From Neoroseomonas marina (GTDB lineage: Bacteria > Pseudomonadota > Alphaproteobacteria > Acetobacterales > Acetobacteraceae): a DNA stretch of 64,000 nt. The stretch covers positions 124,001 through 188,000 of the forward strand of contig NZ_JABBKX010000003.1 in the NCBI RefSeq assembly GCF_012927745.1, in the 5' to 3' direction. Positions 1 to 64,000 of this stretch are shown in pieces. Under the pieces are notes generated by a model. The model had not been told where the DNA came from, did no database searches, and worked only from the letters and a program-made list of their open reading frames with translations. A program made the translations under genes and the position numbers. Position 1 is the first letter of the stretch. Each line of letters begins with the position of its first letter.

Positions 1-68
1 ACATCACCGAGGAGCGCCCCAAGGCCGACCAGTCGGCCTATGCGGTGGTGCGCCCGGCCGGAGGCTAG
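1..68 (+). CDS. phoU: C-terminal end of phosphate transport regulator PhoU (partial)
   Basis: An open frame enters from the left edge and ends at a TAG at 66-68, giving a tail that reads ITEERPKADQSAYAVVRPAGG. The ERPKAD stretch near the end resembles the C-terminus of alphaproteobacterial PhoU, the helical protein linking the Pst phosphate transporter to the PhoR/PhoB pair. The strongest support is position: phoB starts six bases after the stop, and pst-phoU-phoB is a common order in this class. Only about 21 residues are visible, so the call rests on context plus a short motif. The stop region carries a GGAGG that serves as the phoB ribosome binding site. Confidence 0.55.
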   Translation, partial: ITEERPKADQSAYAVVRPAGG

Positions 69-73
69 CCACG

Positions 74-790
74 ATGGCCGAGGCCTATTCCACCCTCGCC
101 AAGCCGACCATCCTCGTCGTCGAGGACGAGGCGCCGCTGATGACCCTGCTGCGCTACAACCTCGAGAAGCAGGGCTTCAAGGTCGAGGAAGCCGCCGACG
201 GCCAGGAGGCGCTGCTGCGCGTCTCCGAGGCACGGCCCGACCTGGTGCTGCTGGACTGGATGCTGCCGGCGCTGTCCGGCATCGAGGTCTGCCGGCAACT
301 GCGCCGGCGGCCGCATACCCGGGACCTGCCCATCATCATGGTCACGGCCCGCACCGAGGACCAGGATGCCGTGCGGGCGCTCGACACCGGCGCCGACGAC
401 TACATCGCGAAGCCCTTCGTGATGGACGCGCTGCTGGCCCGCATCCGCGCGCTGCTGCGCCGGTCCGGCGGCGTCGCGACCAAGGGCATGCTGACCTACC
501 GCGACCTCGCCATGGATCAGGACGCGCATCGGGTCGCGCGCGGCGGCAGGCCGCTGCATCTGGGCCCGACGGAGTACCGGCTGCTCGAGTTCTTCCTGCA
601 GCATCCGGGCCGCGTCTTCTCGCGCGAGCAGTTGCTCGACGCCGTCTGGGGCCGCGACATCCATGTCGAGCCGCGCACGGTCGACGTGCACATCCGCCGC
701 CTGCGCAAGGCGATCAATGGCGAGAGCGACGTGGACCTGATCCGGACCGTGCGTTCGGCGGGCTACGCGCTGGACGCCGAGGACCACTGA
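74..790 (+). CDS. phoB: Phosphate regulon response regulator PhoB
   Basis: A 238-residue OmpR/PhoB-family response regulator. The receiver domain (about residues 12-125) has the acidic pair in VVEDE, the phosphoacceptor Asp61 in LLDWMLP and the conserved Lys113 in IAKPF. A C-terminal winged-helix DNA-binding domain (about 140-235) follows, with the typical GPTEYRLLEFFLQHPGRVFS and VDVHIRRLRKAI stretches. PhoB is phosphorylated by PhoR under phosphate limitation and activates the Pho regulon. The ATG at 74 has GGAGG about nine bases upstream, inside the end of phoU. The last 28 bases overlap the convergent gene on the other strand. A paralogous regulator is possible, but the phoU-like neighbour and high similarity to PhoB favour this call. 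Confidence 0.92.
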   Translation: MAEAYSTLAKPTILVVEDEAPLMTLLRYNLEKQGFKVEEAADGQEALLRVSEARPDLVLLDWMLPALSGIEVCRQLRRRPHTRDLPIIMVTARTEDQDAVRALDTGADDYIAKPFVMDALLARIRALLRRSGGVATKGMLTYRDLAMDQDAHRVARGGRPLHLGPTEYRLLEFFLQHPGRVFSREQLLDAVWGRDIHVEPRTVDVHIRRLRKAINGESDVDLIRTVRSAGYALDAEDH

Positions 791-1335
791 GCCAGGCGGA
801 CCACGCAGCGTTCGAAGGCGGCAAGGTCCCGCCAGCGGTCGCCGGGCGCGTCCTCGCGCTCGAACGCCCCGCCGGCGGCGGCGATGCCGCCGTCGATCAT
901 CAGGTTGTCGCCCAGGCCGAAATCCTCGAGGCCCATGGCGTCCGCGTCCTCCCAGCCGCCATCCGTACGCCGCGTCGCCGTCGCGCCCAGGAAGCCGCGG
1001 GTGCGGCCGAGGAAATCGGTCGCGACGTTGCTGTAGCCCATCACCGGGCGCCCGAGCGCCCGCATGAAGCCGAGCTCGAAGACCGTCCCGGCGTCCGCGG
1101 ACGGCCCCCGGAAGGGGGTCAGGTTCGCGATCAACCCGTCGCAGGACCGGATGTGCCCCTCGTTGCCGAGGTAGATCCGCATCCAATACGGGCGATCGCC
1201 GGGCGGCAGCATCGGCGGCGGATCGAGGGGAAAGACGCCTTCGAGCCCGTGCGCCGCGCAGACGCGCTTCTTCGCCGCCGCCACGTCGAGGGCGTCGGGC
1301 AGGAAGACCTCCGGACCGGCGAGGTAGACTCGCAT
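763..1335 (-). CDS. Nucleoside 2-deoxyribosyltransferase family protein
   Basis: A 190-residue protein beginning MRVYLAGPEVF, the strand-and-loop signature of the nucleoside 2-deoxyribosyltransferase fold (LAGP near the N-terminus, later a DGLIANLTPFRG stretch and a GTVFELGFMRALGRPV stretch with the catalytic-type Glu). Classical members exchange the base of deoxynucleosides for purine/pyrimidine salvage; many genomic homologues are uncharacterised and some hydrolyse nucleotides. The start ATG at 1335 faces the hydrolase start at 1388, so the two share a 52-bp divergent promoter region. The 3-prime end runs 28 bases antisense into phoB. Family assignment is firm; substrate is not known. Confidence 0.82.
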   Translation of the reverse strand: MRVYLAGPEVFLPDALDVAAAKKRVCAAHGLEGVFPLDPPPMLPPGDRPYWMRIYLGNEGHIRSCDGLIANLTPFRGPSADAGTVFELGFMRALGRPVMGYSNVATDFLGRTRGFLGATATRRTDGGWEDADAMGLEDFGLGDNLMIDGGIAAAGGAFEREDAPGDRWRDLAAFERCVVRLAQWSSASSA

Positions 1336-1387
1336 GGCCGCGATCCTGCCTTGCCGGGCACCCTCGCGCCACGCTCAATGCCGCGCC

Positions 1388-2197
1388 ATGGATATCGAAT
1401 CCGAATACAACAACCGCGCCCGGGTGCCCGGCAGCGCGGAGATCATCGCCGGTTGGGCGCGCGAAGCAGAGGCCTTTCGCGCAACCTGGGCGCGCAAGAC
1501 CCTCGATTTGCCCTATGGCGCCGGGCCGCGCGAAAGGCTCGACCTGTTCGAGCCCGACAGCGACGGACCGGTCGCCGTCTTCATCCATGGCGGCTACTGG
1601 CAGGCGCTCGACAAGTCCTTCGCAAGCCATTGCGCGCGGGGGCTCGTCCTGCGGGGCGTGCCGGTGGCGGTGCCGTCCTACGACCTCTGTCCGCATGTCC
1701 CGCTCGCGCGGATCGTGACGCAGATGCAGGCAGCCTGCGTCATGCTGCACCGGCGCACGGGGCGGCGGCTGCTGGTCGCCGGGCATTCCGCGGGTGGGCA
1801 GCTCGCGGCGATGCTCATGGGTACCGACTGGCAGGCGATCGACCCTGCGCTGCCGGCCGGGCTGGTCGGCGCGGCGCTGCCGATCTCGGGTGTCTTCGAG
1901 ATCGAGCCCCTGCTGCCCACCACCATCGGGCGGGGGCTGAACCTGACGGCCGCGGAGGCGCGCGCCCTGTCCCCCCGCTGGCAGGCCACCGCGCCGGGGG
2001 AACTCCATTGCGTCGTCGGGGGCGCCGAGAGCGACGAGTTCCGCCGCCAGACCCGCGACTTCGCCGCCGCCTGGGGCGGCACGGCCGAGGAACTGCCCGG
2101 CGCCAACCACTTCACCGTCCTCGACCCCTTCCCCGACCCCGCCCACCCCCTGGTCGCCCATGCCGCGGCCATGGCGGGGCGTCTTGCGCGCGGCTGA
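1388..2197 (+). CDS. Alpha/beta hydrolase, arylformamidase-like
   Basis: A 269-residue alpha/beta hydrolase. The oxyanion motif HGGYW lies at residues 67-71 and the nucleophile elbow GHSAG at 132-136 (Ser134); a late His in GANHFTVLD and the Asp region of ESDEF complete a plausible triad. HGGYW followed by a Lys a few residues on is typical of the kynurenine formamidase/arylformamidase branch, which hydrolyses N-formylkynurenine in tryptophan breakdown. No other kynurenine gene lies nearby, so the exact substrate is inferred only from the motif. I chose the ATG at 1388 (MDIESEYNNRARVPG) over an in-frame start 18 codons earlier because the family usually starts there and the earlier extension is Arg/Pro-rich non-family sequence. 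Confidence 0.8.
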   Translation: MDIESEYNNRARVPGSAEIIAGWAREAEAFRATWARKTLDLPYGAGPRERLDLFEPDSDGPVAVFIHGGYWQALDKSFASHCARGLVLRGVPVAVPSYDLCPHVPLARIVTQMQAACVMLHRRTGRRLLVAGHSAGGQLAAMLMGTDWQAIDPALPAGLVGAALPISGVFEIEPLLPTTIGRGLNLTAAEARALSPRWQATAPGELHCVVGGAESDEFRRQTRDFAAAWGGTAEELPGANHFTVLDPFPDPAHPLVAHAAAMAGRLARG

Positions 2198-2245
2198 CGG
2201 ATCGCGCTTAAGAGAGGTCCTTTCCGGGCAATCAGGGGGACTTCC

Positions 2246-3427
2246 ATGACGGGGATCGGACGGCGCGGGCTTCTGGGCGGCACCACGGCATTGCTGGCCG
2301 CGCCCGCCATCCTGCATGCGCAGCCCGCCGGCGGCGTGAAGATCGGCGTCGTCGCCGTGCAGACCGGCCCGCAGGCGGCGCTGGGCAACCAGCTGAAGGA
2401 CGGCTTCGCCCTCGGCCTGCGTCACCTCGAGGGCAAGCTCGGCGGCCTGACCGCCGAGACCGTCATCATCGACGACGAGCTGAAGCCCGACGTCGCCGTG
2501 ACCAAGGTCCGCGCAGCGCTGGAACGCGACAAGGTCGACTTCATCGTCGGCGTGGTGTTCTCCAACATCCTGCAGGCGATCATCCGCCCGGTGACGGAGA
2601 GCAACACCTTCCTCATCAGCACGAATGCCGGCCCGTCCACCTTCGCCGGCCGCGGCTGCAACCCGTTCTTCTTCACAACCTCCTACAACAACGACCAGGT
2701 CCATTCGGTGATGGGCCAGGCGGCGCAGGACAACGGCTATCGCCGCGTCTTCGTCATGGTGCCGAACTACCAGGCGGGCCGCGACGCGGTCGCAGGCTTC
2801 AAGTCGAAGTTCCAGGGCGAGGTGGTGGACGAGGTCTATGTCCCCCTCACCCAGCTCGACTTCTCGGCCGAGCTCGCGAAGATCGCCGCCGCACGTCCCG
2901 ATGCGATCTTCACCTTCATGCCGGGCGGGCTCGGCGTGAACCTGGTGCGGCAGTATCGCCAGGCGGGCCTGGCGAACATCCCGTTCCTGTCGACCTTCAC
3001 GGTCGATGAGGCGACGCTGCCCGCGCAGGGCGACGCGGCGTTGGGCTTCTACTCGGCCGCCTCCTGGGCGCCGAACATGGACAATCCGCAGAACAACCGC
3101 TTCGTGACCGACTACATCGCCGCCCACAACGCAGTGCCGGCGACCTATGCGGCGCAGGCCTATGACGCGGCGATGCTGCTCGATTCCGCGATCCGCAAGG
3201 TCGGCGGCACCCTCGCCAACAAGGACGCGCTGCGCACGGCGATCCGGGCGGCGGATTTCCGCTCGGTGCGCGGGCCCTTCGCGTTCGGGGCGAACCACTA
3301 CCCGGTGCAGGATTTCTGGCTGCTCAAGGTGGGCCGCCGCGCCGACGGCAAGCTCGAGACCCAGACCGACCGCAAGGTGTTCACCAACGCCGTCGATCCC
3401 TGGGCCGCCGAATGCCGCATGCGCTGA
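2246..3427 (+). CDS. Branched-chain amino-acid-type ABC transporter substrate-binding protein
   Basis: A 393-residue periplasmic binding protein of the LivJ/LivK (type I, receptor-ligand-binding) family. The N-terminus carries a twin-arginine signal (GRRGLLGGTTALLAAPAILHA), so it is likely exported folded by Tat. The mature protein starts with the family hallmark IGVVAVQTGPQAALGNQLKDG, and AERDKVDFIVGV-type and NDQVHSVMGQAAQ stretches follow. It is the first gene of a complete five-gene transporter with the LivH, LivM, LivG and LivF proteins downstream. Members of this family in Rhodospirillales often bind aromatic acids, amides or urea rather than leucine, so the ligand stays open. A stem-loop follows the stop codon. 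Confidence 0.9.
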   Translation: MTGIGRRGLLGGTTALLAAPAILHAQPAGGVKIGVVAVQTGPQAALGNQLKDGFALGLRHLEGKLGGLTAETVIIDDELKPDVAVTKVRAALERDKVDFIVGVVFSNILQAIIRPVTESNTFLISTNAGPSTFAGRGCNPFFFTTSYNNDQVHSVMGQAAQDNGYRRVFVMVPNYQAGRDAVAGFKSKFQGEVVDEVYVPLTQLDFSAELAKIAAARPDAIFTFMPGGLGVNLVRQYRQAGLANIPFLSTFTVDEATLPAQGDAALGFYSAASWAPNMDNPQNNRFVTDYIAAHNAVPATYAAQAYDAAMLLDSAIRKVGGTLANKDALRTAIRAADFRSVRGPFAFGANHYPVQDFWLLKVGRRADGKLETQTDRKVFTNAVDPWAAECRMR

Positions 3428-3481
3428 TGCCCCGCGCGCGCGGGGCTGGCGGGGCGACCGCGCGCCGGACGATGGTGGTGA

Positions 3482-3503
3482 CTGACGTGCACGCGCACGT
3501 CAG
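3482..3503 (+). terminator. Intercistronic stem-loop between binding protein and permease
   Basis: A perfect 9-bp inverted repeat, CTGACGTGC then a four-base ACGC loop then GCACGTCAG, lies 55 bases after the binding-protein stop and 10 bases before the GTG of livH. There is no T-run, so it is not a full rho-independent terminator. Such stem-loops between a binding-protein gene and its permease commonly stabilise the upstream mRNA or give partial termination, letting the binding protein be made in excess. That function is inferred; the repeat itself is directly visible. Confidence 0.5.
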
Positions 3504-3512
3504 GAACCAGGC

Positions 3513-4436
3513 GTGACGACGCAACTGCTCCTGGTGCAGGCCCTCAACGGCCTGCAGCTCGGCATCCTGCTCTTCCTGGTCGCGGCGGGGCTGACGCTGG
3601 TGTTCGGGGTGATGGACTTCATCAACCTCGCCCACGGCGTGCAGTACATGCTGGGCGCCTATCTCGGCGCCTCGCTGGCCGCGGCGACCGGGTCCTTCTG
3701 GCTCGGGCTGCTGCTGGCGCTGCCGGCGGCACTGATCGCCGGGCTGGTGCTGGAAGTGCTGGTCTTCCGGCACCTGTACGATCGCGACCACCTCGCGCAG
3801 GTGCTCGCGACCTTCGGCGTGATCCTGTTCCTGAACGAGGGCGTGAAGCTGGTCTGGGGCGCAGCACCGCTGCAGGTCGCGGTGCCGCCTCTGCTCGAAG
3901 GCGGGGTGCAGATCATGCCGGGGCTGCAATACCCGCTGTATCGTGTCGCGGTGCTCGGCGCCGGCCTCGCGACGGCGGGGCTGCTCTGGTGGCTGGTCGA
4001 GCGCACCCGGGCCGGGATGCTGGTTCGCGCGGGCGCGACAAACGCGCCGATGGTCTCTGCGCTCGGCGTCGACATCGGCCGGCTCTTCACCCTCGTCTTC
4101 GCCTTCGGGGCGATGCTCGCGGGCTTCGCGGGGGTGCTGGCGGGGCCGATCTTCTCGGTCGAGCCCGGCATGGGCGACACGGTGCTGATCCTCGCCTTCG
4201 TGGTGATCGTCATCGGCGGCATCGGCTCGATCCGCGGCGCCTTCGTCGCGGCGCTACTGGTCGGGCTGATCGACACGCTCGGCAAGTCGCTGATGCCCGA
4301 CCTGATGCGGCTGTTCCTCGATGCCTCCGCGGCGCGGCAGGCGGGGGCGGCACTGGCCTCGATGCTCGTCTACGTCGCCATGGCGGCGATCCTGGCCTTC
4401 CGCCCGGCGGGCCTCTTCCCCGTCCGCGCAGGCTGA
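3513..4436 (+). CDS. livH: Branched-chain amino-acid-type ABC permease, LivH family
   Basis: A 307-residue polytopic inner-membrane protein with about eight hydrophobic segments and the LivH landmarks LTLVFGVMDFINLAHG near the N-terminus and VIGGIGSIRGAFVAALLVGLIDT near the C-terminus. It pairs with the LivM subunit to form the channel of the ABC importer. The start is a GTG at 3513 (MTTQLLLVQALNGLQ), with AGGAACC about eight bases upstream. The next gene begins four bases after its stop, which points to one operon. The symbol reflects family, not proven substrate. Confidence 0.88.
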   Translation: MTTQLLLVQALNGLQLGILLFLVAAGLTLVFGVMDFINLAHGVQYMLGAYLGASLAAATGSFWLGLLLALPAALIAGLVLEVLVFRHLYDRDHLAQVLATFGVILFLNEGVKLVWGAAPLQVAVPPLLEGGVQIMPGLQYPLYRVAVLGAGLATAGLLWWLVERTRAGMLVRAGATNAPMVSALGVDIGRLFTLVFAFGAMLAGFAGVLAGPIFSVEPGMGDTVLILAFVVIVIGGIGSIRGAFVAALLVGLIDTLGKSLMPDLMRLFLDASAARQAGAALASMLVYVAMAAILAFRPAGLFPVRAG

Positions 4437-4439
4437 TCC

Positions 4440-5363
4440 ATGCGCGAAGCCTGGCTGCCGCTGGCGGTGCTGCTTGCGCTCGGCGCCGCGCCGCTGCTGG
4501 GCTTCGGCGGATCCTACGAGACCACGCTGATGGCGCGGGTCATGATCCTCGCCATGGCGGCGGTCTCGCTGTCCTTCCTCGTGGGAGGGGCGGGTCTGGT
4601 CAGCCTGGGGCATGCGGCCTCGGTGGGGGTCGGCGCCTATGCGGTGGCGATCCTCGACGCGCACAACGTCACCGAGGCCACGCGCGTCCTGCCGGCGGCG
4701 ATCGGCGCGGCCGCGCTGTTCTCGCTCGTCACGGGCGCGGTCGCGATCCGCACCTCCGGCGTCCACTTCATCATGATCACCCTGGCCTTTGGGCAGATGG
4801 CCTTCTTCACCGCCTCCTCGCTCGCGGCCTATGGCGGGGATGACGGCTACACGCTCTACAGCCGGACCGAGGTCTGGGGGTCGCGGCTGCTCGGCGACCG
4901 GCTGGCCTTCCACTACGTCTGCCTCGGTGCGCTGGCGCTGACCTGGGCGCTCTGCGCCATGCTGCTCGCCTCCCGCTTCGGCCGCGTGCTGCGCGCGGCG
5001 CGCGAGAACGCCCAGCGGGTCGAGGCGGTAGGCCTCTCCCCTTACCCGTTCCGCCTCGTCGCCTATGTGATCGCGGGCGCGATCGGCGGGGCGGCAGGCT
5101 TCCTCCTGGCCAACGCCACCGAGTTCGTCTCCCCGGCCGGCATCTCCTGGCAGCGCTCGGGGGAATTGCTGTTCATGGTCATTCTGGGCGGCGTCGGGCG
5201 GCTCTGGGGGGCAATCCTCGGCGCGGTGGCCTTCGTGCTGCTCGAGACCTGGCTCGCCGACCACGTGGCGCACTGGAAGATGGTGTTCGGGCCGCTGCTG
5301 GTCCTCGCCGTGCTGTTCCTCAAGGGCGGGCTGTCCGGCCTGGTGGTGCGCCGCCATGGCTGA
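4440..5363 (+). CDS. livM: Branched-chain amino-acid-type ABC permease, LivM family
   Basis: A 307-residue inner-membrane permease. Family marks are LVGGAGLVSLGHAASVGVGAYA near the N-terminus, the AIRTSGVHFIMITLAFGQM stretch, and ENAQRVEAVGLSPYPFRLVAYVIAGAIGG, the conserved cytoplasmic loop that contacts the ATPase. It forms the heterodimeric channel with the LivH protein encoded four bases upstream. The coding sequence overlaps the following livG by eight bases, so translation is likely coupled. Length is normal for the family and no disruption is visible. Confidence 0.88.
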   Translation: MREAWLPLAVLLALGAAPLLGFGGSYETTLMARVMILAMAAVSLSFLVGGAGLVSLGHAASVGVGAYAVAILDAHNVTEATRVLPAAIGAAALFSLVTGAVAIRTSGVHFIMITLAFGQMAFFTASSLAAYGGDDGYTLYSRTEVWGSRLLGDRLAFHYVCLGALALTWALCAMLLASRFGRVLRAARENAQRVEAVGLSPYPFRLVAYVIAGAIGGAAGFLLANATEFVSPAGISWQRSGELLFMVILGGVGRLWGAILGAVAFVLLETWLADHVAHWKMVFGPLLVLAVLFLKGGLSGLVVRRHG

Positions 5364-6108
5364 GCCGCTGCTGCGCCTGGTCGACCTGCGCAAGCATTAC
5401 GGCGGCCTGGCCGTGACGGATGGCGTCTCGCTCGATGTCCTGCCCGGCGAGATCCACGCCGTCATCGGCCCGAACGGCGCGGGCAAGACGACGCTGATCC
5501 ACGAGATCACCGGCGTGGTCCGCCCCGATGCGGGGCAGGTCGTCTTCGCAGGACGGGACGTGACGCGCCTGTCCCTGCCGCGCCGGGTGCGCGCCGGGCT
5601 GGCGCGGACCTTCCAGATCACCAGCGTCGTCCCGGGCTTCACGGCGCTGGCGAATGTCGCGCTGGCCGTGCAGGCCCGCTCGGGCTCGTCCTTCCGTTTC
5701 CTCCGACCGGCGGCCTCCGAAGCCGCGACCAACACGGCGGCGATGGACGCCCTGGCCGAGGTCGGCCTTGCCGATCGCGCCGAGGTCCCGGCGGGTGCAC
5801 TCAGCCATGGCGAGAAGCGCGCCCTCGAACTTGCCATCGCGCTCGCCACGAAGCCTCGCCTGCTGCTGCTCGACGAACCGCTCGCCGGCGCCGGCCCGGA
5901 GGAGACCGAGCGCCTCATCGCCCTGCTGACCCGGCTGAAATCGGCCTACACGATCCTGCTGGTCGAGCACGACATGCAGGCGGTCTTCGCGCTCGCCGAC
6001 CGCGTCTCGGTGCTGGTCTATGGCCGCGTCATCGCCACCGGCACGGTCGCCGATATCCGCGGCAACCCCGAGGTCCGCGCCGCCTATCTCGGCGAGGACG
6101 AGGCGTGA
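5356..6108 (+). CDS. livG: Branched-chain amino-acid-type ABC ATPase, LivG family
   Basis: A 250-residue ATP-binding subunit. Walker A is GPNGAGKTT (about residues 38-46), the signature region is LSHGEKRALELAIAL and Walker B is LLLLDEPLAGAG, followed by the His-loop VEHDM. LivG proteins differ from LivF by the insertion around ARTFQI, which is present here (LARTFQITSVVPGFTALANV). It energises the LivHM channel from the cytoplasm. It overlaps livM by eight bases and ends in a TGATG junction with livF. The signature has SHGEKR in place of the more usual SYGQQR, a common variant in this family. Confidence 0.9.
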   Translation: MAEPLLRLVDLRKHYGGLAVTDGVSLDVLPGEIHAVIGPNGAGKTTLIHEITGVVRPDAGQVVFAGRDVTRLSLPRRVRAGLARTFQITSVVPGFTALANVALAVQARSGSSFRFLRPAASEAATNTAAMDALAEVGLADRAEVPAGALSHGEKRALELAIALATKPRLLLLDEPLAGAGPEETERLIALLTRLKSAYTILLVEHDMQAVFALADRVSVLVYGRVIATGTVADIRGNPEVRAAYLGEDEA

Positions 6109-6809
6109 TGCTGGCGGTCGAGAACCTCGTCGCGGGATATGGCGCCGCCCGCGTGCTGCACGGCGTCTCCTTCACGGTCGGCGCGGGGGAGGTCGTGACG
6201 CTGCTCGGCCGCAACGGCATGGGCAAGACGACGACGGTCCGCGCGGTGATGGGCCTGATCCGCCCGACCGCCGGCCGCATCGCCTTCGACGGCGCGGATG
6301 TCACCGGCCAGCCACCCCACCGCATCGCCCAGCATGGCATCGGCCTGGTGCCCGAGGGCCGCCAGGTCTTCCCGACCCTGACGGTCGAGGAGAACCTGGT
6401 CGCCACCGCCGCCAACCGCGCCGGCGGGGCGCCGCGCTGGACCCTGCCGGAGGTGTTGGCGCTGTTCCCCCGCCTCGCGGAACGCCGCCGCAACCTCGGG
6501 GCGCGGCTGTCGGGCGGGGAGCAGCAAATGCTCGCCATCGGTCGGGCGCTGATGACGAACCCTCGCCTGCTGATCCTCGACGAGGCGACCGAGGGCCTCG
6601 CCCCCCTGATCCGGGCCGAGATCTGGGCCGTGCTGGCCCGGCTGCGCGCCGAGGGCCAGGCGATCCTGCTGATCGACAAGAACCTCGCGGCCATCCTCAA
6701 GCTCGCGGACCGGCACGTCGTGATCGAGAAGGGCCAGGTGGTCTGGACCGGCACCAGCGAGGCCCTTTCCGCAGCGCCGGAAGTGCGCGACACCTACCTT
6801 CACGTCTAG
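6108..6809 (+). CDS. livF: Branched-chain amino-acid-type ABC ATPase, LivF family
   Basis: A 233-residue ABC ATPase, the second nucleotide-binding subunit of the importer. Walker A is GRNGMGKTT, the signature is LSGGEQQMLAIGRALM and Walker B is LLILDEATEGLAP; the NGMGKTTTVRAVMGL version is characteristic of LivF. I use the ATG at 6108, which overlaps the livG stop as TGATG; a GTG three bases earlier is also possible. The gene closes the transporter set, and the cupin gene starts 16 bases downstream, possibly in the same transcript. Confidence 0.9.
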   Translation: MLAVENLVAGYGAARVLHGVSFTVGAGEVVTLLGRNGMGKTTTVRAVMGLIRPTAGRIAFDGADVTGQPPHRIAQHGIGLVPEGRQVFPTLTVEENLVATAANRAGGAPRWTLPEVLALFPRLAERRRNLGARLSGGEQQMLAIGRALMTNPRLLILDEATEGLAPLIRAEIWAVLARLRAEGQAILLIDKNLAAILKLADRHVVIEKGQVVWTGTSEALSAAPEVRDTYLHV

Positions 6810-6825
6810 GAGAGGAGAGGCACGC

Positions 6826-7269
6826 ATGTCCGCTTTGGCCGCCGGCATCACCCCTGCGGGGGACAGCATCGACGGGGTCGTCTGGAACATCCTGGGCCAG
6901 ACCTACAAGCCGGTCGCGTCCTGCGATTCCTGCTTCGCCTTCGACACCCTGTTCCCGGACGGCACCTTCGTGCCCCCGCACATCCACAGCACCCAGGACG
7001 AGTTCATCCGCGTGCTGGAAGGCCGGTTCGACCTGGTGCTGGACGGCAAGCCCGTGGTCGCGACCGCCGGCGACCTGATCCGCATGCCCATGGGCATCAT
7101 GCACGGCATCTGGAACAAGTCCGGCTCGCCGGTCCGGGCCCTGTTCTGGGTCAGCCCCGCCCGCAGCCTCGAGACGCTGTTCAAGCGCATCCACAACGTT
7201 CCCGACCCGGCCGAGGTGATCCGCATCGCCTCGGAGCACGAGGTCGAGTTCCTGCCCCCGCCGGGCTGA
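6826..7269 (+). CDS. Cupin-domain protein
   Basis: A 147-residue single-domain cupin. Motif 1 is visible as PPHIHSTQDEFIRVLEG (His-x-His, Glu) and motif 2 as GDLIRMPMGIMHGIWN (the distal His), so a metal site of the HxH-E-H type is intact. Such proteins are often dioxygenases, isomerases or small-molecule sensors. It lies 16 bases after livF with a clear GGAGAGG ribosome binding site, so it probably belongs to the transporter operon and may act on the transported compound. That link is inference; the fold call is solid. Confidence 0.8.
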   Translation: MSALAAGITPAGDSIDGVVWNILGQTYKPVASCDSCFAFDTLFPDGTFVPPHIHSTQDEFIRVLEGRFDLVLDGKPVVATAGDLIRMPMGIMHGIWNKSGSPVRALFWVSPARSLETLFKRIHNVPDPAEVIRIASEHEVEFLPPPG

Positions 7270-7413
7270 TCCCGGCCCCGCCGGGGGGGGCGGCACCGGG
7301 CCGGGCCGGCAAGCGGCCCCTTCACGCCCCGCCCCCCGCGCGCTACCTGTCCCGCCCTTGGGTCAACATCTTGCCGCCGCCCGGTTTTCCGCGGGCGTCG
7401 CGACGGATCGCAC
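7270..7413. other. Intergenic region upstream of alaS
   Basis: A 144-base gap between the cupin gene and alaS. It is extremely G+C rich, with alternating G- and C-runs just after the cupin stop that could fold into several alternative hairpins, but no clean stem followed by a T-run. I see no tRNA-like or leader-peptide structure. The alaS promoter presumably lies in the right-hand half, but I cannot assign it with confidence. Confidence 0.4.
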
Positions 7414-10070
<2,657 letters not shown>

Positions 10071-10074
<4 letters not shown>

Positions 10075-11162
10075 CCGCGCGCTGCCGGGCGCGCGACCTC
10101 GGCCTGGCGCCGGGGCTTTTCCGCCCCGGCACGCACAACGCGATCACGGACGTGGCCGGCGTTTCGGTCGGCCACACCACGCTGATCGAGGGCGACGCCA
10201 TCCGCACCGGCGTCACCGCCATCCTGCCCCATCCCGGCAATCCGTTCGCCGACCGCGTGCCGGCGGGGCTGTCGGTCATCAACGGCTTCGGCAAGCTCGC
10301 CGGCGCGACACAGGTCGCGGAACTCGGCGAGCTCGAGACGCCGATCGTGCTGACCAACACGCTGGCCGTCGGCCGCGCGGTCGAGGCGCTGGTGGACTGG
10401 ACCCTCGCCCGCAACCCCGAGGCCGTCAGCGTCAATGCCGTGGTGGGCGAGACCAATGACGGCCGGCTGAACGACATCCACGCGCGGGGCGTGACCGGCG
10501 CGCATGTGCTGGATGCGCTGGACGGCGCGACGGACGGCCCGGTCGAGGAAGGCTGCGTCGGCGCCGGCACCGGCACCATGGCCTTCGGCTTCAAGGGCGG
10601 CATCGGGACGTCATCGCGCGTGCTGCCCGAGGCGCTTGGCGCCTGGACGCTCGGTGCGCTGGTGCAGGCGAATTATGGCGGCGTGCTGACCATGGACGGG
10701 ATCCCGGTCGGGCGTGAGCTCGGTAGGTGGTACCTCAAGGAACACACCGACCGCGGCGATGCCGACGGATCGGTGATGGTGGTGATCGCGACCGACGCCC
10801 CATTGTCCGACCGCAACCTGACGCGGCTCGCGACGCGGGCCATGGCGGGCCTCGCGCGCACCGGGGCCGCCTTCAGCGACGGGTCGGGCGACTATGCCCT
10901 CGCCTTCTCGACCCATCCCGGCGTGCGGCGCACGGCGGAACGCCGCGCCCACCAGGCGATCGTCGCGGATTGGCCCAACGACCGCATGTCGCCGCTGTTC
11001 GTCGCGGCCGCCGAGGCGGTCGAGGAGGCCGTGCTGAACGCGCTGACCATGGCCACCACCGTCGTCGGCAGCGACGGCCGCACCGGACGGCGCGCCAAGG
11101 GAGAGGCGATCGACCTCGACGCGCTGCGGGCCGTGCTCGCCCGCCACGGGAGGACCGCATGA
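10071..11162 (+). CDS. DmpA/P1 family (S58) aminopeptidase
   Basis: A 363-residue N-terminal-nucleophile hydrolase of MEROPS family S58 (DmpA, BapA). It starts with the family signature [14 protein letters not shown] and carries the self-cleavage site as [15 protein letters not shown]. By comparison with DmpA the precursor is expected to cut between Gly233 and Ser234, freeing Ser234 as nucleophile of the beta chain. Characterised members release N-terminal residues from small peptides, including D-amino-acid or beta-amino-acid peptides. No signal peptide is seen, so it is probably cytoplasmic. It starts at a GTG that overlaps the alaS stop and is followed by an ATGA overlap. Confidence 0.88.
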
Positions 11163-11776
11163 CCCGTCGCATGCTGCTCACTGCCGCGGCGCTGCTGGCG
11201 ATCGCCCTTCCCGCGGCGGAGGCCGCGCGGACCACCCTCCGCGCCACCCGTCCGGGCGCGCCGCCGCTGACGCTGCGCGCCCTCTCCAACGCCGAATACT
11301 GGACCATCGAGGTGCAGGACGGCGGCGTCGAAAGCCAGCGCATCGAGGTGCAGACCGACCTGCCGGACGTCCTGCCACGCCTTGCGGAGACCAATGGCGA
11401 CGGCGCGCTGGACCTCTGGGTGCCGGTGATCGGTGGGAATGCCAATACGGCCTGGGATGTCTGGCTCATGCAGCCGGGCGAAGGGCGCTTCCGCCGCGGC
11501 GGGGAAGTCAACGGCCTCGGCTTCTCGCGCGACAGCGCGGGGCGGCTCGTCGCGCTCGGCCGCAACGGCTGCTGCAGCGTGGTCTACACGTTCCACGACG
11601 TGACGGCCGAGGGCGCGCTGCGCGAGGCGTTCGCGATCGAGCGCCAGGTCGACGAGCTGAACCGCGGCACCTGCGAACCCGTCGCCATCGCCATGAACGC
11701 GCCGCCCGCCGCAGTGCGCGCGACCTGCGCGCTGGCGCCCGGGCAGTTGCCCGGCACGCCGCTGCGCATTCCGTGA
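11159..11776 (+). CDS. Exported protein of unknown function with FG-GAP-like segment
   Basis: A 205-residue protein with a classical signal peptide ([18 protein letters not shown], then AEAA as a likely cleavage region). The central stretch ETNGDGALDLWVPVIGG resembles the calcium-binding Asp-rich loop of FG-GAP/VCBS repeats, but only one copy is clear. A CC pair (NGCCSVVY) and two further Cys near the C-terminus could form disulphides. It overlaps the upstream peptidase stop as ATGA, so the two are co-translated. I do not recognise a named family; it is likely periplasmic. Confidence 0.7.
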   Translation: MTRRMLLTAAALLAIALPAAEAARTTLRATRPGAPPLTLRALSNAEYWTIEVQDGGVESQRIEVQTDLPDVLPRLAETNGDGALDLWVPVIGGNANTAWDVWLMQPGEGRFRRGGEVNGLGFSRDSAGRLVALGRNGCCSVVYTFHDVTAEGALREAFAIERQVDELNRGTCEPVAIAMNAPPAAVRATCALAPGQLPGTPLRIP

Positions 11777-11779
11777 AGG

Positions 11780-12463
11780 TCAGCTGATCTCGCGGGTCGC
11801 CAGAGCGTCGCGCGCGGCTGAACGGAATTCGCGTCGATGCAGTTCGCGCAGCACCAGAAGGCTCGCGACCAGCAGCGCCAGCGGGTGGACGATCCAGGCG
11901 AGCGCCGCCAGTCCGAAGTAGTAGGACCGCAAGCCGGTGTTGAAGTGGCGCGCGCCGCGATTGGCCAGCCGGGCTGCCACCTCCGCGTGATGCACCGCCG
12001 CCGGGTCGCAGGGCATGCCGACCACGATGGTCGAGGTGTAGTTGAACTGCCGCAGCGCCCAGGTGAGCTCGAAGAAGGTGTTCACGAAGATCAGGAGCAG
12101 CAGGCCGATCTTGATCTCCCACATCAGTTCGTCCGGCACCTGCGACCAGGGCAGGATCGCGACGATGCGCCGCGCCGGGTCCGGCGCCGACATCATCGCG
12201 ACCAGGCCGCCCAGGATCAGGATCGAGGTCGTCGCCAGGAAGGAGGTCGACGACATCAGGTTGCCGATGGCCGAGATGTCCGCAATGCGGTTCTCGCGCG
12301 CGAGCGCGGCGAGCATCCAGCGGCGGCGGTGTTCATCCATCGCCGCGATGACGCTGCGCGCGCGGATCGACGGAATGCGGTCGACGATCAGCGCATAGAC
12401 CACCCAGCACAGCACGAAGACGCCGAGCGCGATCCAGTCCAGCACGGTCAGCGGAAGCGTCAT
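11780..12463 (-). CDS. DUF599 family inner-membrane protein
   Basis: A 227-residue membrane protein with four predicted hydrophobic segments. It begins LPLTVLDWIALGVFVLCWVVYAL and contains the ENRIADISAIGNLMSSTSFLATTS stretch typical of DUF599. The function of this family is unknown. Its ATG overlaps the stop of the upstream exported protein gene (ATGA), so the two minus-strand genes form a coupled pair. The 3-prime end stops three bases from the convergent exported-protein gene. Confidence 0.8.
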   Translation of the reverse strand: MTLPLTVLDWIALGVFVLCWVVYALIVDRIPSIRARSVIAAMDEHRRRWMLAALARENRIADISAIGNLMSSTSFLATTSILILGGLVAMMSAPDPARRIVAILPWSQVPDELMWEIKIGLLLLIFVNTFFELTWALRQFNYTSTIVVGMPCDPAAVHHAEVAARLANRGARHFNTGLRSYYFGLAALAWIVHPLALLVASLLVLRELHRREFRSAARDALATREIS

Positions 12464-12945
12464 CGGGTGGGGCGCTCCGTGGGCTCGGGCTGGCAGGCGC
12501 GGGCCAGAACCTCGCGCGCCGCCGGCGAACCGCCGACGAAATGTCCCGCTGCGCGATCCCAGGTGAAGGGCAGGGTCGTGTCGCGGCAGGCGCTGTCGCT
12601 GGTGCAGTAGGTCACCCGCAGGTCGAGCCTGCCGTTGCGCCCGCTGAGCAGCGCGCGCCCGTCCTGGATCTCACCGAACAGGGCCTGCTGGCGTTCGCGA
12701 CCATCCGGACCGGTCCAGCGGATCTCCACCGCGGTCTGCAGATGTGCCCCGTCGGCGGCCCTGCGGCCGATCCGCCAGCGAAGGGCACCGGAGGGCAGGC
12801 CGCGGATCAACCCCTGCTCGGTCACGACCGCCGGGGATTGCCAGTCGAGGCAATCCGCGAGCGCCGGGACTGGCACGCTGAGCGCAATCATCACCGCGGC
12901 GGCAGGGCCAGCGCAGGCATGTGCTCGATGGAAGACTGACGTCAT
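12460..12945 (-). CDS. Small exported protein of unknown function
   Basis: A 161-residue protein with an N-terminal hydrophobic segment (about residues 11-29, ending in VPVPALADC), read as a signal peptide. The rest is soluble, with five Cys overall and a DLRVTYCTSDSACRDTT stretch that may form a disulphide. I use the ATG at 12945; a longer in-frame start exists upstream but would overlap the neighbouring coding region with low-quality sequence. It is translationally coupled to the DUF599 gene downstream. No family is recognised. Confidence 0.6.
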   Translation of the reverse strand: MTSVFHRAHACAGPAAAVMIALSVPVPALADCLDWQSPAVVTEQGLIRGLPSGALRWRIGRRAADGAHLQTAVEIRWTGPDGRERQQALFGEIQDGRALLSGRNGRLDLRVTYCTSDSACRDTTLPFTWDRAAGHFVGGSPAAREVLARACQPEPTERPTR

Positions 12946-12973
12946 GGCACCGGATATCCAGGATGCCGCCATT

Positions 12974-14191
12974 CTAGGCCAGCCTCCGCCGCGCTTCGAC
13001 GTGAAGTCGCCGGGCCACCAGGACGAACAGCAGCAGCGCCACAAGCGGTGCCGCCTGTACGCCGAGCAGGCGCGTCAGCGACCAGGCGAGGAGCGGCGTG
13101 AAGCCGAGCAGGACCAACCCGATCACCTCCCAGGGCAGGGTCTTGCCGTCGGCACGGAGGCGAAGGACGAACCAGGCCATCGGCAGGACGACGATGGCGA
13201 GGTCATAGACAAGCAGGAAGGGCGAGAGGAACAGCGTCGCAGCGCAGATGGTCGCCCCTTCGGCCAGGCCACCCGGACGGCGCCACGTCAGGGCGATGAG
13301 GGCCGCTGCCGCCAGCGCGGCCATCGCGCCGTGCACGGCATAGGCGGTCGCCGGCGGGAGCCCCAACATGCGCGCTGCCGCGAAGATGCTGACGATCTTC
13401 TCGAAGCCGGCCTCCCCGGCCTCCAGTCCCTCCCGCGCGATGGGCGCCTGGCGAAGGAAGGCGGCCCAGATGTCCCGGCCGAACGCAAAGGTCGCGACTG
13501 CCGCCCAGGCGATGACCGTCGTGCAGGCGGCCGCGCTGACGCGCCAGCGCCGCGCGGCCAGCAACGCCACCGGCACGGCCAGCGCGATCTGCGGCTTGTA
13601 GCAGAGGCTTCCGAAGCAGATGCCCGCCAGGACCGGCCGCCGGTCGATCAACCAGGCGCCCCAGGCGAGCAAGGCCGCGCTCAACGCGCCGTTCTGGCCA
13701 AAGCCGGCATTCACCCAAATGGCGGGAAAGGCGAGCACCGGCACGATCGCGGCGCGGCCTGCCATGCGCACCACCCCCGCGGCAAGCGCGGCCGTGGTGG
13801 CGACCACCCAGAGGATGAGCGCGATGCCGTAGGGAAGCACCGCCAGTGGCGCGCAGACAAGGAGATAGACCGGCGGATAGAAGAAGGCCGACCAGCCCGG
13901 CACGACGCCGTCGAAGTGACGCAGCTGGACGGCGAAGTGGGCCTGCGTGTCGTAGACCGCGAGCGGCCGTCCCTCGAGCAGGAGGACGGAGGCCGACCAG
14001 AAGCTTGCGAAGTCGAAGCCGATCCAGGGATCGCGGCCGCCGCCGATCGCGAGGAGGACGGCGGCCGCGCCCGCGAAGGCCGATGCGCCGAGGCCGCAGA
14101 CCGCCCGGACGCGGTCTTCCGTGAGCCAGACCGGCTCCCGGAAGGTCCGGATGATCCGCGCGGCCGGAGGAGGGAGCACGCGCCCACCCAT
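12974..14191 (-). CDS. GT87/DUF2029-type membrane glycosyltransferase
   Basis: A 405-residue polytopic membrane protein with about ten hydrophobic helices. The DFASFWSASVLLLEGRPLAVYD segment (Asp-Phe pair early in the first large periplasmic loop), FFYPPVYLLVCAPLAVLPY and the CYKPQIALAVPVALLA segment are characteristic of glycosyltransferase family 87 (DUF2029). Family members are polyprenol-phosphate-mannose-dependent mannosyltransferases in actinobacteria; the proteobacterial substrates are unknown. It lies just downstream of icd on the same strand but separated by a short gap, and upstream of the small exported protein. Confidence 0.78.
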   Translation of the reverse strand: MGGRVLPPPAARIIRTFREPVWLTEDRVRAVCGLGASAFAGAAAVLLAIGGGRDPWIGFDFASFWSASVLLLEGRPLAVYDTQAHFAVQLRHFDGVVPGWSAFFYPPVYLLVCAPLAVLPYGIALILWVVATTAALAAGVVRMAGRAAIVPVLAFPAIWVNAGFGQNGALSAALLAWGAWLIDRRPVLAGICFGSLCYKPQIALAVPVALLAARRWRVSAAACTTVIAWAAVATFAFGRDIWAAFLRQAPIAREGLEAGEAGFEKIVSIFAAARMLGLPPATAYAVHGAMAALAAAALIALTWRRPGGLAEGATICAATLFLSPFLLVYDLAIVVLPMAWFVLRLRADGKTLPWEVIGLVLLGFTPLLAWSLTRLLGVQAAPLVALLLFVLVARRLHVEARRRLA

Positions 14192-14214
14192 CCGCCGCGC
14201 GGACCGTCAGGCCG

Positions 14215-15432
14215 TCAGGCCATCTTCTTCTTCAGGTTCTCGTCCAGCTTCGCGAGGAAGGCCTGGGTGTTGAGCCAGGGCTGGTCCTTGCTGATCAGGA
14301 TCGCGAGGTCCTTCGTCATGTAGCCGCTCTCGACGGTCTCGACGCAGACCTTCTCGAGCGCCTCGGCGAAGGCCACCACGTCCGGCGTGCCGTCGAACTT
14401 GCCGCGATAGGCGAGGCCACGGGTCCAGGCGAAGATCGACGCGATCGGGTTGGTCGAGGTCTCGCGGCCCTTCTGGTGCTCGCGGTAGTGGCGCGTCACC
14501 GTGCCGTGGGCGGCCTCGGACTCGACCGTCTTGCCGTCCGGGGCGAGCAGCACCGAGGTCATCAGGCCGAGCGAGCCGAAGCCCTGCGCCACGATGTCGG
14601 ACTGCACGTCGCCGTCGTAGTTCTTGCAGGCCCAGACATAGCCGCCTTCCCACTTCAGGGCGCATGCCACCATGTCGTCGATCAGGCGGTCCTCGTAGGT
14701 CAGGCCTGCCGCCTTGAACTTGTCCGCGAACTCCTCGTCGAAGATGCGACGGAAGATGTCCTTGAACTCGCCGTCATAGGCCTTGAGGATCGTGTTCTTG
14801 TGGCTGAAGTAGACCGAATAGCCGCGCGCGAGGCCGTAGTTGAGGCTGGCGCGGGCGAAGCCCTCGATCGACTTGCGGGTGTTGTGCATGCCCATCAGCA
14901 CGCCGCCGCCGGCCGGGAAGTTGGTCACTTCGAGCTCGACCGGCGCGCCACCATCGGCCGGCGTCCAGGTCAGCGTCGCCTTGCCGGCACCCGGGATCTT
15001 GGTCTCCGCGGCGCGGTAGATGTCGCCATAGGCATGGCGGCCGACGACGATCGGCTTCGACCAGTGCGGCACCAGGCGCGGCACGTTCTTGCAGATGATC
15101 GGCTCGCGGAAGATCGTGCCGTCGAGGATGTTGCGGATCGTGCCGTTCGGCGACTTCCACATCTTCTTGAGGCCGAACTCGGCGACGCGGGCTTCGTCGG
15201 GCGTGATGGTCGCGCACTTCACCGCGACGCCGTACTGCTTCGTCGCATTCGCCGCGTCGACGGTGATCTGGTCGTCCGTCTCGTCGCGCTTCTGGATGCC
15301 GAGGTCGTAGTACTTCAGGTCGATGTCGAGATACGGGAGGATCAGCCTGTCCTTGATGAACCCCCAGATGATGCGGGTCATCTCGTCCCCGTCCATCTCG
15401 ACGACGGGGGTCTTCACCTTGATCTTGGCCAT
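14215..15432 (-). CDS. icd: NADP-dependent isocitrate dehydrogenase (dimeric, eukaryote-like type)
   Basis: A 405-residue enzyme that converts isocitrate to 2-oxoglutarate in the TCA cycle. It starts [23 protein letters not shown] and contains the substrate-binding stretch SPNGTIRN and the metal-binding region [24 protein letters not shown]. These mark the subfamily II homodimeric enzyme common in alphaproteobacteria. The ATG at 15432 was chosen because the family starts with this segment; an in-frame extension of 37 codons upstream has no similarity pattern. There is a purine-rich AGAGGACAGCTC ribosome binding region. Confidence 0.95.
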
Positions 15433-15569
15433 GAGCTGTCCTCTGCGGGGCGTCCGATGAGCAGGCCTGTCCCGGGGGCGGCCGGCGCGGGCGGAAATTG
15501 CACCGCCGGGGCTGGTGCGGCAAGCCCGCGACAGGCCGGACACCGCGCAAACCGCTTCGGAGACGCCGA

Positions 15570-15767
15570 ATGAAGGATCCCGGTAGGACCGTTGCCGATC
15601 GTTTCGTTCGCAGCATGGATGCCGCGACGGGCAAGGGGTACCGCCTCGGCTACGAGATCGCCCGCGACGAAGCGGCGTTCCTCGCCATCGAGGCAGGGCG
15701 CCCGGACATCGCCGAACGCATCCGCGCCCTGCGGCCCCTGCCCGACCGGCGGGAGCCGCAGGGCTGA
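15570..15767 (+). CDS. Small hypothetical protein (65 aa)
   Basis: A 65-residue frame starting at ATG 15570, [19 protein letters not shown], with charged helical content and no membrane segment. It ends in DRREPQG seven bases before the end of the convergent hydrolase gene. Composition and codon use look like a real small gene rather than an antisense shadow, since nothing is coded opposite it. No family is recognised. It could also be the remnant of a longer protein. It sits divergently from icd. Confidence 0.5.
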
Positions 15768-15774
15768 CGGGTGG

Positions 15775-16761
15775 TCAGCCCAGGCTGGTCACATCCATGG
15801 GCGAGGGCATCCACGCATAGCCTTCGCCTTCCTTCGCGACGCGGCCGAGGCCCGGCCACGGGAAGTGGTAGGAGAGGAGCGCGACGCGCTCATTCGCGAA
15901 GCGATCGAGCGCACGGGCGCGCGTCTGGGCCGATTGCTTCGGATCCGTGTCGAAGGAGAATTCGAGCAGCGGGCGCCGCAGCAGCAGGACGTGATGATGG
16001 GCGAGGTCGCCGGTGTAGACCATGACGTTGGGGCCGGAGTTGATGGCGTAGATGGTGTGCCCGACGGTGTGGCCCGGGGCGGACATGGCGATCACGCCCG
16101 GCACCACTTCCCGGCCGTCCTGCACCATGATCATCCGGTCGCGGTAGGCATTGAGGTTCTTCGTCGCGCCCCGGATGAAGGGGCCCATGAAGGCTGGACC
16201 GCGGATGTTGCCCTCGTCCGTCCAGTACTTCAGGTCGGTTTCCGACACCGCCACCTGGGCGTTGGGGAAGTTGCGGTTACCCTGGGCGTCCACCAGGGCC
16301 CAGCAATGGTCGCAATGGGCATGCGACAGCACGACCAGGTCGATCTGCGCCGGATCGATGCCGGCCTGACGCATGTTCCGCAGCAGTCGGCCGGTCGTCG
16401 GCCCGAACATCTGGCTGTCGGCCCCCATGCTGTCGCCCATCCCGGTGTCGAACAGGATCAGGTTGCGGCCGGTGTTGAGCACCAGGGCATTCTGTTCGAG
16501 CAGCGCATTCGCGGGGTCGAGGAAGTTCGACTGCATCATGGCGTTGATCTCGCCGGGCCGCGCGCCGACGAACGCATCCTCCGCCTTGCCCAGCGGCAGG
16601 GCGCCGTCGGAGATCACGGTCGCCTCGTATTCCCCGAAGCGGAAGCGGTACCAGGCGGGCGCGCCGCGTCCGACGAAGGGGGCGGCGGCCTGTGCGCCCA
16701 TCAACGGCAAGGCCGCAGCGGCGAGGCCCGCACCGAGCAGGGCGCGGCGATTGAACGTCAT
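15775..16761 (-). CDS. Tat-exported MBL-fold metallo-hydrolase
   Basis: A 328-residue metallo-beta-lactamase-fold enzyme. The N-terminus has an RR-type export signal (NRRALLGAGLAAAALPLMG), suggesting periplasmic location. The metal motif SHAHCDHCW replaces the canonical HxHxDH with H-A-H-C-D-H, so all ligands are retained. A later APGHTVGHT supplies the next His and TGDLAHHH the Asp and His ligands. Family enzymes include lactonases, sulfatases and hydrolases of the AHL-lactonase branch; the substrate is not evident. It is a single gene with its own minus-strand start at 16761. Confidence 0.85.
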   Translation of the reverse strand: MTFNRRALLGAGLAAAALPLMGAQAAAPFVGRGAPAWYRFRFGEYEATVISDGALPLGKAEDAFVGARPGEINAMMQSNFLDPANALLEQNALVLNTGRNLILFDTGMGDSMGADSQMFGPTTGRLLRNMRQAGIDPAQIDLVVLSHAHCDHCWALVDAQGNRNFPNAQVAVSETDLKYWTDEGNIRGPAFMGPFIRGATKNLNAYRDRMIMVQDGREVVPGVIAMSAPGHTVGHTIYAINSGPNVMVYTGDLAHHHVLLLRRPLLEFSFDTDPKQSAQTRARALDRFANERVALLSYHFPWPGLGRVAKEGEGYAWMPSPMDVTSLG

Positions 16762-16896
16762 GACTGGTTCCTCCCAAAGGACGGCGCTAGAGCACGCAGG
16801 GCACCGGCGCCGCAGGCTATCGTTCCGGCGGGGCGACTTTCCAGCGTCGCGTGCATCCTTGACGAATCATTCCCGCGTGACGGATGGGAGGGCGTG

Positions 16897-17076
16897 ATGA
16901 TCCTTCGTATTGTGGCGGTCGGCCTGGCCGGCCTGACGGTGGCGGGTGCGGCGACGCTGGTCGCGGGCGCCGGCCTCGCGGCGGTCGCCTGCGCCGCCCG
17001 GCGCCGCGCCGAGGCGCGCACCGCCTGGCCGGCCGAGGATCTCGACGAAGTCCCGCCGGCCACCGGTCGGGAGTGA
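16897..17076 (+). CDS. Small single-pass membrane protein (59 aa)
   Basis: A 59-residue protein starting MILRIVAVGLAGLTVAGA with one long hydrophobic segment (about residues 3-32) rich in Gly/Ala, then a short charged tail. The stop and the next start overlap as TGATG, which is good evidence that the frame is translated and coupled to the monooxygenase gene. GGGAGGG lies upstream as ribosome binding site. Function unknown. Confidence 0.6.
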   Translation: MILRIVAVGLAGLTVAGAATLVAGAGLAAVACAARRRAEARTAWPAEDLDEVPPATGRE

Positions 17077-18287
17077 TGACCGTCCTCGTCGTCGGTGGCG
17101 GCGTCGGCGGGCTGACGCTGGCGCTGTCCCTGCACGAGCGCGGCATTCCCTGCCGGGTCTTCGAGGCCGCGACCGAGGTGAAGCCCCTGGGCGTGGGCAT
17201 CAACACCCTGCCCCACGCGATCCGGGAACTCGCCGCGCTCGGGCTGCTGCCGGCGCTGGATGCGGTGGCGGTACGGACGCGGGAGCTGCGCTACCTGAAT
17301 CGCTTCGGGCAGGAGATCTGGGTCGAGCCGCGCGGCACCTGGGCCGGGCACGAGGTGCCGCAATTCTCCATCCATCGCGGCCACCTGCACGCCGTGCTGT
17401 GGCAGGCGGCGCTCGAGCGCCTCGGGCCGGAGGCGCTCGTCACCGGCGCCCGCTTCGCCGGCTTCGAGCAGGACGGGGCCGGGGTGACGGCACGCTTCGC
17501 CGATGGGCGCGCCGTGCGCGGCGAGGTCCTGATCGGCGCCGACGGCATCCATTCTGTCCTGCGCGCGACGCTGCACCCCGAGGATGGCGGCATCCGCTGG
17601 AACGGCATCCAGATGTGGCGCGGCGCGATCGACTGGCCGGAGTTCGAGGGCGGCGACACCATGATCGTCGCCGGCGACATGACGGAGAAGCTGGTCCTCT
17701 ACCCCATCGCCGCCGGGTCGACGCCCGGCACGCGGCTGACCAACTGGGTCGTCTGCGCGCAGATCGGCGATGCGACGAAGCCGCCGCCGCGGCGCGAGGA
17801 CTGGTCCCGGCCCGGCCGGCTCGAGGAGGTGTTGCCGCATGTCGCGCGCTTCCGCATCCCCTTCCTGGACGTCGCGGCGTTGGTGCGCGCGACGCCCGAG
17901 TTCTGGGAATACCCGATGTGCGACCGCGATCCCCTGCCCTGGTGGACGCAGGGGCGCGTGACGCTGCTCGGCGACGCGGCGCATCCGATGTATCCGGTGG
18001 GATCGAACGGCGCGTCGCAGGCGGTGCTCGACGCGCGGTGCCTTGCGGCTCTGCTGGCAGGCGGCGATCCGGTCGCCGCCCTGGCGGCCTATGAGGCGGA
18101 CCGTCTGCCCAAGACCGCCGAGATCGTGCGCAGCAACCGCAAGGGCGGCCCCGAGCGCGTCGTCGACGTGGTCTCGGAACGCGCGCCGGACGGCTTCGCG
18201 CGGCTCGAGGACGTCATCGCACGCGAGGACCTCGCCGCCATCGCCGGCGGCTATGCGCGCATGGCGGGATTCGCCGCGCCTCGGTGA
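17076..18287 (+). CDS. FAD-dependent monooxygenase, PhzS/salicylate-hydroxylase-like
   Basis: A 403-residue group A flavoprotein monooxygenase. The Rossmann dinucleotide motif VVGGGVGGLTLAL is at the N-terminus, the DG motif is GADGIHSVLRAT, and the second FAD motif is LLGDAAHPMYPVGSNGASQ. Stretches such as VKPLGVGINTLPHAIRELAALGL match the PhzS-like flavin-dependent oxidoreductases, which hydroxylate aromatic rings using NAD(P)H and O2. The native substrate cannot be read from sequence. It is coupled by a 1-base TGATG overlap to the small membrane protein upstream. Confidence 0.85.
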   Translation: MTVLVVGGGVGGLTLALSLHERGIPCRVFEAATEVKPLGVGINTLPHAIRELAALGLLPALDAVAVRTRELRYLNRFGQEIWVEPRGTWAGHEVPQFSIHRGHLHAVLWQAALERLGPEALVTGARFAGFEQDGAGVTARFADGRAVRGEVLIGADGIHSVLRATLHPEDGGIRWNGIQMWRGAIDWPEFEGGDTMIVAGDMTEKLVLYPIAAGSTPGTRLTNWVVCAQIGDATKPPPRREDWSRPGRLEEVLPHVARFRIPFLDVAALVRATPEFWEYPMCDRDPLPWWTQGRVTLLGDAAHPMYPVGSNGASQAVLDARCLAALLAGGDPVAALAAYEADRLPKTAEIVRSNRKGGPERVVDVVSERAPDGFARLEDVIAREDLAAIAGGYARMAGFAAPR

Positions 18288-18362
18288 CGCCACGCTTCGG
18301 CCGCCTCCGCACCATGGGCGGAGGCGACCACGCCATCCTGACGCCGATTGAAGGAGCGCAGG

Positions 18363-18572
18363 ATGACCACTCGGAGCGGAACCTGGATCGCAGCATCGCC
18401 GCGGCCGCGCAGTGACCGGCTGACGCAGGTGCTCGTCGCCATCGCCACGGCGCTGGAACGGCATCGGCAACGCAAGCGCCTCGCCGAGCTCGACCCGCGG
18501 CTGCTGCGCGACATCGGGGTCTCGGCCGAGGATGCCTGGCAGGAAGCGCGCCGGCCCTTCTGGCAGCGATGA
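18363..18572 (+). CDS. DUF1127 small protein
   Basis: A 69-residue basic protein with the DUF1127 domain in its second half: LERHRQRKRLAELDPRLLRD followed by IGVSAEDAWQEARRPFW. The Arg-rich helix and the L-x-x-L-x-x-R-L-L-x-D-I-G-V core are typical. In alphaproteobacteria several small DUF1127 proteins bind RNA or affect phosphate and carbon metabolism. I use the ATG at 18363, preceded by AAGGAG. It is a monocistronic small gene between the monooxygenase and the enoyl-CoA hydratase. Confidence 0.8.
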   Translation: MTTRSGTWIAASPRPRSDRLTQVLVAIATALERHRQRKRLAELDPRLLRDIGVSAEDAWQEARRPFWQR

Positions 18573-18638
18573 TCCGGCCCGGCCCTTTCCGCGGCGCCTT
18601 GCTGCGCGCAGCATGCGCCGCCCGAAGGAGGAAGCGGA

Positions 18639-19412
18639 ATGGCAGGACGGATGGATGTGCGGCGCTCGCATGACGGTCGCGTCGCGCATGTGGCGGTGGA
18701 TCACGACGCCAAGTTGAACACCTTGAACCCCGACCTGATGCAGGACTTCGCGGCGACCTTCGCCGCACTCGGCCAGGATAACGAGCTGCGCGCCGTGGTG
18801 CTGACCGGCGCCGGCCCGCGCGCCTTCATCGGCGGCGCCGACATCTCCGTCATGGCCGCGGTGGACAGCGAAGCGCAGGGCGAGGCCTTCATCCGCCTGG
18901 TCCATGGCTGCTGCCGCGCCGTGCGCGACTGCCCCGTGCCGGTGATCGCGCGGGTGAATGGCTGGTGCCTCGGTGCGGGCCTCGAGATCGCCGCGGCCTG
19001 CGATCTGCGCATCGCCGCCGACGTCGCGAAGTTCGGCATGCCGGAGGTGCGTGTCGGCATCCCCTCGGTCGTCGAGGCCGCGCTGCTGCCGGGGCTGATC
19101 GGCTGGGGGCGCACGCGGCGGCTGCTGCTGCTCGCCGAGACGATCGGCGCGGCAGAGGCGCTGGACTGGGGCCTGGTGGAACGCGTCGTCGCGCCGGATG
19201 CGCTCGACAGCGCGGTGGAGGAATGGATTGGGATGCTGCTCGACGCAGGTCCTCACGCCATCCGGTCGCAGAAGGCGCTGATCCGGCGGTGGGAGGACAT
19301 CTCGGTCACCGAGGGCATCGCCGCCGGGGTCGAGGCCTTCGCGGCGTCGTGGAAGACCGAGGAACCGCGCCGGATGCTCGGCGGGTTCATGGAACGCAAG
19401 GCGAGGAAGTAG
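18639..19412 (+). CDS. Enoyl-CoA hydratase/isomerase family protein
   Basis: A 257-residue crotonase-fold protein. The oxyanion-hole elements are AFIGGADISVM (CoA-binding region) and GWCLGAGLEIAAACDLRIA. The FGMPEVRVGIPSVVEAALLP segment carries the Glu of the catalytic region. Such enzymes hydrate enoyl-CoA or perform related CoA-thioester chemistry in the cytoplasm. The gene stands alone on the plus strand and is convergent with recA, with two hairpins between the stops. The ATG at 18639 has GAAGGAGGAAG a few bases upstream. Confidence 0.86.
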   Translation: MAGRMDVRRSHDGRVAHVAVDHDAKLNTLNPDLMQDFAATFAALGQDNELRAVVLTGAGPRAFIGGADISVMAAVDSEAQGEAFIRLVHGCCRAVRDCPVPVIARVNGWCLGAGLEIAAACDLRIAADVAKFGMPEVRVGIPSVVEAALLPGLIGWGRTRRLLLLAETIGAAEALDWGLVERVVAPDALDSAVEEWIGMLLDAGPHAIRSQKALIRRWEDISVTEGIAAGVEAFAASWKTEEPRRMLGGFMERKARK

Positions 19413-19418
19413 CGCATG

Positions 19419-19448
19419 AAAAACGGAGAGGGGCTTTGCCCCTCTCCG
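19419..19448 (-). terminator. Rho-independent terminator of recA
   Basis: A perfect 11-bp stem (CGGAGAGGGGC with its complement, three-base loop) at 19424-19448 is followed on the minus strand by TTTTT (19423-19419). It lies about 45 bases after the recA stop, so it fits a recA terminator, and the stem could also stop the convergent enoyl-CoA hydratase transcript. Sequence and orientation are directly visible. Confidence 0.75.
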
Positions 19449-19460
19449 CGCCTCTCCCCA

Positions 19461-19482
19461 CCAAAGGCCGAAAGGCCTTTGG
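19461..19482. repeat. Second palindrome in the recA/echA convergent gap
   Basis: CCAAAGGCC-GAAA-GGCCTTTGG: a 9-bp perfect stem capped by a GAAA tetraloop. It sits 12 bases from the terminator hairpin. The pair of adjacent palindromes looks like a dispersed intergenic REP-type unit; that is an inference, as only one copy is seen in this window. Confidence 0.6.
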
Positions 19483-19491
19483 AAACCGGGA

Positions 19492-20574
19492 CTATTCGGC
19501 GGCCAGCGGCTCGTCGTCCTCGCCGCCTTCGCCGACCAGCATCTGGTCCGCCAGCAGCCCGGCCTGGCCACGGATGCGCTGCTCGATCGAATTGGCCATC
19601 TCGGGATGATCGCGCAGGAACTGCTTGGCGTTCTCGCGCCCCTGGCCGATCCGCTGGCTGTCGCAGGAGAACCAGGCGCCCGACTTCTCCACCACATTGG
19701 CCTTCACGCCGAGGTCGATCAGCTCGCCGACCTTGCTGATGCCCTCGCCATACATGATGTCGAACTCGACCTCGCGGAACGGCGGGGCCATCTTGTTCTT
19801 CACCACCTTCACGCGGGTGTGGTTGCCGGTGACCTCGTCGCGTTCCTTGATCGCGCCGATGCGACGGATCTCCATGCGGACCGAGGCGTAGAACTTCAGC
19901 GCGTTGCCGCCCGTCGTGGTCTCCGGGTTGCCGAACATCACGCCGATCTTCAACCGGATCTGGTTGAGGAAGATCATCAGCGTGTTCGACTTGGCGACCG
20001 AGCCCGTCAGCTTGCGCAGCGCCTGGGACATCAGGCGGGCATGCAGGCCGACATGGCTGTCGCCCATCTCGCCTTCGAGTTCCGCGCGCGGCACCAGCGC
20101 CGCGACGGAGTCGACCACCAGCACGTCGATCGCCCCCGACCGCACCAGCGTGTCCGCGATCTCGAGCGCCTGCTCGCCCGCGTCCGGCTGGCTGATCAGA
20201 AGGTTGTCGACATCGACGCCGAGCTTCTTGGCATAGCCCGGGTCGAGCGCATGCTCGGCATCCACGAAGGCGCAGGTGCCGCCGCGCTTCTGCGCCTCGG
20301 CGATCACGTGCAGCGCCAGCGTCGTCTTGCCCGAGGATTCAGGCCCGTAGATCTCGACGATGCGCCCCTTGGGCAGGCCACCGATGCCGAGTGCGAGGTC
20401 GAGGCCGAGCGAACCGGTCGAGACGACCTCGATATCGCCCTGCTGGGACTGCTTGGCGCCGAGCCGCATGATCGAGCCCTTGCCGAAGGCCCGCTCGATC
20501 TGGCTCAGCGCGGCGTCCAGCGCCTTTCCCTTGTCCATGCCCTTCCCCCGCTCCAGCGAAGATTTATCAACCAT
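19492..20574 (-). CDS. recA: Recombinase RecA
   Basis: A 360-residue RecA. Walker A is GPESSGKTT (about residues 77-85), the Walker B region is [11 protein letters not shown], and the core stretches GSIMRLG and [20 protein letters not shown] (L2 loop) are intact. It forms filaments on single-stranded DNA for homologous recombination and triggers LexA self-cleavage. The start could be ATG 20574 ([12 protein letters not shown]) or ATG 20538 ([11 protein letters not shown]); many alphaproteobacterial RecA proteins have a short N-terminal extension, so I keep the longer form. A LexA-type box lies 141 bases upstream, and a terminator hairpin follows. Confidence 0.97.
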
Positions 20575-20714
20575 AACGAGAATTCCCCTGGGCGTCTATC
20601 GCCAATGGATACAGGGCCTCGGGGAGTCGCCCGTGATGCCCGGACCGCTCCACCCGCGCATGACGGGGCGATTCGGTGCAAGCGAAGGATGCGCCAAAGC
20701 CGGGGCGCCATCAA

Positions 20715-20729
20715 GAACAGATTGAGAAC
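20715..20729 (-). promoter_or_regulatory. LexA (SOS) box upstream of recA
   Basis: On the minus strand the sequence reads GTTC-TCAATCT-GTTC, an exact match to the alphaproteobacterial LexA consensus GTTC-N7-GTTC. It lies 141 bases upstream of the recA start and one base beyond the last base of cckA on the same strand, so the recA promoter occupies the gap 20575-20730. LexA would repress recA here until DNA damage. The box is seen directly; binding is inferred from the family rule. Confidence 0.85.
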
Positions 20730-20730
20730 A

Positions 20731-22251
20731 TCAATCCCGAGCCGGCGCGGCCTCGCCCACTGCCGCGACCAGCTCCGCCATGCGGAACGGCTTTTCCAGG
20801 AAGCGGATGCCCAGGCCCGCGACGCCCTCGCCCACCGTGCCCTCGGAATAGCCCGACACCAGGATCACCGGCAGGCCCGGCCGCGCGTCGCGCAGGGCGC
20901 GGGCGAGCCCGATCCCGTCCATCTCGCCAGGCATCGTCACGTCCGAGACGACCACATCCGGCACGAAGCCCGCGCCGACGGCGTCCAGCGCGGTCTCTGC
21001 ATCCTCGGCGACCTGCACCTCATGGCCAGCGCTTTCCAGCGCGCGTCGGGCGAGCAGGCGAATCGCCGGCTCGTCGTCGACCAACAGCACGCGGCGCCGC
21101 GCGGGCCCGGGGGGCTCGGCCGTCGCGGCCTCCTCGCGCGCCGCCGGCGCGGCGCCGTGCACCGCGGGGAACCACAGCCGGAACACCGTCCCCTGCCCCT
21201 GACCCGGTGCCACCGACACATGCCCGCCCGACTGCCGCATGATCCCGAGCACGGTCGACAGCCCGAGCCCGGTACCGCCCTGCCCGCGCCGCGTCGTGAA
21301 GAAGGGCTCGAAGACCCGCGGCAGGATCTCCGGCGCGATGCCGCGCCCCTCGTCGGACACCGAGAGGACCGCCCAGTCCCCGGGCGGGATCACGGATCCC
21401 TGCGCGACCTCCTCGGCTGTCAGCGTCCGCGCAGCGAGCGCGATGCGGATCGTGCCGGCATCGGCCATCGCCTCACGCGCATTCACCACCAGGTTCACGA
21501 GCACCTGGTCGAGTTGCGCAAGGTCGACCCGGACCAGCGGCCCCGGCCGCGGCAGATCGAGTTCCAGCGCCAGCCGCGCGCCCCGCAACTGCATCAGCAG
21601 CGGTTCCATCGTCGCCACGGCATCACCGAGCGCGATCACCTGCGGCGCGAGGGTCTGACGGCTCGCAAAGGCCAACAGTTGCTTCACGAGGCGCGCCCCC
21701 CGGCCAGCGGCATCGAGGATGCCGCGGAGTTCCTCCTCCGTCCCGGCGCCGCCCCGCGCCAGCGCTGCTTCCGCCGCGCCCGTGATGACGGCGAGCAGAT
21801 TGTTGAAGTCATGCGCAACGCCGCCGGCGAGCTGGCCCACCGTCCGCAGGCGGGCGCCTTCCTCGAGTTGCCGCTGCATGCGCCGCCGCGCGGTGACATC
21901 GACCACGCGCATCAATGCGCCCGGTTCGCCCCGGAGCGGCCGGCAATGCACTTCCACCGCCGCATCGGGTGGCAACGTCGGGTCGGCAAGCCGGGCCGCG
22001 ACGGCCGGCGGGGCGGGCGGACCGGCTATGGCCGCGCTGACGGCGCCGGCGACGGCCGCCTGCGTCTCCTCCGCGAACAGGGCGACCACTGTGCCGCCCG
22101 TCACCGGCGTCGGGCCCGCGCCGCACAACGCCCAGAGCGCCGGATTGGCCAGCCGGATGCGCCCTTCCGTGTCCAGCACGGCGAGCCCGGCCTCCTCCTC
22201 CGCTTCGAACAGCCGGCCGAAATCCGCCGCAATGCGATCCGCTTCGTTCAC
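20731..22251 (-). CDS. cckA: CckA-type hybrid sensor histidine kinase
   Basis: A 506-residue hybrid kinase. A PAS-like domain spans about residues 8-120. The HisKA dimerisation helix carries LRTVGQLAGGVAHDFNNLLAV with His147. The HATPase domain (about 240-362) has NLVVNAREAM, DEGRGIAPE and GGTGLGLSTV. A C-terminal receiver (about 386-500) has DDE and phosphoacceptor Asp437 in VVVSDVTMPG. The HisKA motif and the position directly after flhB match CckA, which feeds the CckA-ChpT-CtrA phosphorelay for cell cycle and motility. Unlike Caulobacter CckA it has no membrane segments. It overlaps flhB as ATGA. An orphan CckA paralogue is possible. Confidence 0.82.
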   Translation of the reverse strand: MNEADRIAADFGRLFEAEEEAGLAVLDTEGRIRLANPALWALCGAGPTPVTGGTVVALFAEETQAAVAGAVSAAIAGPPAPPAVAARLADPTLPPDAAVEVHCRPLRGEPGALMRVVDVTARRRMQRQLEEGARLRTVGQLAGGVAHDFNNLLAVITGAAEAALARGGAGTEEELRGILDAAGRGARLVKQLLAFASRQTLAPQVIALGDAVATMEPLLMQLRGARLALELDLPRPGPLVRVDLAQLDQVLVNLVVNAREAMADAGTIRIALAARTLTAEEVAQGSVIPPGDWAVLSVSDEGRGIAPEILPRVFEPFFTTRRGQGGTGLGLSTVLGIMRQSGGHVSVAPGQGQGTVFRLWFPAVHGAAPAAREEAATAEPPGPARRRVLLVDDEPAIRLLARRALESAGHEVQVAEDAETALDAVGAGFVPDVVVSDVTMPGEMDGIGLARALRDARPGLPVILVSGYSEGTVGEGVAGLGIRFLEKPFRMAELVAAVGEAAPARD

Positions 22252-23312
22252 CCCGATCCTTCCCGCGACCCCAGACGCCAGGCATAGGCGATGATCTCAG
22301 CCACGAGTTGATAATGCTCGGGCGCGATCTCCGCATCCAGGTCCACGCGGAACAGGGCGCGGGCGAGCGGCGGGTTGGACACGATGGGCACGCCCGAGTC
22401 CTCCGCGAGCGCACGTATGCGCGCCGCGACGGCATCCGCCCCCTTGGCGACGACGCGCGGGGCGGCGCTCGATCCCTTCTCATAGGCCAACGCCACGGCG
22501 AAATGCGTCGGGTTGGTGATGACGACCGCCGCCTTCGGAACGGCCGCCATCATGCGGCCGCGGGCACGCTGCTGGCGCAGCTGCCGCAGCCGGCCCTTCA
22601 CCTGGGGATCGCCTTCGCTCTCGCGCATTTCCTCGCGCAGGTCCTGGCGCGACATGCGCAGCCGATGCAGGTGCCGCCAGCGGACCCAGAGCCAGTCGAG
22701 CATCGCGATCGCCGCGAAGGCGCCGAGCGCGGCGAGAGCCAAGTCAAGCGCCGCGCGGCCGCCGGCGGCGAGCAACGCCGCGGCGGGCTGGCTCATCAGC
22801 GCCACCGCGTGCCCCGGATCGCCGATGGCCCACCCTAGCGCAGCCCCCACGAGACCAAGCTTGATCAGCGTGCGCACGAGTTCGATCGCCGCATCCGTGC
22901 CGATGAGGCGCTTGAGTCCCGAACGCGGGCTGATGCGGCCGGCCTGGGGCGCGATGGCCTTCGCATGGATGGCGAGCCGCGTCTGGATCAGCGTCGCCGC
23001 GATCGCACCCACCGCCGCCAAGCCCGCCACGGGCAGCAGGGCGAGCAGGCCAAGGCGCCCCATCTCCATCGCGCCGGACAGCGCCTCGACCTCCTGCGCG
23101 CGGGCCATCAGCACGCGCAACCCGCGCAGCATGTCCATCCCGAGCGAGGGCAGCCCGATCATCAGCCCCAGCACGCCGCCGGCCAGCGCACCGAAGCCGG
23201 CGAGTTCGCGGGAGAGCGCGACATCGCCCTCCTCCCGCGCCTTTTCGAGCCGCCGCGGGGTTGCGGCTTCCGTGCGGTCTTCGGCTTCGCTGCCGCCGCC
23301 CTCCTCGGCCAT
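22248..23312 (-). CDS. flhB: Flagellar type III export protein FlhB
   Basis: A 354-residue export-gate protein. It starts with the typical charged cytoplasmic EDRTEAATPRRLEKAREEG, has four hydrophobic segments (about residues 35-60, 85-112, 145-165, 180-208) and a cytoplasmic domain with the self-cleavage motif NPTH at residues 267-270. Cleavage between Asn and Pro drives the switch from rod/hook to filament export. It lies in a tight minus-strand operon after fliR (three bases between genes) and overlaps cckA by four bases. Confidence 0.95.
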   Translation of the reverse strand: MAEEGGGSEAEDRTEAATPRRLEKAREEGDVALSRELAGFGALAGGVLGLMIGLPSLGMDMLRGLRVLMARAQEVEALSGAMEMGRLGLLALLPVAGLAAVGAIAATLIQTRLAIHAKAIAPQAGRISPRSGLKRLIGTDAAIELVRTLIKLGLVGAALGWAIGDPGHAVALMSQPAAALLAAGGRAALDLALAALGAFAAIAMLDWLWVRWRHLHRLRMSRQDLREEMRESEGDPQVKGRLRQLRQQRARGRMMAAVPKAAVVITNPTHFAVALAYEKGSSAAPRVVAKGADAVAARIRALAEDSGVPIVSNPPLARALFRVDLDAEIAPEHYQLVAEIIAYAWRLGSREGSG

Positions 23313-23315
23313 GGA

Positions 23316-24092
23316 TCAGCGCAGGCCAGGCAGGTCGAGGAAGGCGGCGCGCGCCGCCTCGGCGAAGGCGCCGAGCAGCGCCGGCATGACCGCGGCGAGC
23401 AGCGCCAGCCCCAGAAGCACCTGCCCGGGCACCGCGACGAAATAGACCTGGACCTGCGGCGCGATGCGCGACAGCAGGCCGAGCGCGACATTCACCAGGA
23501 TCGCCGCCAGCACGAAGGGCGCGGCGAGCCGCAGTGCCAGGGCCAGGCTGGCGGTCGCGGCCTCCGCGAGAGCTTCGGCCGCAGGCCCCGCCGGGAAGGG
23601 ATCGCCGACCGGGAACAGGCCGTAGGACTCGACGATCGCCCGCAGCGGAACGACGTAGAGGCCCGTCGCCAGGACGACGACCGTTGCCGCGAGCGACAGC
23701 ATCCGCCCCGTCGCCGTGCCCGCGCCCCCCAGCGACGGATCCGGTACCAGCGCCTGGGCAAGGCCCAGCAGCAGCGCGATCGCCTGCCCCGCCACCGCCA
23801 TCGCCATGGCGACCAGCCGCGCCAGCCCACCCAGCCAGAGCCCGATCGCGACCTCGATGCCGATCATCCGCACGGTTTCCGTGGCCGCATCCGGCACCTG
23901 CGGCAGCCCCGGCGCGAGGCCCGGCAGCATCAGCAGCACCAGCCCAAGGCCGAGGCCGAGCCGCACCGGCGCCGGCACCTCCTCCTCCCCCAGGCCCGGC
24001 AGCACCATCGCGGCCGCGCCGAGCCGCGCGAAGACCAGCACCGCCTGGAATGCCAGCACCGGCAGGGTGGCGAGGAGCTCCGCCTCGCTCAC
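23316..24092 (-). CDS. fliR: Flagellar export protein FliR
   Basis: A 258-residue integral membrane component of the flagellar export gate, with about six hydrophobic segments. Characteristic stretches are ARLGAAAMVLPGLGEEEVPAPVRLGLGL near the N-terminus and LRLAAPFVLAAILVNVALGLLSRIAPQVQVYFVAVPGQ toward the C-terminus, both standard for FliR. It overlaps fliQ by four bases and is followed after three bases by flhB, as expected for the fliQ-fliR-flhB export module. Confidence 0.93.
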   Translation of the reverse strand: MSEAELLATLPVLAFQAVLVFARLGAAAMVLPGLGEEEVPAPVRLGLGLGLVLLMLPGLAPGLPQVPDAATETVRMIGIEVAIGLWLGGLARLVAMAMAVAGQAIALLLGLAQALVPDPSLGGAGTATGRMLSLAATVVVLATGLYVVPLRAIVESYGLFPVGDPFPAGPAAEALAEAATASLALALRLAAPFVLAAILVNVALGLLSRIAPQVQVYFVAVPGQVLLGLALLAAVMPALLGAFAEAARAAFLDLPGLR

Positions 24093-24358
24093 CCCTTGAG
24101 CCCGACCTGCACCACCGCGTCGAACAGGCTGGCCGCATAGCCGCGCAGCACGCCGGCCATGAAGGGCCCCAGCATCAGCATCGCGGCCGCGAGCGCGAGC
24201 AGCTTCGGCAGGAAGGCGAGCGTCGCCTCGTTCACCTGCGTCAGCGCCTGCAGCACGGCGATGACGAGGCCGACGCCGAGCATCAGTACCAGGATCGGCC
24301 CGCCGACCTGCAGGCTGACCAGCAGCGCCTCCCGCGCGGCGAGCGCGACTTCGTTCAC
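24089..24358 (-). CDS. fliQ: Flagellar export protein FliQ
   Basis: An 89-residue protein with two transmembrane helices (about residues 17-40 and 47-72), matching FliQ in size and topology. The QALTQVNEATLAFLPKLLALA stretch is the conserved loop between helices. FliQ assembles with FliP and FliR into the export pore. It starts seven bases after the fliE stop and overlaps fliR by four bases. Confidence 0.92.
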   Translation of the reverse strand: MNEVALAAREALLVSLQVGGPILVLMLGVGLVIAVLQALTQVNEATLAFLPKLLALAAAMLMLGPFMAGVLRGYAASLFDAVVQVGLKG

Positions 24359-24365
24359 TGCGCCC

Positions 24366-24665
24366 TCAGATCGGCATCCGCATCACGTCCTGGTAGGCGG
24401 CGACGACGCGGTCGCGCACCGCGACGGCGGTCTGCAGCGTCAGCTCCGCGCGCCCGACCGCGAGCACGACGTCGGTCACGCTGCCCTCGCCGGTCAGGGC
24501 GCGGCTGGTCGTGGCGTCGGCGTTGCGGCCGACCTCCACCGCCTGGTCGACGGCGCGAGCGAGCGCCGCCCCGAAGCCGCCGCCCGGGCCGGCCTGCGCC
24601 TGCGGCAACGCATCCGCCGCGCGATAGGCCGCGGCGACGCCGGCGGGAGCAAGCGCGAGCGTCAT
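24366..24665 (-). CDS. fliE: Flagellar hook-basal body protein FliE
   Basis: A 99-residue protein starting MTLALAPAGVAAAYRAAD. The C-terminal part, TSRALTGEGSVTDVVLAVGRAELTLQTAVAVRDRVVAAYQDVMRMPI split across the final 48 residues, has the FliE hallmark of the TLQTAVAVRD helix and a final VMRMPI. FliE joins the MS ring to the proximal rod. The ATG at 24665 overlaps the flgC stop by four bases, fitting the flgB-flgC-fliE order. Confidence 0.92.
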   Translation of the reverse strand: MTLALAPAGVAAAYRAADALPQAQAGPGGGFGAALARAVDQAVEVGRNADATTSRALTGEGSVTDVVLAVGRAELTLQTAVAVRDRVVAAYQDVMRMPI

Positions 24666-25072
24666 GTGCGCAGGGCCTCGATGGTGCGGGTCAGCATGCC
24701 GCGCGTCACCTCGAGCACCGAGAGATTCGCAGCGTAGGTCCGTTGCGCTTCCCGCATGTCCATGGTCTCGACCAGGCTGTCGACGTTGGGCACGCGGACA
24801 TAGCCGCGCGCGTCGGCCGCGGGGTGGGACGGATCGTGCCGCACCGGGAAATCCCCGGCCGCGGTGCCGACGCGCGCGACGCGCAGCGTCGAGACACCCA
24901 GTTCCCGGTCCATCTGGTTGCGGAAGGTGACGGTCTTGCGCCGGTAGGGATCCGCACCCGGCGTCTCCCCGGTGCTGTCGCGGTTGGCGAGGTTCTCGGC
25001 CACCACGCGCAGGCGTGTCGCCTGCGCCTGCATGCCGGCCGCCGAGATGCGGAGCGCGCGGTCGAGGTCCAT
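24662..25072 (-). CDS. flgC: Flagellar basal-body rod protein FlgC
   Basis: A 136-residue proximal rod protein. The N-terminal rod motif region is LRISAAGMQAQATRLRVVAENLANRDST, and YVRVPNVDSLVETMDMREAQRTYAANLSVLEV is the conserved C-terminal helix that builds the coiled rod. Length agrees with other FlgC proteins. It lies 12 bases after flgB and overlaps fliE by four bases. Long stretches are quoted only as region names; residues 8-35 and 94-125 hold the two rod segments. Confidence 0.94.
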   Translation of the reverse strand: MDLDRALRISAAGMQAQATRLRVVAENLANRDSTGETPGADPYRRKTVTFRNQMDRELGVSTLRVARVGTAAGDFPVRHDPSHPAADARGYVRVPNVDSLVETMDMREAQRTYAANLSVLEVTRGMLTRTIEALRT

Positions 25073-25084
25073 CGTCCTGTCCCC

Positions 25085-25477
25085 TTACGAATTGCGTCCG
25101 AGCGCGGTGCGGAACAGCCCGAGGTAGCGGCGGTGCAGTCCGATCGCGAGGGCATGCGCGGTTTCGGTATCGGCGATGCGCAGCGCCTCCCGGTCCAGGG
25201 CGACGCCGTTGCCGTCCATCGTCGTCTCCGGCAGGCGGCGTTCCCGCTGCACGCGGGCATCGCCTTCGCCGGACGCGAGGTGGCGCGGGTCGGTCCGCCG
25301 CAGCGCGCCGGCCGGCTGCGCGGCGGCAAGGCTCTCGGCGAAGGGCCGCACGTCCGAGGGTCGATAGCCCGGTGTGTCGGCATTGGCGACGTTCTGCGCC
25401 AGCACGCGCTGCCGCGCGTCGAGCCAACGCAGGCGCGCTTCCGCGAGAGCGACGGGTCCGGTGCGGGTCGGGTCCAT
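25085..25477 (-). CDS. flgB: Flagellar basal-body rod protein FlgB
   Basis: A 130-residue rod protein with the conserved RVLAQNVANADTPGYRPSD segment (about residues 23-41), typical of FlgB. It is the first gene of the operon flgB-flgC-fliE-fliQ-fliR-flhB-cckA. I use ATG 25477 (MDPTRTGPVALAEARLR), which fits the family length; a start 17 codons further upstream is possible but adds a non-family stretch. A TTAA element lies about 36 bases upstream of the start. Confidence 0.92.
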   Translation of the reverse strand: MDPTRTGPVALAEARLRWLDARQRVLAQNVANADTPGYRPSDVRPFAESLAAAQPAGALRRTDPRHLASGEGDARVQRERRLPETTMDGNGVALDREALRIADTETAHALAIGLHRRYLGLFRTALGRNS

Positions 25478-25564
25478 GACCAAGGCCTCGCATGTCGGCG
25501 CCCAAGGATCGGTTAATGCGGCCGACAACCGCGCGGTAACCCGACCTGGCCTTCACTGGCGCGG
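25478..25564. promoter_or_regulatory. Divergent promoter region of the flgB and fliO operons
   Basis: An 87-base gap between divergent operons. It contains an interrupted inverted repeat, GGTTA at 25511-25515 and TAACC at 25537-25541, and a TTAAC half-site on the minus strand (25516-25512). No sigma-54 -24/-12 element is visible for either direction. In Caulobacter the matching early flagellar operons are CtrA-controlled; the TTAA here could be a degenerate CtrA half-site, but the second half is missing, so this is weak. Confidence 0.35.
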
Positions 25565-25831
25565 ATGACGCAGGCCGACCTGACCACCGATGCACGCCAG
25601 ACCGCCGGCCTCCTCGCCGCGATCGAGGCGATGGAGGCGACGCTCGCCGTCGCCGAGGCGCTGGCGAGCGAACGGCGCCGCATCGATCTCGGTGGCCTCG
25701 ATGCCGAGATGGGGCGGCTCTGCGTCGCGGCCCTCGCCGCGCCGCGCGTCGCCGTACCGGAGGTGCGCGTCCGGCTCGAGGCGCTGGTGGTGGCGCTCGA
25801 CCGGCTGAGGGCGGGGCTGGCGCCGCCGTGA
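25565..25831 (+). CDS. Small helical protein in the flagellar region, unknown function
   Basis: An 88-residue protein starting MTQADLTTDARQTAGLLAAI. It is almost wholly alpha-helical, Ala/Leu/Glu rich, with heptad-like spacing over about residues 12-80 and no membrane segment. It is the first gene of a plus-strand set followed by fliO and fliP, so it likely has a motility role, for example as an export chaperone or assembly factor. No family is recognised by eye. Confidence 0.6.
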   Translation: MTQADLTTDARQTAGLLAAIEAMEATLAVAEALASERRRIDLGGLDAEMGRLCVAALAAPRVAVPEVRVRLEALVVALDRLRAGLAPP

Positions 25832-25862
25832 AGCCACGGACCCGCCGGCAGGAGGCCGCGGC

Positions 25863-26123
25863 ATGATCATCGACACGGGCACATGGATGACGGCCGCGGG
25901 TGCCCTGGCCGCCGTCGTCGGCCTGGTGCTGCTGGCCGGGCGCCTGGCGCGCCGCGCGGGCTTCGCGCCCTCCGGCACCGGTCGGCTGCGGGTGGAGGAG
26001 GCGCTGGCGCTCGACGCGCGCCGACGCCTGCTGATCGTGCGCTGCGACGGGCGGGCGTTGCTGCTGCTGACCGGCGGGCCGCAGGACCAGGTCGTCGGCT
26101 GGCTGCCGGAGACCGGCGCGTGA
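25863..26123 (+). CDS. fliO: Flagellar biosynthesis protein FliO
   Basis: An 86-residue protein with one N-terminal membrane helix (about residues 9-27) and a short cytoplasmic beta-rich domain (GTGRLRVEEALALDARRRLL, then IVRCDGRALLLLTGG). This architecture and position immediately before fliP match FliO, which helps assemble the FliPQR pore. Sequence conservation in FliO is low, so context carries much of the call. Its stop overlaps the fliP start as TGATG. Confidence 0.8.
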   Translation: MIIDTGTWMTAAGALAAVVGLVLLAGRLARRAGFAPSGTGRLRVEEALALDARRRLLIVRCDGRALLLLTGGPQDQVVGWLPETGA

Positions 26124-26854
26124 TGCGCGCGGCCCTGTTCGCGGCGCTGCTGCTGGTCCCGGGCGCGGCGATCGCGCAATCCGTCTCGATCGACCTCGGC
26201 CAGTCCGGCCAAGCGGGGGCGACGGCGCGGCTCGTGCAGCTCACGGCCCTGATCGGGATGCTGTCGCTGGCGCCGTCGCTGCTGGTGATGGCGACCGCCT
26301 TCGCGCGCATCGTCATCGTCCTGGCGCTGCTGCGCAGCGCGATCGGCGCCCAGGGCATCCCGCCCAACCCGGTGCTGGTGGGGCTCGCGCTGTTTCTCAC
26401 GCTCTTCGTGATGCAGCCGGTGTTCGACGCCGCCTGGGTCCAGGGCCTGCAGCCCATGGCAGAGGGGCGGATCGGGGAGATCGCCGGCCTCGAGGCCGCA
26501 GCCGAGCCCTTCCGCCGCTTCATGGCGGCCCAGGTGCGCGAGGACGACCTGCTTCAGTTCCTCGACCTCGCGAACCTTCCCGCGCCCGCGACTCCCGAGG
26601 CCGCGCCCTGGCGCGCCCTGGTGCCGGCCTTCATGGTCAGCGAGCTCAAGCGCGCCTTCGAGATCGGCTTCCTGCTCTTCCTGCCCTTCCTCGTCATCGA
26701 CATGGTCGTGGCCAGCGTCCTGATGTCGCTGGGCATGATGATGCTGCCGCCATCGGTGGTGGCGCTGCCGTTCAAGCTGATCTTCTTCGTATTGGTGGAC
26801 GGCTGGCGGCTGGTTGCCGCATCCCTGGTGCAGGGATTCGTCCAGCCCCCGTGA
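26123..26854 (+). CDS. fliP: Flagellar export protein FliP
   Basis: A 243-residue export-pore protein. A cleavable signal peptide is visible (MRAALFAALLLVPGAAIA), as is usual for FliP. The core carries SLAPSLLVMATAFARIVIVLALLR and PPNPVLVGLALFLTLFVM, and the C-terminal part has PAFMVSELKRAFEIGFLLFLPFLVIDMVVAS. It forms the FliP5-FliQ4-FliR1 channel. The ATG at 26123 overlaps the fliO stop; a GTG three bases earlier is less likely. It converges on speE. Confidence 0.95.
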   Translation: MRAALFAALLLVPGAAIAQSVSIDLGQSGQAGATARLVQLTALIGMLSLAPSLLVMATAFARIVIVLALLRSAIGAQGIPPNPVLVGLALFLTLFVMQPVFDAAWVQGLQPMAEGRIGEIAGLEAAAEPFRRFMAAQVREDDLLQFLDLANLPAPATPEAAPWRALVPAFMVSELKRAFEIGFLLFLPFLVIDMVVASVLMSLGMMMLPPSVVALPFKLIFFVLVDGWRLVAASLVQGFVQPP

Positions 26855-26995
26855 ACGTCGGGGGAAGCCGGCCGCCACGGGCATGCCACGCCAGCGGGAT
26901 CGATCCCAGGCATCCGGCCCGGCGCGCCCCGCGAGGGGGCTGCCAGCGACCGGCGCCGCGAGCGTGGCCGCGCACGTGGCGGCCGGAACGACGTT
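26854..26995. repeat. Long interrupted inverted repeat between fliP and speE
   Basis: The gap between the convergent stops folds on itself. AACGTCG (26854-26860) pairs with CGACGTT (26989-26995), and CCGGCCGCCACG (26868-26879) pairs with CGTGGCGGCCGG (26975-26986), giving 7 + 12 base pairs around a 95-base loop. Inside the loop is the 12-base palindrome GGGATCGATCCC (26896-26907). It may act as a bidirectional terminator or RNA-stability structure; there is no T-run on either strand, so the function is open. Confidence 0.6.
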
Positions 26996-27863
26996 ACGTC
27001 TGCGGCAGGTGTTCCGCGATGTAGGGCGGCAGGTGGAAGGCGCCGACATGGATCTCCGGCGTCCAGTAGCGCGTGGTGCCGAGGATGCCCGCGGCTTCGG
27101 CACGCCGGCGGATCTCCTCGACCGGCACGGCGCGGCAGGATGCGTCCTTGCCCGCCCAGCCCAGCGTCATGAAGCCGCCGACATAGGTCGGCACCGCAGC
27201 GACATAAGCCCAGATGTCCGCGAACGCCTTGCCGCGCCGGATCGAGGTCTCGCGCAGTTCGTCCGCCTGCATCTGCGGCACGCCGCACTGGTTCACCACC
27301 AGGCCGCGCGGCGTCAGCAGACGGGCGCAGTTGGCGTAGAACTCGTCGGTGAAGAGCACCTCGCCCACGCCGATCGGGTCGGTGCTGTCGACGATCACGA
27401 CGTCGAAGGACGCATCCGGGGCCTGGCGGACGTAGTCGATGCCGTCGGCGACCAGCACCTGCGCGCGCGGATCATTCCAGGCATCGCCGGCGATGCCGGG
27501 CAGGAACTCCTTCGCCAGGCGGATCACCTCGCCGTCGATCTCGACCATCACGGCGCGCTCGACGCCCTTGTGCTGCAGCACGCGGCGCAGCACGCCGCCG
27601 TCGCCGGCGCCGATGATGAGCACGTTCTTCGCCGCGCCATGGGCCAGCAGCGGCACGTGGGCGATCATCTCCTGGTAGGAGAATTCGTCCGCTTCCGTAA
27701 TCTGCACCACGCCGTCGAGCATCATGACGCGGCCATGCGTCTCGCTCTCGAAGATCATGATGTCCTGGAATCCGGACTGCACGCGCGCGAGCTCGCGCTT
27801 CACCCGGAAGCGCTGGCCCCAGGCGTCGTAAAGCGTCTCGTTCACCCAGAAGTCGTAGGCCAT
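26994..27863 (-). CDS. speE: Spermidine synthase (polyamine aminopropyltransferase)
   Basis: A 289-residue SpeE. The decarboxylated-AdoMet binding motif is NVLIIGAGDGGVLRRVL, the catalytic Asp region is FDVVIVDSTDPIGVGEVLF (Asp in VDSTDP), and the N-terminal part has VKRELARVQSGFQDIMIFES. It transfers an aminopropyl group to putrescine. The neighbouring speD supplies the aminopropyl donor, so the pair makes a complete spermidine module. The ATG at 27863 starts MAYDFWVNETLYD. The stop lies within the long inverted repeat shared with fliP. Confidence 0.94.
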   Translation of the reverse strand: MAYDFWVNETLYDAWGQRFRVKRELARVQSGFQDIMIFESETHGRVMMLDGVVQITEADEFSYQEMIAHVPLLAHGAAKNVLIIGAGDGGVLRRVLQHKGVERAVMVEIDGEVIRLAKEFLPGIAGDAWNDPRAQVLVADGIDYVRQAPDASFDVVIVDSTDPIGVGEVLFTDEFYANCARLLTPRGLVVNQCGVPQMQADELRETSIRRGKAFADIWAYVAAVPTYVGGFMTLGWAGKDASCRAVPVEEIRRRAEAAGILGTTRYWTPEIHVGAFHLPPYIAEHLPQT

Positions 27864-27941
27864 GGCGATGATCCCGTTATCACGCGAAGGGGCCGGACGC
27901 TGCCGTCCGGCCCCCCGTTCAGGTCGGCGCTGGAAGGCGAC

Positions 27942-28400
27942 TTAGCCGATCAGGCCGCGCTTGTGCTCGGAGAGCTGCACCCGCTCCGGCAGGAAGCCGC
28001 GCTTCAGGGCGGGGATCGCCTTATACGGATCGCAATCGCCGCAGACGAAGATGTCGAGCGCGGCGTAGTCCCGCTCCGGCCAGGAATGAATGGAGACGTG
28101 GCTTTCGGCCAGCACCAGCACGCCCGACACCCCGCCGTTCGGCGAGAAGTGGTGGAAATGCCCGTGCAGGATCGTCGCACCGGTCGCCAGCGCAGCCTCG
28201 CGCAACACCGCATCGATGTGATCGGGGTCGTCGAGGTTCGTCGCGCCCCACAGATCGATGATCAGGTGCGTGCCGGCGTAACGGATGCCGTTGCGCGCGA
28301 TGAAGTAATCCTTCTCGGGTTGCGCCGAGCGGTCTTCGTCAATGTTCCGGGTGTCGCTCGGCAAATCCGAGACCATCCCCGGTTGGACGAGAGCTTCCAT
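27942..28400 (-). CDS. speD: S-adenosylmethionine decarboxylase proenzyme
   Basis: A 152-residue prokaryotic-type (class 1b) AdoMet decarboxylase. The self-cleavage site is AESHVSIHSWPER, with Ser100 expected to become the pyruvoyl group after cleavage at Glu99-Ser100. The catalytic His and Cys regions HGHFHHFSPNGG and DIFVCGDCDP are present. It provides decarboxylated AdoMet for the spermidine synthase encoded just downstream on the same strand. The N-terminal 25 residues are a variable extension. Both genes lie inside the motility region. Confidence 0.93.
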   Translation of the reverse strand: MEALVQPGMVSDLPSDTRNIDEDRSAQPEKDYFIARNGIRYAGTHLIIDLWGATNLDDPDHIDAVLREAALATGATILHGHFHHFSPNGGVSGVLVLAESHVSIHSWPERDYAALDIFVCGDCDPYKAIPALKRGFLPERVQLSEHKRGLIG

Positions 28401-28526
28401 GTCAGGGCTCCTTCCAGCCAGCAGATGACCAGGGCGATCGGGGAAGTCCGATCATTTGGGTCAACGGCCGCGCGATATGAGGCAAGGGGTCCGGGGGTGC
28501 AAGTGAAATTCTCCCCCCTGGACCGG

Positions 28527-28554
28527 AAAAATTGCAGATCCCCCACCCGGGGGA
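28527..28554 (-). terminator. Weak terminator after the fliL-to-TPR operon
   Basis: On the minus strand, just after the stop of the large TPR protein gene, a GTCCCCC/GGGGGA-type stem (28539-28554, four-base loop) is followed, after a short spacer, by TTTTT (28531-28527). The stem is short and the T-run is displaced by about seven bases, so termination efficiency is uncertain. It separates the operon from speD. Confidence 0.4.
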
Positions 28555-28562
28555 CGCGCATC

Positions 28563-31352
28563 TCAGCGCGCGACCTGCACGCCTCCCCGCAAGGCCTCCA
28601 GCCGGGCGGGCAGCACACGCAGCATTCCGATCTCCCGTTGCAGGCGCGGAAGGTCGGCGATGCCGCGCAGCGGATCGGACGTCATCAGTGCGAAGGCCTC
28701 GGCCAGCGGACCGCCGTCCATGCGCATGCCATGCGATTCGCGCAGCCCGGCGAGCAGCGCCTCATCCCCCGCCAGCGCGGCATAGGCCGCCGCGCGCACC
28801 ACCGCCACGCGCTCCGTCTGGCCGAGCGGCACCGGCGGCGGCGGAATGGCGGCCGCGAGGTGTTCCATCTGGGCCGCCGCGGCACCGGCCCAGTCCTGCG
28901 CCTCGGCGCGCAATTCCGCGCGTGGTTCAGCGCCCGCGGGGCCAAGGTCCGCCAACATCTGATCGGCGGCGATCCGTTCGCCGCGCCGCGCCATGGCACG
29001 CGCGCGAAGCAGCATGCGTTGGCGCGCGAGGGGTTCGGGCAATCCCGCCGCCGCGCTGCGATCGAGCGCCGCGATCGCCGCGCCTGGCTCGCCATCCCGG
29101 AGGCGCAACGACGCCAGCCGCGCACCGATCGCGGCGCGGGCCTCGGGCGTCGCGCGCGCCGCCGCCTGGTCGAGCAGGGCCGCCGCGCGGCCCGAGAGGT
29201 CGAGCGCGGCAAGCCGGTCGGCCAGCAGCAGCACCGCAGCCTCACCGGCCGCGCCCTCGGGCAGCAGATCGGGATGGGCGTCGAACATCATGGTGGCGGC
29301 GGCCGGCGGCGCGGTCTGCAGGGCGGCGGCGAAGGCCGCGCGCAGGTCCGGGCGCAGCGCGTCGGCGTCCTCGGGGAAGTAGCGCGCGGCTTCCTCGACC
29401 ATCGCGAAGGCGGCCGGTCCCTCCCCGGCCGCGATCCGCAAGGCGGCGATGCGCCGGCGCAGCGCGACTTCCTGCGCGCCGCCGCGCCAGGCGAACAGCG
29501 ACTGTTCCAGCGCCCGCGCGGCGCCGGCCGCGTCGATATCGCCGCGCGCCAGGCGCCGTTCCGCCGCGCGGCGCAGCGCAATGCCGCGCTGGCGCCGGTC
29601 CGCCCCACGGCCGATGGCGTCGAAGGCGGCGAGCGCCTCGGCGTCGCGGCCCTCGGCCTCGGCAACCAGTGCACGGGCGAGGTCGAGCCCCGGCACGTCA
29701 GCCGCTTCCGTGACGAGGCGCGCCGCGCGCGCGGCTTCCCCGCCCGTCGCCATGGCCTCGAGCGCGACCGGCAGCAGGCGGTCGCGCAGCGCCTCCGGAT
29801 AGGCAAGCAGGAGCGGTGCCCCGGCGACCAGGGCGGCGAAGGCCGGTTCCCCTTGGGCCACCGACAACAAGGCGCGCCAGAGATCGACCTCGTCGCCGGG
29901 CGGCAGGCGTGGATCGGCGATGCCGCGCGCCTCCGCCGGCCGGCCGGCGAGCAGCGCCGCCGCGCCCTGCGCCAGGATCAGCCGCGCATCGTCCCGCGCC
30001 CGCGGGTCCTCCCGCAGCGCGAGGCCCGCCATGGCCTGGGCTTCCTGGGGCATGCCGAGGGCGAGCAGCGTCTCGGCCGCGTCGCGCCGCAGGGCGCCGC
30101 GCGAGAGCGGCGGGGCCTCGTTCACCGCGAGAAGCTGCACCCGCAGCCGCTCCAGCAGCGTAGGCACGGGCGCGACGGGCAGGTCGAGCAGGCGCGTCAG
30201 CGCCGCCGATCGCGGCGGCGGCTCCCGCCCCGCCGCGGGCCCGAACGCCAGGGCGCCGCCTGCTGCCTCGACCACGATGCGGTCCGGCAGGGCGCGCAGC
30301 GACACGCGGTCGGACCGCGCGAGCACCGCCGCGCCCATCATGGTCGGCAGCAGGTCGATTTCCGGCAGGCGCCGGCCGCTCGCCATGCCGGGCCCCGGTG
30401 CCCGCAAGGTGGCGACGATGATCGTTTCGCCGGTCTCGGCATCGGCGACGGCGACGATGCCGCCAGGGTCGGCCGCGCCCTGCAGGGCGAGGCGCGGCGG
30501 CGGGCCGGGATCGGGCACGGCGCGCAGGGTCGGCGCTTCGGCGGGCGTGTCGCGCGTCGCCTCGATGGTCCAAGCCGTCCCCTCCCGACGGGCCTGGAGC
30601 CGTGCCGGTGCGGGGGCCGGCAGCCGCAGGATGGTCGCGTCCGGCGTGACCGTCATCTCCATCCCCGCGAAGACCGGATGGCCGCGCAACATTCCCAGGT
30701 CGAAGTCCAGGGCACGGTCGAGGATGGCGATCAGGCTGTCTCCGCGGCGCAGGAGCGCAAGGCCGCTGCCCTCCCCGGCCGGCACCACGATCGCCGCGCG
30801 GTCGCGCGCCGGGCGGATGGACAGCGGTCCGGGAACGGCCGCCGCGACCGGCGCGGGACGCGGCTCGGCGCGGGCCTCGGCGGCGGGTGGCGCGGGTCGC
30901 GCCGGTTCGGGTGGCGGCGGCACCTCGGCCGTCGCGCTGCGCGGCCGGGGCGGTGCGAGGGGCTCGGGCGGCGGGCGCGGCGGTGCCGGCGGCGTGGCGG
31001 GCGCCGCATCCATCAGGTCCACCACGACACGGTTGCCGAGGCGGAAATGCCGGATGCGGGCGCCCGGCGCGGCGCGGATCAGGATCGCACCGTTCTCCTC
31101 GGCCACGGCGACGAGATTGCGTGTGGGCCGGCGTGCCGCGCCGAGATCGATCTCCCCCGGCGCCTCGAAACGCAGGCGGAGCCCGTCCGGTTCCTCGGCC
31201 ACGGAGTAGCCGACGCGGCGCGGCCAGTCGAAGACCAGGCGCCCGTGATCGGCATGGGTGCCGACACGCAGCGGCACGCGCGGCGCCTCCTGCGCCCCGG
31301 CCGGTGCGGCCAGGACCAGCAGCAGCGCCATCCCGGCCGCCGCGCCGCGCAT
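28563..31352 (-). CDS. Large exported TPR-like protein of the motility operon
   Basis: A 929-residue protein. Residues 1-20 are a signal peptide. Residues 25-115 are beta-rich and resemble an AMIN-like module (RVGTHADHGRLVFDWPRRVG, later IRHFRLGNRVVVDLMDA). A Pro-rich linker follows (about 118-172), then a second beta-rich part (to about 395) and a long Ala/Leu/Arg-rich helical-repeat region (about 400-925) of TPR type. It overlaps cheZ at the start and ends the fliL-fliM-DUF6468-motE-cheY-cheZ operon, which suggests a periplasmic motor- or envelope-associated role. Large TPR proteins at this operon position occur in other Rhodospirillales; no function is established that I know of. Confidence 0.7.
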   Translation of the reverse strand: MRGAAAGMALLLVLAAPAGAQEAPRVPLRVGTHADHGRLVFDWPRRVGYSVAEEPDGLRLRFEAPGEIDLGAARRPTRNLVAVAEENGAILIRAAPGARIRHFRLGNRVVVDLMDAAPATPPAPPRPPPEPLAPPRPRSATAEVPPPPEPARPAPPAAEARAEPRPAPVAAAVPGPLSIRPARDRAAIVVPAGEGSGLALLRRGDSLIAILDRALDFDLGMLRGHPVFAGMEMTVTPDATILRLPAPAPARLQARREGTAWTIEATRDTPAEAPTLRAVPDPGPPPRLALQGAADPGGIVAVADAETGETIIVATLRAPGPGMASGRRLPEIDLLPTMMGAAVLARSDRVSLRALPDRIVVEAAGGALAFGPAAGREPPPRSAALTRLLDLPVAPVPTLLERLRVQLLAVNEAPPLSRGALRRDAAETLLALGMPQEAQAMAGLALREDPRARDDARLILAQGAAALLAGRPAEARGIADPRLPPGDEVDLWRALLSVAQGEPAFAALVAGAPLLLAYPEALRDRLLPVALEAMATGGEAARAARLVTEAADVPGLDLARALVAEAEGRDAEALAAFDAIGRGADRRQRGIALRRAAERRLARGDIDAAGAARALEQSLFAWRGGAQEVALRRRIAALRIAAGEGPAAFAMVEEAARYFPEDADALRPDLRAAFAAALQTAPPAAATMMFDAHPDLLPEGAAGEAAVLLLADRLAALDLSGRAAALLDQAAARATPEARAAIGARLASLRLRDGEPGAAIAALDRSAAAGLPEPLARQRMLLRARAMARRGERIAADQMLADLGPAGAEPRAELRAEAQDWAGAAAAQMEHLAAAIPPPPVPLGQTERVAVVRAAAYAALAGDEALLAGLRESHGMRMDGGPLAEAFALMTSDPLRGIADLPRLQREIGMLRVLPARLEALRGGVQVAR

Positions 31353-31942
31353 CAGTCGAAGCTCGCGAGCAGCCGGTCGATCTCCGCCTGGGAGGACGCG
31401 CTTGCCGGCAATTGTGGGCCGTTGGCGAGCTCCTCGCCCTCGGTGCGCGGGCGCGCTTCGGGTTCGGCCGACGCCGCACGGCCGCTCGCACTGGCGACGG
31501 CGGCCGCGACACGGCTTTCGATCGCCTTCAGCGCCGCGACCACCTTGCCGATGCGCTGGCCGGTGATGTCCTGGAAGGAACAGGCCTCGTAGATGCGCGT
31601 CACCGCCCCCTGCAGCGTCGCGGCCGCGGCGGCGGGCACTTCGGCTTCCAGGCGCTCCAGCGTCTCGCAGCAGTCGAGGATCTCGTTCGTCGCCTGCGCC
31701 GTGTGGCCGACGATGGCGTCGAGCTCGTCCGTCGCCGAGGGGATGTGCGCCCCGGTGATGTCATCGACGGCGAGCTGCGCGATCTCCGCCTTGGCGCGCG
31801 CGATGGTGCGGCCGAGCGCCTCGAATTCGGCGAGCAGCGCCGCCTCCTTGGCCGTCAGGTCGCCGGCCATGCTCATCAGCACGGCGCGGACCGCGGCCTC
31901 GATCCGGTCCTCCTCCGGCCCGGTGGGGGTGCCGTCAGGCAT
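31352..31942 (-). CDS. cheZ: CheY-P phosphatase CheZ
   Basis: A 196-residue helical protein. The CheZ active-site motif is visible as ACSFQDITGQRIGKVV with Asp125 and the catalytic Gln129. The C-terminal SSQAEIDRLLASFD is a CheY-binding peptide like that of classical CheZ. A long variable linker (about 150-180) joins the two. It removes phosphate from CheY-P at the motor. It overlaps cheY by eight bases, which agrees with the role. The pair is downstream of fliM in the operon. Confidence 0.88.
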   Translation of the reverse strand: MPDGTPTGPEEDRIEAAVRAVLMSMAGDLTAKEAALLAEFEALGRTIARAKAEIAQLAVDDITGAHIPSATDELDAIVGHTAQATNEILDCCETLERLEAEVPAAAAATLQGAVTRIYEACSFQDITGQRIGKVVAALKAIESRVAAAVASASGRAASAEPEARPRTEGEELANGPQLPASASSQAEIDRLLASFD

Positions 31943-32315
31943 GGACCATCACCTTCTCGATCTTCTCGCGCAGCGTCTCGGCGTTGAAGGGCTTGACGAT
32001 GTAGTTCGACACGCCGGCCTGCTTGGCCGCGATGACGTTCTCCGTCTTGCTCTCGGCGGTGATCATGATGAAGGGGATCTGCTTGAGCCGGGCGTCAGCC
32101 CGCACCTCCTTCAGCAGGTCGAGGCCCGTCATCGGCGCCATGTTCCAGTCGCTGATGACCAGGCCGAAATTCCCGGCGCGCAGCTTGGCCAGGGCCTCCT
32201 GCCCGTCCGTCGCCTCGTCCACGTTGTTGAAGTCGAGCTGCTTCAACAGGTTGCGGATGATGCGGAGCATCGTCCGGTAGTCGTCCACGATCAGGACGTT
32301 GATGTTGCGATCCAT
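31935..32315 (-). CDS. cheY: Chemotaxis response regulator CheY
   Basis: A 126-residue single-domain receiver. Acidic pair Asp11-Asp12, phosphoacceptor Asp56 in VISDWNMAPMTGLDLL, Thr in MITAES and Lys in YIVKPF are all present, and there is no output domain. DWNMP-type context is typical of CheY. It binds FliM at the motor switch, and fliM lies in the same operon. It is followed with overlap by cheZ. Confidence 0.92.
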   Translation of the reverse strand: MDRNINVLIVDDYRTMLRIIRNLLKQLDFNNVDEATDGQEALAKLRAGNFGLVISDWNMAPMTGLDLLKEVRADARLKQIPFIMITAESKTENVIAAKQAGVSNYIVKPFNAETLREKIEKVMVHA

Positions 32316-32333
32316 GGGCGGCTGTCCCCTCCG

Positions 32334-32960
32334 TCAATCCATCGCGGTGCGGCGGGCGCGCTGGCGCGCCAGTTCGGCCGTCACCTCCCGCGCCTTGTCG
32401 GGACGCATGGCCCCGATCACCGGCGCGGCCTTGCGTTCGCCCATGCGGTCGAGGATCTCGACCAGCACCGGCATCTCGAGCTCGTTGAAGATCGTCGCCG
32501 CGTCGCGCGGGCGCATCGCCTCATAGGTACGGACCAGGCCGCGCCATCCTGCCTCCTCGCGGTCGACGCGGACGCGCTCCAGCGCCTCCAGGCGCTGCTG
32601 CAGCGCGGTCAGCTCCTCGACCCGCCGCGCGATGCGGCGCTCGGCGGCCTGCAGGACGATCTCCTGCGCGGCGACGGTCTGCTCGCGCGCATCGATCTCG
32701 GTGCGCCGGGCCCGGAGTTGTTCCAGCAGCGCACGTTCGGCCTGGTCGGCGGGCGTGGGCGGCGGGACGGTGGGCTGCTGCGCCGGCGGCGGCGGCGGCG
32801 GGCGCTCGGCGCGCACCGGCGGCGGCGGATCGGCCGCGCGGGCCGGGGCGACCGGCGCCGCCCGGCCGAACAGCGCGCCGACCAGGGCGTCCGCCTTGAC
32901 CAGGAACAGTGCCGCCATGGCGAGGATCGCGAGCGGCAACAGGCGCGGTCGCGGCATCAT
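32334..32960 (-). CDS. MotE-like flagellar motor chaperone (MgtE_N-type domain)
   Basis: A 208-residue protein. Residues 6-23 form one membrane helix, residues 38-70 are Pro-rich, residues 72-135 form a coiled coil (Arg/Glu/Ala heptads), and the C-terminus (about 140-200) has YEAMRPRDAATIFNELEMPVLVEILDRM, the helical domain shared by MgtE and FliG N-termini. This layout matches MotE, a periplasmic chaperone for MotC in rhizobia, and similar proteins in flagellar operons of other alphaproteobacteria. The start is the first of two ATGs overlapping the upstream stop. Identity as true MotE is not certain. Confidence 0.72.
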   Translation of the reverse strand: MMPRPRLLPLAILAMAALFLVKADALVGALFGRAAPVAPARAADPPPPVRAERPPPPPPAQQPTVPPPTPADQAERALLEQLRARRTEIDAREQTVAAQEIVLQAAERRIARRVEELTALQQRLEALERVRVDREEAGWRGLVRTYEAMRPRDAATIFNELEMPVLVEILDRMGERKAAPVIGAMRPDKAREVTAELARQRARRTAMD

Positions 32961-33388
32961 CGCGCGGCCTTCGGCAGGCCGGCGGCGAGCGCGCGGATCA
33001 GGTCCCGCTCGGCCTGGCTCTGCAGCGGGGCCTCGGCCGGGCGCGGCATCTCGGCGGCGAGCGGACGGCCGTTGCGCACCAGACCTTCCAGCCGGTCGGC
33101 CAGCGCCTCGGCGCGTTCGACCAGGTAGCGCAGGTCGTCGCGCAGCGGTTCCGCGGCGGCCGTGCGTTCGGCGACCTGGCGGCCGGACAGTTCCGCCGAG
33201 GCGCGCAGACGGACCATCGCGGCCTCGGCCATGCGGGCGGCCTCGTTCAGCCCCTGGGCGCTGCCGTCCATCGCGGCGCGGTCGCGGCGGATCTCCCGCA
33301 GCGCGCGTTCCAGGCGCAAGGCGAAGGGGATCGCGGCGCCGAGGAGGCCCAGCAGCACCAGTTGCAGGATCCATTCGAGAGGGGACAT
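32957..33388 (-). CDS. DUF6468 flagellar-operon membrane protein
   Basis: A 143-residue protein with one N-terminal membrane helix (about residues 5-24) and a coiled-coil cytoplasmic or periplasmic part, including RLEGLVRNGRPLAAEMPRP. This matches DUF6468, which is confined mostly to flagellar loci of Rhodospirillales between fliM and the motE-like gene. Function is unknown; a motor- or stator-related role is a reasonable guess. It starts three bases after fliM and overlaps the next gene. Confidence 0.7.
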   Translation of the reverse strand: MSPLEWILQLVLLGLLGAAIPFALRLERALREIRRDRAAMDGSAQGLNEAARMAEAAMVRLRASAELSGRQVAERTAAAEPLRDDLRYLVERAEALADRLEGLVRNGRPLAAEMPRPAEAPLQSQAERDLIRALAAGLPKAAR

Positions 33389-33391
33389 GGC

Positions 33392-34447
33392 TCAGGCCTC
33401 CGCCCGGCGGCCACGGGCGAATTCTCGGGCGATGCGCACGGCGAGCCGCTGCTCCTGCCGGCCGAGTTCCGCTTCGAAGAGCGGCACCTCCCCGCAGCGC
33501 AGCCGCACCGGCGCGCCAGGGGCGACGCCGAGGGCGATCCGGTCGCCCACCTTCAGCGAGATCACCGACGACAGCGGCAGCACCTGCTCGTCCAGCACGA
33601 CGTCGAGCGCGATCTCCGTGCTCAGCAGTTCGTCGGCGAGGTGGGTTTCCCAGATACTGTCGCGGCCGAACTTCTCGCCCATGAACTGCTGCAGCAGCAG
33701 CTCGCGCACCGGTTCCAGCGTGGCGTAAGGCAGCAGCAGCTCGAGCTTCCCGCCGCGGTCCTCCATGTCGACGCGCAGCCGCACCAGCACGCAGGCATTG
33801 GACGGGCGGGAGATGGCGGCGAAGCGCGGGTTCACCTCGAGCCGGTCGAACTTGAACTCGACCGGGCAGAGCGGTTCGAAGGCGGAGGTCAGGTCGTCCA
33901 GCACCACGCCGATCAGGCGCTCGACCAGGGTGCGCTCGATGGTGGTGTAGGGACGGCCCTCGATGCGCATCGCCGCGGTGCCCCGCCGCCCGCCCAGCAG
34001 CACGTCCACCACCGAGTAGATCAGCGCGGAATCCACCACCACCAGGCCGTAATTGTCCCATTGGTCCGCTCGCGCGACGCCAAGCATCGCCGGCAGCGGA
34101 ATCGAATTCAGATAGTCCGCGAAGCGCAGCGAGACGATGCCGTCGATGGACACTTCCACATTGTCCGAGGTGAAGTTGCGCAACGTCGTCGACATCAGCC
34201 GCACCAGGCGGTCGAAGACGATCTCGAGCATCGGCAGGCGCTCGTAGGAGACGAGGCCCGAGGAGATGATCTTCTGGATGCCGCTTTCGTCGGCGGTGCC
34301 GGAGGGTCCGCTCTCGAAGCCGAGCAGGCTGTCGATCTCGGCCTGGTTCAGCACGCGCGTCGCGTCCGGCGCCGGTGCGGCGCCTTCGTCCTCGAGTGCC
34401 GCGCCCCAGGCCGCGGCGAGATCGTCCTCCTCCTGGCTGCCGCTCAC
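33392..34447 (-). CDS. fliM: Flagellar motor switch protein FliM
   Basis: A 351-residue switch protein. The CheY-binding N-terminal motif is RVLNQAEIDSLLGF (about residues 28-41). The middle CheC-like domain carries YERLPMLEIVFDRLVRLMSTTLRNFTSDNVEV and the C-terminal SpoA domain LPLSSVISLKVGDRIAL. It forms the C-ring with FliG and FliN; neither is encoded here. The start is a GTG overlapping the fliL stop as GTGA, giving MSGSQEEDDLAAAWG. The cheY and cheZ genes sit downstream in the same operon. Confidence 0.95.
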   Translation of the reverse strand: MSGSQEEDDLAAAWGAALEDEGAAPAPDATRVLNQAEIDSLLGFESGPSGTADESGIQKIISSGLVSYERLPMLEIVFDRLVRLMSTTLRNFTSDNVEVSIDGIVSLRFADYLNSIPLPAMLGVARADQWDNYGLVVVDSALIYSVVDVLLGGRRGTAAMRIEGRPYTTIERTLVERLIGVVLDDLTSAFEPLCPVEFKFDRLEVNPRFAAISRPSNACVLVRLRVDMEDRGGKLELLLPYATLEPVRELLLQQFMGEKFGRDSIWETHLADELLSTEIALDVVLDEQVLPLSSVISLKVGDRIALGVAPGAPVRLRCGEVPLFEAELGRQEQRLAVRIAREFARGRRAEA

Positions 34448-34980
34448 TGGATCAGGATCTCCGTGAACAGGACGTCGGTGATGCGCGGTGCGGGCTGGGT
34501 GCTGCCGGCGGGCGGGGCGACGGCGATGTTGGCGCGCGCGACCAGCTCCTCCCGCAGCCGGTGGGTGCCGGCGGATCCGCGCAGTTCCTCCGGTCGGGTC
34601 TCCCGCAGGTAGGTCTGGAACAGGTCGAGAAGCCTCGGCATCGCCTGCTGGATCGCGGCGGCATCCTCGGCGCGCGTGATCTCGAGCTTGCTGCGCAGCT
34701 TCACGAAGACCGGCCGCCGGCCCGGTGCGTTCAGGTTCGTGACGATCTCCGGCATGTCGAAGAAGGTCGGCGGGCGCGGGGCTTCGGGGCGCGCCTCGGC
34801 ATAGCCGTCGGCCACCGTGTGCCGGCCCATGCCGAGCAGCGACGGCAGAACGCCGCTGAACCACAGCCCTGCCCCGGCGCCGGCCAGGATGAGCGGCAGC
34901 GCGAGCAGCAGGATCTTCTTCTTCCCGCCACCCTTGGCCTTGCCGTCCTCGCCATGTTCCGCCTGGGCCGCCGCCGACAT
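34444..34980 (-). CDS. fliL: Flagellar basal-body associated protein FliL
   Basis: A 178-residue protein with a short cytoplasmic N-terminus, one membrane helix (KKKILLLALPLILAGAGAGL region) and a periplasmic domain that ends in ITDVLFTEILIQ, the typical FliL tail. FliL supports the stator and torque. ATG 34980 (MSAAAQAEHGED) is preceded by AGAGGTG. It is the first gene of the minus-strand operon fliL-fliM-DUF6468-motE-like-cheY-cheZ-TPR, divergent from flgF. Confidence 0.92.
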   Translation of the reverse strand: MSAAAQAEHGEDGKAKGGGKKKILLLALPLILAGAGAGLWFSGVLPSLLGMGRHTVADGYAEARPEAPRPPTFFDMPEIVTNLNAPGRRPVFVKLRSKLEITRAEDAAAIQQAMPRLLDLFQTYLRETRPEELRGSAGTHRLREELVARANIAVAPPAGSTQPAPRITDVLFTEILIQ

Positions 34981-35018
34981 CCCGCACCTCTGTCCGGGGC
35001 CAGCATCGGCGGGCGCCG

Positions 35019-35022
35019 TTAA
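35019..35022 (-). promoter_or_regulatory. TTAA element upstream of fliL
   Basis: TTAACGG on the minus strand, 39-42 bases before the fliL ATG. The same TTAAC core occurs 36-39 bases before the flgB ATG. It could be a half CtrA box (full consensus TTAA-N7-TTAA) near the promoter of an early flagellar operon, but the partner half is absent, so confidence is low. Confidence 0.25.
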
Positions 35023-35109
35023 GGAAGGCTTGCGCCGCGCCTTTGCCGGGCGCGCAGCACCTCCTGCCGCCCCTCGGCAGGTCCTGCCGGCCGGACCCGC
35101 CGCCGGCGC

Positions 35110-35124
35110 TGGCACGCGCATTGC
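35110..35124 (+). promoter_or_regulatory. Sigma-54 (RpoN) promoter of the flgF operon
   Basis: TGGCACG-CGCA-TTGC, an exact fit to the -24/-12 consensus TGGCACG-N4-TTGC. It lies 36 bases before the flgF ATG and predicts transcription start near 35136 with a 24-base leader carrying a GGAG ribosome binding site. Flagellar rod/hook genes are often RpoN-dependent with an FlbD-like activator; no activator is encoded in this window. Confidence 0.85.
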
Positions 35125-35159
35125 CCTTTCCGTCCCCGCCACCACCGGAGACGCGCCGC

Positions 35160-35903
35160 ATGGACAGCCCGGGCTACATCATCCTCTCCCGCCTCACGCT
35201 GCAGTCGCGGGCGACGCAGGTGCTGGCGAACAACGTCGCCAATGCCGACACGCCGGGCTTCCGGGCGCACCGGGAGGTGTTCGGTGCCTTCGTCGCGCGG
35301 CAATCCGCCGCCGGCCAGGCGCCGGGGATGCGCGAGACCGCCTTCGTCCAGGACCGCGCCACCTGGCGGGAGATGCAGTCGGGCAGCATGCAGTCGACCG
35401 GCAATCCGCTCGACCTGGCGCTGACCGGCGAGGGCTTCTTCGCCGTCGAGACGCCGGGCGGGGAACGCTTCACCCGCGCCGGCCGCTTCACCATCGGCGA
35501 TGGCGGGCGGATCGTGGACATGGAAGGGGCGGCGCTGCTGAGCACCGCCGGCGCGCCCATCGCCGTCGCGCCCAACGACACCCGCATCGAGGTCACGGGC
35601 GACGGTACCATCCGCAGCGAGAACGGCGTGCTCGGCCGCATCCGCGTGGTGCGCTTCGACAACCCGCAGGCGCTGCGCGCCGAGGGCGACCGCCACTTCG
35701 ACGCCGCCGGCGCGCAGCCCGAGGCGCTCGAGCGCCCCGGCATCCGCCAGGGCGTGCTCGAGGGCAGCAACGTCCAGCCGATCCAGGAGATGACGCGCCT
35801 GACCGCCGAGCTCCGCGAATTCCAGTTCGCCGCCCAGTTCGCCGAGCGCGAGGGCGAGCGCCTGTCAACCGCCGTCGAGCGCATCCTGCGCCGTCGCTCG
35901 TAA
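35160..35903 (+). CDS. flgF: Flagellar basal-body rod protein FlgF
   Basis: A 247-residue rod protein. The N-terminal segment QVLANNVANADTPGFRAHRE and the LTGEGFFAVETPGGERFTRAGRFT region mark FlgF/FlgG proteins, with the shorter length and divergent C-terminus typical of FlgF. It builds the rod between FlgB/C and FlgG. The ATG at 35160 is preceded by CCGGAGACG. It leads flgF-flgG-flgA-flgH and has a sigma-54 promoter just upstream. Confidence 0.93.
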   Translation: MDSPGYIILSRLTLQSRATQVLANNVANADTPGFRAHREVFGAFVARQSAAGQAPGMRETAFVQDRATWREMQSGSMQSTGNPLDLALTGEGFFAVETPGGERFTRAGRFTIGDGGRIVDMEGAALLSTAGAPIAVAPNDTRIEVTGDGTIRSENGVLGRIRVVRFDNPQALRAEGDRHFDAAGAQPEALERPGIRQGVLEGSNVQPIQEMTRLTAELREFQFAAQFAEREGERLSTAVERILRRRS

Positions 35904-35916
35904 GGGTCAGACCGAG

Positions 35917-36702
35917 ATGCGATCCCTCCACGTCGCCGCCACCGGCATGATGGCCCAGCAGACCAATGTCGAGGTCATCTCCAACAACATCGCCAACATC
36001 TCGACCACCGGCTTCAAGCGCCGCCGGGCCGAGTTCCAGGACCTGATCTACCAGAACCTCCGCCGCACCGGATCTCAATCCGCCGACACCGGCACGGTGC
36101 TGCCCTCGGGCGCGCAGATCGGCCTCGGCGTGCGCACGGCGGCCGTCTATCGGATCAGCGAGCAGGGCAACCTGCAGCAGACGGAAAACCGCTTCGACCT
36201 CGCCATCCGCGGCAACGGCTATTTCCAGATCCAGCTGCCCTCGGGCGAGACCGCCTATACCCGCGACGGCACCTTCGGCCTGTCGGCGGAAGGCACCATC
36301 GTCACCGCGGAAGGCTTTGTCGTGCAGCCGGGCATCACCATCCCGGCCAATGCGCGCGACGTGACGATCAACGCCACCGGCGAAGTGCTGGCCAAGATCG
36401 ACGGACAGACCAATCCGCAGAATGTCGGCCAGATCCAGCTCGCGATCTTCGCCAACGAAGGCGGGCTCGAGGCGATCGGCGACAACCTGTTCCTCGCCAC
36501 CCCGGCCTCGGGTGAGGCGCAGCAAGGCGCGCCCGGCGCGGTCGGCTACGGCCAGACCATGCAGGGCTTCATCGAGACCTCCAACGTCAACGTCGTGCAG
36601 GAGATCACGGCGCTGATCACCGCCCAGCGCGCCTATGAGATGAATTCCCGCGTCATCACCGCCTCCGACGAGATGCTCTCGACGCTGACGAGGCTGCGCT
36701 GA
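35917..36702 (+). CDS. flgG: Flagellar distal rod protein FlgG
   Basis: A 261-residue distal rod protein. The N-terminus is MRSLHVAATGMMAQQTNVEV followed by ISNNIANISTTGFKRRRAEF, and the C-terminus ITAQRAYEMNSRVITASDEM is the standard FlgG tail. Length is exactly the family norm. It starts 13 bases after flgF and overlaps flgA by one base, so it is in one operon with them. Confidence 0.96.
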   Translation: MRSLHVAATGMMAQQTNVEVISNNIANISTTGFKRRRAEFQDLIYQNLRRTGSQSADTGTVLPSGAQIGLGVRTAAVYRISEQGNLQQTENRFDLAIRGNGYFQIQLPSGETAYTRDGTFGLSAEGTIVTAEGFVVQPGITIPANARDVTINATGEVLAKIDGQTNPQNVGQIQLAIFANEGGLEAIGDNLFLATPASGEAQQGAPGAVGYGQTMQGFIETSNVNVVQEITALITAQRAYEMNSRVITASDEMLSTLTRLR

Positions 36703-37655
36703 TGCGCCGGCGGTCGATCCTGGCTCTGGCGGGCCTCGCGCTACCGGCACGCGCGCAGGGGCTGCCGCCCGCGCCGCGCCCGGTGGTCATGGCCGAGGAA
36801 GCGACGCTGCGCCTCGGCGACATCTTCGAGAATGCCGGGCGGCTCGAGGGCCTGGCCATCGGCGCCGCACCGCCGCCGGGGCGGCGGATGGTGCTGGATG
36901 CCTCGAACCTCGCCGCCATCGCGCGGCGGCACGGGCTCGCCTGGCGACCGCTCTCGGGCGAGGAGCGCAGCATCGTCGAGCGCCCCGGCCGCCCGGTGCC
37001 GCGCGAGGAGGTCGAGGCGCTGCTGCGGGCCGAGATCACGCGCCTCGGCGCCGATAGCGAGGCGGAACTGGAACTGCCGGGCTTCGCCCCGCCCGTCGTC
37101 CCGGTCGCCGCGCTGCCCGAGATCGCGATCGAGACGCCCTCCTACGACGGTGCGACGCGCCGCTTCGCCGCGACGCTGGCCGTCGCGGCCGAGGGCATGG
37201 CGACGCAGCGCACCCGCATCACCGGCCGCGCCGTGCCGACCGTGCCAGTGGTGCTCGCCGCGCGACGCATCACGGTCGGCGAGGCGGTGCGCCCCGGCGA
37301 TGTCGAGGAACGCCGCCTGCGCGCCGAACGCGTCCGCCCCGGCACGGCCCAGCGCGCCGAGGAGGTGATCGGCAAGCAGATGCGCCGGCCGATCGGCGCC
37401 GACCTGCCCTTCATGCTGGTCGACCTGATCGCCGCGACGGTGGTCGCGAAGAACCAGCCGGTGGTGATGGTTCTGGAGGCGCCGGGCATCGCGCTGACTG
37501 CGCAGGGCCGCGCGCTGGACGCGGCGGCGCTGGGCGAGAGGCTGCCGGTGATGAACCTGATGTCGCGCTCGGTGGTCGAGGCGATCGCGATCGGGCCGGG
37601 CCGGGTGCGCGTCACCCCCGGCGCGATGCCGATGACCCCAGGACGGAGGGGCTGA
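36702..37655 (+). CDS. flgA: Flagellar P-ring assembly chaperone FlgA
   Basis: A 317-residue periplasmic chaperone with a signal peptide (MRRRSILALAGLALPARA). The SAF-type C-terminal domain is visible in VPTVPVVLAARRITVGEAVRPGDVEERRL and the following GKQMRRPIGADLPFM and VTKNQPV-like VVAKNQPVVMV stretches. It helps FlgI form the P ring around the rod. It overlaps flgG by one base. It is longer than the enterobacterial protein, as is usual in Rhodospirillales. Confidence 0.9.
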   Translation: MRRRSILALAGLALPARAQGLPPAPRPVVMAEEATLRLGDIFENAGRLEGLAIGAAPPPGRRMVLDASNLAAIARRHGLAWRPLSGEERSIVERPGRPVPREEVEALLRAEITRLGADSEAELELPGFAPPVVPVAALPEIAIETPSYDGATRRFAATLAVAAEGMATQRTRITGRAVPTVPVVLAARRITVGEAVRPGDVEERRLRAERVRPGTAQRAEEVIGKQMRRPIGADLPFMLVDLIAATVVAKNQPVVMVLEAPGIALTAQGRALDAAALGERLPVMNLMSRSVVEAIAIGPGRVRVTPGAMPMTPGRRG

Positions 37656-37656
37656 G

Positions 37657-38391
37657 ATGCGCCGTGCCCTGTTGCTGATGCTGCCGCTGATCGCCGCCGC
37701 CTGTTCGGGGGCCGAGCGGCTGTCGCGCCTGGGCGACGCGCCGGAGATGGCCGGCGTGGTGAACCCGACGGCCGATCCGCGCTGGCGGCCGGTGTCGATG
37801 CCGATGCCGAACCCGCAGGATCCGCCGCTCGCGAACAATTCGCTGTGGCGGCCGGGCAGCCGGACCTTCCTGCGCGACCAGCGCGCGGCGGCAGTCGGCG
37901 ACCTCGTCACCGTGCTGGTCGCGATCGCCGACGAGGCGGAACTGCAGAACCGCACCGTGCGGTCGCGCGACAACAGCGAGGGGATGGGCATCCCGCAGAT
38001 GCTCGGCCTGCAGTCGTCCTATGCTCGGCTGTTCCCGACCGGGATCGATCCCTCGCGGCTGGTCGAGGCGAATTCGACCAGCGGGGTGAACGGCACCGGC
38101 TCGATCCGCCGCAACGAAAGCGTCACCCTGCGCGTCGCGGCGACGGTGACGCAGGTGCTGCCGAACGGGAATCTGGTGCTGACGGGCCGGCAGCAGGTGC
38201 GGGTGAACAGCGAGCTGCGGGACCTGACGGTGGGCGGCGTCATCCGGCCGCAGGACATCGCGAGCGACAACACGGTGCGGCACGACCGGCTGGCCGAGGC
38301 GCGCATCGCCTATGGCGGGCGCGGGACCATCAGCGACGTGCAACGGCCACGGACCGGGCAGGAACTGCTCGACATCATCCTGCCGTTCTGA
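37657..38391 (+). CDS. flgH: Flagellar L-ring protein FlgH
   Basis: A 244-residue outer-membrane lipoprotein. The signal peptide ends in the lipobox LIAAAC (Cys after residue 12). Conserved stretches are SLWRPGSRTFLRDQRAAAVGDLVTVLV and NGTGSIRRNESVTLRVAATVTQVLPNGNLVL, then GVIRPQDIASDNTV and a final TGQELLDIILPF. It forms the L ring in the outer membrane, confirming a Gram-negative host. It is the last gene of the flgFGAH operon. Confidence 0.95.
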   Translation: MRRALLLMLPLIAAACSGAERLSRLGDAPEMAGVVNPTADPRWRPVSMPMPNPQDPPLANNSLWRPGSRTFLRDQRAAAVGDLVTVLVAIADEAELQNRTVRSRDNSEGMGIPQMLGLQSSYARLFPTGIDPSRLVEANSTSGVNGTGSIRRNESVTLRVAATVTQVLPNGNLVLTGRQQVRVNSELRDLTVGGVIRPQDIASDNTVRHDRLAEARIAYGGRGTISDVQRPRTGQELLDIILPF

Positions 38392-38464
38392 AGGCCCCCC
38401 TGCCCGCCTTTCCGGCTTGCGCATAGGGTTGGCGTCGCGGCTACGTGCAAGGCGGACAACGGAC

Positions 38465-39190
38465 ATGTGCGGCAGGTATTTCCAGGCGCGGTCTTCGGGG
38501 GAGATCGCGCGCTTCGTCGGTGCCAGCAACGCGACCCCGAACCTGCCGCCGTCCTTCAACAAGGCGCCGACTCAGGAGGGTCTGGTGCTGCGGCGGCACC
38601 CCGAAACCGGGCAGCGGCACCTCGACGTGCTGCGCTGGGGGCTGGTGCCGCGCTGGGCCAAGGACATGACCGGCGCTGCGCGGATGATGAATGCGCGCGG
38701 CGAATCGGTCGCGGAGAAGCCGGCCTTCCGCGAGGCCTTCCGCAAGCGCCGCTGCCTGGTGCCGATGGACGGGTTCTTCGAATGGCGGGGCGAAGGCAAG
38801 GCCAAGCAACCCTTCGCCTGCGCCCTGCGGAATGGCGCACCGATGGTCTGCGCCGGCCTGTGGGAAGGGTGGAAGCAGCCGGACGGGGACTGGCTCCGCA
38901 CCTACACGATCGTGACCTGCGCCTCCGCCGGGCGACAGGCGCTGCTGCACGACCGGATGCCGGTCATCCTGCCGCCGGAGACCTGGGACGTGTGGCTGTC
39001 GGGGGACGACGAGCCAGCCCTGTCCGGCATGCTGCGGCCAGCCGAGGACGCCTTGCTGGCCTTCTGGCCCGTGGCTGCGCGCGTGGGACGCGTGGCGGAA
39101 AACGACGAGGGCCTGATCGAGCGGGACCCTCTCGCGGTCGCGCCGCCGGAACTCGACGATCCGCCGCCGGATGTCCTTCGGCGGACCTAG
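38465..39190 (+). CDS. SRAP-domain abasic-site shielding protein (HMCES/YedK family)
   Basis: A 241-residue protein beginning MCGRYFQ, so Cys2 is placed to become the N-terminal catalytic residue that links to abasic sites in single-stranded DNA. Further hallmarks are RWGLVPRWAKD, the NARGES motif (active-site Asn and Glu), RRCLVPMDGFFEW and HDRMPVILPP (His). The family protects abasic sites at replication forks. It lies alone between flgH and dksA, and has no visible LexA box. The assignment is firm. Confidence 0.92.
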   Translation: MCGRYFQARSSGEIARFVGASNATPNLPPSFNKAPTQEGLVLRRHPETGQRHLDVLRWGLVPRWAKDMTGAARMMNARGESVAEKPAFREAFRKRRCLVPMDGFFEWRGEGKAKQPFACALRNGAPMVCAGLWEGWKQPDGDWLRTYTIVTCASAGRQALLHDRMPVILPPETWDVWLSGDDEPALSGMLRPAEDALLAFWPVAARVGRVAENDEGLIERDPLAVAPPELDDPPPDVLRRT

Positions 39191-39192
39191 CG

Positions 39193-39609
39193 TCAGTCGT
39201 CGCGGTGGACCCGCTCCATGCGCTCGTGGCGCTCCTGCGCCTCGATGCTCATGGTGGCGATGGGGCGGGCTTCCAGGCGGCGGAGGCCGATGGGCTCGCC
39301 GCTTTCCTCGCAGTAGCCGTAGGTGCCGTTCTCGATCCGGTCGATGGCCTGGTCGATCTTGCTGATCAGCTTGCGGGCCCGGTCCCGGGTGCGGAGTTCG
39401 AGGGCCCGGTCCGTCTCGACGCTGGCCCGGTCGGTGAGATCCGGCTCGGCGATGCCGCCTTCGGAGAGTGAGGAGAGGGTTTCGCCGGCTTCGCGGAGGA
39501 GATCCTGGCGCCAGCGGAGCAGCTTCTGGCGAAAATACTCGAGTTGCAGGGGGTTCATGAACTCCTCGGCATCCGAGGGTCGGTAGTCGGGCGGCAGAGT
39601 CACAAGCAT
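39193..39609 (-). CDS. dksA: RNA polymerase-binding transcription factor DksA
   Basis: A 138-residue DksA. The coiled coil (about residues 20-90) carries the tip motif EPDLTDRASVETD with the two Asp residues that act in the RNA polymerase secondary channel. The zinc-finger region, GTYGYCEESGEPIGLRR and then LEARPIATMSIEAQERHE, keeps only one of four Cys (Cys100), a known low-Cys variant in alphaproteobacteria. It modulates rRNA and stress promoters with ppGpp. I use ATG 39609 (MLVTLPPDYRPSD); a longer upstream frame is non-family. Confidence 0.9.
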   Translation of the reverse strand: MLVTLPPDYRPSDAEEFMNPLQLEYFRQKLLRWRQDLLREAGETLSSLSEGGIAEPDLTDRASVETDRALELRTRDRARKLISKIDQAIDRIENGTYGYCEESGEPIGLRRLEARPIATMSIEAQERHERMERVHRDD

Positions 39610-39756
39610 ATTCAGTCCTTCCCCCGGCGTGTCGTCGCACCCGCCTGCTCCGGCGGCGGCGTGACACCCCCTCGCGAAAGCGGGCGGAACATAGACGCGG
39701 CCCCTGGGAAAAGCCAAGGGGGGCTTTCGAGGCAAATCCCTGATACGTCGCGGTTT

Positions 39757-40176
39757 TCAGTCTCGTGACGAAGATCGTTCGTGACTGAGGCGCGCAAGCT
39801 CGATCCGCGCCCGCAGCGCAATGGCCGCGAGGGCCGCGGCAAGCGCCGGGTCCGCCGGGGTCTCGCCGTCCGCCAGCGCAGCCAGGGTGCCGAGTCGCGA
39901 TGCCTCCAGCCGGCCGGCCAGCAGGTCCGCCTGCAGACCCGCGAGTTCCCGCAGCAGCGCCTGCGCGCGCCGCGCGCCCCGCGCATCACGGTCGGCCGCC
40001 GGCGCCCCTTCCTGCAGGGCGAGCAGCCCCACCGCCGCCGGCGCAACAACGGCCGAGGCCGCGCCGGCACCCTGCGCCTCCCCCGCGCCGCCCAGCGCGA
40101 AGCCGCCCGGACCGCCGCGGCCGCCGCGGCCGGGCCGGACGGGGGACCCACCGCCGACACCGCGGATCACCACCAT
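39757..40176 (-). CDS. fliX: Flagellar assembly regulator FliX
   Basis: A 139-residue protein with the FliX layout: Gly-rich N-terminus (PGRGGRGGPGGFALGGAG), a central AAPAAVGLLALQEG segment, the RRAQALLRELAGLQADLLAG helix and a C-terminal ALAAIALRARIELARL helix. In Caulobacter FliX couples basal-body assembly to the RpoN activator FlbD. Its position beside flgI, divergently transcribed, matches the Caulobacter fliX-flgI arrangement. The start ATG 40176 is preceded by GAGGAGG. Its presence fits the sigma-54 promoters at flgF and flgI. Confidence 0.82.
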   Translation of the reverse strand: MVVIRGVGGGSPVRPGRGGRGGPGGFALGGAGEAQGAGAASAVVAPAAVGLLALQEGAPAADRDARGARRAQALLRELAGLQADLLAGRLEASRLGTLAALADGETPADPALAAALAAIALRARIELARLSHERSSSRD

Positions 40177-40253
40177 GCATCCTCCTCTGCCGGTCGTCCG
40201 GCATTCGGCGCCGCCCGGCGGCACTTCCTGCCGGGCCGTCCCCCCGCCCGCCC

Positions 40254-40268
40254 TGGCATGCCCCTTGC
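40254..40268 (+). promoter_or_regulatory. Sigma-54 (RpoN) promoter of the flgI operon
   Basis: TGGCATG-CCCC-TTGC, matching the -24/-12 consensus with the accepted T at the sixth position. It sits 86 bases before the flgI start and predicts transcription from about 40280. It lies in the 177-base divergent gap between fliX and flgI. Together with the flgF element it suggests an RpoN-dependent class of hook-basal-body genes. Confidence 0.75.
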
Positions 40269-40353
40269 GCCAGGAACCCCGCCGGCCGGCTGGGCCGCGC
40301 CGGCATCGGACCCTGGGAAGGGCGCGCCGGACGGCGCGCGCGGGAGAGGCATC

Positions 40354-41478
40354 TTGGCCGCCAAGGATTACGCGACCGCGAAGAGGCTGATGGGCGCGTT
40401 GGCGATGCTTGTCGCCCTCGTCCTGCCCGCCGCGGCGCAGGAGGTCCGCATCAAGGACATCGCGGATGTCGAGGGCGTCCGTGACAACCAGCTCGTCGGC
40501 TACGGGCTGGTGGTGGGGCTGAACGGCACGGGGGACCGGCTCCGCGCCTCCGTCTTCACGCGGCAGTCGCTGGTGGGCATGCTCGAACGTCTCGGCGTGA
40601 ACACGCGGGACAACGAACGGCAACTCGACACCCGCAACGTCGCCGCCGTGATGGTGACGGCCAACCTGCCGCCCTTCGCCCGGCCGGGCAGCCGGATCGA
40701 CATTGCGGTCTCCGCGCTCGGCGATGCCACCAACCTGACCGGCGGGACGCTGCTGGTCACCCCGCTGCTCGGCGCGGACGGGGAGGTCTACGCCGTGGCG
40801 CAGGGCGCGATCGCGACGGGGGCGATCAGCGCGCGCGGCGCCGGCGCCTCGGTCACGCGCGGCGTGCCGACCGCGGGGCGCATCGCCAACGGCGCCATCG
40901 TGGAACGCGAAGTCCCCTTCCGCCTCGCCAGCCGCGACGCGGTGCGGCTGTCCCTGCGTAACCCCGACCTGACCACCGCCCGGCGCATCGCCGCGGCGAT
41001 CAACCGCGCCATGCGCGGGGAGGTCGCGACGGCGAGCGATTCGCGCACCGTCACCGTCGCCCTCGGAGGCCGCAGCCCGGTCGCCTTCCTCAGCCAGGTC
41101 GAGCAGCTGCGCGTCGAGCCGGACCAGGTTGCCCGCGTCGTCATCGATGAGGCCTCGGGCACCATCGTCATGGGCGCCAATGTCCGCGTGTCGACCGTCG
41201 CGATCGCCCAGGGCAACCTGACCATCCGCGTCACCGAGACACCGCAGGTCAGCCAGCCCAACGCCTTCGCGGGCGGGGAGACGGTGGTGGTGCCGCGCAC
41301 CCAGGTGCAGGTGGACGACCAGAGCGACCGGCGCATGGGCATCCTGCCGCGCTCCGTGACGCTCGAGGAACTGGTGCGCGGGCTGAACAGCCTCGGCGTC
41401 GGGCCCCGCGACCTGATCAGCATCTTGCAGGCCATCAAGGCCGCCGGCGCCCTGCAGGCCGAGGTGGAGGTCCGCTGA
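40354..41478 (+). CDS. flgI: Flagellar P-ring protein FlgI
   Basis: A periplasmic P-ring protein. Hallmarks are RIKDIADVEGVRDNQLVGYG, LVVGLNGTGD, NVAAVMVTANLPPFARPGSRID and the C-terminal TLEELVRGLNSLGVGPRDLISILQAIKAAGALQAE. Two starts are possible: TTG 40354 (374 residues, GGGAGAGG 5 bases upstream) or ATG 40390 (362 residues). I prefer TTG because it gives a signal peptide with Lys/Arg before the hydrophobic core and has the better ribosome binding site. It is followed with a 1-base overlap by flgJ. Confidence 0.93.
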   Translation: MAAKDYATAKRLMGALAMLVALVLPAAAQEVRIKDIADVEGVRDNQLVGYGLVVGLNGTGDRLRASVFTRQSLVGMLERLGVNTRDNERQLDTRNVAAVMVTANLPPFARPGSRIDIAVSALGDATNLTGGTLLVTPLLGADGEVYAVAQGAIATGAISARGAGASVTRGVPTAGRIANGAIVEREVPFRLASRDAVRLSLRNPDLTTARRIAAAINRAMRGEVATASDSRTVTVALGGRSPVAFLSQVEQLRVEPDQVARVVIDEASGTIVMGANVRVSTVAIAQGNLTIRVTETPQVSQPNAFAGGETVVVPRTQVQVDDQSDRRMGILPRSVTLEELVRGLNSLGVGPRDLISILQAIKAAGALQAEVEVR

Positions 41479-41810
41479 TGGACGCCCCCGCCCTGCCGCC
41501 TGCCGCCCCGCGCCCGCTCCGCGCCCCCGCCGCGACCGGGGACGAGGCCGCGATGCGCCGCGCCGCCCGCGACTTCGAGGCCCAGGCCTTCGCGACCCTG
41601 CTGCAGCCGGTCTTCACGACCGCCGACCTCTCGCGCTCCCGCTTCGGCGGCGGCGCGGCGGAGGCGCAATGGCAGCCCTTCCTGGTCGAGGCCTATGCCG
41701 CCGCCGCCGTGCGCGCGGGCGCGGGCCTCGGCCTTTCGGACACCGTGCTGCGGGAGATGAACCGTCTCCGCGCCGCCGCCACCCCCAACACGGGAGACAC
41801 CGCACCATGA
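41478..41810 (+). CDS. flgJ: Rod-binding protein, FlgJ N-terminal type
   Basis: A 110-residue protein carrying only the rod-binding domain: AARDFEAQAFATLLQPVFTT (the conserved Phe-Glu segment), the FGGGAAEAQWQPFLVEAYAAA stretch and LGLSDTVLREMNR. The muramidase domain of enterobacterial FlgJ is absent, as is normal in alphaproteobacteria, where a separate lytic enzyme is recruited. It overlaps flgI by one base and flgN by four bases. Confidence 0.85.
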   Translation: MDAPALPPAAPRPLRAPAATGDEAAMRRAARDFEAQAFATLLQPVFTTADLSRSRFGGGAAEAQWQPFLVEAYAAAAVRAGAGLGLSDTVLREMNRLRAAATPNTGDTAP

Positions 41811-42205
41811 TGGACACGCTGATCCTCGCCGGGCAGCGCCTGGCCGAGGCGCTGCGCGCGGAGAACGAGGCGCTCGCCGCGCTCGACCTGTCGCGCGCGG
41901 CGAACCTCGCCAACGGCAAGATCGCCGCCTCGGATGCCTTCGCGGCCGCCTATGCCGCCCAGGCGAAGCACGGCGCCGCGCCGGACGGACCGGTGCGGGA
42001 GGCCGCGGCGATCCTCGCCCGGCGGCTCGAGGAACTGGGGCGGGAGAACCGCCGGCTGCTCGAGAAGGCGGTCGCACTGCAATCGCGCGTCATCGAGACG
42101 ATCGCGGGCGCCGCGCTGCCCAAGGCGAACGTCCAGGGATACGCCCCGGCCGGGCGGATGCCCCCGGCGCGACCCCCTGCCCTCGCGCTGTCGGCGCGGG
42201 CCTGA
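41807..42205 (+). CDS. FlgN-like flagellar export chaperone
   Basis: A 132-residue helical protein beginning MMDTLILAGQRLAEALRAENEAL. It continues with ARRLEELGRENRRLLEKAVALQSRVIETIAGAA, the long helices and NRRLLEKA-type segment of FlgN-family chaperones, which deliver the hook-filament junction proteins FlgK and FlgL. A Pro/Ala-rich tail ends the protein. Position after flgI-flgJ is common for flgN-like genes. Similarity is structural rather than motif-rich, so moderately confident. Confidence 0.7.
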   Translation: MMDTLILAGQRLAEALRAENEALAALDLSRAANLANGKIAASDAFAAAYAAQAKHGAAPDGPVREAAAILARRLEELGRENRRLLEKAVALQSRVIETIAGAALPKANVQGYAPAGRMPPARPPALALSARA

Positions 42206-42208
42206 ACC

Positions 42209-43510
42209 TCAGGGCGCGCGCGCCGCGGCGAGGATCTCGTCGATCGGATCCAGAGCCGCGACACGCAGGATCTGCCTGGCGAAGACCTCCCGGTTGTGCC
42301 GCGCGGCGAGGCGCAGCCGCGTCATCTCCGCCGGCGTGAAGCCTGGCGCGCGGCCGAGGAAGCGCGCCACCGAGGCGAGTGCCGCGGCGAAGCGGCGATC
42401 GGGCGCGGGTTCCGCGTCGTAGCCGTGGTCGACCAGATCGGGCAGCGTGTCGAAGCCCAGTTCGGCGAGCCCCGCGACGGTGCCGTGATTGCCGAAGACG
42501 ATGAAGGGCAGGCCGCTCGCCAACGCCTTCAGCGTCTTCTCGGTCCAGCGGTGCAGGTTGGGCCAGACCATCTCCGTTTCGGTGACGATGAAGAGCTCCG
42601 AGGCCGCGACCTCCTCCATCGGCAGCGAATGGACGCGCCAATGGCTGTGCGCGAAGGCCTCGGTGTCGCCGGTGCGGTCCATGCCGGAGGCAAGCAGCGC
42701 CTCGACCCGCGGATAGAGGCCCGGCTCGACCCGGGCGAGCCAGGTCGCGTCGCGCGCGAAGCGGCCCCGGGCCGCCTCGTCCTCCTCGATGCGCTTCACC
42801 GAGAAGGTCAGGTGGCCGGGTTCCTCGCGCGCCAGCAGCCAGGCGGCGAGTACGGCGCGATGTGCGCGCACCACGTAGTTCAGGCAGATCCAGCGGTTGC
42901 GGCGCGGCCCGTCCGAGGCCAGCGCGAAGCCGAAGGGCCAACGTGCGGGTGGCTCGCCCGGCAGCGGCTTGATCTCGGGTGCAAAGAGACGGTGCCACAG
43001 CCCGAGCGCGTAGCCGTCGCCGGTCACGATGCGCACCGGTTCGATCCCGCGCGCCGCGCACCAGGCGCGATACTCGGTGCCGAGCGCGCGGTTCTGCTGC
43101 ACCCAGGCGGTGCGCTCCGCCGGGAGCCCCGCGGCCTCCAGCGCAGCATGCAGGATCGCGGCTTCCTCGCCGCGGAAGGCGCGGCCCTCGCTGGCGCCAT
43201 CGAGCACCAGTTGCCCCTGCCCGGCCCGGATGCGGTCCAGGGCCTCGGGCGGCGCGGGCGAGAGCATGGCCAACGCCTCCGCCGTGTCGAGCAGCCGCGC
43301 CAGATGCGCGAAGGGCGAGAGGATCAGCGGCCCGTCGCGCGGTCCCGGCGCGACGTTCCGGTCGATCATCTGCCGCAGCTGGCCGATCAGCAGGCCATGG
43401 CGGATGCCCTCCGGCGCGACGATCTCGCAGCGGGCCAGCGCCTCCAGCCGCGCGAGCAGCGGCCGGCCGGGATGGTCCGTCGGCAGGTCGGGCGGGCGCG
43501 GAGGCTGCAT
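42209..43510 (-). CDS. Glycosyltransferase-like protein of unknown function
   Basis: A 433-residue soluble protein. The last third contains WTEKTLKALASGLPFIVFGN, then TVAGLAELGFDTLPDLVDHGYD, resembling the C-terminal part of fucosyltransferase-like and phage-type sugar transferases (S/TEKTxK...G.PFI...L..LGF.T....D..YD). The N-terminal half is not recognised. I use ATG 43510 (MQPPRPPDLPTDHPG); upstream in-frame sequence looks non-coding. It converges on flgN, so a role in glycosylating flagellin or surface sugar is possible but not shown. Confidence 0.55.
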   Translation of the reverse strand: MQPPRPPDLPTDHPGRPLLARLEALARCEIVAPEGIRHGLLIGQLRQMIDRNVAPGPRDGPLILSPFAHLARLLDTAEALAMLSPAPPEALDRIRAGQGQLVLDGASEGRAFRGEEAAILHAALEAAGLPAERTAWVQQNRALGTEYRAWCAARGIEPVRIVTGDGYALGLWHRLFAPEIKPLPGEPPARWPFGFALASDGPRRNRWICLNYVVRAHRAVLAAWLLAREEPGHLTFSVKRIEEDEAARGRFARDATWLARVEPGLYPRVEALLASGMDRTGDTEAFAHSHWRVHSLPMEEVAASELFIVTETEMVWPNLHRWTEKTLKALASGLPFIVFGNHGTVAGLAELGFDTLPDLVDHGYDAEPAPDRRFAAALASVARFLGRAPGFTPAEMTRLRLAARHNREVFARQILRVAALDPIDEILAAARAP

Positions 43511-43589
43511 CCGCCATGCATGCCGCGCGACGCTGGTCCCGTCCACAGGGCACCTTGCCCGCTTCGCTGCGGCGCAGCAGGGTGCGGCC

Positions 43590-44117
43590 GTGACAAGCTT
43601 CCTCCGCCGCCATGCCAGCCTGCTGGTGATCGGCGCCATCGCCTCGCTGGGGGCCGCCGCGCTGTGGCAGCGCGACGGCGGGCCGGCAGTGGGTCGGGCG
43701 CTGTACCACGCCTGGGAACTCTTCCTGTTCATCGCGCCGTCGTTGCTGGCCGGGATGCTGCTGGCCGCGGCGCTGCGGCAATTGATGTCGCCGGGCGCGC
43801 TGGCGCGCTGGATGGGGGCCGAGAGCGGCTGGTTCGGCCTGGCCGTCGCGACGCTCGCGGGGATGCTGACGCCGGGCGGGCCGATGGCGGCCTTTCCGCT
43901 GGTGCTGGTGCTGGCCGGCGCGGGCGCCGATCGCGGGGCGCTGGTGGCCTACATCACCTCCTGGACGTTGAACGGCTTCCAGCGCGTGCTGGTCTACGAG
44001 GCACCACTGCTCGGGCCCGGCTTCGCCATCCTGCGGGTGGTCATCACCCTGCCGATGCCGCTGCTGGCGGGGTGGATCGCACGCCGCCTGCCGATCGCCT
44101 GGGAGCCGCCGAAGTGA
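43590..44117 (+). CDS. Permease half-protein A (COG0701-like)
   Basis: A 175-residue membrane protein with four or five hydrophobic helices. The central loop GMLTPGGPMAAFPLVLVLAGAGA with a following SWTLNGFQR resembles one repeat of the two-repeat COG0701 (ArsP/YraQ-type) permeases. It starts at a GTG at 43590 and overlaps the next gene as GTGA. The next gene has the same motif, so the two probably form one transporter from split halves. The substrate is unknown. Confidence 0.65.
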   Translation: MTSFLRRHASLLVIGAIASLGAAALWQRDGGPAVGRALYHAWELFLFIAPSLLAGMLLAAALRQLMSPGALARWMGAESGWFGLAVATLAGMLTPGGPMAAFPLVLVLAGAGADRGALVAYITSWTLNGFQRVLVYEAPLLGPGFAILRVVITLPMPLLAGWIARRLPIAWEPPK

Positions 44118-44629
44118 CGCCGGGGCAGATCTTCCTGTGGGTACTCGCCGTCGTCGCGCTGGGCTTCTGCCTGCGGCGCGGGCCGGGGACCGTCCACAAG
44201 GCGGGGATCGAGACGGGCAGGAACCTGATCAAGATCCTGCCCATGTTCGCTGTCGCGTTGCCGATGGCGGCGTTCCTGGCGGAACTGATCCCCGCCGATG
44301 CGGCGGTCGCCTGGATCGGGCCGGATTCGGGTTTCGCGGGCGTGTTGCTGGGCTCGGTCGCGGGCGGGCTGATGCCGGGCGGACCCTTCGTCACATTTCC
44401 GCTGGTGCTGGCCTTCGCCAAGGCCGGAGCGGGCGTGCCGCAGATGGTCGCGCTGGTCAGCGGATGGTGCGTGTTCGCGGTGCATCGGATCATCACCTGG
44501 GAATATCCGGTGCTCGGCTGGCGTTTCGTGGCGTTGCGGCTGGTCTCGAGCATGCTGCTGCCGGTTGCGGCGGGCCTGATCGCCGAACTGGTCGTCGAGG
44601 TCGTGCCGATCGCGCTGGTGTCGCGATAG
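44114..44629 (+). CDS. Permease half-protein B (COG0701-like)
   Basis: A 171-residue membrane protein with about five hydrophobic helices. The motif GGLMPGGPFVTFPLVLAFAKAGAG followed by SGWCVFAVHRIITWE parallels the half-protein upstream (TPGGPMAAFPL), which suggests ancient duplication. The GTG start overlaps the upstream stop (GTGA). Typical members of this superfamily fuse both halves in one chain; here they are separate. No metal-resistance gene is near. Confidence 0.65.
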   Translation: MTPGQIFLWVLAVVALGFCLRRGPGTVHKAGIETGRNLIKILPMFAVALPMAAFLAELIPADAAVAWIGPDSGFAGVLLGSVAGGLMPGGPFVTFPLVLAFAKAGAGVPQMVALVSGWCVFAVHRIITWEYPVLGWRFVALRLVSSMLLPVAAGLIAELVVEVVPIALVSR

Positions 44630-44698
44630 GCCGGGCCCGGACCGTTCCGCGGGTTGGCACTAGCCGCCACTGCCCCGCATCGGGCATGACGCCCCTCG

Positions 44699-45478
44699 AT
44701 GGATCACCCTGTTCCCGACCCGGACTGGACTGCCCTGCTGGCCGCGCGCGACGGCGGCGCCGCGCCGGGGGGCGCATTGGCGCCACTCTTCGCGCCGATC
44801 CTCGCGGCGCCCGCCACGGCGGATGGCTGCCGCGTCGTCGGGCGCCTGGCGCAGACGCTGGACGGGCGCATCGCGACCGCCACCGGATCGAGCCAATGGA
44901 TCGGCGGACACGGCGACATCCTGCACACCCACCGGCTGCGCGCGCTGTGCCACGCCGTCGTGGTTGGCGCCGGCACGGTACGGCATGACGATCCGCGCCT
45001 GACGACGCGGGAAGTGCCCGGGCCCGACCCGGTGCGCATCGTGATCGACACCGAGCGGCGTCTGTCCACGGATTACCGTGTGTTCCGCGAGGGGCCGCCG
45101 ACGCTGCTCGCCTGCGCGGAGGATGCCGCGGGCAGCGACCGGCACGGCACCGCCGAGGTCCTGCGCCTGCCGCGCGACCCGGCGGGCGGCATCGCGCCGG
45201 CAGCGCTGCTCTGCTCGCTGGCCGCCCGCGGCCTCACGCGGATCTTCGTCGAGGGCGGCGGGCTGACCGTCTCCCGCTTCCTCGCGGCGGGATGCCTCGA
45301 CCGGCTGCACGTCACGGTCGCGCCGGTACTGCTGGGCTCCGGCATCCCGGCCTTCACCCTGCCCGAGGTCGCGCGCATCGCGGACGGCTTGCGCTTCACC
45401 TGGCGGGTACACGAGATTCCGCCGGATATCCTGCTCGACATCCCGCTCGACCGCGTGCGTCCGGGATGCGCGGCATGA
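44699..45478 (+). CDS. RibD C-terminal-type (dihydrofolate-reductase-fold) reductase
   Basis: A 259-residue protein with the RibD_C domain: VVGRLAQTLDGRIATATGSSQWI (substrate/NADPH region), HRLRALCHAVVVGAGTVRHDDPRLTTR, the FVEGGGLTVSRFL motif and a C-terminal VTVAPVLLGSG. RibD reduces the ribosyl side chain of a pyrimidine in riboflavin synthesis, but there is no deaminase domain here and no other rib gene, so it may act on another pyrimidine or pteridine. It begins the plus-strand series of dehydrogenase, PTPS-like, GT4 and methyltransferase genes and is coupled to the dehydrogenase by ATGA. Confidence 0.82.
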   Translation: MDHPVPDPDWTALLAARDGGAAPGGALAPLFAPILAAPATADGCRVVGRLAQTLDGRIATATGSSQWIGGHGDILHTHRLRALCHAVVVGAGTVRHDDPRLTTREVPGPDPVRIVIDTERRLSTDYRVFREGPPTLLACAEDAAGSDRHGTAEVLRLPRDPAGGIAPAALLCSLAARGLTRIFVEGGGLTVSRFLAAGCLDRLHVTVAPVLLGSGIPAFTLPEVARIADGLRFTWRVHEIPPDILLDIPLDRVRPGCAA

Positions 45479-46455
45479 GCGAGGCACGTGCGCTCTGGAC
45501 CGTCGCCCCGGGGCGCTGCGAGATCCGCACAGACGGGCTGCCGCCGCGCGCCGCGGACCAGGCGCTGGTCCGCACGCTCGCGACCGGCATTTCGCGGGGC
45601 ACGGAACGCCTGGTCCTCGCGGGACGCGTGCCGGAGAACCAGCGCGCGGCGATGCGCTGCCCGCTCCAGGCGGGCGATTTCCCCTTCCCGGTGAAATACG
45701 GCTACGCGGCGGTCGGCGTGGTGGAGGATGGGCCGCAGGCCTTGGTCGGCCGGCGCGTCTTCGTCCTGCATCCGCACCAGGACCGCTTCCTGGCTCCCGC
45801 GGCCATGTGCATCCCAGTGCCGGATGACGTGCCGGACACGCGCGCGGTCCTCGCCGCCAACATGGAGACCGCGGTCAACGTCACCTGGGATGCGCGGCCC
45901 CTCGCGGGGGAGCGCGCCCTCGTCATCGGCGCCGGGGTGGTCGGGCTGCTGGTCGCCGCGCTGCTCGCCCGCATGCCGGGGATGGAGGTCGTGGTCTGCG
46001 ACGTCGATCCGCGCCGCCGCGTCATCGCCGAGGCACTCGGCGCCCGCTTCGCCCAGCCGGAGGACGCACCCGGCGAGAGCGACCTGATCGTCCATGCCAG
46101 CGCGGACCCTGCCGGGCTGCGCCGCGCCCTCGACCTCGCCGGCTTCGAGGGACGCATCGTCGAGGCATCCTGGTTCGGCACCCGCGAGGCGACGCTGCCG
46201 CTCGGCGAGACCTTCCACGCGAAGCGGCTGCAGATCGTCTCGACCCAGGTCGGCGCTGTCGCGCCCGCCATGCGCGGGCGGCGGACGCATGGCGAACGGA
46301 TGGCGCTCGCCCTGTCCCTGCTGGCCGATGCGCGGCTCGATGCCCTGGTCGGGCCGGCGACGCGCTTCGACGATCTGCCCGAGGCCATGCCGCGGCTGCT
46401 GAACCCGCCGCCGGGCGAGATCCCGCCCCTCTGCCCCCTCGTCACCTACGGCTGA
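45475..46455 (+). CDS. Zinc-type medium-chain dehydrogenase-like protein
   Basis: A 326-residue MDR-superfamily protein. The NAD(P)-binding motif is VIGAGVVGLLVAALLARMPG (about residues 147-166). Before it lie the catalytic-domain segments SRGTERLVLAGRVP and VKYGYAAVGVVEDGP. The usual catalytic Cys-His zinc ligands of alcohol dehydrogenase are not obvious (TGISRGTE replaces the CHTD-type site), so it may not be zinc dependent. It overlaps the reductase gene by four bases (ATGA). The reaction is unknown; a role in the same pathway as its neighbours is inferred. Confidence 0.78.
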   Translation: MSEARALWTVAPGRCEIRTDGLPPRAADQALVRTLATGISRGTERLVLAGRVPENQRAAMRCPLQAGDFPFPVKYGYAAVGVVEDGPQALVGRRVFVLHPHQDRFLAPAAMCIPVPDDVPDTRAVLAANMETAVNVTWDARPLAGERALVIGAGVVGLLVAALLARMPGMEVVVCDVDPRRRVIAEALGARFAQPEDAPGESDLIVHASADPAGLRRALDLAGFEGRIVEASWFGTREATLPLGETFHAKRLQIVSTQVGAVAPAMRGRRTHGERMALALSLLADARLDALVGPATRFDDLPEAMPRLLNPPPGEIPPLCPLVTYG

Positions 46456-46573
46456 GGCTTGCGGGTGGGTTGCGCCCGTCCCACCTCCCCTGATGGCGGT
46501 GCCCATCCGGCTGCCCGCCCGGCAGCGCCGCCATCCCCGTGCCCTTCGGCGCGGTTGCGGGCAGGAGGGCGTC

Positions 46574-46717
46574 ATGGCTGCAACCCATCGCGGGCCCGCA
46601 GGCCCGATCACGACAGCCGTCCGGCAGGGCGTGACGCTGGGCGTCATGCGCTGGGTCCTGGCCGCCTCGCTTCTGGCGGCGGTCATCGGTCTGGTGGTGG
46701 CGCGGCTGCTGGCCTAA
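46574..46717 (+). CDS. Tiny single-pass membrane protein (47 aa)
   Basis: A 47-residue frame starting MAATHRGPAGPITTAVRQGV, with one hydrophobic helix at the C-terminus (MRWVLAASLLAAVIGLVVAR). A very good ribosome binding site, GCAGGAGGGC, lies six bases before ATG 46574, which supports translation. It sits in the 320-base gap between the dehydrogenase and the PTPS-like gene. No family recognised; the rest of the gap shows no other feature. Confidence 0.5.
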   Translation: MAATHRGPAGPITTAVRQGVTLGVMRWVLAASLLAAVIGLVVARLLA

Positions 46718-46778
46718 CCACGGCTAAGCTCGGCGCCCCGCGGATGACGGGCGCGCATGCCGCCGCTACAAGGACGGC

Positions 46779-47183
46779 ATGTTCAGCCTGACCGTCGTCG
46801 ACCACGTCATGATCGCCCATTCCTTCCGCGGGGAGGAATTCGGGCCGGCGCAACGCCTGCACGGCGCCACCTTCGTGGTGGAAGCCGAATTCCGCGCGCC
46901 GAAACTCGACCACCTGAACCTGCTCGTGGACATCGCCGCGGCGAAGGTGGAACTGCGGAAGATCCTCGACGGCTTCGATTACCGGAACCTCGATGCGGAA
47001 CCGCAGTTCGCAGGGCAGAACACCACCACCGAATTCCTCTGCGCCCATGTCCACAAGCTGCTGTCGGCCGCGCTGGCCGAAGGGCGGCTCGGCGAGGGCG
47101 GGCGCGCGGTGACGGGGCTGAAGGTGCTGCTGCGCGAAAGCCATGTCGCCTGGGCGGCCTATGAGGGAGCGCCCGCCGCTTGA
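46779..47183 (+). CDS. Divergent 6-pyruvoyl-tetrahydropterin synthase/QueD homologue
   Basis: A 134-residue T-fold protein. Retained PTPS/QueD features are His14 (MIAHSF), His28 in RLHGA, Asp51, the NTTTEFLC segment (81-88) and the substrate-anchoring Glu120 (LLRESH). Lost features are striking: the third zinc ligand in HGH is Ala30, the catalytic Cys before RLHG is Ala24, and the LDHxxLN His is Tyr68 (FDYRNLD). It probably cannot do the canonical reaction. I recall similar PAQRLHGAT-type proteins in other alphaproteobacteria, so this looks like a subfamily rather than a decayed gene. It is coupled to the GT4 gene (TTGA). Confidence 0.78.
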   Translation: MFSLTVVDHVMIAHSFRGEEFGPAQRLHGATFVVEAEFRAPKLDHLNLLVDIAAAKVELRKILDGFDYRNLDAEPQFAGQNTTTEFLCAHVHKLLSAALAEGRLGEGGRAVTGLKVLLRESHVAWAAYEGAPAA

Positions 47184-48226
47184 GCGTCCATCTCCTCGTC
47201 CCCGGCCCCTTCGACGCCATCTCGGGCGGCTACATCTACGACCGGCGCATGGTCGAAGGGCTTCGCGCCCTCGGCGAGACGGTCGAGGTCGTGGAACTGC
47301 CCGGCCACCACCCCGCGCCGGACGAAGCGGCGACCGAGGGCGCGCGCGCCGCGCTGCACGCCCTGCCGCCCGATGCGCGGGTGGTCATCGACGGGCTCGG
47401 CCTGCCGGCCTTCCTGCCGCTGGCGCAGGAACTCGCCGCCCGGCGCGTCACCGCGCTGATCCATCACCCGACGGCGCTCGAACACGGCACGGCGGAATCT
47501 ACCCGCACCGTGCTGAAGGCGAAGGAACGCGCGCTGTTTGCCGCCTGCGCCCGGATCGTCTGCACCTCGCCGCTCACGGCGCGGCGGCTGCCGGAGGAAT
47601 TCGGCGCCGATCCGGCGCAGATCGGCGTGGTCGAGCCCGGCACCGATCCGGCGTCGCGCGCCAAGGGTTCGGGCGGACCGGGCTGCGCCATCCTCTCAGT
47701 CGGCACGCTGGTGCCGCGCAAGGGGCATGACGTGCTGCTCAAGGCGCTGGCGCGCCTCACCGACCTCGAATGGACGCTGACCATCGCGGGGGACGAGCGG
47801 CGCGATGCGACGCACGCCCAGGGACTGCGCGCCCTCGCCGAGGAACTCGGGATCGCCTCCCGCGTCACCTTCGCGGGCGAGGTCACGGGCGAGGAGCTCG
47901 AAGCGCTCTACGCGGGGGCCGACCTGTTTGCGCTCGCGACGCGCTGGGAGGGCTACGGCATGGCCGCGGCGGAGGCGATGGCCCGCGGCCTGCCGCTCGC
48001 CATTACCGCCGGCGGCGCGATCGCCGAGGTGGTGGCCGAGGGATCGGCCATCGTCTCCCCGGTCGATGACGTGATGTCGCTGTCCAAGGGCATGCGGCGG
48101 CCGATCTTCGACGCGGACCTCCGCGCCGAGATGGCCGAGGCGTCCTGGCAGGGCGGGCAGCGCCTGCCGCGCTGGACCGATCGCGCCGAGGCGTTCCGCG
48201 CCGAGCTCGCCAAGGCGGTCGCCTGA
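47180..48226 (+). CDS. GT4 family glycosyltransferase
   Basis: A 348-residue GT-B-fold glycosyltransferase. It starts MSVHLLVPGPFDAISGGYIYDRR and its C-terminal half has VGTLVPRKGHDVLLKALA and the donor-binding GYGMAAAEAMARGLPLAITAGGAIAEVV with an E-x7-E spacing (Glu-Ala-Met then later Glu). Retaining GT4 enzymes use nucleotide sugars. The start is TTG overlapping the PTPS-like stop, and the stop overlaps the methyltransferase start, so all three are coupled. In cyanobacteria, pterin glucosyltransferases are GT4 enzymes, which makes a pteridine acceptor conceivable. Confidence 0.85.
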   Translation: MSVHLLVPGPFDAISGGYIYDRRMVEGLRALGETVEVVELPGHHPAPDEAATEGARAALHALPPDARVVIDGLGLPAFLPLAQELAARRVTALIHHPTALEHGTAESTRTVLKAKERALFAACARIVCTSPLTARRLPEEFGADPAQIGVVEPGTDPASRAKGSGGPGCAILSVGTLVPRKGHDVLLKALARLTDLEWTLTIAGDERRDATHAQGLRALAEELGIASRVTFAGEVTGEELEALYAGADLFALATRWEGYGMAAAEAMARGLPLAITAGGAIAEVVAEGSAIVSPVDDVMSLSKGMRRPIFDADLRAEMAEASWQGGQRLPRWTDRAEAFRAELAKAVA

Positions 48227-49101
48227 TGACGGAGGCCTTCGACGGCGACTGGCTGGACCTGCGCGAGCCCTATGACGCGGCCTCGCGCGATTTCGGCCTG
48301 GCGGTGCGGCTGGCGGCGGCGCTGCCGGCGCGGCCGCGCATCATGGACCTCGGCGCCGGGACCGGCAGCCTGTTGCGCTGGCTCGGCCATTTCATTGGGC
48401 GCGCCCAGGCCTGGACGCTGGTCGATGCCGACCCCGAGCTCGCGGATCGGGCCTTCGAGACCATCGCCGACCGCGCCGAGGCCGTGGGCTGGACGGCGAC
48501 CTGGCCGGGGAAAAAGACCCTGCTGGTCCATTCGCCGGAAGGTGCGTGGCGGATCGAGGGGCTGATTGCGGACCTCGCGGAAGCCCCGGACAACCTGCCG
48601 CTCGACAAGGTGGATGCGGTGGTGTGCTCGGCGCTGTGCGACCTGGTCTCGCGCGGCTGGGTCGAGCGCATCGCCGCCGCCTGCGCCGCCCGCCGCCTGC
48701 CCTTCTATGCCGCGCTGAACGTGACCGGGAACGAGCGCTTCGCGCCGCCGCGCCGCGGCGATGCCGTGGTGATGCGCGGCTTCCGGCGCGACCAGCGGCG
48801 CGACAAGGGCTTCGGCGGCATCGCCCTCGGCGCTGCGGCGCCGGACGCGATCGCCGAGGCCTTCGCCGCGCAGGGCTACACGGTGCATCGCGCGCCGTCC
48901 GACTGGGTGATCGACCGCCGCGCCGGCGCGATCACCGAAGCGATCGCGGTCGGTCACGCCACCGCAGCGCTCGCCTGGGAACGGCGATCGGGCGCGGCGA
49001 TCGAGGACTGGCTCGCGGCGCGCCGCTCACAGGCGGTGAACAGGGCTCTCTCGATCCGCATCGGCCACCAGGACATCCTCGCCCTTCCCCCCGAACGGTA
49101 A
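48226..49101 (+). CDS. Class I SAM-dependent methyltransferase
   Basis: A 291-residue methyltransferase. Motif I is RIMDLGAGTGSLLRWLG (about residues 38-54), motif II acidic residue is in TLVDADPELADRAFE, and VDAVVCSALCDLVSRGWVERI follows as motif IV-like. The substrate is unknown. It is the last gene of the reductase-to-methyltransferase series and overlaps the glycosyltransferase stop by one base. The cupin gene starts ten bases later and may or may not share the transcript. Confidence 0.85.
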   Translation: MTEAFDGDWLDLREPYDAASRDFGLAVRLAAALPARPRIMDLGAGTGSLLRWLGHFIGRAQAWTLVDADPELADRAFETIADRAEAVGWTATWPGKKTLLVHSPEGAWRIEGLIADLAEAPDNLPLDKVDAVVCSALCDLVSRGWVERIAAACAARRLPFYAALNVTGNERFAPPRRGDAVVMRGFRRDQRRDKGFGGIALGAAAPDAIAEAFAAQGYTVHRAPSDWVIDRRAGAITEAIAVGHATAALAWERRSGAAIEDWLAARRSQAVNRALSIRIGHQDILALPPER

Positions 49102-49111
49102 GGAGACCGCC

Positions 49112-49597
49112 ATGTCCGACGCCAAGCCCCCGATCGCCGTCGTCGCCGCCGAGGTGCCGCCGCGCGCGAAGCTCTCGGGCTATCCGAAGGACCTGGTCGA
49201 GAAGATCGGCAACCGCCAGAAGACCGTCCTCGGCGACCTGTTCGGGCTGAAGAATTTCGGCGTGAACATCACGCGCCTGCCGGCCGGATCGGCCTCCGCA
49301 TTGCGCCACGCGCACGAGAAGCAGGACGAGTTCGTCTACATCCTCGAAGGCGAATGCATCCTGGTGACGAATGCCGGCGAGACGCCGATGAAGGCCGGCA
49401 TGTGCGCCGGCTTCCGCGCCGGCACGGGCGACGCCCATCACCTGGTCAATCGCGGCGGCGCGGATTGCGTCTACCTCGAGATCGGCGACCGCACGCTGTT
49501 CGAGAGCGTCGACTACCCCGATGACGACCTGATGGTTCGCCCCGGACCGGACGGGAAGTCGGTCTATTTCCGCAAGGACGGAACGCGCGTCTTCTGA
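49112..49597 (+). CDS. Cupin-domain protein, operon with otnK/otnC
   Basis: A 161-residue cupin. Motif 1 is RHAHEKQDEFVYILEGECIL (His-x-His, Glu) and motif 2 GFRAGTGDAHHLVNRG with the distal His; a metal site is intact. It may be a sugar or sugar-acid isomerase. It is 13 bases upstream of otnK with GAAGGAGGG between, so probably in one operon. An RGNRQKT-type N-terminal extension is typical of uncharacterised cupins. Confidence 0.8.
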   Translation: MSDAKPPIAVVAAEVPPRAKLSGYPKDLVEKIGNRQKTVLGDLFGLKNFGVNITRLPAGSASALRHAHEKQDEFVYILEGECILVTNAGETPMKAGMCAGFRAGTGDAHHLVNRGGADCVYLEIGDRTLFESVDYPDDDLMVRPGPDGKSVYFRKDGTRVF

Positions 49598-49610
49598 AGG
49601 AGGGCCACGA

Positions 49611-50870
49611 ATGCCCCTGCTGCTTGGCTGCATCGCCGACGATTTCACCGGCGCCACGGATCTCGCGAACACGTTGGTCAAGGCGGGCATGTCCGCCGTC
49701 CAGGTGATCGGCGTGCCGACGGGGCCGCTGCCCGAGGCCGATGCGGTGATCATCGCGCTCAAGATCCGTACCGCGCCGGTCACCGAGGCGGTCGGTCAGT
49801 CCCTCGCGGCCTGCGATGCGCTGACCAAGGCCGGGGCGAAGCAGCTCTTCTGGAAGTACTGCTCGACCTTCGACAGCACGGACCAGGGCAATATCGGCCC
49901 GGTGGGCGATGCGCTGCTCAAGCGGCTCGGCTCGGGCTTCGCCATCGCCTGCCCGGCCTTCCCGACCAATGGGCGGACGATCTATCTCGGCCACCTGTTC
50001 GTGGGCGGGGCGCTGCTGAACGAGAGCGGGATGGAGAACCATCCGCTCACGCCCATGACCGACCCAAACCTGGTGCGCGTGATGGCACGGCAGACGGATG
50101 GCAGCGTCGGCCTCGTCTCCTTCCCCGTCGTCGAGCAGGGCGTGGCGGCGATCCGGCGCGCCATGACGGGGATGATGGACCGCGGCACGCGCTGGGCGAT
50201 CGTCGATGCGGTCTCCGACGCGCATCTGATGGCGATCGGCGAGGCCGTCGCGCCGCAGGCGCTGGTGACTGGCGGTTCGGGCGTGGCGATGGGCCTGCCG
50301 GAGAATTTCCGCCGCGCTGGACTGCTGCCGGAACGCAGCGACGCCGGCGCCCTGCCGCCGATGACGGGCGCTGCCGCCGTCGTCGCCGGGTCCTGCTCGC
50401 GCGCAACGCTCGGGCAGATCGGCCTCGCGCGCGACCACGTGCCGGTGCTGGAGCTCGATGCGCTGGCGACGCCCGATGCGAAGGCCATGACGGCGCAGGC
50501 GCTGGCCTGGGTCGACGGCAAGCTCGAGGACGGGCGTCCCGTCGTCATCGCCGCCAGCGCGACGCCGGAGAAGGTCGCCGCCCTGCAGGCGAAACTCGGA
50601 CGCGACGCGGCCGGCGCGCTCGTCGAGGACGCCGTCGCCTCCATCGCCGAGGGCCTGGTCGCGCGCGGCGTCGGTCGCCTGGTGGTGGCGGGCGGTGAGA
50701 CCTCGGGTGCGGTGGTGACGCGCCTGGGCGTCACGTCGCTGCGCATTGGGCCGGAGATCGACCCCGGCGTGCCGTGGACCTTCGCCGAGCCGAAGGGCAT
50801 CCATCTTGCCTTGAAGTCCGGCAATTTCGGCGCGCGCGATTTCTTCCTGAAGGCCTTCGACCATGGATGA
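49611..50870 (+). CDS. otnK: Four-carbon acid sugar kinase family protein (OtnK/DUF1537)
   Basis: A 419-residue kinase. The N-terminal DUF1537 signature is LGCIADDFTGATDLANTL, and the C-terminal ATP-binding domain has VVAGGETSGAVVTRLGV and IGPEIDPGVPW. OtnK enzymes phosphorylate 3-oxo-tetronates during breakdown of threonate or erythronate. It overlaps the aldolase gene by eight bases, and OtnK-OtnC pairs are the known catabolic unit. The related ltnD-type dehydrogenase and OtnI are not seen here unless the upstream cupin has that role. Confidence 0.85.
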   Translation: MPLLLGCIADDFTGATDLANTLVKAGMSAVQVIGVPTGPLPEADAVIIALKIRTAPVTEAVGQSLAACDALTKAGAKQLFWKYCSTFDSTDQGNIGPVGDALLKRLGSGFAIACPAFPTNGRTIYLGHLFVGGALLNESGMENHPLTPMTDPNLVRVMARQTDGSVGLVSFPVVEQGVAAIRRAMTGMMDRGTRWAIVDAVSDAHLMAIGEAVAPQALVTGGSGVAMGLPENFRRAGLLPERSDAGALPPMTGAAAVVAGSCSRATLGQIGLARDHVPVLELDALATPDAKAMTAQALAWVDGKLEDGRPVVIAASATPEKVAALQAKLGRDAAGALVEDAVASIAEGLVARGVGRLVVAGGETSGAVVTRLGVTSLRIGPEIDPGVPWTFAEPKGIHLALKSGNFGARDFFLKAFDHG

Positions 50871-51495
50871 GGCGGCGCTGCGCGAGCAGCTCGCGATGCT
50901 CGGCGCCTCGCTGTTCCAGCGGGGCTATTCGGTGGGCACGGCGGGCAACATCTCGGTGCGGCTGCCGGACGGCTACCTGATGACGCCGACCAATTCCTGC
51001 CTGGGGCGGCTGGATCCCGCGCGGATCAGCAAGCTGGGGCCGGATTGGTCGCATGTCGGTGGCGACAAGCCGTCCAAGGAAGTCTTCATGCACCGCGCGG
51101 TGCTGACGGCGCGGCCGGATGCGGGCGCGGTCGTGCATCTGCATTCCACTTGCGCGACCGCCATCGGCTGCCTCGCGGAACCTGGCGAGACGGCGCCGAT
51201 CCCGCCGCTGACGCCCTATTTCGTCATGCGCGTCGGCCGCACCCTGCCGGTGATCCGCTACTACCGGCCCGGCGATGCGGCGATGGAGGCGGACATCCAC
51301 GCGGCGGCGAAGGACGCGAAGGCCGTGCTGCTCGCGAACCACGGGCCGGTGGTGTCCGGCAAGACGCTCGCCGATGCCGTGGCTGCGGCCGAGGAGCTCG
51401 AGGAATCCGCCCGGCTCGCCCTGCTGCTGCGCGGCGCGCCCGCGCGCACGCTGACGCCGGCGCAGGTGGACGACCTGCTGAACACCTTCGGCTGA
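50863..51495 (+). CDS. otnC: Class II aldolase family, 3-oxo-tetronate 4-phosphate decarboxylase (OtnC)
   Basis: A 210-residue class II aldolase/adducin-type protein. The metal site is visible as VVHLHSTCATAIG, with a further His in LANHGPVVSG; GTAGNISVRLPDGYLMTPTNS is the N-terminal signature. OtnC decarboxylates 3-oxo-tetronate 4-phosphate to dihydroxyacetone phosphate and CO2. It overlaps otnK by eight bases and the next gene by one base. Fuculose-phosphate aldolases share the fold, but the kinase partner supports OtnC. Confidence 0.85.
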   Translation: MDEAALREQLAMLGASLFQRGYSVGTAGNISVRLPDGYLMTPTNSCLGRLDPARISKLGPDWSHVGGDKPSKEVFMHRAVLTARPDAGAVVHLHSTCATAIGCLAEPGETAPIPPLTPYFVMRVGRTLPVIRYYRPGDAAMEADIHAAAKDAKAVLLANHGPVVSGKTLADAVAAAEELEESARLALLLRGAPARTLTPAQVDDLLNTFG

Positions 51496-51872
51496 TGTGG
51501 ATCATGGTCGCCGGCCCCTACACCTCGGGCGGGGCCGAGGCGGCCACGCGCGCGGCAAGGCTGGCGGAACTGAACCGCGCGGCGCTCGCGGTTTTCCGCA
51601 TGGGTCATGTGCCGGTCATCGGGGTGAACATGGCCCTGCCGGTCATCGCCGCGGCCGAGGGCGACGCCTTCGAGGACGTGATGATGCCACTGTCGCTCGC
51701 GCTGGCCGAACGATGCGACGCGGTGCTGCGCATCGGCGGGGCGAGTGCGGGGGCCGATGCCGAACTCGCGCGCTTCGCCGCGGCCGGCAAGCCGGTGTTC
51801 CGCAGCCTGGCGGAGGTGCCGCCGGCGGCTACGCCTCTTCGGCCTCCTGCTCCTCCCAGCCCACGCGGGTGA
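51495..51872 (+). CDS. DUF4406/nucleoside 2-deoxyribosyltransferase-like small protein
   Basis: A 125-residue protein beginning MWIMVAGPYTSGGAEAATRA, the VAGP strand-loop of the nucleoside 2-deoxyribosyltransferase-like DUF4406 family. A later LALAERCDAVLRIGGASAGADAEL gives the second half of the fold. It follows otnC with a 1-base overlap, so it is co-translated with the sugar-acid genes. Its 3-prime end runs 44 bases antisense into the mgtC-like gene. Function unknown. Confidence 0.72.
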   Translation: MWIMVAGPYTSGGAEAATRAARLAELNRAALAVFRMGHVPVIGVNMALPVIAAAEGDAFEDVMMPLSLALAERCDAVLRIGGASAGADAELARFAAAGKPVFRSLAEVPPAATPLRPPAPPSPRG

Positions 51873-52539
51873 TCGTGGGCTCGAGGCTGAGCCGCCCGAC
51901 GATCGCCTCGAGCGCCTCCCGGACCTCACCCTCCGCCGAGAGATGCGCGGTCAGCATGACGCGCGCCGCAGCACCGTCGGTCGCGGGCAGGTCCTCGCTT
52001 TCCAGGCGCTGAAGCCGGGCGCCGCTCGCCAGGATCTGCTTCAGCAGCAGCAGGCGCAGCGCGGCCTCGCCTTCGGCCGCGCCGGTCGCGGTGATGCGGA
52101 AGCGGTGCGCAACCTCGGCCCCCGATTTCGGCGTGCGGTCGATCAGCGCGGTGAGCGGGCGGATCACGATGTTCACCATCACGATCAGCCCGGCCGCCAG
52201 CAGCGCGTGCGGCACCAGCCCCGCCCCACAGGCGACCCCGACGGCAGCCGAGCACCACAGCGTCGCCGCGGTGTTCAGCCCCTTCACGTTCAGCCCCTCG
52301 CGCATGATCGCGCCGGCGCCGAGGAAGCCGATTCCCGAGACGACTTGTGCAGCCATGCGCGACGGACTCGCCTCCCCGGGCATGGTGAAGCCGATCGCCG
52401 CGAAGGCGGCGGCCCCCAGGGCGACCAGGGCGTTGGTGCGAAGCCCGGCGGCCCGCTGGCGGTACTGGCGCTCGGCCCCGATCGCGGCGCCGAGCAACAA
52501 GGCGATCAGCAGGTGCAGCGCGGTGTCGTCGAAGGGCAT
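51829..52539 (-). CDS. MgtC/SapB family membrane protein
   Basis: A 236-residue protein. Five N-terminal helices include the MgtC signature regions LLLGAAIGAERQYRQRAAGLRTNALVALGAA and VVSGIGFLGAGAIMREG, then LNTAATLWCSAAVGVACG. A cytoplasmic ACT-like C-terminal domain follows (about 150-230). MgtC proteins are linked to growth at low magnesium and can modulate the F-ATPase in pathogens. The 3-prime end overlaps the DUF4406 gene by 44 bases on the other strand. Confidence 0.85.
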   Translation of the reverse strand: MPFDDTALHLLIALLLGAAIGAERQYRQRAAGLRTNALVALGAAAFAAIGFTMPGEASPSRMAAQVVSGIGFLGAGAIMREGLNVKGLNTAATLWCSAAVGVACGAGLVPHALLAAGLIVMVNIVIRPLTALIDRTPKSGAEVAHRFRITATGAAEGEAALRLLLLKQILASGARLQRLESEDLPATDGAAARVMLTAHLSAEGEVREALEAIVGRLSLEPTITRVGWEEQEAEEA

Positions 52540-52626
52540 GCCCGGGCCTCGTCCCTGCCGATCCCGGCGATGTGCCCCGTCCGCGGCGTCGCGGGCAAGG
52601 GTTCCCGATCGATCCGCGCCGGGGCG

Positions 52627-53307
52627 CTAGGTCTCCACCCATTGCCGCAGCAGGTTGGCGTGGGACTTCGCGAGCAGGTCGAAGGTCTCCCCCTTGCCCT
52701 GCTCGGCGAAGACGCGGCGCTTCGCGGTCTCGAGATCGAACAGGATCTCGCGCTTCGCCGGGTCGCGCACCAGGCTCTGTACCCAGGTCACGGCGACGAT
52801 GCGCTCGCCCGCCGTGACCGCTTCGACGCGGTGCAGCGTCGTCGCCGGATAGGCGATCGCATCCCCAGCGCCGAGGCGGAACTCCTGTTCGCCGGCCGGG
52901 TCCTCGATCACCAGGGCGCCGCCCTCATAGGTCGCGGGATCGGCGAGGAAGACGGTCACCGCGACATCGGTGCGCACCGGGCCGCCGGGTTCGCCGAGGC
53001 CCATCAGCGCGTCGTCGACATGGGTGCCGTAGGTCTCGCCCACCCCATAACGGACGAGCAGCGGCGGCCGCATACGCAGGGGCCGCACGGCGCTACGGAA
53101 GACCTCGTTCGCCATCAGCGCGGCGGTGACGATCTCGCCAGCCTCGCGCGACGCGGGGTCGCGCCGGGCGGCCTGGCGGTTCTCCTTCACCAGGCGGGCG
53201 TGCCAGCCTGCCGTGGCCCGGCCGTCCTCGAAGCGGGCAGCGTCGACCAGCGCGCGGACCTTGCCGAGTGCGGTCGCATCGAGCACATTGGCAATGCAAA
53301 TGATCAT
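52627..53307 (-). CDS. PKHD-type Fe(II)/2-oxoglutarate-dependent dioxygenase, PiuC-like
   Basis: A 226-residue dioxygenase. The iron-binding triad is HVDD in YGTHVDDAL (His-x-Asp) and the distal His in TLHRVEAV, with the 2-oxoglutarate Arg in GERIVAVTWVQS. The N-terminus IICIANVLDATALGKVRALV matches the PiuC/YbiX family. These enzymes often sit beside iron-siderophore receptors. I prefer ATG 53307 over a TTG three codons upstream. It is divergent from the exported Gly-Gly-Glu protein with only 29 bases between starts. Confidence 0.85.
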   Translation of the reverse strand: MIICIANVLDATALGKVRALVDAARFEDGRATAGWHARLVKENRQAARRDPASREAGEIVTAALMANEVFRSAVRPLRMRPPLLVRYGVGETYGTHVDDALMGLGEPGGPVRTDVAVTVFLADPATYEGGALVIEDPAGEQEFRLGAGDAIAYPATTLHRVEAVTAGERIVAVTWVQSLVRDPAKREILFDLETAKRRVFAEQGKGETFDLLAKSHANLLRQWVET

Positions 53308-53336
53308 CGTTCGCAACTTACCGCAGGGCAGGCATC

Positions 53337-54158
53337 ATGGATAGCGGACGGCGGCGGCTCCGGCTCTGGCTGGGCCTCGGGACGGCGGCGCTGATGACCA
53401 CCCAGGCCGGCCTTGCGGCGGCGCAGGGCGCCACGGCCGCGCCGCCCGCCACGTTGCCGCCCGCGATGCAGGGCGGCGAAGGCGGGGAAGGCGGCGAGGG
53501 TGGCGAAGGCGGGGTCGATGCGGACCGCGCCCTGACCGATCCGCTGGCCTTCACCGTCGCGCTGGATGTCATGGCAGCGCACATCGTCGCCGGGCGGGAC
53601 GTCTATCGCGCTGCGCCGGATTCAGCGGCGGAGATGTTCGCCCACGCCATCGCCGAGGTGTACGCGCTGATGGAGGAGGTGCTGACGCAGCGGGGCGTCG
53701 CGCCCTTCCAGGATCGCATGGACCGCGCGACGACGCTGGCGCAGGACCGCGCACCGGCGGAGACCCTGACGCAGGCGGCTGGAGCGATCCTCGCCGCGCT
53801 GCAGGAGGCCGAGACGCACGCCCCCTCGCCCGGCGCCACGCCGGCCGTGCAGTTGCGCGTCGCGGTCGAGATGGCCGACCGCGCCGCCCTGCAATACGGC
53901 GTGGCACTGCGCGACACGGACAAGGACGAGCCCTATCTCGACGGCTATGGCCTCGCGCGGGTCGCGGCGCTGCGCGGGACGGCGCTGCTGCCGGGGTTGC
54001 GCGCCGCCGGCCAGGCCGAGGCCGCCGCACGGCTCGAGGAGGTGCTGGCCCTGCTCGGTGCCGCCTACCCGACCTCGACGCGGCCGGACCATACGCCGGC
54101 GGTCGATCCGGCGGCGCTGCTGGCCGCCAGCTCGCGGTTGCGCCTCGCGATCGACTAG
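53337..54158 (+). CDS. Exported protein with GGE repeat, linked to PiuC-like gene
   Basis: A 273-residue protein. Residues 1-30 form a signal peptide. Residues 46-59 read as four tandem Gly-Gly-Glu units, and the rest is helical and acidic (VALDVMAAHIVAGRDVYRAA, SAAEMFAHAIAEVYALMEEVL). This repeat followed by a helical domain with conserved His and Glu is a layout I recall in proteins near iron-uptake genes; I cannot verify it here. It is divergent from the PiuC-like gene, and its last four bases overlap the convergent oxidase gene. Function unknown, likely periplasmic. Confidence 0.65.
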   Translation: MDSGRRRLRLWLGLGTAALMTTQAGLAAAQGATAAPPATLPPAMQGGEGGEGGEGGEGGVDADRALTDPLAFTVALDVMAAHIVAGRDVYRAAPDSAAEMFAHAIAEVYALMEEVLTQRGVAPFQDRMDRATTLAQDRAPAETLTQAAGAILAALQEAETHAPSPGATPAVQLRVAVEMADRAALQYGVALRDTDKDEPYLDGYGLARVAALRGTALLPGLRAAGQAEAAARLEEVLALLGAAYPTSTRPDHTPAVDPAALLAASSRLRLAID

Positions 54159-55573
54159 GGAAGCACCTTGCCCGGGTTCATCAGCCCGGCCGGGTCGATC
54201 GCCGCCTTCACGGCGCGCATCAGGTCGAGCGCGACCGGGTCCTTGTGCGTCGCCATGGCGTGGCGCTTGGACTGGCCGATGCCGTGCTCGGCCGAGAAGG
54301 AGCCGCCGAGGTCGACCGCGATCGCGTTGACGATCGGCTCGGCCTCCCGCGCGCGGGCGACCCAGTCCTCGCGCGAGGTGCCGTTGGGCGCCATCAGGCT
54401 GACATGGATGTTGCCGTCCCCAGCATGGCCGATGGCGATCAGCCGGCCCTCAGGCCAGCGCGAGGACAGCGCCGCCTCCACCTCGGCGAGGAAGCGCGGC
54501 ACGGCGGAGACCGGGACCGAGGTGTCGGTGTTCACCACCGGCGCCTCGCGCCGGGCGCAATCGGGCCAGTCCTCCCGGATGCGCCAGAGATTGGCCCGCT
54601 GCTGCTCGTTCTCGACCAGCACGGCGTCGGTCACCTCGCCGGCCTCGGCGGCGGTGGCGAGGGTGTCCTCGAGCATCTCCCGCAGCGGCACCGAGGGATG
54701 CGCGGCGGCGAGTTCGACCATTACGTACCAGGGGCTGCCGAGCGGCAGCGGCACGCGCAGGCCGATGCCGTTCTTCTGCACGATGTCCATGCAGCGGCCG
54801 ATCAGCAGTTCGAAGGCGATGACTTCCGCACCGCTTTCCATGACGCGGGAGAACAGCGTCAGCGCGGCGTCCGGCGAGGGCACCGCGACCATGGCGGTCT
54901 CCACGCGCTTGAGCGCCGGCACCAGGCGCAACGCCGCCGCGGTGATGACGCCGAGCGTCCCCTCCCCGCCCAGGAACAGGTGGCGCAGCGCGTAGCCGGA
55001 ATTGTCCTTGCGCACGCGACGCAGGTCGTTGAGCACGCGCCCGTCCGGTAGCACCACCTCGAGCCCCAGGACCAGGTCGCGCGCATTGCCCCAGCGCAGC
55101 GTGCGGATGCCGCCGGCATTGGTGGACAGCGCCCCGCCCACCATCGCCGAGCCCTGCGCGCCCCAGGAGAGCGGGAAGAAGCGGTCCGCCGCGGCGGCCG
55201 CCTGCTGGACGTTCTGGATGATGCAGCCGGCCTCGGCGACGAGGGAGAAGTCCCGCGCATCGACGTCGCGGATGCGGTTCAGCCGCTCGAGGCTCATCAC
55301 CACCGAGGGCGGACCGTTCGCCGGCACCACCGCGCCGCCGCAGAGGCCCGTGCGTCCCCCCGCCGGGACGATGGAGAGGCCCTGCGCGGCGCAGACCCGA
55401 ACGGCCGCCTGGACCTCCTCGACGCTGCCGGGCCGCAGGACTGCGCGTGGCATGCCCTTCCAGGTGCCACGCCAATCGACGGCGTAGGGGGCGAGGTCGT
55501 CCGGTTCGGTCAGGCAGTTCCTGGGGCCGAGCGTTGCGGCCAAGGTCTCGAGCGTTTCCATGGCCGCGATCAT
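54155..55573 (-). CDS. FAD-binding oxidase, GlcD/D-2-hydroxyacid dehydrogenase type
   Basis: A 472-residue PCMH-type flavoprotein. The FAD domain has IVPAGGRTGLCGGAVVPANG and GSAMVGGALSTNAGGIRTLRWGNARDLVLGLEVVLPDG. The C-terminal FAD-oxidase domain ends in HGIGQSKRHAM and the DPAGLMNPGKVLP tail. Relatives oxidise D-2-hydroxy acids such as glycolate, D-lactate or D-2-hydroxyglutarate. No glcE or glcF subunit is present, so a single-subunit D-2-hydroxyglutarate or D-lactate dehydrogenase is likelier. Start ATG 55573 or 55561. Confidence 0.87.
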   Translation of the reverse strand: MIAAMETLETLAATLGPRNCLTEPDDLAPYAVDWRGTWKGMPRAVLRPGSVEEVQAAVRVCAAQGLSIVPAGGRTGLCGGAVVPANGPPSVVMSLERLNRIRDVDARDFSLVAEAGCIIQNVQQAAAAADRFFPLSWGAQGSAMVGGALSTNAGGIRTLRWGNARDLVLGLEVVLPDGRVLNDLRRVRKDNSGYALRHLFLGGEGTLGVITAAALRLVPALKRVETAMVAVPSPDAALTLFSRVMESGAEVIAFELLIGRCMDIVQKNGIGLRVPLPLGSPWYVMVELAAAHPSVPLREMLEDTLATAAEAGEVTDAVLVENEQQRANLWRIREDWPDCARREAPVVNTDTSVPVSAVPRFLAEVEAALSSRWPEGRLIAIGHAGDGNIHVSLMAPNGTSREDWVARAREAEPIVNAIAVDLGGSFSAEHGIGQSKRHAMATHKDPVALDLMRAVKAAIDPAGLMNPGKVLP

Positions 55574-55592
55574 GCGCTGGCCACGGCGGCGA

Positions 55593-56290
55593 TCAAACCG
55601 GCAGGTAGCCCAGCAGGTCGTCCGCCCGCATCACCTCGCAATAGATCCGGTTGATGATCTCGAGCTCGCGCAGATGCAGGTCCATGGTGCCGGCGGCGCA
55701 GCCATCCTCGACGACGATCACGTCGAAGGATTCGTCGGCGAGGCTGCGCACCGTCGAGGACACGCACTGGTCGGTGAAGATGCCGGTGCAGACGACATGG
55801 GTGATGCCCATGTTGCCGAGCAGCAGGCGCAGGTTGGTCCCGGTCAGCGCCGAATCCGTCGTCTTGGTGACCACCACCTCGCCCGGCTGCGGGGCGAGTT
55901 GCGGTACGATCTGCGAGGCATCGGAGTCATGCGGGAGGAACAGGTTGTTCCAGCCCGGCTTCTTCTGGCTGAGCGAACGGTCGCCGCCATCCGGGGTGAG
56001 GCAGGCGATGCGCGCGAAGAGGACCGGACCGGCGCCGGCCCGGAACCGTTCCATCAACCGCGCGATGGTGGGGATGACCGTGCCGTGCATCCTATCATGG
56101 AAGCCGTCCCAGGCTGCTTCGCGCGCCTGTTCCAGCGGCGGCAGGCTCGCCCGGTCCTGCGGCCGCGCCAGGTAGGTGTTCTGCACGTCGATCACGAGCA
56201 GCGCGACCTTGCCCTTCACCAGGACCGGGTCCGGCGCTTCGGGCGCGCCGTCGTAGTAGAAGGATCGCCAGGCCGTCTTCCAGCCGGCCA

Positions 56291-56291
<1 letters not shown>
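55593..56291 (-). CDS. Isochorismatase-family cysteine hydrolase
   Basis: A 232-residue cysteine hydrolase. The catalytic Asp is in LLVIDVQNTYL, the Lys in VVTKTTDSALTGTNL and the Cys in TGIFTDQCVSSTVR, with the cis-peptide region preceding it. The family includes isochorismatases, nicotinamidases and N-carbamoylsarcosine amidases; the SALTGTNLRLLL region agrees with the amidase-like branch. The start overlaps the mtnA stop by one base, so it is co-translated with mtnA. Substrate unknown. Confidence 0.85.
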
Positions 56292-57379
<1,088 letters not shown>

Positions 57380-57392
57380 GCCGGAGGGACTC

Positions 57393-57863
57393 TCAGATGC
57401 GCTGGTGGAGGGCGCAGACCAGCGTGAACAGGCGTCGGGCGGTTTCGAAGTCGACCTCGATCCGGCCCTTCAGGCGCTGCTGCAGCAGTTCCGCGCCTTC
57501 GTTGTGCAGGCCCCGACGGCCCATGTCGATCGCCTGCACGCGGCTTTCCGGGCCGCTTTCGGCCACCGCGCGCTCATGCGCCTCCACCACCAGGTGGTAG
57601 TCCTTGATCAGCCGGCGGAACGGGCCGAGGGCCAGGGCGAGGACGTGCAGCGTCCGGTTGTCGACGTCCCGGATGTCGAGGATGAGGCGCCCTTCCCGCA
57701 CCGACACGGCCAGGGTGTACGGCCCGGGGGCGAGGCCCGGCGGATCGAAGCGGTTGCCCGCAATGAGGTCGGCGATCGCCTGGCGACGGTCGGCTTCCGC
57801 GAAGGCGGACGGTGCCGGGGGCTCCTCCGGCAACTCGACGCGGATCAGGCGTTGGTCAGGCAT
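57393..57863 (-). CDS. UPF0262 family protein
   Basis: A 156-residue protein of the UPF0262 family (alphaproteobacteria). Hallmarks are QAIADLIAGNRFDPPG, LALGPFRRLIKDYHLVVEAHE and a C-terminal KGRIEVDFETARRLFTLVCALH. The function is not known. It overlaps the DUF983 gene upstream by eight bases, so the pair is co-translated. Confidence 0.85.
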   Translation of the reverse strand: MPDQRLIRVELPEEPPAPSAFAEADRRQAIADLIAGNRFDPPGLAPGPYTLAVSVREGRLILDIRDVDNRTLHVLALALGPFRRLIKDYHLVVEAHERAVAESGPESRVQAIDMGRRGLHNEGAELLQQRLKGRIEVDFETARRLFTLVCALHQRI

Positions 57864-58302
57864 CGCCGGGGCCCCGACGGACCGGGACGACGATCGGTGC
57901 GCCCTGCTCGTCCCCCGTCAGTCCGAGGCGCAGCATCCAGGCCACCACGGCGCCCTTCACCGGGCGCAGCAGCAGCGTGCAGACGATGGCGAAGAGCGGC
58001 AGCCAGATCGTCATGTGCACCCACATCGGCGGATGCCACGCCTTCTCGATCATGAAGACGAAGGGCAGCAGGACGTGGCCGGCGATCAGGATGGTGAAAT
58101 AGGGCGGCGCGTCGTCGGCGCGGATGCGCCCGAGCGGCGCGTGGCACACGCTGCATTCGCGAACCAGCTTCAGGTAGCCATCGAACAGATGCCCCTGGCC
58201 GCAGACCGGGCAACGCCCACGGGCACCGCGCAGGAGCGCCGTGCCGATCGGCGGTTGGGCCGGAACTTCGGCAGGCTCGGCCCGCTGGGTCTCCCAGGGC
58301 AT
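57856..58302 (-). CDS. DUF983 family membrane protein
   Basis: A 148-residue protein. An N-terminal zinc-ribbon has GRCPVCGQGHLF and ECSVCHAPLGR (two CxxC pairs), followed by two membrane helices. This is the DUF983 layout found in alphaproteobacteria, often near cytochrome oxidase or metal genes; the function is unknown. I use ATG 58302 because GAAAGGA lies nine bases upstream; an alternative in-frame ATG at 58338 is less supported. Confidence 0.85.
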   Translation of the reverse strand: MPWETQRAEPAEVPAQPPIGTALLRGARGRCPVCGQGHLFDGYLKLVRECSVCHAPLGRIRADDAPPYFTILIAGHVLLPFVFMIEKAWHPPMWVHMTIWLPLFAIVCTLLLRPVKGAVVAWMLRLGLTGDEQGAPIVVPVRRGPGDA

Positions 58303-58436
58303 CGGCGTTCCTTTCGGTGGGCACTCTCCGGCGCCCATTGTGCAACGCAACATAAACCACATCGGGGCCGGCCGGTTCAAGCCTTTCCGCACAGCACAGG
58401 CTTGCACGGCCCGGATGGCCGGCGCGAGGATGGGTC

Positions 58437-59114
58437 ATGGCCGAACGCATCCTGGTGATCAACCCGAACTCGAGCCTGTCCTGCACGGATGGGATCGCCG
58501 CCGCCATCGCGCCCTTCGCGGCGCCGGGCCTGCCGCGGCTCGACGTGACCCGCCTGCCGGGCAGCCCCAACGCCATCGTGACCTGGCGGGACTGGTACGG
58601 CGTGGCCGAACCGCTCTGCAGGATGGTCGAGAGCGAGGCGGCCGACGCCTACGTCATCGCCTGCGTGTCCGATCCGGGGCTCGAGGCGGTGCGGACGGCG
58701 ACCGACAAGCCGGTCTTCGGCCCGCTGCGCTGCGCCGTCGCCGCGGCGATGATGCGCGGCGAGCGCTTCGGCATCATCGCCTTCACCGACAAGTCCAGGC
58801 CGCGGCAGCGCCGCGCGCTGCAGGCGATGGGCGTCGAGGCACGGCTCGCCGGCACCATCCCGCTGAACCTCGACATGGAGGTGCTGACCGATCCCGTGGC
58901 CCCACGCGCCCGGCTGGCCGAGGCGGCGAAGGAGCTGGTCGCGCAGGGGGCGGAAGCGGTCATCCTCGGCTGCGCCGGCATGGCCGGCCACCGGACCTTC
59001 GCCGAGGACGCCTGCGGCGCGCCGGTGATCGAGCCATGCCAGGCGGCGGTGGCGCAGGCGGTGCTGGCAGTGGTTTCAGCGCGCGGGCAGGACATGCGCA
59101 TCGCCGCCGAATAA
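58437..59114 (+). CDS. Asp/Glu racemase family protein (hydantoin racemase-like)
   Basis: A 225-residue racemase-fold protein. It starts ILVINPNSSLSCTDGIAAA, close to the hydantoin-racemase/AroM-type start (NPNSS). The first catalytic Cys is in YVIACVSDPGLEAV and the second in VILGCAGMAG, so both are present. Hydantoin racemases work with hydantoinases and carbamoylases; an N-carbamoyl-D-amino-acid hydrolase lies 3 kb downstream on the other strand. Other family members are maleate isomerases, so the substrate remains open. Confidence 0.8.
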   Translation: MAERILVINPNSSLSCTDGIAAAIAPFAAPGLPRLDVTRLPGSPNAIVTWRDWYGVAEPLCRMVESEAADAYVIACVSDPGLEAVRTATDKPVFGPLRCAVAAAMMRGERFGIIAFTDKSRPRQRRALQAMGVEARLAGTIPLNLDMEVLTDPVAPRARLAEAAKELVAQGAEAVILGCAGMAGHRTFAEDACGAPVIEPCQAAVAQAVLAVVSARGQDMRIAAE

Positions 59115-59210
59115 CGAGATGCCGGAATGGTGAAGCCCTTCCGTCGCAGCGGGTCGTTGTGACGCGGGGCGGTCTCGGCTATCTGGGGCCCTGGTCCCAA
59201 CCTCGAACGG

Positions 59211-59302
59211 AAAGGAGTGTCGGATGCCAATGCTGATCCCCGCCGACACTCCGCGCGGCAGTCGCTAGCCGCGCTGTCGTCCTGCCGGCCCGAAGGCCGG
59301 CA
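59211..59302 (+). promoter_or_regulatory. Three-hairpin leader with sequestered ribosome binding site
   Basis: Upstream of the ABC exporter. Hairpin 1 pairs GGAGTGTCGG (59214-59223) with CCGACACTCC (59243-59252), a perfect 10-bp stem that includes the GGAG ribosome binding site of a short ORF whose ATG opens the 19-base loop. Hairpin 2 follows directly: GCGCGGC (59253-59259) with GCCGCGC (59268-59274). Hairpin 3 is TGCCGGCC-CGAA-GGCCGGCA (59283-59302). The layout suggests translational or attenuation control of the downstream gene. I do not recognise a named riboswitch or leader family. Confidence 0.65.
59224..59268 (+). CDS. Putative 14-codon leader peptide
   Basis: A short ORF, ATG at 59224 to TAG at 59266-59268, coding MPMLIPADTPRGSR. 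It has the strong site AAAGGAG six bases before the ATG. The site is buried in a perfect hairpin and the stop codon lies at the edge of the second hairpin, which fits a regulatory upstream ORF for the exporter at 59352. No evidence of translation is available beyond the ribosome binding site. Confidence 0.45.
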   Translation: MPMLIPADTPRGSR

Positions 59303-59351
59303 CCTCCATCACCGTTCGAAGTGAAACGCGGCGCCGGGCCGCGTGGGATCC

Positions 59352-61139
59352 ATGTCCAAATCACCTCTGCGCAGCGCGGACTCCTTCCGCGCCACCTTCC
59401 GTTTCGTCTTTGCCCGCTGGCGCCGCGAAGGCGCGGCCGCGCCGATGTCGGCGGGCTTCATGCTCGCCGCTGTCCTCTGCGACGTGGCGACGCCGGTGCT
59501 CGCCGGTCGGCTGACCGACGTGATCGCCTCGGGCGGCGCCGACGCCGTGCGGCAGGCCGTGGCGCTGCTCGCCGGGCTGGTCGGGCTCGGCGGCGCCATG
59601 GCGGCCCTGCGCTACGGCGCGATCCGCGCCATCATCCGGCTGACGCTGGGCAACATGACGAGCCTTGCCCAGGACACCTTCAGCCGCGTCCAGCGCCTGT
59701 CGGCCGACTGGCATGCCGAAACCTTCGCCGGTTCCACGGTGCGGAAGATCTCGCGCGGCATGTGGGCGCTCGATCTGTTCAACGACACGGTGCTGATCGC
59801 GCTCCTGCCGTCGCTGGCGGTGCTGGTCGCGGCGGCGCTGATGCTCGCGGCGGTGTCGCCTTGGCTGGGGCTGGTCGTGCTGCTCGGCGCCGCAGGCCAC
59901 GTCGCGCTGACGGCCGTGCTCTCGATGCGCTGGGTGGCGCCGGCCTCCCGGCTCTCCAACCGATGGGACAGCCGGCTGGGCGGCGCGCTTGCCGACAGCA
60001 TCGGGTCCAATGCCGTGGTGAAGTCCTTTGCGGCAGAGGTGCGCGAGGATGCCCTGCTCGGCGGGCTGCTCGGCCGCTGGCGGCAGCGCACCCGGCGGGC
60101 CTGGCTGCGGGGAACGGCGGCGAACGCGGCGCAGGACGCCGCGCTCGTGATCCTGCGCGGCGGCGTCGTGGGTGCGGCGCTGCTGCTGTGGCATCTCGGC
60201 CGGGCCAGCGCGGGCGACGTGGTCGCGGCGCTGACCATGTACCTGGTGGTACAGGGCTATCTGCGCGACGTCGGCTACCACATCAGCAACCTGCAGCGCA
60301 GCGTGAACGAACTCGAGGATGCCGTCGCGCTGGAGGCGACGCGCCCGGCGATCGCCGACGCGGCCGATGCCCGGCCGCTGCGGGTCACGCAGGGCGCGAT
60401 CAGCTTCGAGCAGGTCGGATTCCGCTACAGCGGGCACGCCACCCCGCTCTACCGCGGGCTCGACATCCGCATCCGGGGCGGCGAGAGGATCGGGCTGGTC
60501 GGGCATTCCGGCTCGGGCAAGTCCACGCTGGTGAAGCTGCTGCAGCGTCTGCACGACGTGACCGACGGGCGCGTCTGCATCGACGGGCAGGACATCCGGC
60601 ACGTGACGCAGGCGAGCCTGCGCCGCGCGATCGCCGTGGTGGCCCAGGAGCCGGTGCTGTTCCACCGCAGCATCGCGGAGAACATCGCCTATGGCCGTCC
60701 CGGCGCCTCCGAGGCCGAGATCCTGAAAGCGGCGGCGCTGGCCCACGCGGACGGCTTCATCGCCCGGCTGCCGCGCGGGCTCGCGACCCTGGTCGGGGAA
60801 CGCGGCGTCAAGCTCTCGGGCGGCGAGCGCCAGCGCGTCGCCCTCGCCCGCGCCTTCCTCGCGGATGCGCCGATCCTGGTGCTCGACGAGGCGACGGCCT
60901 CGCTCGATTCCGCGAGCGAGGCGATGATCCAGGACGCGATGGGCCGGCTGCTGGAGGGGCGGACGGCGCTCGTCATCGCGCACCGGCTGTCCACCGTTCG
61001 CGCGATGGACCGCATCCTGGTCTTCGAGCGTGGCCGCATTGTCGAGGACGGGCCGCACGAGGCGCTGCTCCGGCGCGAGGGCGGCATCTATGCCGACCTG
61101 TTCCGCCGCCAGGCCACGGGGCTGGCGGAAGTCGCCTGA
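59352..61139 (+). CDS. ABC exporter, fused membrane and ATPase domains
   Basis: A 595-residue half-transporter. Six membrane helices span about residues 30-310. The ATPase domain has Walker A GHSGSGKST, signature LSGGERQRVALARAFL and Walker B ILVLDEATASLD, followed by the His-loop IAHRLST. It acts as a homodimer or with a partner to export lipids, peptides or drugs. I use ATG 59352 over a GTG three codons upstream. It is preceded by the hairpin leader and has no accessory partner gene adjacent. Confidence 0.9.
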   Translation: MSKSPLRSADSFRATFRFVFARWRREGAAAPMSAGFMLAAVLCDVATPVLAGRLTDVIASGGADAVRQAVALLAGLVGLGGAMAALRYGAIRAIIRLTLGNMTSLAQDTFSRVQRLSADWHAETFAGSTVRKISRGMWALDLFNDTVLIALLPSLAVLVAAALMLAAVSPWLGLVVLLGAAGHVALTAVLSMRWVAPASRLSNRWDSRLGGALADSIGSNAVVKSFAAEVREDALLGGLLGRWRQRTRRAWLRGTAANAAQDAALVILRGGVVGAALLLWHLGRASAGDVVAALTMYLVVQGYLRDVGYHISNLQRSVNELEDAVALEATRPAIADAADARPLRVTQGAISFEQVGFRYSGHATPLYRGLDIRIRGGERIGLVGHSGSGKSTLVKLLQRLHDVTDGRVCIDGQDIRHVTQASLRRAIAVVAQEPVLFHRSIAENIAYGRPGASEAEILKAAALAHADGFIARLPRGLATLVGERGVKLSGGERQRVALARAFLADAPILVLDEATASLDSASEAMIQDAMGRLLEGRTALVIAHRLSTVRAMDRILVFERGRIVEDGPHEALLRREGGIYADLFRRQATGLAEVA

Positions 61140-61311
61140 CGGCGCGGCGGCCTTCCTGCATTATGGCTGACCTGCCGCCAGCCATGGCCGGGCGGGCCGC
61201 CGCAGATGGAGGGCGTCGCCCTTCGGCCCGGTCGTGCGCATCCGGGCAACGGTCGCCGTCGAGGGCCGGGCGATCCCCCGCCAGGGCCGGCGAACCGCGC
61301 CGGCCCGCGGG
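61140..61311. other. Gap between ABC exporter and lipoprotein genes
   Basis: A 172-base convergent gap. It is GC-rich with several short complementary runs (for example GCGCCGGCC-type repeats near 61280-61305) but no stem followed by a T-run and no convincing small gene. I see no other feature. Confidence 0.4.
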
Positions 61312-61635
61312 CTACAGGCCGCGGAAGGCGGGGGAGACTTCTCCCGGGATCACCGGCATCTGGCCCTCCCCGCCCTGGTCGAACGGCGCATAGCCGGGCT
61401 CGCCCGTGGGCGCCGGAGCCTCGCCGTCGGCGGCGTTCTCGCGTTGCCGCAGGCGATCCTGGTTGAAGTCGCGGCGCAGGACCCGGGCGGCCTGCTGTTC
61501 CGGCGTGCCGCCGGCCGCGGACGGCGCGGCGGCCGTCGGCGCGGCGGGCGGTGGCACGGTGTAGCCCGCCGGCAAGGGCGCCTGGTGTTGGCATGCCGCA
61601 AGCAGGACCGCCGTCACGAGGAGTGGGATGCGCAT
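61312..61635 (-). CDS. Small lipoprotein of unknown function
   Basis: A 107-residue protein. The signal MRIPLLVTAVLLAACQHQ ends in the lipobox LLAAC, so Cys16 is expected to be lipidated. The mature part is Pro/Ala-rich (about residues 20-48) and then charged (VLRRDFNQDRLRQRENAAD). It may be attached to the inner or outer membrane. Start ATG 61635. No family recognised. Confidence 0.65.
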   Translation of the reverse strand: MRIPLLVTAVLLAACQHQAPLPAGYTVPPPAAPTAAAPSAAGGTPEQQAARVLRRDFNQDRLRQRENAADGEAPAPTGEPGYAPFDQGGEGQMPVIPGEVSPAFRGL

Positions 61636-61712
61636 CGCTGGACCTCTGCTGCCCTTCCACACGGACGCTAGCCCAGGACCGCGCGCGCCGACAGGCCGCG
61701 ACGCAGCGCAGG

Positions 61713-62678
61713 TCACCGTGCGCCGGGGGACCAGACCGGCGGCGGCTCGCTGCCGACCTGTTCAGTGATCCGGCCATACGCCTCCGGCCGCCGGTGCCTG
61801 GCGAAGTTGAAGATCGTGGTGCGGCCGAGCTCGCACATGCCGAGGTCGGCCTCGGCGACGATCAGCTCGTCGCCCCAGGAGGTCGCCTGGGCCATGATCT
61901 CCCCCTGCGGGTTCACGATGATGGAATGGCCGAACAGCTCGTGGCCGTCCTCGGTGCCGGCCTTGGCCGTCGCCACCGCGAAGCAGGCGTTCTGGTAGCA
62001 GCCCGCGCGGATCGAGAGATGGCTGTGCTCGACGCGCAGGTGGTGCGCCTCGAAGCCGCGGTTGTCCATGTTCAGCGACGGCGTGTTGTAGCCGAGCATG
62101 ACGAGTTCGACCTGCTGCAGCCCCATCACGCGCCAGGCCTCGGGCCAGCGGCGGTCGTTGCAGATCATCATGCCGACATTGACGTCGTGGCCCGCGACCG
62201 GCGCGCGGATGACGGGGAAGCCGAGGTCGCCGACCTCGAAATAGCGCTTCTCGAGGTGCTGCACCTTGCGGATCGGGTCGTAGTCCTTGTGACCCGGCAG
62301 GTGGACCTTGCGGTACTTCAGCATGATCTCGCCGTTCGGGCTGACGAAGGCGGCGGTGTTGTAGCGGTGCCCGTCCGGCGTCTTCTCCGCATAGCCGAGG
62401 TGGAAGGCGATGCCATACTTGCGCGCGGCTTCGAACAGCGGCGCGGTCTCGTTGGAGGGCAGCGCGGTCTCGTACCAATGGTCGGCGGCGGAGATGTCGT
62501 CCTCGTACCAGCGCGGGAAGAAGGTGGTCAGCGCGAGCTCGGGGAAGACCACCACTTCGGCGCCCCGCTGATGCGCCTTTTCCATCAGGCGCACCATGCG
62601 GCCCACGGCGACGTCGCGGCCTTCGGCCTTCTGGATGGGGCCGAGCTGGGCGGCGGCGAGGACGAGGCTGCGGGTCAT
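61713..62678 (-). CDS. N-carbamoyl-D-amino-acid hydrolase-like nitrilase-superfamily enzyme
   Basis: A 321-residue carbon-nitrogen hydrolase. The triad is Glu in VVFPELALTTFFPRW, Lys in LKYRKVHLPGHKDYD and Cys in MMICNDRRWPEAWRVMGL. The FFPRW, HLPGHK and EKRYFEVGDLGFPV stretches match the Agrobacterium D-carbamoylase closely. That enzyme hydrolyses N-carbamoyl-D-amino acids to free D-amino acids. The racemase-like gene nearby gives some context. Start ATG 62678 (MTRSLVLAAAQLGPI). Confidence 0.87.
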   Translation of the reverse strand: MTRSLVLAAAQLGPIQKAEGRDVAVGRMVRLMEKAHQRGAEVVVFPELALTTFFPRWYEDDISAADHWYETALPSNETAPLFEAARKYGIAFHLGYAEKTPDGHRYNTAAFVSPNGEIMLKYRKVHLPGHKDYDPIRKVQHLEKRYFEVGDLGFPVIRAPVAGHDVNVGMMICNDRRWPEAWRVMGLQQVELVMLGYNTPSLNMDNRGFEAHHLRVEHSHLSIRAGCYQNACFAVATAKAGTEDGHELFGHSIIVNPQGEIMAQATSWGDELIVAEADLGMCELGRTTIFNFARHRRPEAYGRITEQVGSEPPPVWSPGAR

Positions 62679-62734
62679 GAGCGGTCTCCGGATGATCGCG
62701 GCGACCCTATCGCGGATTGCTGCGCCGCGGGAGG

Positions 62735-62935
62735 TCAGCGCGGCTCGATGATCGCCGCGCCATGCTTCATGCGGGCCCGCGCGACCGCGGCGGCCAGCGC
62801 GTCCTCCCACGCCTCCATCAGCAGGTCCACCAGGTCGCCCGCGGCCGCGCGCGTCGTGGTGATGGCGAGCGTCTCGCCATCACGCGTCACGAGGCGGAAA
62901 TGGCCGGTCTGCGGATCCTCGACGACCTCGATCAC
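62735..62935 (-). CDS. Small protein coupled to the flavin monooxygenase
   Basis: A 66-residue frame starting at GTG 62935 that overlaps the monooxygenase stop as GTGA. It reads MIEVVEDPQTGHFRLVTRDG and then a helical LVDLLMEAWEDALAAAVARAR. The overlap strongly suggests translational coupling. The protein has an N-terminal beta-hairpin-like part and a helix; no family is recognised. It may be a partner or stabiliser of the flavoprotein. Confidence 0.6.
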   Translation of the reverse strand: MIEVVEDPQTGHFRLVTRDGETLAITTTRAAAGDLVDLLMEAWEDALAAAVARARMKHGAAIIEPR

Positions 62936-64000
62936 GTGGGCAGGCCGAGTTCCCGCGCCTTGATCTGCAGCGCCAGCACCTTCGAGAAGATGCGGCACTG
63001 CGCAAGGCCGCCGGCATGGAACCACAGCCCCGGCTGGCCGGTCGGGCGCCACATGCCGTGGAGTTCGCCTTCCTCGTCCCAGCCCCAGACCTTGCCGACC
63101 CGGTCGGCGACCGCATCGCCGAACAGGCGACGCGCGGCCGCGGCCTGGCCCTCGTAGCCGGTGGCGAGCACGATCAGGTCCGCGGACCTCGTCGTGCCGT
63201 CCTTCATGATCGCGCCCTCGGGGCCGAAGCGGTCGATGTCGTCGAACTGGATCAGGCCGACCTTGCCGTCGATGATCATCTGCGAGCAGCCGGCGTCGAA
63301 GTAGTAACCGCCGCCGCGCTGCTGATACATGATCTGCCAACCCGTGCCGTCGGGGCCCGAGGTCAGGCGGAACCCCTTCTCCTTCAGCCCGTCGAGCAGC
63401 GCCTTGTCGGCATGCTCGTTCATCCTCGTCATGCGCTGGTGGGCGCGCCGGTAGATCGGGAACGGAAAGGAGGTGGCGAGGAGGTCCTTGTCCTCGAAGG
63501 GGATGTCCTCGTCGTACAGGGCGTAGGGCGCCTGCGCTTCCTTGAGGCTGACCACCAGCGTGGGGCGACGCTGGATCAACGTCACCTCCGCCGCGCCCGA
63601 CACCGCCAGGTCCTGCGCGACGTCATGCCCCGAGGTGCCGGTGCCGAGTACCAGCGCGCGCCTGCCCGCCCAGTCGAGGCCGCTGCCCACGCTCCCCGAA
63701 TGCCGCACCACGCCCTTGAAGTCCTTCAGGCCGGGAAGGTCCGGCATGATCGGGATGCTGCTGACGCCGTTCGCCATGACGATGTGGCGCGGGCGCATGC
63801 GGCGCTCGGTGCCGTCGGCGCGCTTCAGCGTCACCTCCCAGCATTGCGCCGCCTCGTCCCAGGTGCCGCCGGTGAGCTCCGTGCCGGTCCAGGTGTTGAT
63901 CTCCATCGCCTCGGCGTAGAGCTCGAACCAGTTCGCCAGCATGTCCTTCGGGATGAAGACCGGCCAGGAGCGCGGGAACGGCATGTACGGGAGGTGATTG
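62932..64000 (-). CDS. Flavin-containing monooxygenase (partial at window edge)
   Basis: A flavoprotein monooxygenase of the FMO type whose N-terminus lies beyond the window. Visible parts are the NHLPYMPFPRSWPVF-type segment, the second Rossmann motif VLGTGTSGHDVAQDL (NADPH binding), the LATGYEG motif, and the IVMANGVSSIPIMPDLPGLKDF linker. Such enzymes oxygenate N or S atoms or act as Baeyer-Villiger catalysts. The stop overlaps the small gene downstream. At least 355 residues are present. Confidence 0.85.
   Translation of the reverse strand, partial: NHLPYMPFPRSWPVFIPKDMLANWFELYAEAMEINTWTGTELTGGTWDEAAQCWEVTLKRADGTERRMRPRHIVMANGVSSIPIMPDLPGLKDFKGVVRHSGSVGSGLDWAGRRALVLGTGTSGHDVAQDLAVSGAAEVTLIQRRPTLVVSLKEAQAPYALYDEDIPFEDKDLLATSFPFPIYRRAHQRMTRMNEHADKALLDGLKEKGFRLTSGPDGTGWQIMYQQRGGGYYFDAGCSQMIIDGKVGLIQFDDIDRFGPEGAIMKDGTTRSADLIVLATGYEGQAAAARRLFGDAVADRVGKVWGWDEEGELHGMWRPTGQPGLWFHAGGLAQCRIFSKVLALQIKARELGLPT

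Follow-up and report, generated by a model that had tools for sequence, protein, structure and literature searches.

In the 64,000-nucleotide stretch of Neoroseomonas marina DNA analysed here (the window), five neighbouring genes form a set that is a conserved unit, and we consider it probable, at about 0.58, that they are the core of a dedicated pathway that would branch off the first steps of riboflavin synthesis and lead to an oxidised, glycosylated and methylated pterin-type product. The five genes (Table 1) are real and had been correctly named in a preliminary description of this DNA; all five reading frames are open at their positions. That description had also counted four coupled junctions; an ATGA overlap between RibD_C and MDR, a TTGA overlap between PTPS-IV and GT4, and a TGATG overlap between GT4 and the methyltransferase were indeed found, but the fourth was not, the MDR and PTPS genes being 323 bp apart. 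Pfam scores exceed the cut-offs for RibD_C, for PTPS (74 bits) and for the Glycos_transf_1 domain of GT4 (106 bits vs 26.4); the MDR falls under the ADH_zinc_N cut-off (28.1 vs 31.8), and the methyltransferase under those of both Pfam families listed.

Table 1. The five-gene cluster, in positions of the window.
Feature	Position	Strand	Remarks
RibD_C reductase, stand-alone, DHFR-like fold	44699..45478	+	259 aa; Pfam PF01872 139 bits
MDR dehydrogenase, distantly BchC-like, catalytic zinc possibly absent	45475..46455	+	326 aa
Gap dividing the set into two coupled blocks	46456..46778	.	323 bp
PTPS-IV T-fold protein, FGPAQ signature, catalytic residues altered	46779..47183	+	134 aa
GT4-type glycosyltransferase, TTG start	47180..48226	+	348 aa
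Class I SAM methyltransferase, no named family	48226..49101	+	291 aa

Co-occurrence of the homologues across genomes, the check proposed in the preliminary description, came out strongly positive. A search with the methyltransferase found MDR, PTPS, GT4 and methyltransferase genes together in 30 of 33 alphaproteobacterial genomes (22 family codes), and a search with the PTPS-IV alignment, from which 80 loci were kept, found this full core in 68, belonging to three phyla, so that two different queries returned the same set; of 14 plasmid records matched, 8 were opened, and 7 of these had the complete core as well. The grouping exceeds chance, since three phyla share this recurring combination of genes. 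Order and strand of the four genes were kept in 30/30, 65/68 and 6/7 complete loci of the methyltransferase, PTPS and plasmid sets, respectively, and the estimated gap is within 30 bp between PTPS and GT4 in 84 of 113 loci and between GT4 and methyltransferase in 84 of 106. Family thresholds were set by us, and eight plasmid clusters and the window served to build the profiles, so that the scores of those nine follow from the construction. Three of the 33 loci are incomplete, L055 and L056 lying at contig ends and L068 lacking PTPS and MDR. Among the 80, twelve are: L124 and L125 stop no more than 1.7 kb from the PTPS gene and L123 ends 1.8 kb past GT4; L126 and L129 are without MDR, methyltransferase and RibD_C; L107, L114, L117, L150 and L156 without methyltransferase; L119 without GT4 and methyltransferase; and L134 without GT4. 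Cluster-bearing genomes include small ones of 1.4 to 1.6 Mb.

Judged by its signature, the T-fold protein belongs to PTPS-IV, a published subfamily of COG0720: F, G, P and A of FGPAQ are present in all 33 aligned sequences, that of the window included, and Q in 32. Once the active-site columns are placed by alignment to 2g64 and 3i2b, the Cys position of CxxxHGH is Ala and HGH reads HGA in 33/33, and the triad His position is Tyr in 29/33 and Phe in 4/33. We take this Cys, this zinc His and the triad His to be the catalytic and zinc residues of QueD (PTPS-I) and of PTPS proper, and with all three replaced the protein was rejected as either, which corrects the earlier assignment to the PTPS/QueD family. 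Glu85 and Glu120, in turn, are invariant (33/33). A solved relative is SCO6650 (PDB 3d7j), which profile positions 1-131 match at E 8e-62 and which was deposited as an uncharacterized protein; Spoonamore and Bandarian are said to have found it devoid of zinc and of PTPS activity.

These replacements also bear on the idea that PTPS-IV substitutes for QueD, the set serving queuosine or another 7-deazapurine. The window genome, in fact, has QueG and QueC and no PTPS-family match other than PTPS-IV, a PTPS gene directly adjoins QueC in three genomes of the same family, and PTPS-IV is the sole PTPS in 4 of 9 QueC-bearing cluster genomes. However, a strong QueC is absent from 8 of 17 cluster genomes, and 5 of 16 genomes that were negative in the methyltransferase search and have a strong QueC are without any PTPS, so that a missing QueD is not rare; we regard such a role as very unlikely. 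Synthesis of an F420-type deazaflavin could be argued from the fact that RibA and a RibD_C-type reductase act upstream of the F0 precursor, yet of 17 cluster genomes no more than 5 have a CofH (an F0 synthase subunit) scoring above its cut-off, and the window genome has none above it, which makes this extremely unlikely. The published hint is one sentence on archaeal PTPS-IV citing unpublished data (PMC5041015); in the searchable papers PTPS-IV has no tested function, this unpublished link being all that they report. Both the F420 and the queuosine connections were tested, and given the distribution of CofH and of QueC and PTPS both fit poorly.

The RibD_C protein has PF01872 as its sole Pfam match, the N-terminal deaminase domain of bifunctional riboflavin RibD not being found in it by Pfam, and its closest solved chain, 6p8c, is named 2,5-diamino-6-ribosylamino-4(3H)-pyrimidinone 5'-phosphate reductase. 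It resembles a reductase of DARPP (2,5-diamino-6-ribosylamino-pyrimidinone phosphate), an activity that we predict from sequence. Four RibD_C genes, this one included, are present in the window genome, and in a tree it groups with 36 other cluster RibDs, apart from the riboflavin-type RibD of its own genome. RibD_C was nearby in 24/33 loci of the methyltransferase search and in 52/80 of the PTPS search, but the count among actinobacterial loci is as low as 10 of 34, and of the 9 cluster RibD_Cs from these that were included in the tree, 8 belong to a different RibD clade together with non-cluster genes. Since the gene lies either upstream of the core on its strand or downstream and pointing towards it, its linkage must have been re-made.

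RibA (GTP cyclohydrolase II) is encoded in 10/33 and 28/80 loci, inside or beside the cluster in many relatives, and the 34 actinobacterial loci include a CDP-OH transferase in 32, LPG_synthase_TM in 33 and a creatininase-family gene in 23, these identities having been confirmed on samples. A conserved Tyr of RibA is lost in 24 of 28 creatininase-bearing clusters (4 keep it), compared to 0 of 14 without creatininase; on the tree, however, this association amounts to 1 independent pair when starred branches are counted and to 3 with all branches, and Tyr loss is therefore no independent proof. A change of HSEC to HSxC was rejected as the mark of a FAPy-forming RibA, because non-cluster RibAs also carry HSQC or HSSC. 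Spoonamore and Bandarian reportedly showed that SCO6655, in which Tyr is changed to Met, makes FAPy. SCO6655 is mentioned once in the available text of PMC2853524. As for the creatininase family, its member BrbF is a proven FAPy formamidase, which turns FAPy (there AFRPP) into DARPP (PMC9478397); distant BrbF homologues gave no complementation in that paper, so that membership of the family does not by itself imply this activity.

RibA, RibD_C and a BrbF-type formamidase are all riboflavin enzymes, and the set might serve riboflavin synthesis itself, as an alternative or overflow route. The only RibD_C found in genome G161 is that of the cluster, and among the GTP cyclohydrolase II matches aligned for G189 and G259, that of the cluster alone has its zinc Cys residues (a third, weak match in G189 was left unaligned). 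We nevertheless hold this to be decidedly unlikely, as Pfam finds no deaminase domain in the set and further RibD_C genes are present in 15 of 16 other cluster genomes and in the window genome. Riboflavin synthesis, moreover, needs no GT4, PTPS or methyltransferase.

The MDR has BchC (TIGR01202) as its top NCBIfam match, but at 52 bits against a curated cut-off of 291, for which reason BchC proper was rejected. A Ser of the protein aligns with the catalytic zinc Cys that 4ilk has in the GICGSD-type motif of zinc alcohol dehydrogenases, within a stretch scoring 7.6 bits only, and the enzyme is possibly without catalytic zinc. The methyltransferase had no NCBIfam match at E 0.001; its model, at pLDDT 96 and with a Foldseek match to 3mgg at E 1.2e-10, has a class I SAM methyltransferase fold, and D41, G45 and G47 of its DxGxG-type motif are invariant in 31/31. 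Fold searches with the MDR and methyltransferase models indicated a substrate for neither. Among the solved folds closest to that of the MDR are sugar-alcohol and sugar-acid dehydrogenases, such as those for L-idonate, xylitol and sorbitol, and the matches of GT4 include D-inositol 3-phosphate glycosyltransferase and phosphatidylinositol-monomannoside mannosyltransferase. Together with the frequency of CDP-OH transferase and LPG_synthase_TM in Actinomycetota, these would suit a polyol or sugar-lipid pathway, in which MDR, GT4, methyltransferase, CDP-alcohol transferase and flippase make a glycolipid and RibD_C and PTPS-IV act, as reductase and T-fold enzyme, on a non-pteridine substrate. Such a pathway seems fairly unlikely to us, given that GTP cyclohydrolase II and creatininase-family genes recur as neighbours, that RibD_C is nearest to DARPP reductase and RibD reductase domains, and that the two Glu residues of PTPS-IV are invariant.

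The pterin-type pathway that we favour would begin with the opening of GTP by GTP cyclohydrolase II, which in the window genome would be its separate canonical RibA; the variant that many relatives carry in the cluster would stop at FAPy, leaving a creatininase-family formamidase to complete the step. The resulting DARPP would be reduced by the stand-alone RibD_C, and as the set is without deaminase, the 2-amino group would be retained and the ring would go on to a product of pterin rather than flavin type. PTPS-IV, with its changed active site, may bind the ring and, together with the NAD(P)-dependent MDR, close or rearrange it and oxidise it, after which glycosylation by GT4 and methylation by the methyltransferase would follow. 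The glycosylated, methylated product from a pyrimidine or pteridine envisaged in the preliminary description fits the gene content, even though the product itself is something that we infer. In Actinomycetota and some Alphaproteobacteria, the presence of a CDP-alcohol phosphatidyltransferase and of the flippase-like LPG_synthase_TM protein suggests that the product would be coupled to a phospholipid and translocated across the membrane, and in many lineages it is perhaps lipid-linked. Profile searches of the window's 64 kb, however, found no RibA, creatininase, CDP-OH transferase or flippase, leaving the lipid link unsupported for this genome. The preliminary description had seen no riboflavin, queuosine or folate gene close by, a statement that these profiles cover for GTP cyclohydrolase II. 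A new class of membrane redox cofactor as the product, with a glycosylated and methylated pterin-type head group that the CDP-alcohol transferase would link to phospholipid and LPG_synthase_TM would flip, served by cytochrome b561 and YceI, seems quite unlikely to us.

A neighbour scan of 50 loci of our choosing met an MdoH-like glucosyltransferase (named after one member's annotation) in 9, a putative ABC-transporter ATPase in 9, a putative response regulator in 7, and YceI (Pfam-checked) and a putative LysR-type regulator in 6 each. Cytochrome b561 and YceI adjoin some clusters.

The proposed product resembles the glycosylated pterins of cyanobacteria and green sulphur bacteria, which differ in that their synthesis employs GTP cyclohydrolase I and a catalytically active PTPS. 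ArfC belongs to the early riboflavin pathway of archaea. That pathway (GTP cyclohydrolase III, ArfB) and its bacterial BrbF counterpart lead from GTP via FAPy to DARPP, according to the accessible parts of PMC9478397 and PMC13028884, as would the route proposed here before its stand-alone RibD_C-type reduction; the cluster differs in having no deaminase and in adding a T-fold protein, MDR, GT4 and methyltransferase. Natural products are likewise built by the toxoflavin and pseudoiodinine clusters, which use GTP cyclohydrolase II and RibD paralogues to this end; the psd (pseudoiodinine) cluster also has methyltransferases, but the seven psd genes listed in the available text include no PTPS, glycosyltransferase or MDR (PMC9911603). 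That the arrangement is no nameable known pathway, as had been stated, holds for the whole set, which appeared in no title or opening abstract among the papers searched (subscription papers and preprints lie outside that search), but not for PTPS-IV beside GTP cyclohydrolase II (PF00925) and RibD (PF01872), already in print in PMC5445326, the available text of which names those two families only. We met the same neighbourhood in relatives, the window having RibD_C and no RibA. To these two neighbours we add MDR, GT4, methyltransferase, creatininase, CDP-OH transferase and flippase-like gene; no product, activity or mutant of the pathway was found in the papers searched.

From the cluster PTPS-IV gains a defined set of partners across three phyla, small genomes among them, which opens its product to deletion and metabolomic studies in tractable strains. 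If our reading is true, the first riboflavin steps would feed a second, widespread bacterial product.

The five genes that the preliminary description had placed together, encoding a RibD_C reductase, an MDR dehydrogenase, a PTPS-like T-fold protein, a GT4 glycosyltransferase and a SAM methyltransferase, are present and all on the same strand, in a genome of 5.15 Mb. Three coupled junctions were found where it had counted four (ATGA for RibD_C/MDR, TTGA for PTPS/GT4, TGATG for GT4/methyltransferase), and because 323 bp separate MDR from PTPS, the cluster forms two blocks. This gap also holds a 47-codon frame that encodes a hydrophobic stretch resembling a membrane helix. OtnK-like genes were found in 35 of 42 Acetobacteraceae-side loci, and in two of the loci studied (L114, L117) such a gene directly follows GT4, with no methyltransferase of the cluster family found there.

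Coordinates of the cluster, its surroundings and the queuosine-type gene pair
Feature	Location	Strand	Remark
RibD_C, MDR dehydrogenase, PTPS-like T-fold protein, GT4 glycosyltransferase, SAM methyltransferase	window 44699-49101	one common strand	
47-codon frame	window 46574-46717		MDR-PTPS gap
Cupin, 3-oxo-tetronate kinase (NF043035), 3-oxo-tetronate 4-phosphate decarboxylase (NF043034)	window 49112-51495		directly after cluster
506-aa frame	window 42209-43732	minus	Pfam and NCBIfam searched, no match at E 0.001
QueG and QueC, adjacent	L251 5330-7065		window's genome, contig C20, about 95-97 kb

When 289 alphaproteobacterial genomes were searched with the methyltransferase, 33 were positive, the window's own included (22 family codes), which is a lower bound, since one genome scored negative (G053) has a PTPS-IV cluster cut at a contig end (L252). 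The surroundings of the other 32 were retrieved and scored with profiles from eight plasmid clusters and the window; MDR, PTPS, GT4 and methyltransferase, the core, occurred together in 30 of the 33, and the three exceptions comprise two loci at contig ends (L055, L056) and one away from any end (L068). Near the core were RibD_C (24/33), GTP cyclohydrolase II (10/33), CDP-alcohol transferase and cytochrome b561 (8/33 each) and creatininase (6/33). A second survey compared a PTPS alignment with GTDB species genomes, and among the best 80 of at least 587 relatives, an uneven sample as these are nearest to the window's protein, 68 loci held the full core, with MDR in 78, GT4 in 76, methyltransferase in 69 (one, L143, entered by hand) and RibD_C in 52. 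By record title these 80 include 44 from the alphaproteobacterial side (three Proteobacteria only), 34 Actinomycetota, one Chromatiaceae (Lamprocystis) and one Acidobacteriota MAG. Judged by the PTPS protein, the closest named loci carry the titles Roseomonas and Neoroseomonas; one locus (L139) seemingly duplicates the genome behind L072 in the first survey. Fourteen plasmid records matched, and seven of the eight examined held the full core. The co-occurrence of homologues across genomes, proposed earlier as a check, was clearly borne out. Two small alphaproteobacterial genomes of 1.4-1.6 Mb (G161, G259; loci L077, L078) carry the entire cluster with RibD_C, RibA and creatininase.

The MDR-PTPS-GT-MT order and strand were preserved in 30/30 complete loci of the first survey, 65/68 among the best 80 of at least 587 relatives, and 6/7 on plasmids. 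The departures are L130, L145, L143, in which a single long frame was scored as two genes, and the plasmid locus L040, with GT4 on the other side. RibD_C is placed either upstream, in the orientation of the core, or downstream and facing it, and its retention as a partner despite changing position argues for function over inherited synteny. The commonest actinobacterial order is CDP-alcohol transferase (reversed), MDR, PTPS, GT4, MT, LPG_synthase_TM, creatininase (reversed) and RibA.

No deaminase domain was found in the window's RibD_C, whose best solved match is 6p8c. In a 68-row tree (47 rows from clusters, 21 from elsewhere) it shares a branch with 36 further RibDs from clusters and a single gene of G035, a genome whose cluster contig ends (support 86, not starred), while the riboflavin-type RibD of the window's genome, located near a RibBA-type gene, falls outside this branch. 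Eight actinobacterial cluster RibDs fall in a different clade that also holds non-cluster genes, and two from Alphaproteobacteria are unplaced, which argues against a single origin of cluster RibD. The only RibD_C found in G161 is that of the cluster.

The arrangement is partly published already: PMC5445326 describes six PTPS subfamilies, of which PTPS-IV has the signature FGPAQ and the neighbours PF00925, there labelled GTP cyclohydrolase I (in Pfam, GTP cyclohydrolase II), and PF01872. The literature searched yielded no account of the whole gene set or of a product. The signature is present in the window's PTPS protein and its relatives. Compared with solved PTPS chains, the catalytic Cys and the third zinc His are replaced by Ala, and the triad His by Tyr or Phe, in 33/33 aligned sequences; a neighbouring Asp is retained in six, the window's included. 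Two Glu and two His are invariant in all 33, so that PTPS-IV is conserved but chemically altered rather than decaying. Among solved chains, 3d7j (SCO6650) comes closest to it (E 8e-62); this chain was deposited as an uncharacterized protein.

Queuosine and F420 were considered as alternative destinations. CofH, which is required for F420, scored above cut-off in 5/17 cluster genomes, the window's not among them. QueC was strong in nine of the 17, the window's included; the window's genome yielded no QueD-type PTPS, its sole PTPS match being PTPS-IV, as in 11/16 other cluster genomes, and three genomes of the same family have a PTPS beside QueC. However, among 49 genomes negative in the methyltransferase survey, 5 of 16 with strong QueC lacked any PTPS match, so a missing QueD alone does not point to PTPS-IV.

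A supply of 2,5-diamino-6-ribosylamino-pyrimidinone phosphate (DARPP) is suggested by the neighbours in many relatives. According to PMC9478397, the creatininase-family BrbF of Sinorhizobium deformylates FAPy (there AFRPP) to DARPP, two more distant homologues failed to complement, and the enzyme producing FAPy was left open. One RibA Tyr, present in 11/11 zinc-Cys-bearing non-cluster RibAs examined, that of the window's genome among them (after exclusion of 10 degenerate RibBA-type matches), gives way to Met, His or Gln in 24/28 clusters with creatininase versus 0/14 without (42 cluster RibAs; Fisher p 6e-8). On the tree, however, no more than 1 to 3 pairs are independent, and we therefore regard the loss as a pattern of lineage that has a plausible reason but does not count as independent proof. 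The window's genome has its canonical RibA elsewhere, outside the cluster, and a profile search of the 64-kb window found no creatininase, in keeping with DARPP drawn from a shared route.

The MDR family is tightly conserved (mean column identity 59%, 40 invariant columns, 29 sequences), and sugar-alcohol dehydrogenases are among the solved folds near its predicted model, with identities of 14 to 20%. GT4 best matches 6kih, followed by MshA- and PimB-type chains; the methyltransferase was modelled with high confidence (pLDDT 96.1), and its fold matches point to no single substrate. The reactions beyond DARPP, the order of steps and a phospholipid attachment via the CDP-alcohol transferase are what we infer. 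The best reading, to which we give a probability of slightly less than 0.6, is a conserved pathway that branches from GTP/DARPP and is probably mobile, given its plasmid copies and patchy spread.
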